Assembly: GCF_000002985.6 (NCBI RefSeq)
Contig: NC_003284.9
Coordinates: forward strand, 6,696,001-6,760,000
Direction of reading: 5' to 3'
Length of the DNA stretch: 64,000 nucleotides
DNA from: Caenorhabditis elegans
Taxonomy: Eukaryota; Nematoda; Chromadorea; Rhabditida; Rhabditidae
In this document: positions 1 through 64,000 of the stretch, in pieces
Numbering within the stretch: the stretch's first letter is position 1
Layout: the number at the start of each line of letters is the position of its first letter
Notes under the pieces: model-generated
The model's input: only the letters and a program-made list of their open reading frames with translations
Told to the model about the DNA's origin: nothing
Databases searched by the model: none
Program-made: the position numbers and the translations under genes

Positions 1-2337
1 ACTGAAAATTTAAGAACATTTTGTAGGATATGCTCATAAAACTTTACTTTGGCGACTTGATGTTTGATCAGATTGAATTGTAAGAACTCTGTTCATATTT
101 CTGAAAAAGACCCCTTCATCCCAAACTGGAACTGATAAATCAATTTCTCGGGAGAGTGAGGAAGGTCTGTTGTAGTACAAATTCATCGACTCTGGATTTC
201 CGTGAGGATCTAAACTTTACATTTGAATAGTGTATAAAATGAAAACTCACTAAATAAAACCAAAACGTGGAAGAAGGAGTTTGGCATTGGCTCGTGGAAC
301 AAAAACACATAAAAAACTTTTAATTAGCTGAGTTGTGCTGTAATATTTCTTACTTTTTTCAAGTACACAGGCTCACGGAATCTGTATGGTAGCATTGCAA
401 AATGATCGCCAGTTCTAATTTCAGGAGTGTTTGCCTTGTTCTTAGTAGGGATATATTCATTCAAAACAACCTACAAATATTAATGCTTGGTAAATGAATT
501 GTTCGTGTTTGTGTACATTTGCTATTATACTTACATAGTCTATTCCCCCTTTTGGTGCATTTGGAACAATTGATGGTGATAATTGTGTGACGTAAAAAAT
601 CGGCATAGACAAGTTTGACGACATTTTGTTGATTCCAACTTTTGTTTCGTAAAACACTGAAACAATGCATTTCTAAAATACTCCATTACACGTAACTAAC
701 CGTTTTCAAACGAGTCTAGCGTGCTTGTTTTACAGCACAAATGCATATTATAGGTCGTTAGCATTTGGTGGTTCACTGCTTGCTCACAGGTGAAGTGCTC
801 CGGGCAAGCGTTGTCTTCAGTCGGATCACATAAAAGGACGGAAGGCAAATCGTATGATGATGCACCATATGGACATACTAAAATTGTACGAAAATTCATT
901 TCTTACATTAGTAAGGGATGCAAAATTTTGAACTTTTGAACAGCATCAAAGACAAAACCCGATAATAAAAACATAATATTCAACTAATGACATTAGGGGA
1001 ATTAATAAGTTTTTTAGTTTTTTTTGTGCTAACATTCATATGGTAGTTATAGGAGACTGTTTGTTGTAAGTGTCAGTATGTTAGGTATTTATGTATGTAA
1101 ACTTGTTTTTCCAAAAAACCAAACTTTTGAGTATGATGTGTCTCAAGAAAGCCTTATAATGTGCGCTTGTAACAAACTCACGGAAACTACCATACAAAAC
1201 TTTAAAAATAATGGCAAAAAAAATCATCAAACCTTGTTACTGACCACATTACAAAGACTAATATAATAGAAAATGGTACTTGTGTATTACATGCCTTCAT
1301 TTTCAAATTAAATTAAATTTTCATTTATTCCTCCAATTAAATTAAACGTGATATGCATTTTTCCTCTTTAGGCTTAGAAAATGTTATTTCCTAAGCCTAA
1401 AAATACAAAAGTGTGGTTCACGTTTTTATTTTTCAAAACTTAAAAAATTACCATTAAAATGAGGGCATAATACACAAGTACCTAGAAACTGTAAAACTAA
1501 CGAAGAGTGCAACAATAAATTTAAATAGTTTTTAGGTGCATGTATAATATGACAACGCATTGCAAAATGTTTCTTCGGGCTTAGAAATAGCGTTTTTAAA
1601 CCAGAGATTAGAAATTTCATTTAAAAGATGTGTGGTTAAAAAATAGTCTTATTTTTTTAACACAATACTTAATGTTGTACATATCAATTAGGAACTAATA
1701 TTTTGCGAGGTAACAGTCAACTTTGAACAATCTTGTGATTAACGTTCTTTCTGTTTAAAATGATAAAATTAACTAACTGGTATGTTTCAAAAATTTATAG
1801 ACACTGTTTTGACCAGAAATTGTTTATATTTTTATTTTACAACAATCTGAAAAATTCTTTTTTTATATTCTCACTTGGTTTCACTTGCTCAGGGATTCCT
1901 GGTGGGTTGCTCAAATCTTGTGGCACATCTGCACAGCATCGATGATCATTTGTAAGCTTTGAAAAAACACAGGTCGGATTCCTGCCCGTGCACTCAATAG
2001 GATCGTTTGGAGTGCATTTCACCCCTAAAGATTCACAATTCAATAAAACTGAACTTAAATTTTCAACAAACCTTCGTGCATTACATCATTGCACATCGAG
2101 TATTGTGCAAGTACATTTTGATCGTGAGTTTGCCATGGAAACGGGCAGACTGAAAATGGTTTTCAATTAAAAAACAAAAAAAATTTAAAAACTAATAAAT
2201 CACTAACTTTCTTCAGAATCGTCAACACCTTCTTCCTCTTCTTCCTCCTCCTCTTCAACTTTTACCTTAGAAGCTTTTTCTTTGCAAAACACTACAAAAA
2301 GAATACAGCAGAGTAAAATCAAAATTGATAGCCGCAT
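1..2337 (-). CDS. Secreted cysteine-rich protein with lustrin-type repeats, 3' end outside window
   Basis: Exons read by eye, all GT/AG: 2337-2208, 2149-2072, 2048-1875, 877-701, 656-535, 470-377, 316-251, 209-48, with the next exon beginning at 1 and leaving the window. The start is followed by a hydrophobic signal peptide (MRLSILILLCCILFVVFC) and then an acidic Glu run. Two cysteine-rich segments follow, one with CTGRNPxC...CC and one with CPYGASSYDLPSVLLC...CC, resembling the lustrin cysteine-rich repeat common in nematode secreted proteins. The rest aligns with the divergent neighbour at 2608-4826 (shared TPEIRTGDHF). The intron between exons 3 and 4 is about 1 kb. The exon 6 end at 377 was chosen because it keeps frame; the more obvious donor at 353 leaves a 37-nt intron and shifts the frame. 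Function unknown; probably extracellular or cuticle-associated. I do not recognise a gene name. Confidence 0.75.
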
Positions 2338-2607
2338 AGTTCAATTATTTGAATACAAATTTCGCTCAAAATGGTCATTCGCTGCGGGCTGTGAACTAGG
2401 CTTTTGTTTGTGTTTTGGCTGATAACTGGATGACCAATACCTTGACATGATAGCGGGCTCAGAATCAACACCACCTTTTTGCGCGGTCACGAATTTCCGA
2501 AGCAGGGCGAAATAATTCTATGGTCAAACCGATTTTTGGAACTTTTCTTTCTGATAGTGGTGTGAATCGGCAGAGTTTGTGTGAATCCAAGTGTTCAAAC
2601 TTCACAC

Positions 2608-4826
2608 ATGGCGTGTATTCTCATTTTCATCTCTGTATTTATTATTGAATCAGGATATTGTCAGCCATCCATACCTCCACCAGAGCGACCAGGTAATGTT
2701 TGAATGTATTTTTCAAAAGTTAATACATTCAAACTCTTTAATTTCAGAATGCAGTGAAAGTTGGCAGTCTCCTGATTTGACTTATGTACCATCTATCAAC
2801 CAGTGTTCAGATTACACAACAGGTATTTTTAAAAATATTTGAATTAACGTGTCAGGTAGTTTTTTTTAAGGTAACGGTGTGGCTTGTAAACCAAATAACC
2901 CATTCACTTGTACTGGGAGAAATCCCTTCTGCGCCACTGCTGGAGATAGAGCCTTCAAGTGTTGCAGCGACATTATTCAGGATTCTACAGAAGTGAAAAT
3001 GCTTAATTCTTCCCAAATCAAGCCAAGTAAGTGGTTTCTAAAGCCAATTATTATTTTTTTTGAAGAATAAAATTTGAAAGAAAAACTATCGTCCCCCCAT
3101 TTCTATACTTACCAACACATATAATACTGTAAAATTCCGTTAACAAACTGTATTTTTATTGTACTTGGAGTGACATTTTTTAAAACTTTATTATATTTTC
3201 CGTTTGATTATAAACGTGAAAATAAATAGAGGTTATCAACAAATTATGAAATCAAGCAAATAAAGTTAAATTCTCACAATTTCAACCACTTTTGTCGATT
3301 TTGGTGTCGACATTCTTGGAATTTCGCGTTTTCCATTTTCCGTTGTTTTTTCATTTTATAAAAGTTTCAGCACCTACATTTTTCAATATTTCTTCAATGG
3401 AGAATAAATCAGTTGAATCAGTTGAAAAACAAAGTCAGAGCTGTGGAAGTCGAAATTTAAGAGCTTTTTTTTTAATTTTTTATAGTTGTTGTAAAGCTTA
3501 TTAGTATACCGCACCTACTGTTAATATGAACGATCAAATGTTACTCTTCCTTTTTCATTAAAAAAAACTTTCAGTTTGCCCCGCCGGTGCGATTCCTTAT
3601 AAGATGCCACAAGTTTTGTTATGCGACCCGACAATTGTTAATATCTGTCCATACGACTATAAGGTTTGGTTTTATTCGCATTTTATTGTTTTGTTTTTGG
3701 ATCAACTCTATCAAAAAAACAATATTCGTTCATGATACTAATGACTAATGAGTTTTCAGTGCGTTGAAGCAGCAAACGGACAATATCTTCCTGCCGATGG
3801 CCGATCTCTTTGCTGCAAGACCACCACTCTGTACTCGTTTGCCTCGGTTTTTGGAGAGGCTAAAATAAGCCCTCGGCTAGTGCCAAATCCCCCTCTTTCA
3901 GCGATCGAATATGTGCGTCGGTATTTTTTGTTCCTCTTATTTTTTGTCTTAGACATCAACGCCGCCGCCGTAAAACAGAAGACATGTTTCCGTACTTCCA
4001 GGTCACTTTGAACGTTCACACATCCGCCAAAGAGCACTCACCGGAAATTAGAACTGGAGATCATTTTGTGCTGACACCATACAAACTCTACGAGCCGGCA
4101 TATTTGAAAAAAATCAAACTGTTCACAGACTTTGGTCATGGCTCATTTGTGCATGTTATACTTTTTGGTAAATCTATTGAACATGTTCGGAGTGTTCATG
4201 CGAGCGTAACTAAGTTTTGAGAAAAAAAGAATGAGAGAATAACTAGGGCTTTTGTCTTTTTTTGTGAATATCTGGTTATGTTTGAAGATCCAATGTCAAC
4301 AACTGAAACAATGCAACTTTATTATGACCGACCAACATCCAATGGGAAAACTATCAATTTAGATGAGCCAATTCCAGACGGAGGTTTCAATAATTAAAAA
4401 AAAATTAAGAATAATCAAATAACATGCGCTTTTCAGGATTCATTTCTAAGAAAATATTCAATGCGGCTCCAATTACACAAATAGAAAACCCATCACGTCC
4501 GGGTCCAATAAAAGAATGTGAGAACTTTCTTCTTGAAAAATGAACATATTGAATTGCACCAAACGCAAACAAGAAACTCTAAATTTCAGATCGAAAATTG
4601 TGGATTGTGCTCATTTTCAAGACCACAAGCCCGTTTGGTCGAGTTTATATTCTTTCCACCAAGGATTTGCACAGCAAGTATAGATCAGTCACCGATTTTT
4701 TGAAATCCGACACAGGAAACATGCTAGGAACTCCTGTGGCTGGAACTTATTTTTATGTGAGTTTTGTTTTGAACCCTCAACTATAAAATTGTCGGCCCGT
4801 TTTGTTTTCAGCTCACCACCGACTGA
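2608..4826 (+). CDS. Secreted cysteine-rich protein with lustrin-type repeats
   Basis: Ten exons keep frame: 2608-2692, 2748-2822, 2871-3026, 3575-3663, 3760-3912, 4002-4167, 4288-4383, 4437-4517, 4590-4756, 4812-4826, giving about 360 residues. The N-terminus MACILIFISVFIIESGYC is a signal peptide. Residues about 30-105 hold a Cys-rich block with CTGRNPFC and CC. Residues about 108-165 hold a second block (CPAGAIPYKMPQVLLC...CPYDYKC...CC) of the lustrin repeat type. The C-terminal half has no motif I can name. It is a paralogue of the divergent gene starting at 2337; the start codons are about 270 bp apart, so they may share a promoter. An AATAAA signal lies at 4871-4876. Intron 3 (3027-3574) is long and contains an open stretch near 3370-3440 that might be an optional exon. 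Function unknown. Confidence 0.8.
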
Positions 4827-4870
4827 TTTTCATTTCAAAATTAATGCAGATTTCTACGTGTTCTTTTTCA

Positions 4871-4876
4871 AATAAA
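4871..4876 (+). terminator. Poly(A) signal of the 2608-4826 gene
   Basis: An exact AATAAA begins 45 bp after the stop codon at 4824-4826, in a T-rich 3' flank. The position fits a short nematode 3' UTR. Confidence 0.6.
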
Positions 4877-6360
4877 TTTATATATTTTTTGTTCTCTCAC
4901 AAAATAAATAATTTCGAGAGTTAAGTGATCATTCTCAGACATATTCTATAATTGTCCGTCAGGAAACAGATAGAGGAACCTTTGATAAATAAATTATAAA
5001 AGGCCGACAGGGAAATGCTTCTCCCTCGACTCTGTTAGAAGCGAAGAGGCAATTTTTAAAAATTTCCCATTTTTATGCGTTTTTCTGATTTCCAAAGTCA
5101 CGCATCATTTACCAACCGCAACGATTCATAAGGACGTAATTTTGATTTTCTGGACGATTTTTATATAGTTTTGATGTGAAATTCGCTTTATTTGTCTGAA
5201 AGTGGAATAGATTTAGTGTGGATTTAACCGAAAAATGCAGATCTTTTAAAAATTTAAACCAGTGTTTTGTTGCCTTATTTGCGAAAAAAAATTGTGATAT
5301 TTCGAGTATTGCTGCAATTTGATTAGTAAAATGTTAGGATATAAGTATTTAAAAAGTATAATTGGTTGAATTTTCTTTTTCATCACCGACTTCCAAAAAT
5401 ATAGAGATACTGAGTTTTCACCATTTTTTGAATGTAAATAAAAACATTTTGAACACTTGTGCTGGGATTCAATCCAAATACATTCACTGTCATTTAATAT
5501 TATTATATATCAAAATAAAACGCATAACTTTTTCTGTTTTTTTTTAAATTTTTTCAAAATGTAGGTTTGGTAAGTTAAGGTAAGGTTAGGCAATGTAGGT
5601 AAACACGAGATGATACTCCACGTTGAAAATTGTTTTCATAAATACAGTTTAGATTGAACTGAAGGATTTTATCGTCTAATAGAATATAATTTTTTAGTTC
5701 AAGATTTAGGATTTGTTTTCACTTTTTTTTAGATTCAAGACATATATCTCGCAAAATGAGTTTTGTCTTTGAGCCATCTTGTCATCATAGCACATTGAAT
5801 TTTGTTGTTCGCAAGACGGAATATATGTTCCCAGCTGCAAATTTTGTGTCGGATATTTCTTCTTTAGCGAAAGGCGTTAAAAACCAAAAATAGTCGAAGC
5901 GTTTGATATGTGTCCCGTTGGTTTTTCGTGTCCATCTATTCTGTTTCGAGTACACATGTTGCGACGCGGCACTGATGAAAAAGTGAAAGAGCTAGTGTCA
6001 CACACAAACACAAAGTATGCTCATGTGAGTGTGTAGATATGTGTAGATGTATGTCCTGAAGGAATAAAAAGACTTTTTGAAGCTACATTTTTAAACAAAA
6101 AAAGACAGAAACATGAAGCACAACTCTCTATTCTGTCGAACGGCGTGTGCAACTCACGCACACCCAAAAATATGAAATATAACATTCGCACCAACAAAGC
6201 GCGAATATCAATGAATCTCGAGGGAACGATGGCTGCCTGCCGGCGCGTGTTGCTCTTCTGTCATTGGGATAACTGGCGGGTCTGTTGGGTCCGTCCTTTA
6301 GACCATTTGACTACACTGCCCTGCATATGTGTGAAACGTCGTCGTTGCTGTTGGGAGCTG

Positions 6361-6390
6361 TCTGTGTGTATGTGTGTGTGTGTGAGTATG
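6361..6390. repeat. TG dinucleotide microsatellite
   Basis: An interrupted TG run upstream of acr-2. It accounts for the repetitive Cys-Val codons of an overlapping open frame. Confidence 0.85.
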
Positions 6391-6673
6391 GAGCAGTAAA
6401 AAGCTGCCGATACGAGAAGCGCCGCCCCGGACGGACGGCGATGGCGCATCGCCAAATGTGTCATTTTAGTTGTCTTCACGAACCAGAGGGCCCACGACGG
6501 ACGGGCGGCCACGCCCACCTCAACCAGAATATCCTTCCTTCTCCCACCCACCCTTGCGGACGCGCGGATGCGCTGAACAAAAAGACGACGAAGAAGAAGA
6601 AGAAGAAGCTGAACGAAGAAAAAAGCATCAAAAGAAGTGAAGCGGCTCTACCACCCCGACCACCTTCCTTCAC

Positions 6674-6675
6674 AG
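6674..6675 (+). promoter_or_regulatory. Probable trans-splice acceptor before acr-2 start
   Basis: A pyrimidine-rich run ending in CACAG (CTTCCTTCACAG) sits 16 bp before the acr-2 ATG with no upstream in-gene exon needed. That is typical of SL1 trans-splicing in nematodes. Inference from position and sequence only. Confidence 0.45.
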
Positions 6676-6691
6676 GAAGGACGCCGTTTTC

Positions 6692-9600
6692 ATGAAGAAG
6701 ACGGTCAAAATATTACTTATTCTGATCACAGTATTTCTTAAAGTGCACTGCAATGGTGGTCACGATGATGAAGCTGCAGATTTTTTGAGCCATACAAATA
6801 TAGATGATCCAAACAATTCTTCAGATCCAAACAAGAACTCAGGTATGGTTTGATTTTTACTTTTTCTTATGTTATTATTTGTTCTGACATTGTGAATATG
6901 CCTGAAAAAAATTTGAAGATGGAGTAGCGAGGGTGGGAAATGGTTAAAAACCACAACTATGACAAAAGGTGCCAAAATGACCAAATATCATAGTAAACGT
7001 TTCAAATTTATTTTGTATGATCCGTGTAGTTATGTTACAAATATTTATATTTAAACATTGTAAAGATGCGAACATGCGACAGCGCTATAGTTTTCTCAAA
7101 AAGTGGCCAAATTTCTTTTGACACTTTTCAAACAAGGCATTTGCCACTTTTTACTATGATTCTGACACCATATGAGTGATTTTTAACAATTTCTTCACTC
7201 TACTCCACCTCTACTCCACCAAAAGTCAGTAGCTATGTAAAATTTCAATCTTCAATCCCTTTGCCACTGGTTTTTTGCCACAATGTTTGCGTTCAGTTCT
7301 TGGAAAGTAAACGATTTGAGAAAATATTAGATTTTTCTGCCCTCCACTTCGTTTTATGCAAACTTTATGCGAATTGAATACAACTCAAAACCGAAAATCT
7401 CAATGGTGGTCCTCGCTGGTTTCCTGAACAAGGAAAAGATGGCACAAAAGTTTTTTTTTCTCTGCTGGTGAATTCTCGCAAATCAACAAATCTAAATTTA
7501 CATCCCAAATTTATCCGCTGTTTTCGAGATACAAAACATTTTGAGTCAGCTGTTTGGTACAAAAAATCCGGGAAGTAGTTGTCAAATTGTTTGAAACAGA
7601 TAATTACCTTTGTTTCAGTCATTTTCTATACATTCGCAAACAATTAAAACCACAACTCTACTTGGCGCAAATTAGAATTGTGCTTTGCTGTCTGTGACAA
7701 TTTTCTATTTCCTTCTTTCAAAAATAGCTTAAGAGAACAATAAGAAATTGTTCGCGGTCTAGGGACCCATTGAATTGAAACGTGCAACTTTTTTCTCCGC
7801 TTGTCCTGATTTTTGGTTCAGTTTTCTATGCGATGTACACACTAGCACATTTACACACTGAAATAAGCGGGACCAGATGTCTTTGGAACATTCATTCAAT
7901 TTTAGAATGTCATTTGAATATGAGCAGTGCTCAACTTTTATGCGGAATCTACGGTCTCACTTTAATGAAACAGAGCCAATGTGAAAAAGGCGGCTAAAAG
8001 GGACTGAGAGCTATGAAAAAGTGAAGCTTTTTGGTTTGCTTTCTCACCATAATTTTGGTGTTTTATAGACAGCTCTTCGGTTTAGCTCGGTTAACTCTAG
8101 CAGAAAAATGGCATTGGGAATTTAAATAGAAGCAAAAAATCTGCGTTGAGAAACAGAAACGTTAGATTGCTCCTTTAAGATGATGTAATTATTAGAAAAA
8201 CTCGCTATCCGTTTTTTATTATTATATTCTCGTCAAAGAAGGAAGCAAAAACCCAATAGTGTTAGGATGAGTGCGAGCCGTCTGCATTTAAATTGCAGCA
8301 TGGGAATAGAGCTCATTAAAAAGTCAAGCAAGTAATGAAGGGAATTTCTCGAGTTGAATTGGAAACAAGAAACACACCACGAGAAATAGGGCAAATAAAA
8401 AATAATTTGAAAACTTTCAGACCAAGGCGACACCATGGGAGAGGACGAAGATCGGCTGGTCATAGATCTCTTCCGAGAGTACAACTTTTTGATTAGACCC
8501 GTCAAAAATGTTAGCAGCCCACCGGTGGTCGTCGATTTTGGAGTTGCAATGATACTTCTGATCAATGTCGATGAGAAGAATCAGATTTTGCAAACAAATG
8601 TGTGGTTGACAATGAAATGGAACGACTTCCAATTGGCATGGAATCCAGCGGAATATGGTTTGCTTTAACACTGAACAAAATGACTGTCTCATACAAATTT
8701 TCCATTCTAAAAATCAGGGCTTAAAATTAAATTTATCAAATTTGTATTAGTACTGCGCCCCGTTGCTCAAAATTTTCAACTCATAACTCGGTTATCTTTA
8801 GTTCTAGTAAAAATTGTTAACTAACGAAATATTTAATATTTATTTTTCTCTCGTTTGTAGTGTTTTTGATATTTGCAACATTAAAAAAAGCAATGGTATG
8901 CAATATTATTTTAGGAAAAACGTTAGACTATTAACAAATTTAAAAGATTTTTTGGCACTTATAAGGTTTTGTTTTCATCTCTTCCTCTTTTTTATTGTTA
9001 ACACTGTTTTACTCATGAATGTTTGTTTTATTTCATTATTTTTTTTTTAAAAGAAAAGTCAAATTTTGCTTCTACTGTTTCACCAAAAAGTTTTTTTTTC
9101 AGGAAACATCTCCAATCTTCACGTTCCATCCGATAGGGTGTGGCTGCCAGACATTGTCTTGTTCAACAAGTGAGTAATTGATTTATCCTTTTTTTGTCGG
9201 CCTTGAATTTTTGAAAAACGAAAACACAAAGGTTGACAAAAAAGTAGATAGATATGTAGATATATGTGCAAAAGCCTAAATTCCCAAATCCACTTTGCCT
9301 AAATGTGTGTAGTAATGTGCACAAATCAAATCGTCGATGCTCCTTGTTTCTGTAGTTTTCCCCGACAAGTGATGATGAGTCAACGTGACCGACGCCTTTC
9401 CTTTCTTTTCAATTCGTTTTATCAAATTTGCCAGATTTCCGAGTTGCCTTTCATTTCTTCCAAAAATTTCGAAAATTTAAAATGTATTTATAGTTTAGAA
9501 TTTAGTCCAATTTCTTTAGAAATCATGTTTGGAAAACAAAAATATTGTGACTTCATTCCTAACTTGACTTGAATTACAAGGTCAAAAACTGGAAAAGCGA

Positions 9601-12600
9601 CTAATTTGAAGTTTTTGGTTTTGTGGAATCTCAAAAAGATGAGAATTCTAAGTTGTGACGCAATTAAGAGCAGCGAATTGCTCCAGCAACAACAACAGAT
9701 ATGCACGCAATTTCAAGAGTCCTTATGGGGAATGGGTTGCAATGACAAAGTTTGTACTGAAGAATAAAAACGTCAAAAATTGCAAAAATTTGTTGACATT
9801 TCAAACGTACATATTCATAAACAGTAGCAAATTCCCACACATGAAAAATAACTTGTTTTGGCAATAGATACTCGCAAGACCCCAGTTATGAAAAATGACC
9901 TGAAGTCGTTTTCTGTTGGCGGTTTTTTTTTTGAGAAGTGGCACACTTTCTTTATTCTTTTTAGCATTGCTCAATGCAAAGGGGAAAAGAAAGTGGAAAA
10001 ATAGGATTATTGCCTAGACTGAAGATAATTAAATAGGAATTCTTGATATACCTATTTGACAAGTGCTCGAAGTATTACTCCCCTTCAGCTAACTTTGCTG
10101 ATCAGGGCGACCAAATAGAGAAAAGCAATAGTAAATGAAGGAGTGCGAATATCTAGAACAGATAGGGAGGAATATTCTCGGAAAAAGAAAAAACACACAT
10201 TCATTTAGGGAAATGAAAATTACATTTAAAAACATAAAAATAAATTAGCTGGTATAGAAACGAATTGTTTTTTTCCTCGAATTTAAGTTCTAAATTAAAA
10301 CAAAAATATATATACACAGTTATATATAGTTATGTAGTTATGTTATGTAGTTGTGCGATATTTTTTCTTCCAAACTAGATAAAAGAAGAATTTTCAAAAG
10401 ATTTTTGACTGGCTCCTAGACACAATTTACGTTTAAAAACATTTGTGAGTAGGTATTTTAATACTAATTTGAGTTGTGTAACTTACAAACGATTATTGTA
10501 AAACTAAGAAAATCTACTTTTAATTTTGAAGGTGGCAAAATTTCTTAGATAATTTGTGGCTATTTTGTCAGCATTTGGCAACTTTCATGTAGTTTCCAAG
10601 GATTTTTTAAAACTTGAATCAAGTAAGAATTTAATATTTTAACCAAATCTTTTTTAATATGTATCTTGACACATTTTTAATATGTATCTTGACATAAATG
10701 ATGAGGAAAAATATTGGAACAAATGTCCGCAATAGGCTAGTTAGTATAACTGCCAAAAATTTCTCCCACACTGCCCTGACCAAAACTTGAATTAAAAAAA
10801 AAATTAAAATTAATATGACCTCCCAAGTAAAGTTAAAACTCGAATATACATGTTTTCTAAGTACATAACACATCTACTTCCTCGCATACAAATGACGTTT
10901 TTTTTTCTGCAGCGCCGACGGAAACTACGAAGTTTCCTTCAAATCCAACGTCTTCGTTGACCACCACGGAGATGTGACATGGGTCCCACCTGCAATGTTC
11001 AAAAGCAGTTGCCGCATTGACGTCGAATGGTGAATACTTTTAATTTTCCGCTTTAAATATATATAGATATTGCATATAGATACTTTAAATATATATATAT
11101 ATAGATAGGCTAAAGATGTGGAAAATTATACTCGTTATAATTCCACCCACTCATTAAAGGTCATGATATTTACCACGTCATTTATCCAGGTTTCCATTTG
11201 ACGAACAATGTTGTACATTGGTATTTGGATCGTGGACCTACAACTCTGAAGAAGTACGATTACACTGGTACAACAATATTCAGGCTGTTCAGCTTCATGA
11301 CTATTCCTATTCAGGAATATGGGACGTGATTGGTAATCCTTAAAAAAACAAGCAATATTTCAGTAATGTTTTTGCAGATGTTCCTGGACAATTAGTGCAC
11401 AAACCTGATTTGAAAGAGAACAAAATGGTCTTCAATGTAGTGATAAGAAGGTGTGACAACAATCTTTTAAAATCAAATTCACAATGTCACGTATTCAGGA
11501 AAACCTTGTTCTACACAGTTATTCTTATCATCCCAACGGTTCTCATGGCATTTCTGTCAGTTATGGCATTTTACCTACCAGTTGATTCAGGAGAGAAAGT
11601 TTCATTGACAATTTCTCTACTGCTCGCTCTTGTTGTGTTCTTGTTGCTGGTTTCAAAAGTATGAACTTTAAAATAAAATTAGTTTGCAAAACGTTAAGTA
11701 TGCATTTTCAGATTCTTCCTCCAACTTCAAACATCCCACTTATGGGTAAATATCTTCTTCTTGCATTTGTACTTAACATTACTGCCGTTGTGGTGAGAGA
11801 TCAAACCTAAATATTCAAGTTCAAAACTTAACAATGTTCAAATTTCAGGGAACCGTTGTCATTGTGAATATTTACTTTCGCAGTGCACTCTCTCACAAAA
11901 TGCCAACATGGGTTAGAAAGGTGTTTCTTGAGTTTTTGCCTCATTTATTAGTGATGAAACGACCAGAAAGGATACCTATTTTCAATGGGTATTTTGTAGA
12001 AGAGTATTGTGCTTCGGAAATTTTTGATGCAAGTGAGTATCGAATTTCAAACACACTATTGTACATAGTTAAATGTGGACCACGGTCAATAGAGAAATAA
12101 TTAACAATCATTCCTATCGTGTTTTCCCCAATTATTTAGAAGTAATCGATCAAAAAAATTCCCTCTAGTTTTATGTTTTGATTTTTTTTAGAATATTCAT
12201 ATTTCAACAGGGGTGTGAACTTCAGTGCATTAGATTTTTCCAAGAATGACTAAATTTATTTTAAAAATTGTGTTTCACCACTTTTTGACACGAAATACAA
12301 ACATTTAAAAAATTCAAAGTTTCATGATATCATTTAGTATCTTCAGCATAAAATAAATGGTTTTAAATCATTTCCCCGCCATCAATTTGGGAGGTTTCCA
12401 TCAGGCCTCTCAGAAAATGACACAACAATAGTGGCTTTCTGAGGCATTATGCGCACATTGCGAATCAACTGTGGGCTCAACTATAAATTTTCTAGGCCTT
12501 GTTATGCCGTCTATGACAGCAACGATGCTTCCGTTTCTGCAAGTGACAACAAACTTGAAAGCGGCGAGTTCGACGAGTTCCGGACAATCTTCTGAACACC

Positions 12601-13142
12601 ACGAGAATTGCTCGAAATGGAAAAAAAGACTGTCAATAAGAATGTCCAAAAGGAGAGCTCCAAGGGTGAGCTCAGACATTTGAAAAATCATTTCAATCGT
12701 TTTTTTCAGGCACGCCTCGATGACGATAGCGAAGACATAATTGACGATACAAACGGAAATCATGTTGATTCACTGCAAGAAAAAATCAGCAAAGAAATGA
12801 AAACTACGGTGGAAGCCATCGCGTATATTGCCGAGCACATGAAAAGAGAAATGAGTTTGAAAAAGGTGACCTTATCTTTTCAAACATTATTTTTAAATTT
12901 GTCAATCTAGATGAGAGACGACTGGAAGTATGTTGCAATGGTGTTAGACAGACTCATTCTTCTGATATTCTTTGGAGTAACGTTAGGTGGAACATTGGGA
13001 ATTATTTGCTCAGGTACTTTAAAATAATTTTTTAAAACTTATCAAGACAATTTCAGCGCCACATGTGTTTGACTTTGTGGATCAGGAGGCAATCATAAGC
13101 AAACTAAATGCTAAATACCTACCGTCTGATATGTATTCTTAA
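6692..13142 (+). CDS. acr-2: Nicotinic acetylcholine receptor non-alpha subunit ACR-2
   Basis: Thirteen exons keep frame: 6692-6842, 8421-8657, 9103-9169, 10913-11029, 11190-11332, 11378-11450, 11499-11658, 11712-11792, 11849-12032, 12496-12665, 12710-12865, 12911-13013, 13057-13142, giving 575 residues. A signal peptide (1-20) leads into a Cys-loop ligand-gated channel extracellular domain. The Cys-loop ([15 protein letters not shown]) spans exons 4-5. TM1 is about 264-289, TM2 about 294-316 ([22 protein letters not shown]), then TM3, a long M3-M4 loop and TM4 in exon 12. Loop C has no adjacent Cys pair, so this is a non-alpha subunit that would need an alpha partner to bind acetylcholine. 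ACR-2 is known in cholinergic motor neurons, where it tunes excitation. It is followed closely by acr-3 on the same strand. Introns 1 and 3 are 1.6-1.7 kb. Confidence 0.96.
6921..7206. repeat. Dispersed MITE-like repeat in acr-2 intron 1
   Basis: Imperfect terminal inverted repeats: GGAGTAGCGAGGGTGGGAAA... at the left, and the reverse complement of a similar sequence ending at 7206. Internal phrases such as CCAAATATCATAGTAAACG and GCGACAGCGCTATAG recur near 23.3, 30.9 and 52.5 kb. Confidence 0.65.
11055..11108. repeat. TA-rich microsatellite in acr-2 intron 4
   Basis: Alternating TA runs with AGATA interruptions and a repeated CTTTAAATATATATA unit. Confidence 0.8.
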
Positions 13143-13286
13143 TTGGTTTTCCTCTACTCAGAATCACTAGGCAATACTGTTCAAAACACGTATTTGGGTA
13201 GTTGTTTTATATTTTCTGGTTTCATTTTTACTGGTTCGATGTTCAATTTTCATTTCATTTCTTTTCAATTGCTCTTTCTTTTTTAT

Positions 13287-13292
13287 AATAAA
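13287..13292 (+). terminator. acr-2: Poly(A) signal of acr-2
   Basis: AATAAA lies 145 bp after the acr-2 stop and about 295 bp before the acr-3 ATG. This spacing fits an upstream gene of a nematode operon. Confidence 0.6.
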
Positions 13293-13586
13293 CTTTCCTA
13301 GTTTGAGTGCAAATTGAAATTCAATGTGAACATGAAAAGATGAGAGGACCTCATCATCCACTTCAAAATCATTTTGCCTGCTAACGACACCTGAAAGACA
13401 ACGTGTTTTCTTATAAACGATTTAAGCAAGACGGAGCTCTTATATGAAACGGACCCTCCAGTCTGTTTTGTTCCCAGGGTGGTGCTTCAATTTAGTCAGT
13501 TAGTGGCGAGAGTAGTATCCTAATGAAATGTAAACACTATTGTGGTGGTAGTCTTTACTAACTCATATATTTTATTCATTTAAAAA

Positions 13587-16500
13587 ATGCAGAAAATATG
13601 GTTATTCTCTATTATTACTATTTTCCTAATAACAGGTAATATTTGTGCTCAAATTTCAAAATGTTAATTGTCAAGATTTATTTCAATTTTGACTATTTAA
13701 AATGTACAAGCTCAGAATTGCAATGCTATCCTAATTCTGCTGAAGAACGCTTATTGTCGTATATTTTCGATGGATACAACTCACTTATTAGACCTGTATT
13801 AAATGCATCATCTCCTCCAATAGAGGTACATAAATTTTACTATTCAAATTTAAAATTTTTTTTTTTTAATTTTCAGGTATTCTTTAGTTTGGCATTTGTA
13901 CTACTCATTAATGTAGACGAGAAAAATCAAATTATGCAAACAAACGTTTGGCCTACAATGAAATGGAATGATTATCAAATGCAATGGGACCCTCGCGAAT
14001 TCGATGGGATTAAAACGATCCGGGTTCCACCTGATAAAGTTTGGCTGCCCGATATTGTACTTTTCAACAAGTAAATATATTAATTGTTATAAAATCTTGG
14101 TGTTGTTTGGGAGGAAGCAAGTGCGATTCAGTGTCTAGGAAGTACAAAATGACAACCTAAGTGCCTCGTATAGGCAAGCAGTCATTTCCTTCACGCGTCT
14201 GTATACCACAACTCAATTTCTCAACATTAATTTTTTAATAGAACCTAAAACCTATCATATAATAATTATTTTACAGTTTTTGCAATTGCAATTGATTCGT
14301 CGTTTATTTTAGAAAATATTAGTGTGAAACTGTGAGACCAGAGATACGAAACATTTTTTGGTCCATTTTGTTTATATTGTTGTGTAGACATAGAGAAAAA
14401 TACAAGTTCTGAAAGTATCTTCACTTTTCATTGAAAGTTTCGAGAAGGTGCTCAAATACGGAATTCGCCGCATTATCGACTTTTCGAAGCTGTAAACTGT
14501 AAAATTTATTGTTGAATAAAAGTCTCTATATTTCGTAATTTATCTCAAACAAAGCTTGAGAAAAAAGTGCCTTGTAAATGTTTCCAAAGTGCCGAAAAAT
14601 GGGCAGCAGATCAATTTGAGGCCACTACTTTTTAGATAATTTAAATTTTCAAGTTTCACTGAATACTTTCAGCGCTGATGGAAATTATCTTGTATCATTC
14701 TATTCAAATGTAGTCGTTGAGCATACTGGTGATATGCTATGGGTTCCACCCGCCGTTTATAAAAGCAGCTGTTTGATTGATGTCGAGTTTTTTCCTTTCG
14801 ATGGTGAGTCTCCATTTTTCAGATAACACTTTTTTTAGAATGTGTGCTTTATAAAAAAGTAACAAAATAGAAAACCAAAGAAAAATTATGTTTATCTCGA
14901 GAAACATCTTTTTAGAGCAAGTGTGCTCGCTCACTTTTGGATCTTGGACTTTTCGAAAGGACGAGTTGCAGTTATCTTATCTCTCTGGCAAACGTCATGT
15001 ATGTTGGCTGCGGGAAGGGATTTGTGAGGAAATTCAATTTCACGGAACTTTTCAGGTGGAACTGAATGACTACTTGCCTTCAGGAGTTTGGGACCTAATA
15101 GATGCACCGGGTTTGTTGATTGACGAAAGGTCCAAAATATCATATCAAATCAAAATCAGAAGGTAACATTGTTTTTAAAACATGCAAAATTACTATTTGT
15201 AAATCCGCAGGAAAGCTCTTTTCTACACTGTTATCCTCATCATGCCAACTGTGTTGATGGCATTTTTGTCAATGATGGTCTTCTATTTACCAGCAGAATC
15301 CAGTGAGAAAATAACACTAGCAATTAGTATTCTGCTTGCTTTAGTAGTTTTTCTGCTAGTGGTTTCAAAGGTAATTTTTAGAAGATTTTTTTGAGTATAT
15401 ATTTTTTCCAAATCAAAGATTCTACCGCCAACAAGCTCCACAATTCCATTAATGGCAAAATATCTCCTTATGACATTCATAATGAATATGATCACTATTA
15501 TGGTAATTGTTCAAAACAACTTTAGCATTTTTTCTTTTCCTCTTGTTTTAGGTTAGCGTTATTATCATAAACGTATATTTCCGAGGTCCAGCAACTCATA
15601 TCATGCCGAATTGGGTTAAAACTGTTTTTCTGAAGGTAAGAACTATATTTTATTTAAATTTATATTTTTGAAACCTTAACTTCCAGTTCCTTCCTGTTCT
15701 TTTTGTGATGCGTCGGCCTGAAAGTACGGAGAAAGAGTTGGCCAAAATGAAACGAGAGAAACGTGAGAGAAGAAGTATGAAATCTGCACTGAAGACGTTC
15801 TTTAAAAGAAACGATGCTAAGGTTGGTTTATTCGTTTTGTTTTCACATAGGTATTCTCAATTTAATCCCTATTTATGTTTTGGAAAGTAAAACTATGTAT
15901 TCGAAAAATTATTCTTCAAATATTTTCAGATCAGCGAGCAACCAAAACAAACATCAAGGAAAGATGTAAGTAGAGTTAATTGCAAAATATCGGAGAAACT
16001 ATGATTCTTAGCCATTACAATTTTTAGTTAAAAAGGTTTGAATTGCAACAAAAAAATATTGTTTTTGTGTCAATTGGGTACATTTTGGTTTTGGTCCTAA
16101 AGGGTAACTGTTTCCACAATGTGTAAAAAATATTTTAGAAAAATAACATTTTTCAAAAAACCTCAGTTTTTTATAGCAGTCGAGATGTAGATTTTTATTT
16201 ATTTATCTTCTTTTCCCTCAATTCGTGAGGCTTACTATAATTAATTCCCCGAAAATGTTTCATAAATTCCTTTTTTCTGGAAAGTTTTCCAAATGGTTTT
16301 CCAGTTATTGAAAATGTTTCATTTATACTGTTTGATTTAGGGGTCCAGTTCCGAGGAAAAACTGTCATCGGATGCGAAGAAAGCTATTGAAGCGATCGAG
16401 TATATCACAACGCATCTCACACACGACAACGCCTTCAAACGGGTCAGTTAACAGAAAAAAATCAAAGAACAATAAAGAGTGACAATCAATTACACCTCTT

Positions 16501-16779
16501 CTGTCCTAATCATCTCCCGTTTACCGAACTCTTTTCAGCAACGTGAAGAATGGAAGTTTGTTTCTGTGGTGATTGATCGATTACTTCTCTATCTTTTTTT
16601 CGCAGGTGCATACCATTTTGACAGAAAGTTGCCCTAACAAAACACAAGTTCTTACAGTAACCACTGGAGGAACTGTCGGAATACTTTTATCCGCGCCGAA
16701 TGTTTTTGAACAGGTCAATCAAACATCGGTGATTGAGAGACTCAAACAACAAGCTGCAGAAGAAATGTTGAATTCATGA
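13587..16779 (+). CDS. acr-3: Nicotinic acetylcholine receptor non-alpha subunit ACR-3
   Basis: Fourteen exons keep frame: 13587-13635, 13716-13825, 13877-14070, 14673-14803, 14916-14998, 15056-15162, 15211-15370, 15419-15502, 15552-15635, 15687-15821, 15930-15965, 16341-16442, 16539-16605, 16658-16779, giving 487 residues. It has a signal peptide ([15 protein letters not shown]), a Cys-loop with 13 residues between cysteines ([15 protein letters not shown]), TM1-TM3 in exons 7-9, a basic M3-M4 loop (KREKRERR) and TM4 split across exons 13-14. Loop C lacks the adjacent cysteines, so this is a non-alpha subunit. Many intron positions match acr-2, consistent with tandem duplication. Intron 5 (14999-15055) is 57 nt with no stop in frame, so its retention would add 19 residues. 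Literature I recall describes acr-2/acr-3 as co-transcribed. Confidence 0.94.
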
Positions 16780-17396
16780 ATAACATTTATATTCCCCCAA
16801 CATCATAAAGAAATATGTCTTCTCGTTCTGATTTCTTCCCAATTCTATCTCGTATGTTCAATTGATCACTTTTCCAAATGTCTATATGCTGAATGAAAAT
16901 GAAACAAAAAAAAATGAAGATTATGACGTGATTTGATTTGATGGACTGTGTCATTTTCGAGACTTTGGCCTGTTTTATAAATATGTACTTCCTTCGTTTT
17001 GACAGTGACAATTATTTTTCAAACGCCAATTTTTCTTCATCTTGATATGAAGAGATATAAATGCATTGATAAAATTTCCAAAACAATGTAAAAGTTTCTT
17101 CGCTTTTTTGATGTTAAGTATATTCTTATTCAACTTTACCACGTTTATAATATGCAAAAAAGTTTTTACACATTATTGTATTAGTAAATTGTATTGTAAA
17201 TTAAGCAATATCCACCTATCATACTAGGATCAGTTCATTATTTTTTGCTCGTTTCCTCTCAATTCATTTAACTAGGCTGAGAAAAAGCAAAAATAGGCAT
17301 AATCCTGAATAACTGGCTTCGAGTTGAGACACCAAGGGTGATCATAATTTTTAAACTTAATTTAAGAAAAAAATCACAACTGAAAACGTGAATTCC

Positions 17397-17404
17397 TATA
17401 AAAA
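17397..17404 (+). promoter_or_regulatory. TATA-like element upstream of nas-11
   Basis: TATAAAAA followed by GGG, about 174 bp upstream of the nas-11 start. This motif is common in AT-rich DNA, so it is only a candidate core promoter. Confidence 0.3.
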
Positions 17405-17574
17405 GGGACACTTTCAATACATTTATACACAAGTATTCAATTTTTTAATAGAAAACTAATAATCTATGGCTCTGAATAAGCTACTGACAATTTTTGTCCC
17501 CTAGGTTCTGATTTTATTGTGTTTTTCAGAAAGTAGTATTGCATTTAACACTAATGCAGCAAATAAATTTTTTC

Positions 17575-17576
17575 AG
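17575..17576 (+). promoter_or_regulatory. nas-11: Probable SL1 trans-splice acceptor of nas-11
   Basis: TTTTTTCAG lies one base before the ATG, the usual arrangement for SL1 trans-splicing. It supports the start at 17578. Confidence 0.6.
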
Positions 17577-17577
17577 A

Positions 17578-20320
17578 ATGACACCATCTTTGGTGTTTCT
17601 CATTGTGGTGATAGTCGTTGTGGAGGGGCAGGGGTGGCGACCATGGGATAGGTTCAATCATCCTGGGAATTTCGGAAACTGGGGTGGAAATAATTGGGGC
17701 ACCCGTCAAAGGAATCAAGAACCACATGATATTCCACCTCCAGTTCCCCCGCCAGGATTTCGAGGAAATAATGATCGATTTGGAGGTAACATAATCAAAG
17801 TTGTCGAAATCATCGACTTGGGTAAAAGCAAAAACCGCGGAGATATCCTATCGGATTTTAAGGTACTTGTAGGGTTAAAAAATATACATTAATAATAGTT
17901 TTTCAGGACGTGCACAAAAAACACAGGCACCTTGGTCGCAAAGAATGGAAAGGCAAAGTAAAACAATTCTGTCACAGGTTTCCTGGTCATCCAAACTGTA
18001 GAAGAGGGAAGGTTCCTGATCAAAAGGAGCTTGAAGAGATGATTGGACAATTCTCAAAAGGAGGAATTGGAAGATTCTTGAAAAGAGTTCCCAAGTTCGT
18101 TTTTTTTTCTTTGTTTTTTATTCAAGGGAAGTGATTTTACAGAATTTACATTGAAGATCCACTTGCAAGAGTAGATCCAAAGCTGAAAGGATTTCTGGAA
18201 AACGCCGGAAGAGGGTTTGGTCATGTAAGCTCGGAACATGTGAACAAACTCAGAGTATGTACTATTTCAAATGTTGATTGACCAGTCATTAAAGTATTTA
18301 GGATATTTGCAAACGAAGAAAATGTAGGGAGCAGCCAGAATCCGCCAAAAAGACTAGAGAACTTTTTACTCAAAAGGTATTTACAAAAATTCTTGGATGT
18401 TGTTTTAATTTAACCTGTTTTAGCTTGCTGACTTTGAGACGAAAATTGCTGGAAAAGATAAAACCGATTCTGTACAATTGAGATTTGACAGAACTCTTCA
18501 AATTAAAGAAGCGCTTCTCGAAAAAGGAAACTTGACAGCTGATATTGTTCCCGTGGACAACGGAGTTTACGATTTAGACACAATGCTAACAGAGGAACAG
18601 GCAAATATTCTTCTTAACGAGCTAAATAAAGCGGGAGTAGGAGATGATGAAATACCACTACCAGATGCAGATACTGATGACGAAGATGATGACGATTCTA
18701 CTAATTCAGCCAGTGGAGCAGCACCAGGGAGCTCACGATTAAAGAAGTTAGTTATTTTTTATAGTATATTAGCGATATGTAGGGATCTTGCTGAGGAATC
18801 ATGCTATGCTTAAATTGCCAAATCTGACACTATGTTTGTAACCGAGTGTAATGTGAGCATTGCGAATGGTCGTTCTGTGATCCTTGACTGCGATCTGTCC
18901 ATCATGAATTAGCAGCGTATTGAGATAACTTAGCATGTAGCAGTGTTGACCAACTATATAATTGCCAGAGTTTTATCATTAATTAATTTATAAATATGAA
19001 AACATATTTTATTAACTTGAAAATAATGTTTACTTATGTTTTAATCTTAATCAGTACCATAAATACTACCTGAAAATTTCAAATTGTCCCGAGTATAACT
19101 AATGTATTAACGTATTAACGTTGTTTGCAAAAAAAACAAGTTACAGTTAGGTTTTTCAAATATTTTCCAAAAAATATGATTCCTTCAAATCAATCAAATA
19201 ATTTTCTACATTTTTAAGAAAAAACTAAAACTAAAACGGGCAGAATTGTAGATTTGCTGCCCATCTCATCCTAGTGATGCACTACTATTTTCAGATCCGC
19301 TCTCTATTTTGAAGGAAATCTGATCAAGAAATGGGATCCAAGTTCCCCAATCAGATATGTACTTGACAGTTCTTTAGGTGAGGTTGCAAACATTTTTTTG
19401 TTGAAAATATTGAAAATATTCAGAGGATCTTGACAAAAATGACGTTCGGGCAGCAATTTACGAGATTGAAAAGAACACCTGCATAAGATTCAAAGAGCTC
19501 AGTTCCCCACCAACTGGATCTCATATTGTTTACTACAAAGTTGACAGTCCGACATTGTGAGTTCATATTACACAGAGGTGTTCTTATCGAGAGGTCAAAC
19601 TAAAATAAGTAGAACGGTTGTTTAAAACTTATAACGTCTGATTCAGCTGTGGTCTTTCGTATGTTGGTCGAGCTGACCCTGCCAACCCAGTTTATCTTAG
19701 TTTTGGATGTGACAATGTAAGAAATCTTTCATGTCATTATTTCCCAATTGAGGAAATTTCAGAACAAAGGAGTTGCAATTCATGAAACAATGCATGCGCT
19801 CGGAGTTGCCCATCAGCACCTTCGCAATGATCGTGATCAATTTATTACTATTAATTGGAGTAACATTGATCCACAACAATACGATGCATTTGTTGTGGTG
19901 GATTCAAAACTGTACACTTCGTAAGTGTTTAGTAATCCATATGGTTCAAAACAAAACTTCTAGATACGGAGTGAAATACGCATACGACAGTATCATGCAT
20001 TACAACGGTTACACTGCTGCTCAAAACATTGCGATTCCTACTATGAACCCAAAAACAAACTCTGCCGTGAATCTTAAAGTTCTTGGACAAAGGCAAAAGA
20101 TGGGGACAACCGATATTGAACTTCTGAAAAAAATGTATTGTCAACCTGGTGAGTGGAATGTGTGTTAATAATACTGAAAATCAAAATTTCAGGATGCGAT
20201 GACAAAAATGTTTATTGCGGAGCATGGGCTCTCAAAGACTTGTGCAAAAATCCGGGACATGATCAATACATGGCTGCCAATTGTAAGAAGAGTTGTGGAT
20301 TGTGTGCTATTGGAAAATAA
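17578..20320 (+). CDS. nas-11: Astacin-family zinc metalloprotease NAS-11
   Basis: Eleven exons keep frame: 17578-17862, 17907-18094, 18143-18254, 18302-18376, 18424-18746, 19295-19377, 19424-19556, 19647-19716, 19763-19920, 19964-20148, 20193-20320, giving 579 residues. It has a signal peptide (MTPSLVFLIVVIVVVEGQG), a Trp/Gly/Asn-rich N-terminal segment, a long prodomain ending in a very acidic stretch (DTDDEDDDDS), then the catalytic domain. The zinc site is HETMHALGVAHQHLRNDRD, and the Met-turn is SIMHYNGY. A C-terminal ShK-type domain has six cysteines (CDDKNVYC...CKKSCGLC). It is probably a secreted endopeptidase acting on extracellular matrix or cuticle proteins. The residue after the third zinc His is Gln, where astacin has Glu. 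It lies tail to tail with smf-2; the stop codons are 37 bp apart. Confidence 0.95.
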
Positions 20321-20357
20321 TGTATTTTTGAATGTGATCATAAAGCAAATTTAATAA

Positions 20358-22670
20358 TTAAAAGTATACATCGTTCACAACAAAGGTTTCTGTGATCCAC
20401 GGAGCATCCAGTTCCAGTGTTCTATGAAAATCAAATCCCGGAAGGTTCTGAACCAAGAGATTTAGTCAACGTTTTCTGGGAAAAAAATAAAAAAATACCA
20501 CAGTGTCGTTCATAAGTTCGCAAGCAACCAAACAGTAGATAGCCTAAAATTACACAACTAAAAGTTACTTGAATTTTTGAAAGACAAACCAGATAAAGGA
20601 TAAAAGCAATGTATAACAAAGTAAATGGCCCAATAATAACAAAAATCAGCCAACCAGTGCCGAAATTTTCAGTCACATACTGGAAAATGAAGTACACGTT
20701 GATCCCGATTGTAATAATTCCACAGATAATAGAAAAGTATTGTAGAGGTCTGAAAAATAAAAATTGTTCTAATTTGCTTGGTTTTGTGAGTACTTGGAAG
20801 TTCGAAAATTGTGCATAATCCGCTTACTGGAAGTAAATGTAATCATCGGAATCAATGCAAACGGTAGCTGTACCATTTGAACACAGTTTAGAAAGTCATT
20901 CATACCTGAAAATTAAATTATGGTATACAACTTGTTTTCGATCAAAAGCGGCATGAATCTCAAGAATATACCAAAAATATACTATAGCGACTGTGTTGTA
21001 ACATCACTTTTTGCCACCAGGCAATTTCCAAAGTTGCCTAAAAATTTTTTTCAGCAACCGGAAACTTGATTCCCTGACATTTACCAATTCTTGACTGAAA
21101 ATCTACCTGTCAAATTTTTGATGCCGTGGGCTTTTATGCAGAGGATCAACGTTGGAGTGATTGCAACCGCTCTGGTTATCAGTACACGTTTCCATTTCGG
21201 CCACGAGATTCTCACAAATCCTTCCATCACAAACTGTCCTGTATATGTTCCTGTCATTGTTGATGATTGTCCTGCTGCGAATATGCCAATCGCCCAAATT
21301 ATCATTGCAAATAGTCCAAACTGACATCCCAGGTATATCCCACCCTTGAATAAAAACGTGACATTTGGATTAATTTCCAATCATACTTGAAACAAATCCA
21401 CTGTTACAGATGATGTATTGTTTGGAAAGACGTTCGAATCGGGAATATCATTGTGAGACAGACACATTGAATTCTCAATTAATTTTAAATTTATCATTTG
21501 TTATCAGTTTATTTTTCTTACAACGTCACCATTGGTCTTTTGATAAAGTCCACGTGCAAATACGGAGAGAACAAACAGATTTATAAAAAAACTGACGGAC
21601 AATGCAAACGCCGATTCAATGGAAAAATATTTGTTCGCTTCGGCAATGCGAGTTTTGCTTGAGCGGTCGACTTTTCGTGACTCAAAATCTTAGAATCACA
21701 TAACGTTATTTCGATAGAACTAACCTTAACCAAAGCTGAATGCAAATAAAAATTATGTGGCATTATCACGGCTCCAAAAATGGAAATAGCCGTTATAATT
21801 TCTTCCTTTCCACATCCACTACACCAGGGGACAACAGTACCAGTAAGAACTTTAGTCAACACTGGCTTCATCACAACAAACTGAAAAGCTGAATTTAACT
21901 GGATAGAAAATGATAAATGCTTACTTCGTAACCAAAAGAAATTGCCATTGTAGAAATTAGAGCAACAAATATAAACTCCAGTTTTCGGATGCCATATCTA
22001 TCAATGAACAGAAAAGTGAAAGTATCCAAGATAGTAATTAGAACGCCGACTAATAAAGGAATTCTGAAAATGGAATTTTGTGAAGTTTTCCTAAATTATT
22101 TTCTAGTTAAAATTGATCTTACTTGCCACTGGACAATAAATAAATGGCTATTGCCGTTCCGATAACCTCTTGCATATCACTGCATACAATCGCAATCTCA
22201 ATCATGAGCCAAAGAATGATTCGGGGAACCAACGGATAGTAATCATAAGCAATCTTAATGAATTTACAAAATTATTTTAAAAGTTGAATTATCTACTTCA
22301 GCCATGTGTTTCCCACTGACAACGCCTAGTCTTGCGGACATTCGTTGAAGAAGCATTCCAACAATATGAGACACCAATAAAACCCAGAGAAGTTTGTATT
22401 CAGCTTGAGCTCCAGCCTGGAGATCACTTTCAATGTTTCCTGGATCCAAATACGCAATGCTCATTAGAAATCCAGGGCCAGTAAATGCCCAAAGCTTACG
22501 CCAGGAGAACCATGTATTCTGAGCATTTATGCAAACTGAAATTTGTTTTGCTTGATTTAAAATAATACCTTTTCATCTTCGGGAATTTTTACTGCAATCG
22601 TGTCATCAAACGTTTTTTCTCGAGCCGGGGGAGCTAGATCAGATATGTTAGCGTTTTGAAAACCAGGCAT
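20358..22670 (-). CDS. smf-2: NRAMP-type divalent metal transporter SMF-2
   Basis: Twelve exons keep frame: 22670-22569, 22518-22297, 22253-22123, 22063-21925, 21880-21725, 21680-21522, 21473-21387, 21344-21107, 20905-20794, 20749-20590, 20543-20499, 20447-20358, giving 546 residues. It is an NRAMP/SLC11 proton-coupled importer of Mn2+/Fe2+ in the plasma or vesicle membrane. The TM1 metal motif is DPGN ([11 protein letters not shown]) and the TM6 motif is MPH ([16 protein letters not shown]). The family transport signature segment [13 protein letters not shown] is in exon 8, and there are about 11-12 membrane helices. It is a tandem paralogue of smf-1 downstream on the map: exons 2-10 match it in length, but the last coding exon is split by one extra intron. 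The name smf-2 rather than smf-1 rests on remembered map order next to nas-11. Confidence 0.92.
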
Positions 22671-23799
22671 TTTCAGAGCTCAAGGGTTAGCAACAGCAAA
22701 TACAGGTTACTGTCGGACTCATGTGTTTTATACTTTTTATGTTGTTATTTTTTCTCCTCTGATAATAAGTAATCATAACAAAAAATTTCTTCCGCAGTTC
22801 CTCTGTTATCTAAAAACAAATAAGACTACTCCCAACAATTAAATCCTCTGCTTCATGTGGCAAGCATGAAAAAAATAGACAGGTGAGAGTTTGTAACTTG
22901 TTTATTGTGAAATATAAACTAAAAATGTTTGAGAATTGAGTTTCGACATTAAATCTCTTACATGTTTTAGATATTCCAAAGTTTGGAATATTTGGAATCC
23001 AAACATTTCAGTCAAATTTTGGTGAACTATAAAATTAGATTTTTTTTTTTTACTTTTTTAAAGAAATTTTGAGTATTTTTGCAATTTTGATATAAATTTC
23101 ACATACAGATTAACAATTAACACACAATAACAATTAAAATTGCACATTTTTACCTGATTTCCCAAGTTATTATAGTCATGTTTTTTTGTATTCAGCTTAC
23201 TATTCATGTGCAGAAACATGCTTAGTTTTTTTTTGCTTGTATTGAAGGAGAAGTAGTGAGAAATAGCTTAAACCCGGCTTTCGTGGTGTCAAAATAGCCA
23301 AATATCGCAATCAAACTTTTCAAAGAAAAATTCTTTCAAAAATTGATAATTATCAAGTTTCTACCACATTTTTGGAAGTCGTAGATCAAAAAAAAAACTT
23401 TCGTTCTAATTTTATAGAGTTTCAAATATTAGTAATCAAACATTGCAGGTATTCGAATACTGTCAATAAAAGTTTTTCAAACAAATTTTGAAATTATTTT
23501 TGTGATATTAGATCAGTTTGGCACCACGTTAGTGATTTTCAACAGTTTTTCCAATAAATAGCTCATTTTTTGCACGATAAAACAAATAATGATGTTTCTT
23601 TTCTTGTCTTCTGATGTTCCTGATGTTGTATCACAATTTCACATTTTCTGCGAGGCACATCAAAAGAGTCTCAAACATACTTTATATCTATTCAATTTAA
23701 TAGAAAAGTAGAGTCGTGGAAACATATAAACATACACACAAGTGAAGAAAAAAACACGATGAAAAACCCAAAATGAGAATTATGCTCATTTAATATAAA
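22671..23799. other. Intergenic region between smf-2 and smf-1
   Basis: About 1.1 kb with no exons. Contains a TGATAA at 22760-22765, about 90 bp upstream of the smf-2 start (a GATA-factor candidate), and a dispersed repeat near 23252-23560. Confidence 0.55.
23252..23560. repeat. Diverged copy of the dispersed MITE-like repeat
   Basis: Contains GCCAAATATCGCAATCAAAC, a CATTGCAGGTATTCGAATA-like segment and an inverted GGTGTC/GGCACCAC pair. These match the layout of the copies at 6.9, 30.9 and 52.5 kb. Ends are approximate. Confidence 0.45.
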
Positions 23800-26700
23800 T
23801 TATTGATATCCTGCATTGTCATGGACTGCTGATGAATCAACCGCCAACCACGGAGCATCGTTTTCGTATGACTTGTTAAAGCTGAATCCTCGGATGGAAA
23901 CGGTGTCTGGGATAATTTCACAAGAGACCAAACAGTATAGTGCCTGAAAAATTAACGGTAATGAACAAAAGTTAAAGTTTATCAGTAGTTAAATATGACA
24001 CTATCAAATTTAATTTAGTTTTTTTAATAATATGGTTTTCAAGAAGTGCCGGGCGAAATACAATCACTACTAAAATTTTCAGATTGTAGGCGGATATCAT
24101 TGTCAATGAAACTTGTAAATTGTTGAAGTTCCAATAATAAAGCCACAAAAAACTAACACATAGACTTACTAGATATAACACAAAGAGCACGTATGCAAAG
24201 GTGATCGGAGCAAGAACCATTATGATATACCACTCACTACCAAGTCGAGAAAACACGTAGTCAGAAATAAAATAAACGTTAATCGATAAAATTAACGCAG
24301 AAGTGATCAGAGCAAAAATTTGAAAAACTCTGAAAAAAAAGATAAATCTGAAAAGTATCAGTAATTTTTTACTCACTTAGAGCTTCTGAAGTCGTGCATT
24401 ATTTTTCGGCTCGAGGTAAATGTGATGATTGGAATTAGTGCAAACGGAAGTTGAATCATTTGAACACAATTTAAGAAATCATTCATTCCTGGAAAACAAT
24501 ATTTATAAGTCTGATTTTATATATTTTTGTAGCTGTACTATCCCTGATAGTTCTACCTGTTAAGTTTTGAACTCCTTGCGAATAAAACGTGAGCACGAGG
24601 GTTGGAGTGATTGCAATCGCTCTTGTAATTAGAACTCTCTTCCATTTGGGCCACTCAATTTTCACAAATCCTTCCATCACAAACTGTCCTGTATATGTTC
24701 CTGTCATTGTTGATGACTGTCCAGCTGCGAATATTCCAATTCCCCAGATAAACATTGCAATAGCTCCAAACTGGCATCCGAGATAAATTCCACCCTGAAA
24801 ATAACATTGTTTTGTTTTGCGGAAAAAAGAAAATGTGTAACCTTATAGATATCCACCTCAACTGGTTCAGTGTTATTTGGGAATATATCTGCATCCGGGA
24901 TGTCGTGTCTGGCTATGCACATTTCTCTCTGAAAACGAGCAATCAAAAATAATTTTTGAAAAAGACACTAACAACATCCGCATTTGTTTTCTGGTAAAGT
25001 CCATGTGCGAAAACGGCGACCACAAAAAGGTTGATGAAGAAGCTGAGGAAAAGAGCAATTGCCGACTCAAGTGTGAAATATTTGTTGGCCTCAGCCACAC
25101 GACGACGGTCTTTACGATCTACACGGCGAGACTGAAATTTCATTTGAAAGAGTGTAATGGACCACGTTTCAATCAATACTAGCAACAAGTCGACGTTGAC
25201 GTTTTAAAGAAAATAAGAAAAAAATCAGCTTGAAATTTGTAATCATTAATAATTTCACCACAGACCACAGTTTCATAAAAAAAACATTCTCATTGAAGAA
25301 ATAATTTTTTGAATAGAACTCTTCGAAACATTTGGTGGTAAAAACAAAAATACAATTGTTGCATACAATTGTTTAATACGTGGTCTATTTGTTTCAGAAA
25401 TTTAGGCATACGGTTCACAAAGTATGAATTTACTATTTTTCTATTTCTAAAGTGCATAGTATTGCATGCGTGTAAAAAATAAACTTGCAAAAAAATTCAA
25501 ACAGCTGATACGTATTCGCGTTTTCCGCGGTTTATCAAAATTCGATCATGATAGATTTTTTTAAAGATCATAACTCCGCATTTTGTTTTTCACAAAATTA
25601 TTGTTGTTTTTCTTTAGGTCTGTCACATGTTATCAGATGGTCAGATCAACACAGTCAACCGAAAATTTGAATAATAAAGTCAAACCTTCACTAGAGCCGA
25701 ATGAAGGTACAAATTGTGCGGCATGATGACAGCTCCGACAACTGATATCGCTTGCATAAACTCTCCTTTTCCACATCCAGCGCACCAAGGTACCACCATT
25801 CCAGATATAACTTCACCAATTGGAGGTTTCACAACGACAAACTGAAAAAAAACTTGCATTTAACATTTTTCAGGCTTTGTCAATTTCACCTCATAGCCAA
25901 ATGACACTGTCATTGTTAAAATAAGAAATCCAAAGATTAATTCCAGTTTTCGGATTCCGTACCGGTCGATCAGCAAAAATGTGAAGGTGTCAAGAATTGT
26001 GATGAAAACTCCAACGTAGAGTGGAACGCTGTTAAAAACATGTTAAAACACGCCAAAGCAAAATTCAACCTACAATCCTTTAGAGAGCAAGAAAATGGCA
26101 ATTGCTGTTCCAATAACTTCTTGCATATCACTACACACAATTGCAATCTCGATCATAAGCCAGAGAATGATGCGAGGAAGTCTTGGGTAAAATTGGTAGG
26201 CAACCTTAAGCACATAATATTTAAATTTACTCAATGTAACTTAGATATTACCTCTGCCATATGTTTTCCACTGACAACTCCAAGTCTTGCAGACATTCGT
26301 TGGAGCAACATTCCGATAATATGAGCTGAGAGCAAAACCCACAAAAGTTTGTAAGCCGCTTGTGCGCCAGACTGAAGGTCGCTTTCAATGTTTCCTGGGT
26401 CCAAATAGGCAATACTCATGAGAAATCCGGGCCCTGTGAACGCCCATAATTTTTTGAAGGAGAACGCTTTTTCCTGAAAAAAAATTGGTTATAGGAAATT
26501 AACATTAATAATTGATATAAAAAACTTTTTATCAATAAGAACTGAAACCAAACATTTCGAAAATCAAAACTCCAAATTTGTAATAATTTCACCATAAAGG
26601 AGACATAACTTAAACGAACAGTGGGCGGTAATCGGAAGCTCTAATTAATTCAAACAGTGGGTGATTGTCGAATTCAATAAATTTGACAAATGACAAGCGT

Positions 26701-27043
26701 TTATTTTGGGAAAAAAAACAACAAGAAAACGAGCGAAAAATGAATTTGAACTGCTTTTTTGTTAAAAATAGAAGAAATACAAATGTTCTTCCGGCAATCT
26801 TCACATCTTAAAAAATAATTCGCAACTGGCACTTTTGGTAACTTTCAAGAAAAAATCGACGCCACCTACTCATTAAAAATAATTTAATCTTGGGTCACTT
26901 ACCACATCATCAACTGGAATATCAACTCTCTCCTGACTCTCTGCATCTTCTTCCAAAAGATCTTGCTCGAGATGATCGTTTTGTGTTATTCGCCACGGTT
27001 CAGCCTCAGGCTCAATGGGACCATCGTTATTAGACGATGCCAT
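23800..27043 (-). CDS. smf-1: NRAMP-type divalent metal transporter SMF-1
   Basis: Eleven exons keep frame: 27043-26903, 26473-26252, 26204-26074, 26028-25890, 25841-25686, 25131-24973, 24928-24842, 24794-24557, 24488-24377, 24329-24170, 23943-23800, giving 562 residues. It has an acidic cytosolic N-terminus, then an NRAMP core with DPGN in TM1 ([14 protein letters not shown]), MPH in TM6 ([16 protein letters not shown]), [13 protein letters not shown] in exon 8, and two candidate glycosylation-loop residues (NNT). SMF-1 is a known Mn2+/Fe2+ importer in the intestine. The start at 27043 is preceded by TTTCAG at 27067-27072, a likely trans-splice acceptor 23 bp upstream. The first intron (26474-26902) and intron 5 (25132-25685) are the longest. 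Confidence 0.95.
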
Positions 27044-27066
27044 ACCGGAGCCAAGAAACTTGTCAC

Positions 27067-27068
27067 CT
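27067..27068 (-). promoter_or_regulatory. smf-1: Probable trans-splice acceptor of smf-1
   Basis: ACTATTTCAG on the minus strand lies 23 bp before the ATG. Choosing ATG 27043 rather than the methionine upstream of this AG follows from it. Confidence 0.5.
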
Positions 27069-27144
27069 GAAATAGTCATTTGAATTATGAATGAATTGTG
27101 TATCAGTAACCACGCTGAGTTGAAAACAAAATCGAAGCCTAAGA

Positions 27145-27159
27145 TGATAAGGATTATCA
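27145..27159. promoter_or_regulatory. Inverted pair of GATA sites upstream of smf-1
   Basis: TGATAAGGATTATCA contains two TGATAA half sites in opposite orientation, about 100 bp upstream of the smf-1 start. TGATAA is the known preference of the intestinal GATA factor ELT-2. That it acts on smf-1 is inference. Confidence 0.4.
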
Positions 27160-27991
27160 AAAAAACGTGAAACAAGAAATCAATGCATCTCTGGTTATGC
27201 AGAAACACGATAGAGGCAGGGATGACGTAGACTATAAAGAAAAAATGTGAAACACCGCATTATGGGAAACGATTCAACAATGAACACAATGAAAGAAAAC
27301 TATCAGAAATCAAAAAGTGTTGCTCATCTATTTGTCATAATCGAATTCATTTCAACCACATGATATTCTTTTCGCGCATTTAATTTTTGTTCAGTTCTTC
27401 CTTTTCTTCTACTTGTGTGAACAACAATGAACAAAACTAAAAGACGTTAAACTATAAAAGTGTTGGTTACCGCTCTCAGATGTGAAATGTTTTATTGGCA
27501 GGAATGGGGAGGAATAGGAAAAAACGCTGTGGAAAAAAACGCTGTCCTATACACAGGTGTGCGCGTTTTGCAAAAAAAAAAGGGTTATCGAGCTGACAGA
27601 ACGTAAACAGTTTACTCATATCCTGAATAGCAAACAGTATTTTTTGGAAAGAGTTTGTGTTTGATAGTTATGAAATTTTTCCATGGGATAACATTTAGTT
27701 TGAATTCACACATTCGTTAGAAAAGAAATTTTCAAAGTAAAACAAAATACAATTCGGTGTTTATTGACTAGTGTTGTTCAGAAATGCAAATGGTTATTAC
27801 AGCAATGGCAAGGGAATAGATCAAAAATACAAAACACATTAAAATATATAAATTGTATAAAGAGAACACGGGAGGATCAGATCTTCCTAATACAAAAGTT
27901 CAAACATTTTGATTCAAATAATTGAAATCTCTACACAAAAGTATTCTACATATAAAATATAATGGAAACATCTAATTTTTTCGGGAAACAT
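27160..27991. other. Intergenic region between smf-1 and the mitochondrial carrier gene
   Basis: About 0.8 kb of AT-rich sequence with no exon-like stretch. It would hold the smf-1 promoter and the 3' UTR of the carrier gene. Confidence 0.5.
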
Positions 27992-29660
27992 TTAAGCTTT
28001 TACTGGTGGAGCATATCCAAATTTCAATCGGAGCTGCTCGAAAAAGATGAATGTAAGAACGGTGTGTGGGGCAAGACGAGCCCAAGCCGGAATGAATCCC
28101 TTAAAGAAGCCCATTGGACCGAGCTTGGCGGTGAACATGAAGCAGTCGAGAATTCCCTGCAAAAAAAAAAATAAAGTAGACTTTGGTAGGCGTTTTTTAT
28201 GATGCCGATAATACCTTAAACTCGCCAGGGGCGGCGTTCATCATTCTGGTCTTCATCACGTCCAATGGTTGAGTCATGACAGTAGCCACACTAGCCTAGA
28301 AAAAATATGAATGAATTGTGTATTTGGTGCTGATCTAGGTATTTGTGTGTGGTACTGATGTTGGGCAATAACACTGGGAAAAGTTGTTGATTTTACCCAT
28401 ACTTACCGCACTGATCGAACTGGCAAAGTGAGTTTGTAGGTTGTCCTCGGCAACTCCAGAAGAGATAAGAGTCTGCTTAATTTGATCATAGAATGACAAC
28501 TGACCAATGGTCATGAGAATAGCACGAGATGTCGCCATAGTAGCTCCTGAAATTTTGAATTCAAATATATAATGGAGACAGCCAAAAAAAAATTAAAAGT
28601 AGTTAGTCGGAATTTCAAGAATAAGACTGAGTGCAAGACTAATCATTAAAAGAATTTCGAGGTACATTAATGATAGAGGGTGCAAGTTTGATATGGATGA
28701 CTTACTAATAGAGTAAATACAGTAAGTTTCAAATTGTTCAGGTTAATTAGAAATTAAAAATACGATAGGTTCTATTTTAAAACCTGTATACTGCATTTTC
28801 ACATTCATTCATTTTGTCAAGTTATAATTTGGTTGATTTTAAAAAAATCAATAAATTTAGTATTATGAAACAATAGATAAAGGAACAAAAATATTTTGTC
28901 AGTTGACAATTTTTATATAGGAAGACCGACAACTGAGATACTAGCACTAATAGAATGAATGCGGTACTTTTGTTCTCAAGCTTCTTATTTTAAAAAACTT
29001 TATAACGGCTTACCATTGAACATCTTCATGAATCCCTCTTCTCTAGTAATCCTCACCAATCCGTCCAAAGCGTGTTTGTAGTTTCTGCGCTGTTCTAGGG
29101 GAAGCTGGAACACTTATTATTTTTTAAACGTTAATTGTTTGAGATTCACCTTAGAATCGTTCTGCATTCTAACGTTAACCAAATCTCCAGGTGTTCCAAC
29201 CATTCCACCGCATGCTCCAGCAAAACCGGCGAGAAGCGCCTTTTGGTAGAAGGGCAATGGTTGATCTGGAAAATGATTTTTTTTTCTTAAATATTGATTC
29301 TGTGATCAAAACATTGAAAGGGCACAATATCCAACCTTGGGGGAGTTGCTTCTTTACAGTTTCATAAATTCCAAATCTAGTAGTCGAATAAGTGAGCTGA
29401 CGGAGAACCGATGCAGATACTCCGTTGTAGAACGCAAGGATTCCGTCGTTCTTGTAGATTTTAAGTGAAAGTTGGCCAATCGTCAGTTTTCCTTGTTGCT
29501 GAGTTTGAAGTTGAACCTGAAAATTTTGGATTTTTGCGAAAGTGAGTCATGTGTTTAAAACCTTCAAGAGATCAAGGGGGTGAGTGCAGCAAGCGGCCAT
29601 GGCTCCAGCCACTCCTCCAAAATACCATCGTCCAAGTCGTTTGGTTTTGTCTTCGGCCAT
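27992..29660 (-). CDS. slc-25A10: Mitochondrial dicarboxylate carrier (SLC25A10 type)
   Basis: Seven exons keep frame: 29660-29562, 29516-29336, 29265-29150, 29104-29014, 28546-28407, 28295-28215, 28156-27992, giving 290 residues, the usual size of the family. Three mitochondrial carrier repeats are visible from their P-x-[DE] signatures: HPLDLLKVQLQ near residue 28, TPGDLVNVRMQ near 120 and QPLDVMKTRMM near 215. The pattern of the repeats, with the Asn in the second, matches dicarboxylate carriers that exchange malate or succinate for phosphate across the inner mitochondrial membrane. It lies 263 bp downstream of the lipase maturation factor gene on the same strand, so the two may be an operon. 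Symbol assigned from memory of locus K11G12.5. Confidence 0.88.
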
Positions 29661-29923
29661 TATAAAACCTGTTTTGTAAGTTATTAATATTATTATATTA
29701 ATTAAAATTTTAAAAAAGCAATGAATATATAAAATGTGAATCGAACACATGCAAATTTCAAAAAAAAAAACAAATGTTTTTAAAAAATTGAAAATAATTT
29801 ATAAACCAGTAAACAGGGGAAGAAAAAGAGATGTCAATGAATTTTAATGCTTCGATGATGGCGAAATCAACAATTAAAGCTAAACAAAAAAAATCGAGTA
29901 TCTAATAAGAAGTGGTTAGGTGT
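29661..29923 (-). other. Short intercistronic region
   Basis: 263 bp between the stop of the lipase maturation factor gene and the start of the carrier gene, both on the minus strand. AAACAG lies just upstream of the carrier ATG and could be a trans-splice acceptor, though its pyrimidine tract is weak. Confidence 0.4.
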
Positions 29924-32900
29924 CTATTCATTCCGACGATGTGCCGAAAAGAAGTAGCTATACATTTTTCTGAAAAACACCAGCACAACCATTGTGGAGA
30001 TCAAGGCGATCTCGTCGATCCCGGCTGTAAGACGGTGGCACTGTTTCAGATACTTTCCAAGAGGACCGTTAACGAATTCACTTTTCCTTTTGTTAATGAT
30101 TTTGTGCTCGGTGAGATAGTTGAGAAGAGCGTCATTTCCTTTGTTAAAGGTCGGCATGTACTCTTCTTGGAAGCTGCGGGTCCACCAGTTTCTAAAAAAA
30201 TAGTTTTGGAGTTATATAAGTTCAAATAAAACACAAACTTGTCTCCGATATCAGTGAAGTGGTACATGTAGAGCTTGGCACGCGCAAATCTCATCGGCTC
30301 TGATCGATTTTTGAATGGATAATCTTCAATCAAATTTACAACTTCCGTTGTGTTCTGCATAAGATGATAGACAAGTGACAGAAAGAACGGATTTTGCTGA
30401 TATGTTCCTTCGGCAGCATAGTACATTTGCATATCAAGACGCGGATGGTGAGGAGAAATAAATCTTGGACGCTTTGACACCTTCCCTGGTTTCGAGGTGA
30501 ACTCGATTTCTCTCCAAGGTCCTTCAATATGATGAGATCCTTCAATCACAATTTCTGGTCTTCCGTGTGTTCCGGTCATTCTGGAGTTTTCAAAAATTAA
30601 TTAATTTCAAAAAAGTGAAATCTCACTGTCTGTAGGATCCATAAGAGTTTGCTACGCTCCAGCTATTCACAGTCTTGTACATGGTCATCACAACTGGCGG
30701 CTCGTATGTTCGCTGAGCAAGTTTCTCGTCCATTCTTAGCAATGGAATATTTCCATAGACACCGAGAAAAAGGACGGAGCACAAGACAAATGCCAAGTGC
30801 ACCCATTTCTTCATTCTACCATTTTGACTCGAACCAACTCTGAAAAAAAAATTAAGATGTCAAAGGCAGCGTAGCGCCAGTGCGTAAATTGTTAGAAACC
30901 TTATGATGCGAAATGATGCGAAATGATGCGAAAATGTCCAAATATCATAATAATTTTTTTCAAAATGTATTTTTAAATTTGTTTTATCTAATTATATTTC
31001 AACTGTGAATGTTCAAACATTGCAGGGATTCAAATATGCGACAGTGCTATTGAAAAACCATAAGTTCATGAGACATAAAAATAATAATTTGGAGTTTCAC
31101 TATGACATCCGATGATTTTCGCATTTTCAATTTGGTCATTTTGGTCATCTTGGCATTGCTTCCCCATTGGGGCTACCCCACCTATAGGCTAAAACTTACT
31201 TTAACATCGAATAACAATTGACGATTGTAAAAATTATTGCCATAGTTGCAACAATGACATCAATATAGTATATCATGAATTTACGGAAAGATTCGTGCGT
31301 GAGAGCTGAAAAAAAAATTATCATAAAAATCAGTCCACAAACTTAGAAAAAAAGTTTCAAAACTCACTGAGTGCAAAGCTGGGCAAACGATCGTCTTCAA
31401 ACAAAATTTTGTACGGCAACCGATAGACAACCTCAAATCCGATTTTCGCGAAAACTATCGCGGCAAGGAATGAAGCACCAATTGGAACTCTGGGTGTTTG
31501 CAACAAGCTGACCATCAATACAAGAATATTGTAATTGAAGAAACCATTGTTGCCGGTGAAAAGTGTGAGTGTCGTGAGAAGAACCTGAACTTTGTGGTTA
31601 AATTGTATCATTGTCATCATCACTCACCTGACAGAAGAAAACAAAGTACCGAACGTGGATCAATGGGATCAAGAAGAGTGGCGGAAGAAGAATTTCAATA
31701 AAATTCATTTGCAACGTTGCCAACTGTTTGAAGAATTGCGGGAAATAATGAGCATACCATGCAAACGGAGTCGGCAGTGGTTGGGATTCAAAGTGATAGT
31801 TTAGAGCTGAAATGTAAAAAACAAGGTTTGATAAAACTGTCTGAGAAAATTAGAGTTTTTCTTGTAAATTACCTGTAAGATTCCACCATGTAGGGCATTT
31901 GCTCAACAACTTTGTTGCTCCATTCATAAACACAACACGAAGTAGAAGAGAGACTATTCCAAATAGAGCAATCTGTAATATAAATTTCTAATGAGTTTTT
32001 GAAAAAAATCAACTTTTTAAAGGCGGAGCTCATAAAATCATGATTTTATGGCCTAAAAAACTGAACTCCTTAATGAAACTCCTCAAACCAGGAAAAAAAT
32101 TTATGACGATAGAAAGTTTCGGAAAAAAACAGTCAAAGTTTAGCGCTAAATTCTCACGTTTCTAAAACCTTTGAGTAAAGCATCGGCCGAAAATCAAATT
32201 TTCAGCTCGTCTGGCACATTGTTGACGTTAATTTCACGTTTTTCGTTATTTAGAGACACTTTCAGCACTATGCCAGTTTAGTCATTTTTAGGAGTCTGAT
32301 GAAAATGTATCTGACCAATTTTAAAACGCTGAATAAACAACCAAAGTAAACAAATTAGGGAAGTAAAGATTAAAAATCAATTTCCAGTTAGTGCGATTGA
32401 ATAAGAGCTATGCTAAGTTTTTTTTTCAAAATTCTTAACCAAAATATATTTTGAAATTTTATGCAATTTGATGAAAAAGCTTTAATGTTTTATGTCGATT
32501 TTTAATTGTTTACAGCAACAATAATGCCCAATTTCACCTTTAATTTTTCAACCTACCGAATCTGCCGGACCATTATCAAACCAAGCGAGAATTGCTACGT
32601 AGACCGTAGATTCCAACAGTAAGGCATCCCACTGGTAGTACATGAACACACCTCCTGCCTGGAATTAACTTATATTAAAAAACTATTTCTAGAATCTTTC
32701 TTCACTTACCTCATAAATGGTGCGATATAGCAGGTACAGAATCAGATATGTGATGATATTTTGACATCTTGGTTTATAAATTGCAAACGCCGAAAGAAAC
32801 AATCCGACAAGACAAAAAGCTTGCAATCCGACTGACGGCGATAGGTGGAGGATTTGACAAACGGAGCGAAGAAGTGGGAGACGGCATTGAAAAATACTTT

Positions 32901-33657
32901 CCTCCTCTAAAAAAAGACAAACTGTAAAGTTGGTGACGTGACTGAACTTGAAAAAATTCAACGAAACTATGAGAAAAAGTCGTGTCTCTCGCCTCTTTTC
33001 TTATCGCCGATGTGTTTTCAAACTGTTCTTTGGCATGAGAAAACAGATAAAATTTTAGTAAACACCGACTGAAGCGCCTCCATTTTTGAAAAAAAAATGT
33101 ATTAAAATTTGGGCAAAACGTGAGAATAGTTAACGAAAAATTATTGAGTTTCGTTATCCTTGAGTAAAGAAGTTCTTTGCTATTGCTGGGAAGAGATGCC
33201 AATAAAAAGAGGGAAAACGCGCGTACGACGAGAGAAATGTTCAAAAATGCACGCACACAGAGATGTTGCTCACAGACAATGTTTTTGAAGAATATGAGAT
33301 TAAGATTTGTGAGAATAATGTTTAAAATTGTTTCTAAAGTTATTCTGATTTGATTTTGAATTTTAATGCCACAATGCTTATAGAAGTTTCGATCAATTTT
33401 GAAGCTGAGTGATCTTATCAGCAAGTCACCGATCTTCAACTCGAGCGTAAACATACCACATTCTAGCATAGGAGCCACTGGGACAAGTCCACGTTCTCCA
33501 AATAATCCTGCAATAATTATCGATTTTTAAAAACAATAAAAAACCACGGAAACTGACCATGAATTTGTGGGTAAATCGATGAAAATGCAGTAAAAAGAAC
33601 TATCAGTTGTCCGTATAAAATGCATTTTTTGATACGTTTCGTACCCAAGGGAGGCAT
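29924..33657 (-). CDS. Lipase maturation factor family membrane protein
   Basis: Eleven exons keep frame: 33657-33558, 33507-33457, 32906-32710, 32658-32557, 31972-31873, 31806-31628, 31584-31368, 31305-31200, 30839-30627, 30580-30239, 30191-29924, giving 624 residues. It is a multi-pass ER membrane protein. Family hallmarks are LFGERGLVPV near 35, YYQWDALLLE near 124, HFESQPLPTPFAWYAH near 190 and the C-terminal GPWREIEF...KPG...RPRFISPHHPRLDMQMYYAA, which is the conserved LMF domain. LMF proteins help fold and assemble dimeric lipases in the ER. TTTTCTGCAG directly precedes the ATG, a likely SL1 acceptor. Intron 2 (32907-33456) stays open in one frame but disrupts the family alignment, so it is treated as non-coding. 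I do not recall a gene symbol. Confidence 0.88.
30869..31190. repeat. Dispersed MITE-like repeat in the lipase maturation factor gene
   Basis: Begins AGCGTAGCGCCAGTGCG and contains GTCCAAATATCATAATAA and GCGACAGTGCTAT, shared with the copies at 6.9 and 52.5 kb. It includes a 10-bp tandem repeat (GCGAAATGAT) at 30903-30930. Lies within intron 8. Confidence 0.6.
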
Positions 33658-34195
33658 CTGCAGAAAACAAGATTTGAAAGAAAATAAGACGGCCATACAA
33701 GTAAAGAAATGGCTAACGAGAGGTCAACCGAGCAGCAGAACAAACAATAAAGGGGGAACCCCCCGAGAGGTGGAAAGAGAAATGTAAATGCGCTCCATTG
33801 AACATGATGTTTTGACGGTGTAAACAACGGCCCCATGTTTCATTGATCATCTGTTGCAACGTGTGATCACAATTTGAATATTTAGTTTTTCGGAAATGAA
33901 AAACTATTGTTCATTTTTTTTAAAATTTAATATTTTCTCCTATCAGTTTCAGTTGTCACGAACAGTTTTTTGTTGGCAAAATCGGACCATCAACTAAAAA
34001 TAACAATTTATTATGTATTTGAAAGAGTGATAAATTAATTTAAATGTTGTAATATTTAAGAAATATTTTGAACAAAAATAATAATAAATTAAATAAATAC
34101 CAAAAAATGTTATTCGTAAAATTACGACTTATACAACCAGAAGTAATGTGTTTTTTTTTGTTGAAAATCTGAGAATTCAAAAATAAAACACATAA
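33658..34195. other. Intergenic region between GH63-like gene and lipase maturation factor gene
   Basis: About 540 bp with no exon. It holds the putative promoter of the 29924-33657 gene and the 3' UTR of the 34196-37243 gene. Confidence 0.5.
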
Positions 34196-37100
34196 TCACA
34201 TTGGTGTGGACATGATTGCAAAAATGAGAGCCCCATCCAGTGCCTCTTTTGCTCCGAGAGGTCGCATATTTCTGTCGAATTTCCCGTAGAAAATTTTCTC
34301 TGGACGATAAGCTCGAGCAATTGCAGCAGCCAAATTGTTTTTCAGAATGGAATACATTTGAAGAGACATTTCTTGAGCTGGGCTGGATTGAAGAGCATAG
34401 AATTGGAGAGATCGAAGTAACAAGTAATTGGCAGATACTGAAACACCGTCATCTTCGGACATTTGAAGACCCAAAGGAGTGAAGTTCTGCAAAGTTTGAA
34501 ATTGGTGCAAGTGTTTCTGAAAGAAAATTACTTACATTATCTGTTTGAATGTTCTGTAAGAATCTTGTGAGATCCTCAGATGTTTCATTAACTAGCGATA
34601 AAGTGATTAATGCATGCGAGGATGAGTTTGGTTTGAACTTTCCCTAAAAAATAATGGAATTATTCAAAATAACTACCGTATATTCTCTATTAGTGCTGCA
34701 TCTCCAGTAGTACTGCAGTCTCTATTAGTGCTGCATTCAAAACAGGTCCGAAAAATAGTGCTGCAATCTCTATTAGTGCTGCACCCCATTTTCTATTGAA
34801 AGAGTCACTTGACAGTTTCGATATTTTTGGGTATTTTTTTGCATATTTTTGATGATTTTTTAGTAATTTACGAAAGTAATTGAATTATTGGGTCTTTTTG
34901 TTACAAAAGTTCGCAATTTTTATAAATTTCTGCTTAAAAAAATGAGCTTTTGTGACTAAAACTAGTGATCTATAATTGAAAATAGCCGTTCGAAAATAGA
35001 GAATATACGGTATTTTAAAAAACATATTTTTCGAATTACTAACAGTTTCCAAATCTCCATATTGCTGCAGTTCCTTGTTCCAATATTTGGGCAGAGCAGC
35101 TTCAAAGTCAAGATATCTTTGCTGCCATTTGGAATCATATTCATCAACTCTCTCATAAACCTTGTTCATAATGCGACACATGTCCCCAATCAGGCAAAAC
35201 AGTTCAAACGAAGATTCTCCCGTTTTTGTAGCTGGCTCCAGTTGAAATATTCCTCTAGAATGTCCCATCCACTTCACATCCAACAGTCTTCCGGGCCCAA
35301 TTGAGTTTTTCCAAGTATTTTCAGCAATATACTCAAGCTTTTCGATAAATTGGTTATCTTTGGTTATGATTTTGGGTTGCTGAAAGTAGTAAAATTAATA
35401 TATTATAAATGTTATTCAATAAATATAGTATTGGAAAAACACCAACAGTTGACAGAGCTTCCTTGACTAATTGGAAGAGAAGTGGCGACTGAATTTTTTC
35501 CAACACAATTCCAGCTTCAGAAAATCGATTTCCCATATATCCCAGCTCATTGATCGTGCTCATCCAAGAGTTTAGAATCTAAAAAATTATTAAATTCCCG
35601 TTATACTTCGTTACATTTTAGTGATATAATAAAGAAAGTATTTGCTTGATCTGATAATGATTTTTACAATAGTTGAAACATTTGGAATATAATAGTTTTT
35701 AAAAACGCTCTGAAACTTGAAAACATCCGGAAAAGCATTGCAAAAATTTGTGAGTTTATTTTTATCGCCCTTTAAATTATTTGATACTTATATCAATGTT
35801 CTAAATCTAATAGGCTTAAAAACTTACATTCAAAGTATCAATATGGTTTAGTTTTAGTAATGTCATCAGTGGAAAAACTTGATCATCAAAACTCGTAAAT
35901 CCCTCGTTGCGTGATTGAATGAAAAACATGGTTTGATCCACTGTGAAGTTTTCATACTGACCAATCAGTTTGGCGCTTGGAATGAAATTCAAGCTATTTG
36001 CCACGTACGCATATGCATATTCCATAATTTCCAGGTACGCTTTTGGAAGACGCTAAAATTATTGAAACGTAAATAAATCAATAAAAGTGTTTGAAACCTC
36101 TAGAAATTCTTTGGGAACCAATATATTTACACCGTCCAACCATGAATTAGCAATTGACTTAATTTGAGTATCAATATCTTTTTCGCTCGAGAACGCCTGA
36201 AAATTTGAAAAAATAATCTTATCTTATCAACAAAACCTACCGTTCCATTTTCACTTGGGAATGAGAAGTATTTTCTTGAACCTGATTTCAACGGAATTTT
36301 CAAAATTTGGTCGTCACCTCAAAATACAAAGAAATTAACACAACGCTAGGTAACATTTTACCTTGTGAAATGACAACTGTAAGATTATCACTCGATCTGT
36401 TTGGTGCACTTCCAAGAGAATCAATCACTACTGTGATACTTGAGTTAGCGTGGAAAAAATAATTGATTCCCACGATTAATTGATTGTCTAAAACATGCGT
36501 TTTCATTTAGAAAATTTCAACATTTAAAATGCATTGCTTACATTTAAAAGTAAGTTTTCCACCGTTAAAAACTACCGGAATTCCATTTTCAATTGTCTCA
36601 AGTTGATTGGGGAGTATGGTCTGAAACAAAAGATTAGTTGCAAATTGAAAATTGATATTTCAAACTCACAGTTCCATTTTTCTCAATCGAAAAAGTTATG
36701 AGATTTGTTGCGGGATTACTAACGTGAATGAAATTCAAGATATAATGACTATTTACCACGTTTCGTAGGCTCTGAAAAGTTAAAACTTTATACTCTAAAA
36801 TGTTAGAAATCAATAATTTTCATAATTTTCAAACAAGAAATACTCACTGACGAACTGTCGGTCTTCTGATTGAATGGGAATAAAAACGTTTTCTCCTGCT
36901 GAGGCGGAATAACATACTTAATCCGGTACTTTTGAACTCCGTAGCTGCCCGCAATAGATATCACAATGCCTTAAATAATGAAAGCTTTAGATTCAACAGA
37001 TTGTCTTTAACATACCAACTGCTACGACAGCACTGACAATGACAGGCATATTTAGTGAGAGAATATTTGAGTTCATAGAATTTACCGGTTTCTTCTGAAA

Positions 37101-37243
37101 ATTAACAATTGAATCAAAGAATAATTTAATGGAAGAACAAATAAATGTTTCACAAAAACCTGAATTTCTTCATTTTTCGAATCTTTGGCATCTTCTTTTG
37201 CACTCGAAACTTGTAAATCGGAATTCTCTGTTTTATTTTTCAT
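34196..37243 (-). CDS. Glucosidase I-like (GH63) type II membrane protein, probably inactive
   Basis: Thirteen exons keep frame: 37243-37160, 37094-37016, 36969-36848, 36771-36670, 36620-36542, 36487-36362, 36317-36241, 36196-36098, 36052-35828, 35578-35447, 35379-35044, 34643-34536, 34486-34196, giving 619 residues. It has a charged cytosolic tail (1-42), a signal anchor at about 44-67 and a lumenal part with many N-x-S/T sites. Residues about 300-619 align with the (alpha/alpha)6 domain of mannosyl-oligosaccharide glucosidase, e.g. ANYLLLRSLQFYAL against the family's VNYLALGALHHYG. It is shorter than that enzyme (about 830 residues), mostly in the N-terminal beta domain. The family WDEGF motif reads RNEGF (Asn305) and WEQY reads YGKF (Gly591), so both presumed catalytic carboxylates are missing. 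It may be a degenerate relative with a binding or chaperone role. A MITE lies in intron 11. Confidence 0.7.
34674..35012. mobile_element. TA-flanked MITE in intron 11 of the GH63-like gene
   Basis: Perfect 16-bp terminal inverted repeats CCGTATATTCTCTATT and AATAGAGAATATACGG are flanked by TA on both sides, as in Tc/mariner-type insertions. The left half repeats CTCTATTAGTGCTGCA several times. No transposase is encoded, so it would be non-autonomous. Confidence 0.75.
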
Positions 37244-38813
37244 CTCAATTTCTGAACTGAGCAATTATTTGAATAAAAAGATGTGTTGCAAAAGACGAAA
37301 AGAAGGTGGAAGACTGAGTAGCAAGAGGTCTGTTGTCCACAGAGCTGTGCACTTTACAGCGAACAACCTCTAGTGACCAGACGCGTTTTTTGTCGATGGC
37401 GATTGCACATTGCCTCGTTCACTAGGCTCAACTGTTCTCAAAACGACGAGACAAAATTTGACAGCTTAGTTTAGTGACCAACATTAATTATTTAAATTCT
37501 TACTGAAAATTTATATGAAACTGATATATTTTTATCTGAAAGTTGAATACTAAATTGTGCTGATTTTACACTCAGAAGCATATCCCCCAATGCAATAAAT
37601 GATGTGAAGCGAAAATACACCGTATTTTCTCTTTCAGTTATACATGCAAGACCAACTTTCTAGACATTATAGGCAAAAATACATTTAACTCGAATTAGTG
37701 TAGTGAATGTCGCAAAATAAACATATATTTTTGCAAAAAATGTGTTATCACGTTTATTTTTATTATTTGAACTCCCGCTTAATGTGCAATTTATGCTGAA
37801 ATTTTTTTTTATTTGATAAATGCTTCGTCACATAGTTTCCATAAAAAATCCAGCTGAAGTAAAATTTTCCATGGCATAGAATAAAATCTAGTTTTGTTAA
37901 TATACAAGTAGGTGCAATACCGTACATACGTGATACTGTTCACTAATCCATTCAAAAATCCAAGAAGAGTCTGAAAAAAAACCAATTATCTTCACAACGT
38001 TTCTTTCAATTCAGATTTCGTCATTGAGTTTTCTGCAAGTAAAGACTAATGATTATTGCTATAGTTTTTCTTTGAAAATCAAATTCAAAAATATTGAAAA
38101 TGACAAACAAAATTTTTTAACAGATAACTTTTACAATGCATATGGTTTATCCACTTATTCAGAGCATACCCCTCCTTTACTCATATATATTCTTACTTGG
38201 GGGCTGCTCCTTCTTGATAAATTTATTCCGATGTGATTTCTCCCTTTATGTTAAAAAATGTATCAAATAAAAAACTTTTCCTTGAAAATAATCCAGTCTT
38301 GTTTTTCTTCGGTTAGACTTAAAGTTCAGCTTACATGGCTGACCGTAAACACATCTTGCTCGTAGATCGAAAATCATGTAGTTTTTAATGCTGAATGACA
38401 ACAACAAATGCATCTATGGTCGAAAAGTTTATAACAGTTTGAAAGCCTTAGACAGAGATCATGAATTTTTTTTATTAATATGTGGCATGTAATGCTGATT
38501 TTTGAGCGACCATTTTTTCTATACTACAGTACTTCCAACGTTTTTCAGAAAAGTAGGAAGCCGCAATAATAATAATAACACACAAATTTCCACTTTTAAC
38601 TGGAAATCTGGAAATTTGGTTATAGGAAAAAACACATATAATTTTAAAGTGTACAGATCATGCCATGTAACACTATCTAATTCTTCTTAATTGACAGATT
38701 TTGTTTTTGAAAACAAAAAAACGTGAAATAATTGCAAAACTTCATAAAATATTATTAGGCATTAATAAAAAAAACTAAAAAATTTTTTTTAGCTTAAATT
38801 GCACATGCAGAGA

Positions 38814-39159
38814 CGTAATTTTTTTTAATTTTTCTGTGGTTTTTTTGTTGAATTTTACAAGAAATAATTAAATATTAATATAAAACGTGTTTTTTGTGTT
38901 GTGATTCGATAAGGAGTTTCCCGATATTCTGAAATAAAATTAATTGTTTTTAATTGATAGTCATGTTTTCTCACCGATTAGCTTCGAAAATCCTTGATTT
39001 TTCTGTTAATAACCTGAAAAGGGAGCGAAACGGGTTGAAAAAGCTTAAACGGGAAACTTCTCCTCGAATCACAACACAAAAAACACGTTTTATATTAATA
39101 TTTAATTATTTATTGTAAAATTCAATAAAAAAACACAGAAAAATTACAAAAAAAAAACG
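38814..39159. repeat. Large inverted repeat with 110-bp arms
   Basis: Left arm 38814-38923 and right arm 39050-39159 are near-perfect reverse complements (shared core AAACGTGTTTTTTGTGTTG), separated by 126 bp. The single strand could fold into a long hairpin. Probably a palindromic repeat element of the kind spread through nematode genomes. Confidence 0.85.
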
Positions 39160-39204
39160 AAAAAAGGCTTAAAAATGAAAAATTGCTGCTCAAAATTAGT
39201 TCGA

Positions 39205-39300
39205 AAAATGATCCCGTAAATCGAAATGATCCCGTATACAGTAAACTCGTCTCTTCCCGCACTGCACGCGGGATATCGTGCGCGTAAGATATGACGATTT
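39205..39300. repeat. Dispersed repeat with AATGATCCCGTA units
   Basis: Contains AATGATCCCGTA in two tandem copies followed by CACTGCACGCGGGATATCG. I recognise this kind of sequence from repetitive DNA in C. elegans. Boundaries are approximate. Confidence 0.45.
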
Positions 39301-42300
39301 TTCTCATCTTTGGATAAACACGTAATATGTTTTGTTTAATACAATAATTCAAAGGTAATGTTTTTTCTAATTAGTTTCAGTTTTAATCAATTGTCCATGA
39401 AAATATAGTACTTTATGTTTACATTTCTCCTTGTATTTACTGTCACATCTGTCACTTATTTACCGATAATGATCACCTTATTGGGCTTCAAAAAAAAACA
39501 TTATATTCCCTTCCGATTCTTGCAATATTTGGCAATTACCTTAACCCTCCCTGTGTCACAGGCTAAGCACCTGACACTGTCACTTGCAATTGCCTCTGAC
39601 AAAACTCGTTCTATTTTCAGCCCTTCAGCAAAGTTATTTCTGTTTTTCAATTGGAAAACAAAAACAAAAACGCGTGGTCGCAAAGAATTTCGGAGTAGCC
39701 ACACAGATTCGTTGTTTGTGTCCATGTGATTTGTACTTGAAATTCTCAGTTATTCGTCTTTCCCTGGTTGATTCTGGATGGACAAAGTGCAAATGTCTGC
39801 TGAGTCTTCACGTGTTTTTCCTGATCATCACATGTTTTTCTGTTATTTTTATAGATATAGTCTAGGATTTTGGAGGTTTCTTCTTCTTCTCCAGACGAAT
39901 ACAACCAAGTGGGCAAAGTTCAACTTTTTATGTGTATTTGCCATTGAAGCACGATGAAGCTCTAGGTTTTTTTTGACGCAACACAGTGATCTATCTAATC
40001 TAGTTGGGCACATTATTCAGAAAACCAATAATTGCAAGTTTGAGATGATATATGTGGTCCAGCTTTTCCTATTAAGGTCCGAGGAGGTTCCTTTGATCTT
40101 CCCTCTCACAAATCATGACAATATAAGCATTGAAGAGAGGAAATTGAAAAAAGTAAGAGAAAAGGAAACCAAAGGCTCAACTTCCTTGTCCGTTAAGAAA
40201 GTGTTCTTATTTTTTACATAGACAGACCACTGATCACGTCAACAAAAGATTATGCACATTCAAAAACATGGTTTTGTTTTCCTGAAATAACCTATCTGCA
40301 CTCTAAAAGGTATTTCCTTGTCATATTGATATTCCAGAGTACCAAAGTTCCAACTTCATTTCGTTTCAACGAAATGTTATCTGATGCTCGTTACTAAAAA
40401 ATTTTGATGGTCAGTCGGGGGAACCCCTCGCCTTTGTTATCTCAATGATAACAACTTCTGCTGATAGCGATATTTGGTAAGATAGGAGACGTCTCCTCCT
40501 CACCACAGGGAAACCCTTCTTTTCGTTGCCGTTTCCTGTCTCAGCACTGACATCTGATGGAAAACAGCCAGCTACACCAGAACGAAAATGGCGGAATCAT
40601 GTGAATCGGACGATGTGTCTCTCATTGTCCTTTGTCACGATTGAAAGTGGTGCCAGGGACTGGTCTAAACAAGGAAAATCAGTACATAGTACAATGTGTC
40701 ACACACACCCACACACGTCCTTGTCTTTCGTCTTTGATTCTGGCCCAACAGCAGCTGTTTAAGCAAATTGGTTTCATGAGAAGATAAAAAAAATGAATGA
40801 TGAAGAATGTTGATGATGAGATTGCGTCACGTTTCTTTGAAAAAGACTAGTATTCGCCTTAAAAGAGAGAAGCTCTGATTGAATTTCCTATTTTCTCGAA
40901 TGACTAGACACTCAGACATATCCAATGAAACATTTATGACGGAGGTCTTTTCCCGTCGAGCTGTTCAAACATCTCAGTCAAAAACTAATAATGTTATTCG
41001 GCAATAAAATGTTTTGTTAACACAGATTAATAGTACTTGTGCGACTAGAATTTAAATGTGTTTTTTGTGTTTTTCAACCTGACATGAAAACGAGTTAATA
41101 CTGTCCCCCACATCAAGAGGTCCCCGCATTTCTTCTGCATTGTGCCCCGTCCCCTGTCACCACTTCGGACGCTCGGCGACGATAACGACTACAACACGAA
41201 AGAAGAGACCTCCGGCGCCTTGTTTTTTGTTGTTGTCATTCTCAAGTAGTAGCAATGCTTCCATGCTTGAACGAATCAGCTGTTGGCCAAGTCACAAACA
41301 AATAAACAAGCCCTATGGGAAGCACAGACAAGCGAAAAGACATATCCGTCTGAGAGTCCCATTCCTACTGTACATTTTTCCGACTAAAATTGGAATGAAA
41401 TCTTTCACTCTTAGTTCCTTTCCTACGGATGACGACGGATCAAGGTTGGGGGAAAGAAAGTAGAAGGGAGTGGACAGTTGAGATGTCTAGACCAACATTC
41501 CCATTTTCATACACTTGGCTTCCACGTGACCATCTGCGCGAAGGATGAGAAATAAGAAGATGTGGAGGGGACGGAAATCTCGTTTGCATCCTTTCTCTCT
41601 CTCTCTTATCCAAAAACCGTACCAGTGTTGTTCGACGGTGCGTGTCTTTTTATCAAATCTCTCCTGCAGCGAAGAAATGAGATGAATAATTTTGATTGTA
41701 TTCATGTTGCGCTATACACCACTATCAGGCGCGCATGCATGGGATGCACGTGCGCCAGCAGATGGGACAAAGTCCACGCGACAACGGAGATGGCGGACGG
41801 AAACGTGAGAAAATGAGAAACGACGTCACACAAGAAGATACTCGACTGCGGGCGCCCCCATTGATTTTTCTCTCTAATTCTCTTAGTATCGGTACATTGT
41901 GTACCGATATACACATTTAACGATGGTTCCTCCACAATGTCTGCAAACATATGATGGGTTTGGGGCAAAAATAAACACTTTGTATGAAAACTAGTTGGAA
42001 ACTGTAATACTTCGTACTGCGAGACCAATAGTGTTGTCATGAAGTTGACGGTGTTTGAAAATTTGAGGAAATGAAAATGTCACGTGTGTACAAAAACTGA
42101 AGGAAACATTTTTAAAAAAATTTTATGTTTTCATTATTTCTAACTTCTATCTTCTAACATTACAGGAAGCTTTCTAGAAGAAAAATGTGATTTTAGTAGA
42201 ATCACGAGTTAATGTTTTAACGTGGTACGTGTGTAGTAGCGATATCCAAAAATGATTCAATTCAATTTATTTGCAAGATTACTGTTTTAAACAGCACGTA

Positions 42301-44515
42301 ACAATCACGATTTTCATTTTTAGGAACCGAAAACATCATATCTAAGCGTTTTGAGGATATGACATCTTCTACACCAGGGCCTAATTTTCATACCATACTT
42401 TGTTTCCAAATGACAATATTCTATAATATTTTGTTTATAGACCATTGCAAAACTGACGGAATATTATACTTTGGCCTGGACACCCTTCTAACTTTGTTTA
42501 TATTTTTGAACACCAATGCAGCGGGTCTGCACATTCGCATTTTCGAAGTGTGCTAGTGGAAAAAAGAGAGAAAGAGAATGTCTAAAGATCAGCAGACGAT
42601 AAAAATGTTTTTGATTTTTCTTCGCCCTGCAATAGCGCCGGGTATTCCCTTTCATTTCAAAACAAGGAAATACAGGTATTGAGGCGAAGTTTGTGTCAAA
42701 CGTCACTTTGCATTCCGAGTACTCTTTTTCCAAACACTACACTCTACAGGGAATCACGTACTGCCATGTTGGCCGGTTCAAACTTCACTTTCCCCTTTCT
42801 TCCATTCTGCGGTTCAGGAAACACTCTATCATACCTCTTCAATTTTTAACGGCGACTGAACTGAACAAAAGTTGTCACGAGACTGACGCAAAACTGACCT
42901 TATCAAGATTCTTTACCAGAAACGCATATACGTATATACAACTTAAAATCTACTAACTTCCTTGGTTTTTCCCAACAATAATTATCACAAACCAGTGCGA
43001 TCAAACGCAAAGAACACTTGATCAAACTCATGGTTTCCTTCTGTAAAAACCAAATTTGCGTACGTTTTTTGATCGTCGGCCGATTGAAAAGGTTTCGGCA
43101 AGCAATTTTGGTTAGAATAAAACATCAATTCGTTCACCTGTACTGCCAAACACGATACAATCACATGAAGCCGTGATTGGTACAAAATGGAATTTAGTTA
43201 TACGTATGCGCAAACACGAGTGGAATCAAGTCACGAGATTGACAATGATGCCGACGACGGAAACGTCGGTGTTGAAAATGTAAAATCTTCTATTTGTCAT
43301 GTCAACAGTCTTCCGCACTGGAAATTCACGTGAAACTAATAAGACATTCATAAACTAGTACCCATATTTTTTTGCCAATCAATCACGAAATATACAGTTT
43401 GTGTTTAAGTTAAAAATCTTTCGTAAATATTCAACTTTTTTTCAGATTTTCGAACAGGTTTTCGAGGAAATGTTTTGCAGGGAATTCCTTTTCATCACGT
43501 TTATCTTCGCTTTTCTGTTTTACTCCATTGTCGGTAACCCCCATGCAAAGCTGCCCGGAGAACGACCACGTTTCTTATCAATCGTCGGCACGTGTAGTTT
43601 GCAACAGCGACATTTTGTCCCTGCTCGTTTTGTTTTAAAACTCAATAGATTAGAGAATTTTTGGAACCAAACTTTACTCCCAAAAATCTATTTCGGTTGC
43701 ATTCCTTATCCATGGTCCACACAACTTTAGAAAGCATTCTCATTTTCTCGCACACGCCTCGATCCAATTAGTGTGTAGGAGGAAGGGAAGATGCGTGCCT
43801 TTTTGTCCATGCTCCCGCTGTCGTCGACGACGATCACACAACATGTTGCAAAAGTGAAACTAGGGACTGGACAATTAACTTCATGCCCAACATCCCACAT
43901 AGTCTATATTATAATCCAAACTAAGGTGCAAAGTTCTTGGAGCCGTTTCCGTCAATATTATTAATTGAGTTTTCAATGTTCAGCGAATAATAAATCGGAC
44001 GATCAAAAAACCACTTGAATGACCCCTCTTTGAGTACTTGATGCAACGTACACTGGGATGACGTCTACACTTACAAACCCCAAAACTATTAATCCTTTGA
44101 TGTGCACCCTGTTCGTTCGTCGTAACGTCCGTTGTCTTCCAACACATCGACCACCACTACTTGCATAATAAGTAGGGGAAACCCAAATTGCGGCTCCCTT
44201 CTCTCCCTGGGCGGCCATCCTATTTTCACTGACAACCGCCACGGAACGACTGGCCTACACCAACGAAGATTTATTCATTTCCTGTGTTATATCTATGGGT
44301 GGTCAATGGAATGTGAGAACAGTCGGCTTCCCTACTAAATTCACCATTTCGTTTGCGCTACGTTGGCAGTAAAATAAAGTATATATATTCTCCGATGATG
44401 CCATCCAGCGACAACAAATCGACGATGGGAACACCCGTGTCGGCACACGAGCGCACAAACAGCATCGAACGGATGAAGGGGAGCGTGTGTATATGTTTGT
44501 GCCAGTCAGCTCTTA

Positions 44516-44526
44516 CCCCCCCCCCC
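44516..44526. repeat. Run of 11 C
   Basis: An uninterrupted 11-C tract in the region upstream of mdl-1. The complementary G-run could form a quadruplex only if combined with other G-runs. Confidence 0.9.
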
Positions 44527-46485
44527 TCGTTTTCTCCATGTGAAGACCACACAACAGCAGTCATTGGAGCGAGCGGCTTCAAAAATAACTTTGCTCGAAT
44601 CGGGATTAACTTGACCACTCTATCTGTGCGGGTCTCATCAATAATAAAACAAAACATACGCCAAGGGACCTTGAAAGATGCTCGACCGAGACTAAGAGGG
44701 CTCTCTTCTGCATGCAATGAGTGTTGCGTGGTTTTTTGCTCGAGGCCCCGTTGGACTTCTCTTTTTCCCGCACGCATATAGACACACTCAACCAATACAC
44801 ACATACACGCGCGCCAGTCGAAGCGGTCAAAAGATCGAATTCTCAGAGCACGACGGAGGCAAGCTTTCGGGAGCCTTTTTCGATTAAAGGGGAAGTTGGA
44901 AGTATATGTGAATGCAAGTTGCGTGCTGCTCCAGTATTTTCAAACTTTGGCACGTACTCGGCTGTGTGACGAGGGCTTCCCCAAGAAATTATGGCTCTTC
45001 TTGAACCCTGCTCAATAACGGAGGTATCAAAAGATCTAGGAATGGGGCAAAGTATTCTGGCAAAGGAGTGTTCCAGAAAAAACACGTGGTACACAAAACA
45101 ATATAAACAAAACATTTCCTCTTATTTTCGCCCGACAACAATTTCTCGTGATCAATGTATTTTCTCTCGTACTCATCGATCAGGAAAATCGCAACAAGTA
45201 CCGTGTGTATGAGAGAGTGTGACACAGAATTGCCAAGCTCCTGCACGTGAGGCTTCAAAATCACGGCGGGTACATAGTTTTGTTACGGGACCCTTTGCCA
45301 CTTTCACGTGAACTATTTTTGCGTTTTTGCAACTGGAGACATCGATGCAGGAAGTCCGGATAGCGAAAAGATCATAGTATTTCGTAAGCGTCAGTAATGT
45401 GAAGTGACTCAATGTTGGGGAATTCCACATGTTGAACCGCAAAGGACGTTTCGCAAGAATAAGAACTTGAATTAGTATTACAACTTCATGCTCCAGTTAG
45501 CAATATCGCAATGATTTTAACATCATTTTCTAGAAAAAAAACATAACAATCTCAATGTTCTAATATTTTCGCAAAATATGATTTCAGTACATGAGTTTGA
45601 AAACAATTTGTTCACAACATCTTCTGTGACTTCAGCCATCATATCGTCATCTACTTGACAAGCACGACAATACAACTTTCACAAAATTGAAGACACGTGA
45701 TGAATTGTAACCGGCGAATATTGTCGGATTGCAACCGTCACATCAAAATCACAAGACCTAATGACATGTTCGGAAATACCTATCCAATGCATTGCATGTG
45801 AGGAAATTCACGTGGGTATTCCCCGATTCCGGCGGCAGTACGCTAGCGACTCGCAAATTACTTTAGACGGTAGCGGCAGCGGACATACCGCGACCCCGTT
45901 CGGTATTAATCGCATCTCCGATCATATATTTGCTGCTCTTTGTACCTCTCTCCATTTTTGCAAAACAAGACGGAAATAAAACCGCGCGCAAACAGAATCG
46001 CCGATCTTGCGATTTTGCTGTCTGATCGAGAAGAAAATTCCATATTAGGCTACCACCGCGTGTGTCCCGCGCGGACGCAAAGCGGTTGGGGGCCAAGGTG
46101 ACTGTGTGAAGCGAAGAGGGGCGAAAACGAGGTCTTGCGCTGTTTGCGTGCGCAGCCCAAAGCAATGTGGTTTACCCCCGACGCAATCGGAGACCTATCT
46201 TGCCACAGCAAGTTCATGCGAGGCGCACGTGCATACACACACACTACCTCTCGCCGTCTGCCGCCTCTTCGGTGCTTTCCTAGTTCGTTCTCTGATGTCG
46301 TGTCCCGCCCTGCATATCGTCTCTCCCAGGGCCCTCCCCTACGTCGGGTTGGTTGACGCTCCCCACCCCTCGTTCCTCCTCCTACTTCTCCTGCGCCTCA
46401 GTCTGGACGCAAAACGACCCGCCAGAAAGCATCCCATTTTTTGTCGTACCCTCTAACACGCCCCAGTTGTTATTCCTTGTTTGCA

Positions 46486-47669
46486 ATGGAACAGCAACTC
46501 AACCTTGGACATCTTCTCACCGCCGCACGTCTTTTAGACATTGGCGCTCTTGACATTTCTTCCCTAGATCTGGGAGCACTTACCTCCACATCTTCCTCTC
46601 CAGGATCTTCCTCACCAGCTATGTTCGATCTTTCAAATGGTAAAGACATGACATTTCGTAATAGTCTTAGTAACTGTTTTTATTTCAGAGTCCGAACTCC
46701 GATCACTTTTCTGTGGAAAACTAAAAGTTGACAAGAAACAGTCATCGTGTGCATCCAATGCCTCTACATCATCTCAACCCTACTGCTCCTCCCCACCAGC
46801 TAGAAAATCTTCGAAGCACAGCCGGACGGCACACAACGAGCTTGAGAAAACCCGCCGAGCTAACCTCCGAGGATGCCTCGAAACTCTCAAAATGTTGGTC
46901 CCATGTGTCAGCGATGCCACCAGAAATACGACGCTTGCACTGTTAACACGAGCCCGAGATCACATCATTGTAAGTTTCATCCACGTGCGTCTAGCGTGTT
47001 ATCATTGTCGTGTGACAATACCATCCTTTCTCTCATTTCTCTCACTATTTACCACCTGGTCTCGTGACTCTAGCCAGTCCTTGTTTCGTTTCATGAAGAT
47101 GATGCAAAGTGCCTTTCTTTTCTGTCCCGTTTTCCAATTAGTCCCACTACTCCCACAACTTCCGAAAAAAAAGAAAGAGAGAGGATGAGAAGTAACTTCA
47201 ACAATAATTGTATAGTTATTTCCAATTGGGTTCAATTATTAATTAATTTTTTTTGCAGGAATTGCAAGACAGCAATGCAGCTCAAATGAAGAAGCTTAAC
47301 GATTTAAGAGACGAACAGGATGAACTTGTTGCAGAACTTGCCCAACTTCAAGCCGACGAAGAAGTTGCTCAAGCAACTAGCCAAGCTTGCCAAACGCTTT
47401 CACAAAGCAGACCCGAATCTCGAGCATCTTCTTTCACCTCCACATCTTCTCGCGATTCACCCTGCTACCTGGAGTACTCACCATCAAGCAAACCAATGGA
47501 TTCACATAAGCCAACAATTATCGACCTTTACGCTGAAGGCCTTATCCCAAGGGGTCCAATCACTTTTCCAAGACCTCTGGTCTACCCTCATAATGTTTTT
47601 GATCTCATGAATCTTCCACCTACCCCATTTGACGTGTCGCAGTTCTTGCCAATCAACCTCCAAGTTTAA
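46486..47669 (+). CDS. mdl-1: Mad-like bHLH-zipper transcription factor MDL-1
   Basis: Three exons keep frame: 46486-46639, 46689-46969, 47259-47669, giving 281 residues. The N-terminal helix [14 protein letters not shown] resembles the Sin3-interaction domain of Mad proteins. The basic region has His100, Glu104 and Arg108 (HNELEKTRR), the triad that reads CACGTG. The helix-loop-helix runs to about 146, and the leucine zipper is [20 protein letters not shown] and beyond. The C-terminus is rich in Ser and Pro. MDL-1 is known to pair with the Max-like MXL-1 and repress growth-related targets. CACGTG sites lie upstream, in intron 2 (46982) and downstream. The gene is convergent with abts-4. Confidence 0.97.
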
Positions 47670-47879
47670 TGATCTATCCACTTTTGACTGTTATTTCTCT
47701 GAAGAACATTTCTTCTCCTGAAACCGATTCAATAAGTTACCCCCGTTTGCGTGTCATTGTTTCCATTTTTGCCTGAAATTCTCATCTGCTCTCCTTCCGC
47801 CAATTCTCATTCTCAACACTCTCACAATCCATTCGCCTTGCACTCATCAGCCAATTTAATTATTACCTAATATAGAAGT

Positions 47880-47885
47880 AATAAA
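47880..47885 (+). terminator. mdl-1: Poly(A) signal of mdl-1
   Basis: AATAAA 211 bp after the mdl-1 stop codon in an AT-rich 3' flank. Confidence 0.55.
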
Positions 47886-50189
47886 CATTTTTGCATTGCA
47901 ACTATCATATGGTTATCTTCATCTTCAGTCTAGATTATATTTATAAAGATAGCACACCTTCCGTATCTTTCTCCGTCAGATGATCGCATCAGTTGGAAAA
48001 AGAAAAGGGTGAACCCAACCGCAGCCACATGTTGATCACGTGTCGCCGATCAGTGAAAAAGAATCGTCGGGCGTGTGGATCGTGTTGTAAATAGCCTCGC
48101 TCTCTTTACCCACACAGTCTCACACATTATTTTGATAGTCGTCAATCGTACTCATTCTTCTTCCAATGTGACCATCTTCTCGTACGAAATCAAATCTTCT
48201 TTGTGTTTCTACCGTCATTGCATTCAGAAGTACATTGAATAGTCATTCAAACATCTGCTACTGCTCCTTCCACCTTTTTCTCATCTTTTGTTGGCATCGA
48301 GTATCCAAATTGCGAAGAAAAATGAATCACCATACGTGGAAGTATTCAAAAGTATGCTAGAATGTAGTGTAGTGTTTTTTGAAACGTTTCCAAACTGCCT
48401 TTCTCAAAGAAGAAAAAAGTGAAAAGGTTAGCGTTGCACTCAATTGATCAGTCCAAAAAAACGGAGCCGCGCACACGCTTGAGTTGCTCAGTTTTAGACA
48501 ACTTGAAGACAGAAGAAGAAGGAAAAGTTCAGGGATCACTTGAAAACTCACGGACTTGGTATGAATTATTACGTTTAAATTACTGTGCTAACGACTTTTT
48601 TTCATAGTGGTTTGAGTTTTCTGAACAGAAAGTTTTCAAAGGACACATGGGAAACCCCGGCAAATCGTTATCAACATCGATCACTTCTATAGATTCGCTA
48701 TCACAGGCCAGTTCTCCGCGTGGCGGTGTCATCATCCAAACTACCTAGGGAAGGTATTTCTTACGACGGTTTTTTCAAACCATCGGTCATTCGACGACGA
48801 TAAAGTTTGTACTTGATTGATAAGAGTCTGTGAATTGGTTTTCATTGTGCAACTCAACGTTCACCACTTTGTATACGTTTATTCTTTGTTCAAAAGATCA
48901 AACAACGTTCGAGAAACAGAAGCCAGCGTGGGCATCGCTGTCAGTGGGAGTGTCGGTGTCACAATCCCCGGATGCGTCTCATTTTTCTTTTTCCAATTCA
49001 ACATTTCGTTCGAATGCTCTCAAGAAGCTAGAAGGCAGCAACGGGCGGCCCGCCATAGAAATTCGCAACGTTTTCAACGATGTCTGTGGGATCTTGCACC
49101 TCCGCAAAAGGCACAATGTTTCACTTGCCCGGAAGATCTATTTCGATTGCATCATTATTTCAAAGGCGGGTCCCTTCTCGGTCTAGCTGCACAAGGGGCA
49201 CGCACACAAAGAATAAATGCAGCAAACGCGCGACGCTGTCATTTTTTTTCTCAGCGATCGAAAATCTAAACAAGGCTCTTTCTCGACTCTTTCGCTATTT
49301 CTTTCAGCTCCGAACAAGAAATAGTGTCGATGCACTTGAGTGACGGAGCTATAGAGTGAATGAGGAACAGAAAACATAGCCGAGCTCTTTTAAAAAGGTC
49401 AAGGTCGTGTGTGAGCAAGAAGGAAAATGTCTTTCCTGCATTAAAAATGAGTTCAAGGATGTGCAGGGTGTACAAAGAATGCAGAATCTATTTGTCCGTC
49501 ACCTCGTAAAACTGCTGAATCCCCCTCCAATTCTGCCTGTTCTCTTGATCTTCTTCCTTGGGGGAAAACGAGGAAGAAAAAGAACAGATATCAACTGGGC
49601 CAACACTTACTGGAGACGATGAAAAAGATGAACGTCACAGAGATCAAACGCTTCGCACCCAACGCAGCAGCAAGGGATATCCTCCGTGATTATTTCTTTA
49701 CTTTTTGTTTCCGCCTGGCAGTGATTATTGCACACGAGAAAAACATGTGCCGTCAAAAAGTCGAGTGGTCATCGGCCCCAGTATCGGTGATCAGTGTAAT
49801 TGTGCTCTCGGTTTTCCCATGGCAGACGCCAATTCATGTTTAAAAACGACTTGAAAAGTCTTCCAACATATTGGGACATCACAGAAAAGATGCACAAATT
49901 GGCATCAAGTTCAAAAACCAGTTTCTCTCAGAAAACGTGTGCAAAACTCCAAAACTCAACTTTTTGATCATTTGAACTACAAGTTTTCGATGCAGGTTCA
50001 GGTGTAGAAATAAGCTAAACTTAGAAAAAAATGGCTGATAAAGTTGGAAAGACTTATTATTTATTCATTCGCAACATTTTAATTCGTGTGATGCTTGTTT
50101 CCGTGCAAAATGGTTTTTTCAATGCTCAGTGCTACATCGAATGTCTGTTATAATCAAACTTTTAACACGCTTTATGGATGAAGTGTGAT

Positions 50190-50575
50190 TTTGAAAAGTT
50201 GCAAATGTTTGTTGAAAAGTTGCGAAAGTTGTTTAGAAAGTTGCTGAGTTTGCGGAAAAAGTGTGGAAGGCAAAAGTTAGTTGAGATGCTGCAAAAGCTA
50301 AATGAAAAGTTGCTACAGTTAGTTGAAAGTTAATTAAAAAGTTGCTGAATCTGGTTAGGAAGTCGATGAACGTGGTTGGAAACTAACTGAAACTCGTGAA
50401 GAAATTGCAAGAACGTTGAGATTGTTTAGAAGTTGCTAAACAAGAGTTTGTTAAGAAATTTTTGAAATTGGTTAAGCAGTTACTAAAGCTGGTTGAACAA
50501 TTGCTAAAGTTGGCAAAAAATTATGGGAGTTGGTTAAGAAATTGTTAAAGTTAGTTGAAAAGTTTAGAAACTACA
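50190..50575. repeat. Degenerate minisatellite of GTTGAAAAGTTGCTAAAG-like units
   Basis: Repeated AAGTTG, GTTGAAA and AGTTGCTAAA phrases at about 18-24 base spacing over almost 400 bp. Units are diverged and no open frame spans it. Confidence 0.6.
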
Positions 50576-51308
50576 TATCCATCCTTCACCGCAGCTTTGA
50601 TGTTTTATCAGAAAGTTGCGGACCATGCCGAAAGAACCGCATTCCAAAACTCAATACCAGGTGTCGCTTTGTAAATTTTCTGATTTATCAAATCCTTCAA
50701 ATACAATTTCCATGATTTTTATAAAACTGTCCTCGATTTCATCATTCTACACAAGGAAGAGTACGACAGCAGGAAGCGTCACTTCAATGCGTAACCAGTT
50801 TCGATTTGATTTCATCCTTTATTTCAATCTTTGTGTGTCCCCGTTTGCACGTTCCTCTTCCCGATTCTGTATACTTCGAGCAGCCCGTCCTCTATTTCTC
50901 AAAAAAAAAAACAACAAAAAAAAACAAAACAAAAACTACTCGGCTCCTTTGTCATTTTTTCTCGTGTGCTGTTTCACATGTGTGCCCGTCTCTGATTGTG
51001 TGCGTTCTTTTTGCCAGGCGCATTTGCAAAAACGCTTCGAATTTTAACTAAAGACACGGAGGCGTAAAGACAATAATGAAACCCAATACCAGCCAACGAA
51101 GACATCGACGGTGTTGTTGTATCGGCCTCTCTCTGCTAGTAAAAACACCAAAAAGATGCATGTCTTCCCCAAGATTTTGAAATCTGACCTCACTACCGGC
51201 ATGTTTAAAATGATCACAGTGATTTATGAGCTAGACATTCTTTGCATGTGCCAGCGGCATTTTCGTGATCAAACGTTTTGAAACTAACTCCAGGAATGAG
51301 AAAATACT

Positions 51309-51314
51309 TTTATT
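51309..51314 (-). terminator. abts-4: Poly(A) signal of abts-4
   Basis: TTTATT on the + strand is AATAAA on the minus strand, about 320 bp beyond the abts-4 stop codon. Confidence 0.45.
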
Positions 51315-51630
51315 AAGAGATACATCGATTCTAAAAACTACTAGCAACGCTCAATAGAGCAAGTAAAAGCTTCTTTGGAAACATGTTGGAGAAGTAAGGC
51401 AGGGATCAGCATTTTATAAAGGACCAATAATGATAACAAACATGCATATGTAACCATTGTAGCAATTTTTTTGGGGGAGGGGGAGTCTGAGAATGAGAGA
51501 AGAAGAACACCATTATGAGATTTGACATGATTTGATTGTATGAGGAAATGAGTGGGGTAGTACAAATATATTAAAATCACCAGTATTTGATAAAGATTGG
51601 GGAGAAGTAGACACGAAATTTGTAGAGAAA

Positions 51631-54600
51631 TTATACCGGGATGCGAGTATTCTGATAGAAATCTTCGGGGTTTTCTTCATTGTCCCTGTCGGCATCATCA
51701 TTGTCGTGATCTTCGCTATCAAGCTGAAATGCACAAAAATTGTAATTTTTCATCAATCACATGTTGTATTAATTCTATGATTATTTAATTCTGATATATA
51801 AAAGTTGCTTTTTTTGCGAGTTGGACTTTTCATCAAACAAATGTCTGACCCTGTCTAGATCCCTTTCCACAGCTCGTTTCTATGTTTGTTCGGCATATCA
51901 AAACAACCAAAACACACAATCACTTTGTGTACCATCATTTCATTTTCTCATTTTCCAACTGATATCATTGATAACATCATGAGTGTCTAAACTACCAAAG
52001 ACTGTCACAATTGTTGTTTTCTTGTTATGGCATTCATATACATACACGCGACAATTTTTGAAAGGGCGTCATGTACACGGTTTTCTTGTTGCAATCAACT
52101 TCACGCCAATCGTCTGTCACACATGAGTCACACACTTGGAGTGTCCCAATTATTTTCCACTCGTCACCACCACCTCCCTCGCTTTTGCTTTAGTTACAGT
52201 GACTCACAGACGGAGCGGCGTTTTTGGTCGACACAAAGTCAACACTTCGATAAATATAGGAAGGGGGTCACAAACACCGCGCACGCGGTTTTTCACGGAC
52301 ACACGGTTTGCACGGAAACGCGGGGGAGCAGTGGAGCAACAAAAAAATAAATAGGGGGTTTTTAAGATAAATGTCTTACCGCTTCTAGAAGTTCCTTGTC
52401 GAAAATAACACTGAGTCCATGTTTCACAAATATGGCGTTGGATACAATAAAGAGTGGGAAGAGAAGGCCACCAACTGAAAAATGTCTCATTTTAGATGTT
52501 TTGAGGTGGAGTAGCGCCAGTGGGAAAATTGTTTAAACCCATTCATGTAGTGCCAAAGAAATCAAATATTATAGTAAACCTTTTCAAAATTTGTTCGAAA
52601 ATTTTGTATTGACAGTCAAAAAGTGGGAATTACTGAGTTTTATCTACTATTTGAGAAAACTATAAGGTGTCTGGATACAGTGTCTGGTGAAAATATTTGA
52701 AGCATAAGTAAAACATAAAATTCGGAAGTAATTTTTTTTGATTTACGAATTCCAAAAAGGGGCAAAAACTAAGTAATTAACACTTTTTTACTGTAAGTAA
52801 AAATTTTTCGTTTTTACTACAGTATTTGGTCATTTAGGCAACATGAGAGTGGTTGGCAAGAATTTAGCCACTGGCGGCACTAATCCAGCTTTAAAGCTAA
52901 ACATTTTAAAGTTACGAAAATCACAAATATTTCTTACTTTTACTAGATTTAGCCGCAAACATTGCACCAGCGATCAGGTATTGGATGACAGTGTAGATTT
53001 GGATAGTATAGAACGGTGCCTGGAAAAATTGTTTTTGAATATCATATTTTGTTAGAATTTAAGAGCCCATGCTTTTCATATGATTCTTGTGCTATAATTC
53101 ATGTGATTCGTAGGGTTTTTGATCTGTTTTGGCACTTGGGGATCTACAATAAACAAGTTGAACTTTAGCATAACAGTATCTATCTGTGTCTCTTCTGTAG
53201 CAGCTAACACGGTGCATGTGATTTTGTGATAACACGGTGCATGTGATTTTGTAAAACGGAAATCACTTTTTTCAGTTTTACTTTGTCCTCTCTCTTCCCC
53301 CGCGTGAGTGGTCAGCCACGATTGATCAGCGAATTGTCTCCAGTTGTCAATGAAGCAGTAAACGTGCCCGTCGGGCAAAAAAAAATCGTCAACCAGCCCG
53401 CCACAAAGCGACAACGTGACTCCACAAAACAATGATGCAAAAAGATCCGAGGAAACCCATTCTACCCGACTACACAATATGATAACCGTCATCTTTGTCT
53501 ACTGTTCTCTTGCTTTTGCACGTGCCTGTTTCTCGCCACGGTCCGATGTACGGTCGTGTCATCGTGTCACCAAAATCGTCTACTAACAACAACTTTGTCC
53601 GATGATTCCTTTTTTGCTAAAAGGTGGCGGAATAGAACAGGAAAAGGAAATGAAAGAATGGGACAAAGAACACGTTTAGATAACACCCCTACTTCTAGTA
53701 TTTTCTTTAAAAGAGGATGCTTTTCACATGACGAAAAACAACCAAAGGTCATTTCGTCATATTTTTGTGATGAAAAAAGTCTGCCTCAATGGTATTACCT
53801 GAAGTGATCAAGTATCACAGTAACTACCATAAGATCAAACTAATCAGCGCCACGTGAACTGGAACAACTATCATTATACTGGACAGATCAGTGCTGCATG
53901 TCATCAGATCACCCCATTTCGTCAGATAAGACAAAAGAAAACTTTCCTTGATCTACAGTTTGGCACGTCTTCCATCAAAATTTTTACGAGAAACAAAAAA
54001 CCGAGGAGAATATCCCAACTTCTCAGATTTCTTTGACGTATGTAGTGAGAAAGAGCACACATTTCAAAAGTAACTATATATTTACTCTAAACGTCTACCG
54101 AATCGTAGCAAATTACATTCGAATAGTGGAGTTGTATTCTAGATTATCTATACTGAAATTCAACTGTACACTTGATCAAAACATCAACACTTTTATATTT
54201 ACGTTCATTTTTCAATGCTATTTGCTCCTCGAGGCAATGGAGGCAAGCATGTGAAACGCACATGAGAAAACATAGACCCACGTGTGGGTGCGTCCGTCCG
54301 CACACAAACATACAACAGAGAATGATCAGCAAAAAGTGTGTGTGACGAAATGGGGGAGAATTTTTGAAGAAAAAAGCATTGTATTTTCAGAGATCGCAGA
54401 CATTTTGCGCCCCTCTACAGTTTTGGTTGCTGACGAAACGAGACAAGGAGAAAAAGGAAAAAGGGGGCAACCCTTCTCCGCAGAAATAGCAGCAGCATTT
54501 CATCAAACAATCGGTCGCGTGGTTGCATGTCAACTGGGAAATACTAGCAAAAATGTCACGCAGCGCTACAGTACTCTGAATGGAGCTTGAACAGAACTTA

Positions 54601-57600
54601 TACCTTGAATGAAAAAATTGAATCGTAATTAAAAACATTTTCAATCAAAATTTTGATTAATTTTCAAAATATTAAAAAAAAAGGAAAATAGAAAAATTTC
54701 CAGCTGAATATTAAATGCACTTATATGCCTAAATAAAATAACCAACACATAAGTTGTAGAAAAATGTGTTGGTCTGCAAAAATAAGTAACTGCCATTTTT
54801 GGCTGCCAATAAACAATTTGGAAGAATTTTGAATAATATTAACTATAATATTTTAATTTTTCAGTATATTAGCACTATAGGAATGATTTTAATACATCTC
54901 TCTACAGGCGATATCCGCCTTTAATTCAAAAATTGGCTCAATAAATTTGAAACATTTTTTACAGCATTACTTAGAACTTGTGTATTAACTCATTTATGAA
55001 TAATTTCAACACATTTCCAAGCTCAAAAAATTAAAATTCATACCAAGTTCAACTTAAATAAACAAATGAGTTAAAAATTTATTTTTAGAATGTCTTGGTA
55101 ATATAATTACTGGTTTTTTTACAGAGCAAACTAATTATAAAATTTTCAAACCTAAAGTGTTTTTGTCTCTAATGGAAGAATCAAACTTGCATTTAATTTG
55201 ATTACATTCAAAAACTGTAAAAACAAAATATTTTTATGAATTCATTGAATATTTTTTCTCTGTTTTTTTTTGCAGACACTACACGCCTCATTCCTACACT
55301 GATTCTTTAAAGCTTATGACGTGCATACCAGTTTCGAAACACTACTTCATCGTTTTTTACCCTCAAAGTTCAAAGCAAACACCAACGAGTTACAAACTCA
55401 TTGTTGCAAAGGATACAGTCAATAGAGATCAGATCAGTGAAGATTGAAAATCAAACTGCAAATTTTTAGAGAACTCACAATTTCAAGGAATTTGTGCGAT
55501 CCACGGTATTTGCTGGGTAGGAAGCACAACTTGAGACGAAGGATCATCTTACTTCCCTCCAAGTTACGAACTCCAAGATAGAAGAATACACCGAAAATTG
55601 TGGCAGCAGGAATTGCAAGAAAATGTCCAAGAATGGCAAATGTGCCAAGCAAGAGGTAGGTGACCATTCCGGAAACGCGTTGTTCAATGACATGGGAGAT
55701 TCCTGAAATAATACATTTTCATCGGTAACGTTGTTTTAACTCACTATTAGTTATAAACTTAAGTACTTAGGAATTTGAATTTTAATCTATTTTCAAGTGT
55801 CACAAGTTAAAAAAAAGATATATGAAAAAACTCACTAGACGGGACTCCTGGTGCAGATTTCTTGTATTCAGTCAAAGAAGTGATATGAGCCAGAGATTGA
55901 ACAGCGGCAGGGCACATCCACGGAAGACCAAGAACAGAACTAACCAGTGTGCAAAATCCAACAACAATCAAGTCCCAATGAAGGCCACCTCCTTTTTTCA
56001 GTTTTCTACCCTCTCGCAATGCCATCTGTTCGGGGATTTCAGTTTCAACAAAAATCAAAACAAAAAGCAGTATAGAAGAAATTAAAGCAATTGTAAGTGT
56101 ACTAGCAGTAGGAGGGGCAGACGGGATAACAAATATTCCGTCGAAAGGTCGGGATTGTCCCACCGCGACCGGTATATCGACCACCTGAAAATTAAAATAT
56201 CGCTTTAGAATTTCTTATAAACTAAGTGAATATAATCAGGACTGTTTGGGAACCGGCAACTCAACTTTCTCAACTAGTCAATTTTGCCTGAAAAAAATTC
56301 AGGCTGTCTGCAAGGCGCAAATATCACACTCTAAATTAAAAGGTGACTATTCCGCAATAAAACAATAATTACCGGTAGCCAAAAAAGTTGTAGAATTTTT
56401 GACAATTTTCACAATTGAAAATTGTAGTTAACGTACAGCCCTGGTGGAAAATTTTTTATCAAGAAATACTCAAAAAAACTCCAAGGGTTCAGCGGATTAC
56501 GGTCACTAATACTTGTGATATAAAGTGGGAGTTTATATTCAAAAAAAATCAAAAATGGCGAAAGGGCTAGTAAATTACTAATATGTGTACGAAATACTTT
56601 AGTGAAGAAAATAATTTCTTGTGTTTCTTGACAAAAACATTCACCAAAATGTAGAAGGTTTCAAATTAATTCAATGATTTTTAAAGAATGATTTTTTAAA
56701 AATTAATTTCTTACCGCGACGCCGACATTTTGGAAAAGAATGCGGTAGGCAATGCTGACGGCAATCACGGCAAATATTCCTCCGAAATTTTTGCAAAGGT
56801 TTCGGAACTGAAATGAATTGCATTTTGAAACGCGATTATTAAAATTCTTCTTACAGTTCTTCCGAAGAATGTGCTTCTGCTGACTTGTCTCAAGTAATGA
56901 AAAATGGCAATTGAAACAACCACCATAATCAATTGAAGCAAGAAGGTGTTGGGACGACTCAATGCACAGTCTTTGACTGAAAACTACAGTATTTAAAAAA
57001 TCCCGTTAATTGATAAACCTTCAGTAACAGTGCAGTTTGCGGCGTTCTCAATGTAGTATTTCAGATTCTCAATACTGTTGTGCTCTTCTTGCTAAAAAAC
57101 TATTTGCTAACTTAATTTCGTTTATACTCAAACTTACGAGGTGGATAAATTCAACAACTTCTGAGAAGAAAATCAAAGAGATGAGAGCGCAGAAAATGTC
57201 TTCCGTGTAAATCGTGACATAATGAATCAAGTGAGCACAGTTTGTTGCAGCCCCGACGATGGAAATGAAGAAAAGAAAAATACCAGTGTAAAATCGCACT
57301 TCCAGAAAATCCATGTCATTTTGATCGGTGAACTGAAACATTCGTATAGAGACGAAAAGTATTGGAATTTATAAAAAAGTTGTATACAGCTTGAATATTT
57401 GGGTTGCTTTATTAAGTTGAAAGCTGAATAAGCAAAAAATGTATCGATAAATTCTGAATAACATATCTTGGAAAACAATCATGAAACTTTAAAATTTTAA
57501 TTTTAATAGTAAAAATGATCTACTTCAGAAATCGGATCAAAAAACCTGCCCCTGAAACAGAAAAGTTATTGCAAATTTAAGACAGTTGAATACCAGCAAA

Positions 57601-60600
57601 TACAGTGTTAGATCATCAAAAATTGGAATAAGACTGCATTTCGGTTTGGAGTATTTATGACATTCCGGTACATATGATATCGACAAAAATTATCAAAGGT
57701 TAGTTTTTACGTCACAAGTGTCTAGTTTTTTCCAATTCCATAATAATAATTTTTTAATTAGGAACTTTGTTTCGAAAATTATAAAGAATAAATCCTACCT
57801 TGAACAAAGCTTTTTCAAAAACAAGAAAAGGACCGGTGGGAGACATAACCAGTAACGGTTGGCAGGATAATACGGACCAAATGAGTCCTGACAGTGCCTG
57901 ACTCACAAGACATTCTTTTACTGCCAACAAGCCCGATGTACCAGCTCCTGAAACATAATTTTACTTTTTAAAAACCTTAATTTACAAACCCATGATAGCT
58001 CCAAACGTTAATGTTGGTACTACAGTTACGCAAAACATATAGAAAACAACTGTGAAAATTGAAATATTAAAACCATCCCTGTAGTCTGAGCTGAAAATTT
58101 TTAGAGGGTTTAGTGTGAACAATAAGGATTATTTTCTTACAAATAATGTTTGGCTCGATTTCGAAGATCTGATGTGACTCCGGAAAACAAGCGGAAAGGT
58201 TTATCTTCTGCTTCTTCAGCTTTCTTTGTAGCATTTCGTTCAACGTCGACGTCCTTTGGGTGAACTGTAAAATAAGAAAATTAGTTGAAATTGATTGTTA
58301 TTTTTTCAAATTTATGGTATAACTCATTTTACCTGTTTGTGAACTCATTCGAATAATAATAAGACTGAACTGGGAGGAATATAACCTTTTCGATCAATTC
58401 GGATAAATTTCAATGTCACCTATGACACTTAGACATGTCAAGCGTAAGAGGAGACAATTTTAGTAGTCATCCAACCAAATCCGATCAATTCATCGTTCGA
58501 CGTATGGCAGAATATTGCTTTTGTAGACACCACTAGGAAAAACACGAAAACTCACCGATTTTGGTTTCAGTCTTCTCGCCTTGCATGTTTACGAGCTTCC
58601 GAATAAGATCGCTTCGAACCAAATTTTTGTTGTCAATCCGTCCCGGGGCAATTACAACGGTACCGGCGAGAAATCTGAAAATTGAAATTGAAAACAACTG
58701 TGATGGAGAAGAATGTATGCGATTTTTTTTAGTGAAATCGGAGAAAAAGACGTCTGAGACGAAATGAAGTTCCCATACAATACAGTAAATTTATGTGATG
58801 TGCTTTGCAGGACAGGATTTTTATAATAAAATGTAAATCAAAAAACTTGTACGTGTATTAGGATTACATATCGTAATAAATTACAAGCACTTTTAGATTT
58901 AAAAAAATTTTTTTGTAACTACTTTTGGACTGTAAATTTGAAAAAAATCAAAAATGTTTTGAAATATTTCACTTTAAATCGAGGGTGTTTTAAACAACTT
59001 CCCTATTGACGGTATTCTACCTTTTATATATACTTTTCCCGAAATTTGAAAACTTTGAAAAAAAGTCAAATAATTTTCAAAAAATTATCTAACAAATATA
59101 TATTTCTAAATAGAGAATTGTATTAAAAAAACTGCATTGAAATGTGAAAAGTTAAGAATAAGACTTGGAAACTGATTTTATGTAAAAAACAAATCGAATT
59201 AATTTTTTTCCTTCCTGATCAACTTTTTTAATGGTTTTCTTACAGTTAAATCAGATAATTTGAAGATTTCAAAAAAGTTAGATGTTTTTACAGGTTTTTA
59301 TTGATCAATTTATCATTTGTCGAGCTTTTGAAAATGTCTTACTACAAAACTAAAAACAGTAATAGGGGGACACCTAGAACGGCAAAAAAGTTAGATTGAT
59401 CCAAATATTTTTTTTTCATGTTTTTCAAAAATGTGTTCAAAACAAAGCCAGATTTTTGACACGTACAAATTGATACAGGTGAAAATGTCGTGATTCAGAA
59501 TTTTCGGAAAATACCAATTTCTTGATGTTGTGCTTGGACAAACTAGTTTATGAACACATAACATCCAACAAAATTGGGAGTTTTTTGTGAAGAGTTTACT
59601 GGATTACTGGAAAGATAGAAAATACATATTTAAAGTGTTTAACTCTTGTTTTCATATGAACCGGTTGTTTAAATGTTAATAGTTTGTTCTAACTCTAATA
59701 TATGTTTAAGTTATCGGTTTGGAAAATTTTGAAACAGTTTTATTACTTTCATAAATATTTGAAAAATAAGCTCTGAGCACTGGGGGCAAGACCAATGGAG
59801 AAAGTATTGGAATTTAAAATCTTGAGACTTAAAATAATACGCATTTACCGTAGTTCCGCTGCAGAAAAATGTTGAGGGGTTAATTTTTAAAGAAATACAA
59901 ATCTACAGTTCCATAGTGATCTTATATATATACGCAACCCTACGATCATAGATTCTGGGGGTTTCGGTTCGGTCAAATTTCAACTTGCTAGATAAAATTT
60001 TTTTTTTTCAAAATATTCTTGATATCATTTCCAATTTTCGGGAAAATCAAAAAGTCACGGTATTCTCTCAAACAGTATTTCCTCCGCAAACTTTGACTTT
60101 TAAAGTATAGCCTCGGAATTTTGAATGATATCAGAGAAACAATATCGAGAAGAAATGAATATGTGTGGTTTCGAAAGTTGTGAAGGTGACAGAATATCAT
60201 AACAAAACATTCCAAAATGTTTGAGATGTTTCAAAGCTTTCAGTCAAAGTTTTGGTAAGATGGGGGGGGGGGGGGGGGGGGTCTTAGGGAACTTTGGGCA
60301 TCGTTGCAGGTTTTAGCACCTACGACGTTTAATAACAAAACTGGCATTTATTTAAAGTATAAAAATTATTTTAAAACATTTTTTTGTCCGTATCCGAATT
60401 TACGACACTCAACCTCTGAGATTCAAAATGTTTTACTCAAAAAAGTTTAATCTTGAACTTACAGAAATATTGAGCCAACTAGCACTATTCACTTCTATCA
60501 AACAAAAAGCAATTACAAAATTACAAAATTACAAAATATTACAAAATATTAAATCCTATCAAGTAATTTTTGTTATCTGAGGTAATACTCAAAACTTGAA

Positions 60601-63600
60601 CGCGTTGAGCATGTAATTGCCAGGGGAAACTAATAATTATTTGAAAAACTTTTAAAAATTGAGGAACACATAAATTTTAAAACTATTTGTTTGTTGTTGT
60701 TTTTTTTTCTGTGAAAAATGATAACCCAATGAAAAAATTTTCAATTTCCTGCTTTTCTTATGAAAATTTGCAAAAGAAATTGACAATGAGAAATCAACAT
60801 TTGCATTTTTTAAATAGAGATGAAGTGAACGCTCTCACACAATTTTTTCTTAACGAACAATAGTCAAACAGCAATGTTTTCCTTTGTCCCATTTTGAAGT
60901 CTAGTCTTACGGTAAGAGCTATCTAGGGTAACGATCAGAAAAATGTCAAATTGATAGTGATTCTATTAGGAGAAGTGGGTGTTCGACAAGTTTCTGTGTG
61001 TCCACTATTGATATATTTCTCATTTGCCTTTTTTGCCTCTAAACCACTGTCATTGACACTATTTGGAAGCAAATTTGTTCTTGATTTGATGAGAAGCGGT
61101 CATTAATACTAGCCGTGACGTCATCGAGAGTGATCTTTTGGAACAGAAAATGATTTTTAAAGGTTGCCTTTGATTGAGATTTGAACACTGATCAGAAGGA
61201 AACAAACCTTCCATTGAAAGAAGAAGATTCTTGATCAAAACTCACTGCTTCTAACAGAAAAAAGATCAGAATCGTTAAGAAAAAGGAACAATCTAGTGGC
61301 TTGTCAAAGAATTTGGGTCTGTTGTTAACAATTCACGTGGGATAAGAGGACACTACAAAAAAACAATGACGACTAAAATGATGGATAAGTGGTGATAATT
61401 CTAGAAATCTTCCAACTGACAATAACGTGTATTATAAAGAATATCGCTTACCTCTCGATTGCCTTGGTGATGGAATCTGGAGATTTTAACTGATCGAAGG
61501 TGGTTGTGGCGGGCTGAAAATTATTAGGGAATAATAAAAATACAAAGTCTAATAATTGTTTACTAGAACTTGCGATGAAAGTTCTGGCATGTTAATTGTG
61601 AAACCAGTCAAAGAATAGGTGAATTATAACTTCAAAAGTTTTTTGATAATCAAAAAATTAGTTTCGATACCTAGAACCTTTAAATTCCAAAATAGTACAT
61701 TCAAAGTCTTCAACATTATTCAGAGAGTATCGTAATTCTATCAGTCTAGAAATGGAGTAGAAAAGTTATTTAAAAATACGTTTTAAGAATCAAAAAAGTT
61801 CATAACAGTCAAATTTAATAGTAAGACTCAGAATATTTCTCAAACATTGTTTATGGCGGTTCAAGATTGAACAAAAAAAATTCCAGATTTGACTAAAATC
61901 TGCAATTTGCAAGCAAATATTTCTGGTTTGCAATGACTGAAAACTTATTTTCATTTTTTTTTTTTTTTAATTTTTTGCTTGTTTATTCCGCGTATTGCTT
62001 TCATAGAATGATAAACTTTTTGTCCAAAACGGAATTGATTACAAAAATATGCAAACTAAATTAAAAAACAACTCACTGCGTAAAAGTTGGCAAAACTTGA
62101 GAATAGGCTGAAACTTTAAACCACCTCAGCACATTTTTCGAATTGTAAAATTCAACCTTAAGGGGGGGTCACGTTGATTTTTTATAGCAGTGAAAAAATG
62201 TGCTACTTCACTTTCAACTAGGAAATTGTGAAAATGGAATAAAATGTTTATAGAAAAAATCAATTTTGACTTTCGAATTCACTATTCGAATTTCTCATTA
62301 AGAGTCACGAAACAAATGAAAAAATGCGGTTCGTTTAATTAAGAGAACCAAAAGAGTGAAAAAAAAACTAAAATGAGCTAGAAAAGGAACATTCGAATTG
62401 ATTTAGAAACGGACTAAGACAATTTTTGAATAATTTCCCGGCGTAGAAAAACCAAGAATCATAGGTGATAGCCCTTTTGAATGATGTTTGCTTGCGCAAA
62501 AACAATCCTGGGTCTTCGATGACCCATTAGTGTTTCTTATCAAGATTTCGCGGTATCTTACAAAAGAATAACAGGAGGGGTGGAGGCACTTCCCTTTCTT
62601 GCAACCTTTAAAGATCGTCTTTTTTTCGTCTGTGTCTTTGAAAAGAATTGAGAAAGAACAAAAAATTGTTCTATAGACTCTTTCTATTAGAATGGAGTGT
62701 AGACAGAAGGTTAGAAGCCACAAGATTGTTAGTTATGATTATACTAAATGACTGTTTTCATTCATCAGAAGATTGATCACCTCATTGATTAAGTAGAGGA
62801 TGATAATCATATTATCAAAACAACAAAACATTTGCAGATGTAAGTGATTCAGGTGTTTTGGCTAAAACTACTCTAGAATGTTCACACAGTGAAAATCGCA
62901 TAAAAACTGAATTGGATTTTTTTTTTGGTTCAAACAAGAGTATAACAACTCGGGCAGAATTTCATATTTCACTCAATATTTTAAATGTGATGGTTTGGTT
63001 TTTGTCACTTTTTGCAGTTAACCTCTGCCCTACATCTAAATCGTCATCGGATTTGAAACGAATGCCAATAGACACACTACCCGAACTTGCCACTTTTTGC
63101 ACTATGGTCATGTTCAATACATAACAAGTGAAAAACAAACCGGATTTGAAACAACGGACGCCAACGCTCGACCCAAATCGAGGTACGTTACGTTCTCGAG
63201 TGCTGGACCAATCAAGAAGAAGAGATGTCGAACGTTTGTCATATTTGGGAAAATCTGAAAGTTGAAGTCTGAGTAGTTTCACAAAGCAAACCCAATCAGT
63301 GATGATATTTTTCGAAACCACTCATACGTTGCTAAAATTACCAAGTATCATACGAAAGTTTAAAAGAAAACATTAGAAAATTTTTTATGTTCTCAAAAAT
63401 GACAATCTCTTAAAGAGTCAACATTTTAGGAAAATTTGGCACTTTACCAACATTGCTTTTGAAACTTCTGAAAAATCTAAAAATGTTTTTTTTTAATACT
63501 GATATTCGATTACTTTGGACTATTTATAGTAAAATTTGACAAAATCCCTCCTAATTTTGCGGCCTCTATCAGCTTTAAAATCTTCCAGATTATATGAAAA

Positions 63601-63974
63601 TACATTTTTATGTGACCCTACATAATATCCAAATTTTTAACCGTCTTTTAGAAAAACTTCACTAACTTTTTCCATTGCCGTTGTCTCAACAAAACGAATC
63701 GCAATGAACCGGCAAACATTAACATGTGGGATCTCTCCAGCCACCAACATACTGATTTCGTTGTCCTCGTCCCAGATTACCGGCTCCAATTGCGATACGA
63801 CTGGTTGTTGACTGAAACAAGAAACCATATTAAAGTCTAACAAATTTAACACGCACGGAAGGAAAGAACTCCCGAATCGCAATCCCGAATGAGATGTTGG
63901 AAGCCTTCTCATTGGGTGATGGGCCAAGCTGCCGAGATTGTTGGGTGCAGACAGCAGGGATCGGGGAAAGATGC
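51631..63974 (-). CDS. abts-4: SLC4-type anion/bicarbonate transporter ABTS-4, 5' end outside window
   Basis: Seventeen exons keep frame: 63974-63857, 63811-63667, 63254-63141, 61513-61452, 58674-58556, 58264-58141, 58090-57990, 57947-57799, 57332-57138, 57091-57019, 56976-56855, 56807-56715, 56184-55836, 55702-55479, 53019-52938, 52474-52380, 51723-51631, giving about 751 residues in the window. The cytosolic N-domain includes FLIGPALENVTYLDLGRALA. The membrane domain has TLTFGAIMGAGTSG, SCQPLLVMSPTGPFLVFEKALFK, ISLIFFSEVVEFIHL, LPWMCPAAVQSLAHI and the helix pair HVIEQRVSGMVTYLLLG, all hallmarks of the AE family. It should exchange chloride/bicarbonate or carry related anions at the plasma membrane. 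The tail is acidic and ends TRIPV. The first visible exon starts after an acceptor, so the initiator lies to the right. Introns are large: 2.8 kb (58675-61451) and 2.5 kb (53020-55478). Confidence 0.93.
52505..52884. repeat. Dispersed MITE-like repeat in abts-4 intron
   Basis: Starts GGAGTAGCGCCAGTGGGAAA and ends in an imperfect reverse complement (GCCACTGGCGGCACTAATCC). It contains CAAATATTATAGTAAACC, as do the copies at 6.9 and 30.9 kb. It lies in the intron between exons 15 and 16 counted within the window. Confidence 0.65.
53020..55478. other. Large abts-4 intron
   Basis: A 2.46-kb intron separating two membrane-domain exons. It holds CACGTG at 53519, 53851 and 54279 and a direct repeat of AACACGGTGCATGTGATTTTG at about 53210-53252. 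Open frames here are short and show no domain. Confidence 0.55.
60262..60281 (+). repeat. G20 mononucleotide tract
   Basis: Twenty uninterrupted G in an abts-4 intron, on the strand opposite to transcription of abts-4. It can form a G-quadruplex. Confidence 0.95.
60514..60552. repeat. Tandem TTACAAAA repeat
   Basis: Four or more near-identical ATTACAAAA(TATT) units in an abts-4 intron. Confidence 0.75.
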
Positions 63975-64000
63975 CTGGAACGATCTATGTTTGTGAGTAT

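Follow-up and report, generated by a model that had tools for sequence, protein, structure and literature searches.

The gene mdl-1 of Caenorhabditis elegans lies within a dense cluster of perfect CACGTG E-boxes, with 14 copies between positions 39,809 and 48,042 of the 64-kb stretch of DNA analysed here (the window), and judging from the sequence the copies upstream of the gene probably tie mdl-1 into its own regulatory network. The window covers bases 6,696,001–6,760,000 of contig C6, taken to be chromosome X. The cluster is real. A direct count and a recount both returned the 14 copies reported in an earlier note on this DNA, and the recount also returned the seven that it had placed in 45.0–47.0 kb; its one small error concerns the preceding 39.8 kb, which was said to be free of the word and has a copy at 21,551. 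The direct count places the first six copies of the cluster, at the distal end, at 39809, 41523, 41747, 42081, 43327 and 43589 (start positions) and the other eight at 45083, 45244, 45305, 45694, 45809, 46226, 46982 and 48037. Twelve of the 14 sit 5′ of the mdl-1 ATG, and the sites at 43327, in the distal group, and 45305, in the proximal group, both read TTCACGTGAA. The features of the region are as follows.

39809–43594, unstranded: distal upstream group of six CACGTG, 6.7 to 2.9 kb 5′ of the mdl-1 ATG
44522–44577, unstranded: DAF-16 ChIP-PCR amplicon, located by exact match of the primers given in passages of PMC3969279; between the distal and proximal groups
45083–46231, unstranded: proximal upstream group of six CACGTG in 1.15 kb, 1.4 to 0.26 kb 5′ of the ATG
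46486–46639, + strand: mdl-1 coding exon 1 (spliced frame)
46689–46969, + strand: mdl-1 coding exon 2, encoding the bHLH basic region and its His-Glu-Arg triad (Pfam HLH, Mad alignment)
46982–46987, unstranded: CACGTG in mdl-1 intron 2, beginning at intron base 13
47259–47669, + strand: mdl-1 coding exon 3, the zipper part to the stop codon (spliced frame)
48037–48042, unstranded: CACGTG 3′ of the mdl-1 stop codon (direct count)

The identity of the gene, earlier proposed from the letters of the window, is borne out by four published mdl-1 primers (PMC3969279), all of which match the window exactly. The three coding exons, whose boundaries were set on splice signals chosen by eye, give a spliced frame of 281 residues. 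The open frame that holds exon 2 matches Pfam HLH at 43.6 bits, the product aligns to the Mad protein of the solved structure 1nlw_A (E 3.1e-15), and the triad is present in the basic region of the spliced frame as H-x3-E-x3-R, so that the product of mdl-1 has both the bHLH domain and the His-Glu-Arg residues expected of a Mad/Mxd bHLH-Zip factor. The Pfam scan covered 10 of the 61 open reading frames of the window; just two of the 10 lie between 35,394 and mdl-1, neither gave a match, and an unrecognised gene or upstream exon may lie in this interval. Searches of the window for RNA genes gave no match in Rfam at the gathering threshold and no gene with ARAGORN under bacterial settings.

The number of sites is well above what the composition of the DNA predicts. 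The window contains 19 copies of CACGTG, where 100 dinucleotide shuffles gave 7.49 ± 2.78 (largest 15, none reaching 19), and the whole genome contains 17,714 in 100,286,401 bases, equivalent to 1.45 per 8.2 kb. For the 8.2-kb cluster interval, in which 14 were observed, 1.71 copies are expected from dinucleotide and 2.44 from trinucleotide frequencies. GC-matched tiles gave 1.77, an estimate that draws on few GC-rich tiles (four 1-kb tiles with at least 45 % GC), and a second GC-matched estimate of 2.38 (Poisson P 2e-7) had eleven 500-base tiles in its 50 % bin, with a value of 0.3 assumed for bins that had no tile. When the window was shuffled 500 times in 1-kb blocks, which preserves local composition, the densest 8.2 kb anywhere in it held 3.3 copies on average and at most 10 (14 observed), the densest 2 kb held at most 5 (7 observed), and the window as a whole held 8.0 on average and at most 18 (19 observed). 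The density therefore goes beyond composition, at 14 against 1.7–2.4 and with 0 of 500 block shuffles reaching it. An order-4 Markov model dissents, with 10.35 copies expected in the cluster (P 0.16, chance not rejected), and this result was set aside because a model built on 8 kb is largely fitted to the sites themselves. The shuffling control suggested in the earlier note thus upheld the excess under every model except this one. Composition as the whole cause of the cluster is ruled out by the dinucleotide and trinucleotide expectations, the GC-matched tiles and the block shuffles.

As the bounds of the cluster interval are defined by its own outermost sites, bounds fixed relative to the mdl-1 ATG and stop codon were also used. 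Within 10 kb upstream of the ATG there are 12 copies (1.71 expected, P 3e-7), the 2 kb upstream 6 (0.55 expected, P 2e-5) and the 1 kb upstream 3 (0.30 expected, P 0.003), and there are 4 between the stop codon and position 55,433 (1.23 expected, P 0.04). Twenty-three random 10-kb stretches of the genome contained 38 copies in all against 22.5 expected from dinucleotides, hence the word is mildly over-represented genome-wide; the richest of them had 6, and no 2 kb within them had more than 3. A negative binomial fitted to these stretches, a rough fit that ignores overlapping windows, predicts about 0.02 8.2-kb tiles with at least 14 copies in the entire genome. The 10-kb stretches around two other bHLH matches in the genome, which we take to be hlh-30 and mxl-1, have one CACGTG each and, hence, these two, the only loci compared, do not share the cluster.

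The excess concerns a single word. Among all 2,080 hexamers CACGTG ranks first by over-representation, whether the ranking is made for the cluster or for the fixed 10-kb upstream interval, and the nine other CANNTG words show no comparable rise in the cluster: the highest ratio is that of CACATG (8 against 4.9 expected), and CAAATG (4 against 8.6) and CAATTG (1 against 4.3) fall below expectation. The other palindromes centred on ACGT occur in the cluster 3 times against 1.6 (GACGTC), 0 against 3.6 (AACGTT) and 2 against 0.9 (TACGTA), and ACGTG lacking the leading C was found 13 times, with 14.2 expected for ACGTG of all kinds. There is, then, neither a generic E-box excess in the cluster nor an excess of the hypoxia-type words ACGTG and GCGTG outside CACGTG. 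The second-ranked hexamer in the 10 kb upstream is ACGTGA, with 19 copies against 5.1 expected; ten of these are CACGTG half-sites and nine lie outside CACGTG, so a related word may contribute there, while within the cluster only 5 of 15 lie outside, against 4.6 expected.

Words resembling GAGAGA and AGAAGA are also raised, in the cluster as well as in the 10 kb upstream, and make up a second, low-complexity signal. Multiplication of the sites through duplication of a repeat was rejected, as an ungapped search from 12-base seeds found no direct-repeat family of at least 18 bases in 39.5–48.5 kb. The same interval contains one imperfect 22-base inverted pair (41,555–41,576 and 47,429–47,450), which does not include CACGTG.

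The bases flanking the sites and the spacing between them were compared with the elements known for individual factors. T flanks favour TFEB-type over Myc/Max-type dimers, and MXL-3 is another CACGTG-binding bHLH factor. A T precedes CACGTG in 11 of the 28 half-sites of the cluster, compared with 8,340 of 35,428 (23.5 %) genome-wide (one-sided P 0.046, uncorrected), and TCACGTG is found on at least one side of 9 of the 14 sites and on both sides of two. The extended form to which the earlier note drew attention is therefore indeed carried by several sites, though its over-representation is marginal and the bias is too weak to choose the factor. The carbohydrate-response element (ChoRE) of ChREBP/Mondo consists of two E-boxes with five-base spacing, and no CACGTG N5 CACGTG pair was found in 39–49 kb when perfect E-boxes were sought. 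The CLEAR element of TFEB/HLH-30 has the ten-base consensus GTCACGTGAC, of which 39–49 kb contains no perfect copy. The DAF-16 binding element (DBE) is GTAAACA, and a single copy, at 39,416, lies in 39–49 kb.

Published genetics points to one pair of readers in particular. In germline-less worms MDL-1::GFP is increased in a manner dependent on mml-1 and mxl-2, the dependence of mdl-1 being preferentially on these two genes and less on hlh-30, and CACGTG is stated to be bound by Myc/Mondo complexes and by HLH-30 (passages of PMC4804169). Elsewhere mdl-1 serves as a readout of MML-1 and drops on knock-down of hxk-1 or hxk-2, either of which also reduces nuclear MML-1 (passages of PMC12339002). 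The route from MML-1 to mdl-1 is not described in the passages of these two papers. Given the dependence that they report, it is likeliest that MML-1/MXL-2 acts directly on the cluster. Of the readers that the earlier note had put forward, MML-1/MXL-2 thus gains independent genetic support, while HLH-30 stays possible but less favoured (PMC4804169 and PMC12339002, in the passages cited).

We give about an even chance to the reading that the homotypic E-box cluster serves the Myc/Mondo/Mad network as an extended control region, in which MML-1/MXL-2 activates mdl-1 and MDL-1/MXL-1 damps it. The region upstream of mdl-1 would be an extended array of perfect CACGTG E-boxes to which nuclear MML-1/MXL-2 probably binds, increasing transcription of mdl-1, both the binding and the identity of the dimer being deduced here. 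MDL-1/MXL-1, as a reader of the same word, would probably then compete for the sites and damp its own gene; such competition and feedback at these putative sites is plausible from the DNA-contact residues of the protein. Several points weigh against this reading. The dependence of mdl-1 expression on MML-1/MXL-2 can be indirect, six of the sites are at a distance of 2.9–6.7 kb from the ATG, while the reported ChIP peaks of MDL-1 are concentrated at −700 to +100 of start sites (passages of PMC3974684), the CACGTG N5 CACGTG pair is absent, and the count is compatible with chance under the order-4 Markov model. modENCODE includes data sets for MDL-1 and MML-1 (passages of PMC5131338), but as MDL-1 sites are reported upstream of 22 % of all genes (passages of PMC5015929), an MDL-1 peak at mdl-1 would not, on its own, be specific.

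The network may be wired differently, with a functional cluster read mainly by other bHLH factors that bind CACGTG (HLH-30/TFEB or MXL-3) and the dependence of mdl-1 on the Myc network indirect. We regard this as unlikely. In its favour, HLH-30 is among the stated binders of CACGTG (passages of PMC4804169), a figure legend labels this word as a site predicted for HLH-30 (PMC3606163), and the share of T-flanked half-sites in the cluster exceeds the genomic one. Set against this are the lesser dependence of mdl-1 on hlh-30 than on mml-1/mxl-2 (passages of PMC4804169), the marginal size of the flank bias and the absence of the CLEAR ten-mer from 39–49 kb.

Equally improbable, in our estimation, is that this is a GC-rich regulatory region for many factors in which some unknown sequence bias produced the excess of CACGTG as a by-product and most of the sites are idle. 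GC content is high here, reaching 57 % in 46.0–46.5 kb, and the CpG observed/expected ratio is 0.93–1.57 in 41.5–47.0 kb, but 0.59–0.85 in 39.5–41.5 kb. Several other factors have been placed at the mdl-1 promoter: DAF-16 (passages of PMC3969279), DAF-16 together with PQM-1 in modENCODE data (passages of PMC5131338), and DAF-3, reported to bind and repress it (passages of PMC3974684). On the effect of DAF-16 the accounts differ: activation is found in PMC3969279, but according to passages of PMC3974684 mdl-1 mRNA does not change in daf-2 and is raised three-fold in daf-2;daf-16. The order-4 Markov result and the raised low-complexity words fit a bias as well. Against it, a six- to eight-fold excess remains over the dinucleotide, trinucleotide and GC-tile expectations and a four-fold excess over the mean of the best 8.2 kb of the block shuffles, and GACGTC, AACGTT and TACGTA are not comparably raised.

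A more particular version of competition makes the twelve upstream sites a shared switch, for which MML-1/MXL-2, as activator, and MDL-1/MXL-1, as repressor, would compete site by site to give a graded-to-threshold negative feedback; this is rather doubtful, but if it were true the feedback would set the balance between the Mondo arm and the Mad arm of the network, Myc being absent from this animal. The sign of the network is itself unsettled, as Mad is held to oppose longevity in one account (passages of PMC3974684) while mdl-1 is needed for the longevity of germline-less worms in another (passages of PMC4804169). A closed loop in which MDL-1/MXL-1 limits its own expression as the main function of the sites, with no direct role for MML-1/MXL-2, is very improbable, for although the product has the His-Glu-Arg triad and the Mad alignment and the sites crowd around the gene that encodes it, such a loop offers no direct path for the dependence of mdl-1 on MML-1/MXL-2, and no report that MDL-1 binds at mdl-1, or that mdl-1 expression changes on loss of MDL-1, surfaced in the passages searched, from a literature that had most subscription journals outside its scope.

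Homotypic clusters of transcription-factor binding sites occur in animal enhancers and promoters, and the one at mdl-1 resembles them in having many perfect copies of one word in the control region of one gene, with the hexamer ranking placing that word first and related words not comparable. It differs in that its upstream sites are spread over 6.4 kb rather than gathered in one compact enhancer, and in being known from sequence alone. Negative autoregulation is known for bHLH-Zip factors of the Myc/Max/Mad type, and here too a product with CACGTG-reading residues is encoded by a gene that lies amid CACGTG sites; feedback at mdl-1 is, however, a candidate, with no report of it found. Among the C. 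elegans genes that depend on MML-1/MXL-2 (Mondo/Mlx), a dimer that reads E-boxes, mdl-1 is already named, but the site cluster is not described in the passages of PMC4804169 and PMC12339002 and it lacks the CACGTG N5 CACGTG pair; no paper describing it surfaced in the passages searched, again with most subscription journals outside the scope. The mdl-1 cluster is a regulatory feature of an ordinary kind but of unusual density, a new example of its class, and its dense perfect sites offer a concrete, editable target for asking if MML-1 acts on mdl-1 directly and if there is feedback from MDL-1.

Within the cluster of CACGTG sites around mdl-1 (39809-48042), the word TTGCAA was found 11 times, against 4.5 occurrences expected. 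An excess of GAGAGA, AGAAGA and ATCTTC words was also seen in this interval. As for the regulation of mdl-1 itself (46486-47669), two papers conflict on the sign of DAF-16 action, as DAF-16 is described as activating mdl-1 in one (PMC3969279), whereas mdl-1 mRNA is reported to be higher without daf-16 in the other (PMC3974684).

The features found on either side of the gene were as follows.

34196-34531, minus strand: glycosyl hydrolase 63 exon fragment (Pfam), upstream of mdl-1
38814-39159: inverted repeat with arms of 110 bases and a spacer of 126 bases
53205-53252: 23-base unit present as two perfect tandem copies, whose starts are 25 bases apart
55434-56214, minus strand, downstream of mdl-1: exons of a gene that Pfam places in the HCO3- transporter family (PF00955)

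The tandem pair lies between mdl-1 and the bicarbonate-transporter exons, and three more CACGTG sites (53,519-54,284) are close to it. On the 5' side of the cluster, the arms of the inverted repeat share 86 % complementarity. Because the repeat has at least seven matches in the genome, its own two arms included, and a comparable arm pair at approximately 1.394 Mb on another contig (C3) is among the matches listed, it looks like a low-copy, MITE-like inverted-repeat element.
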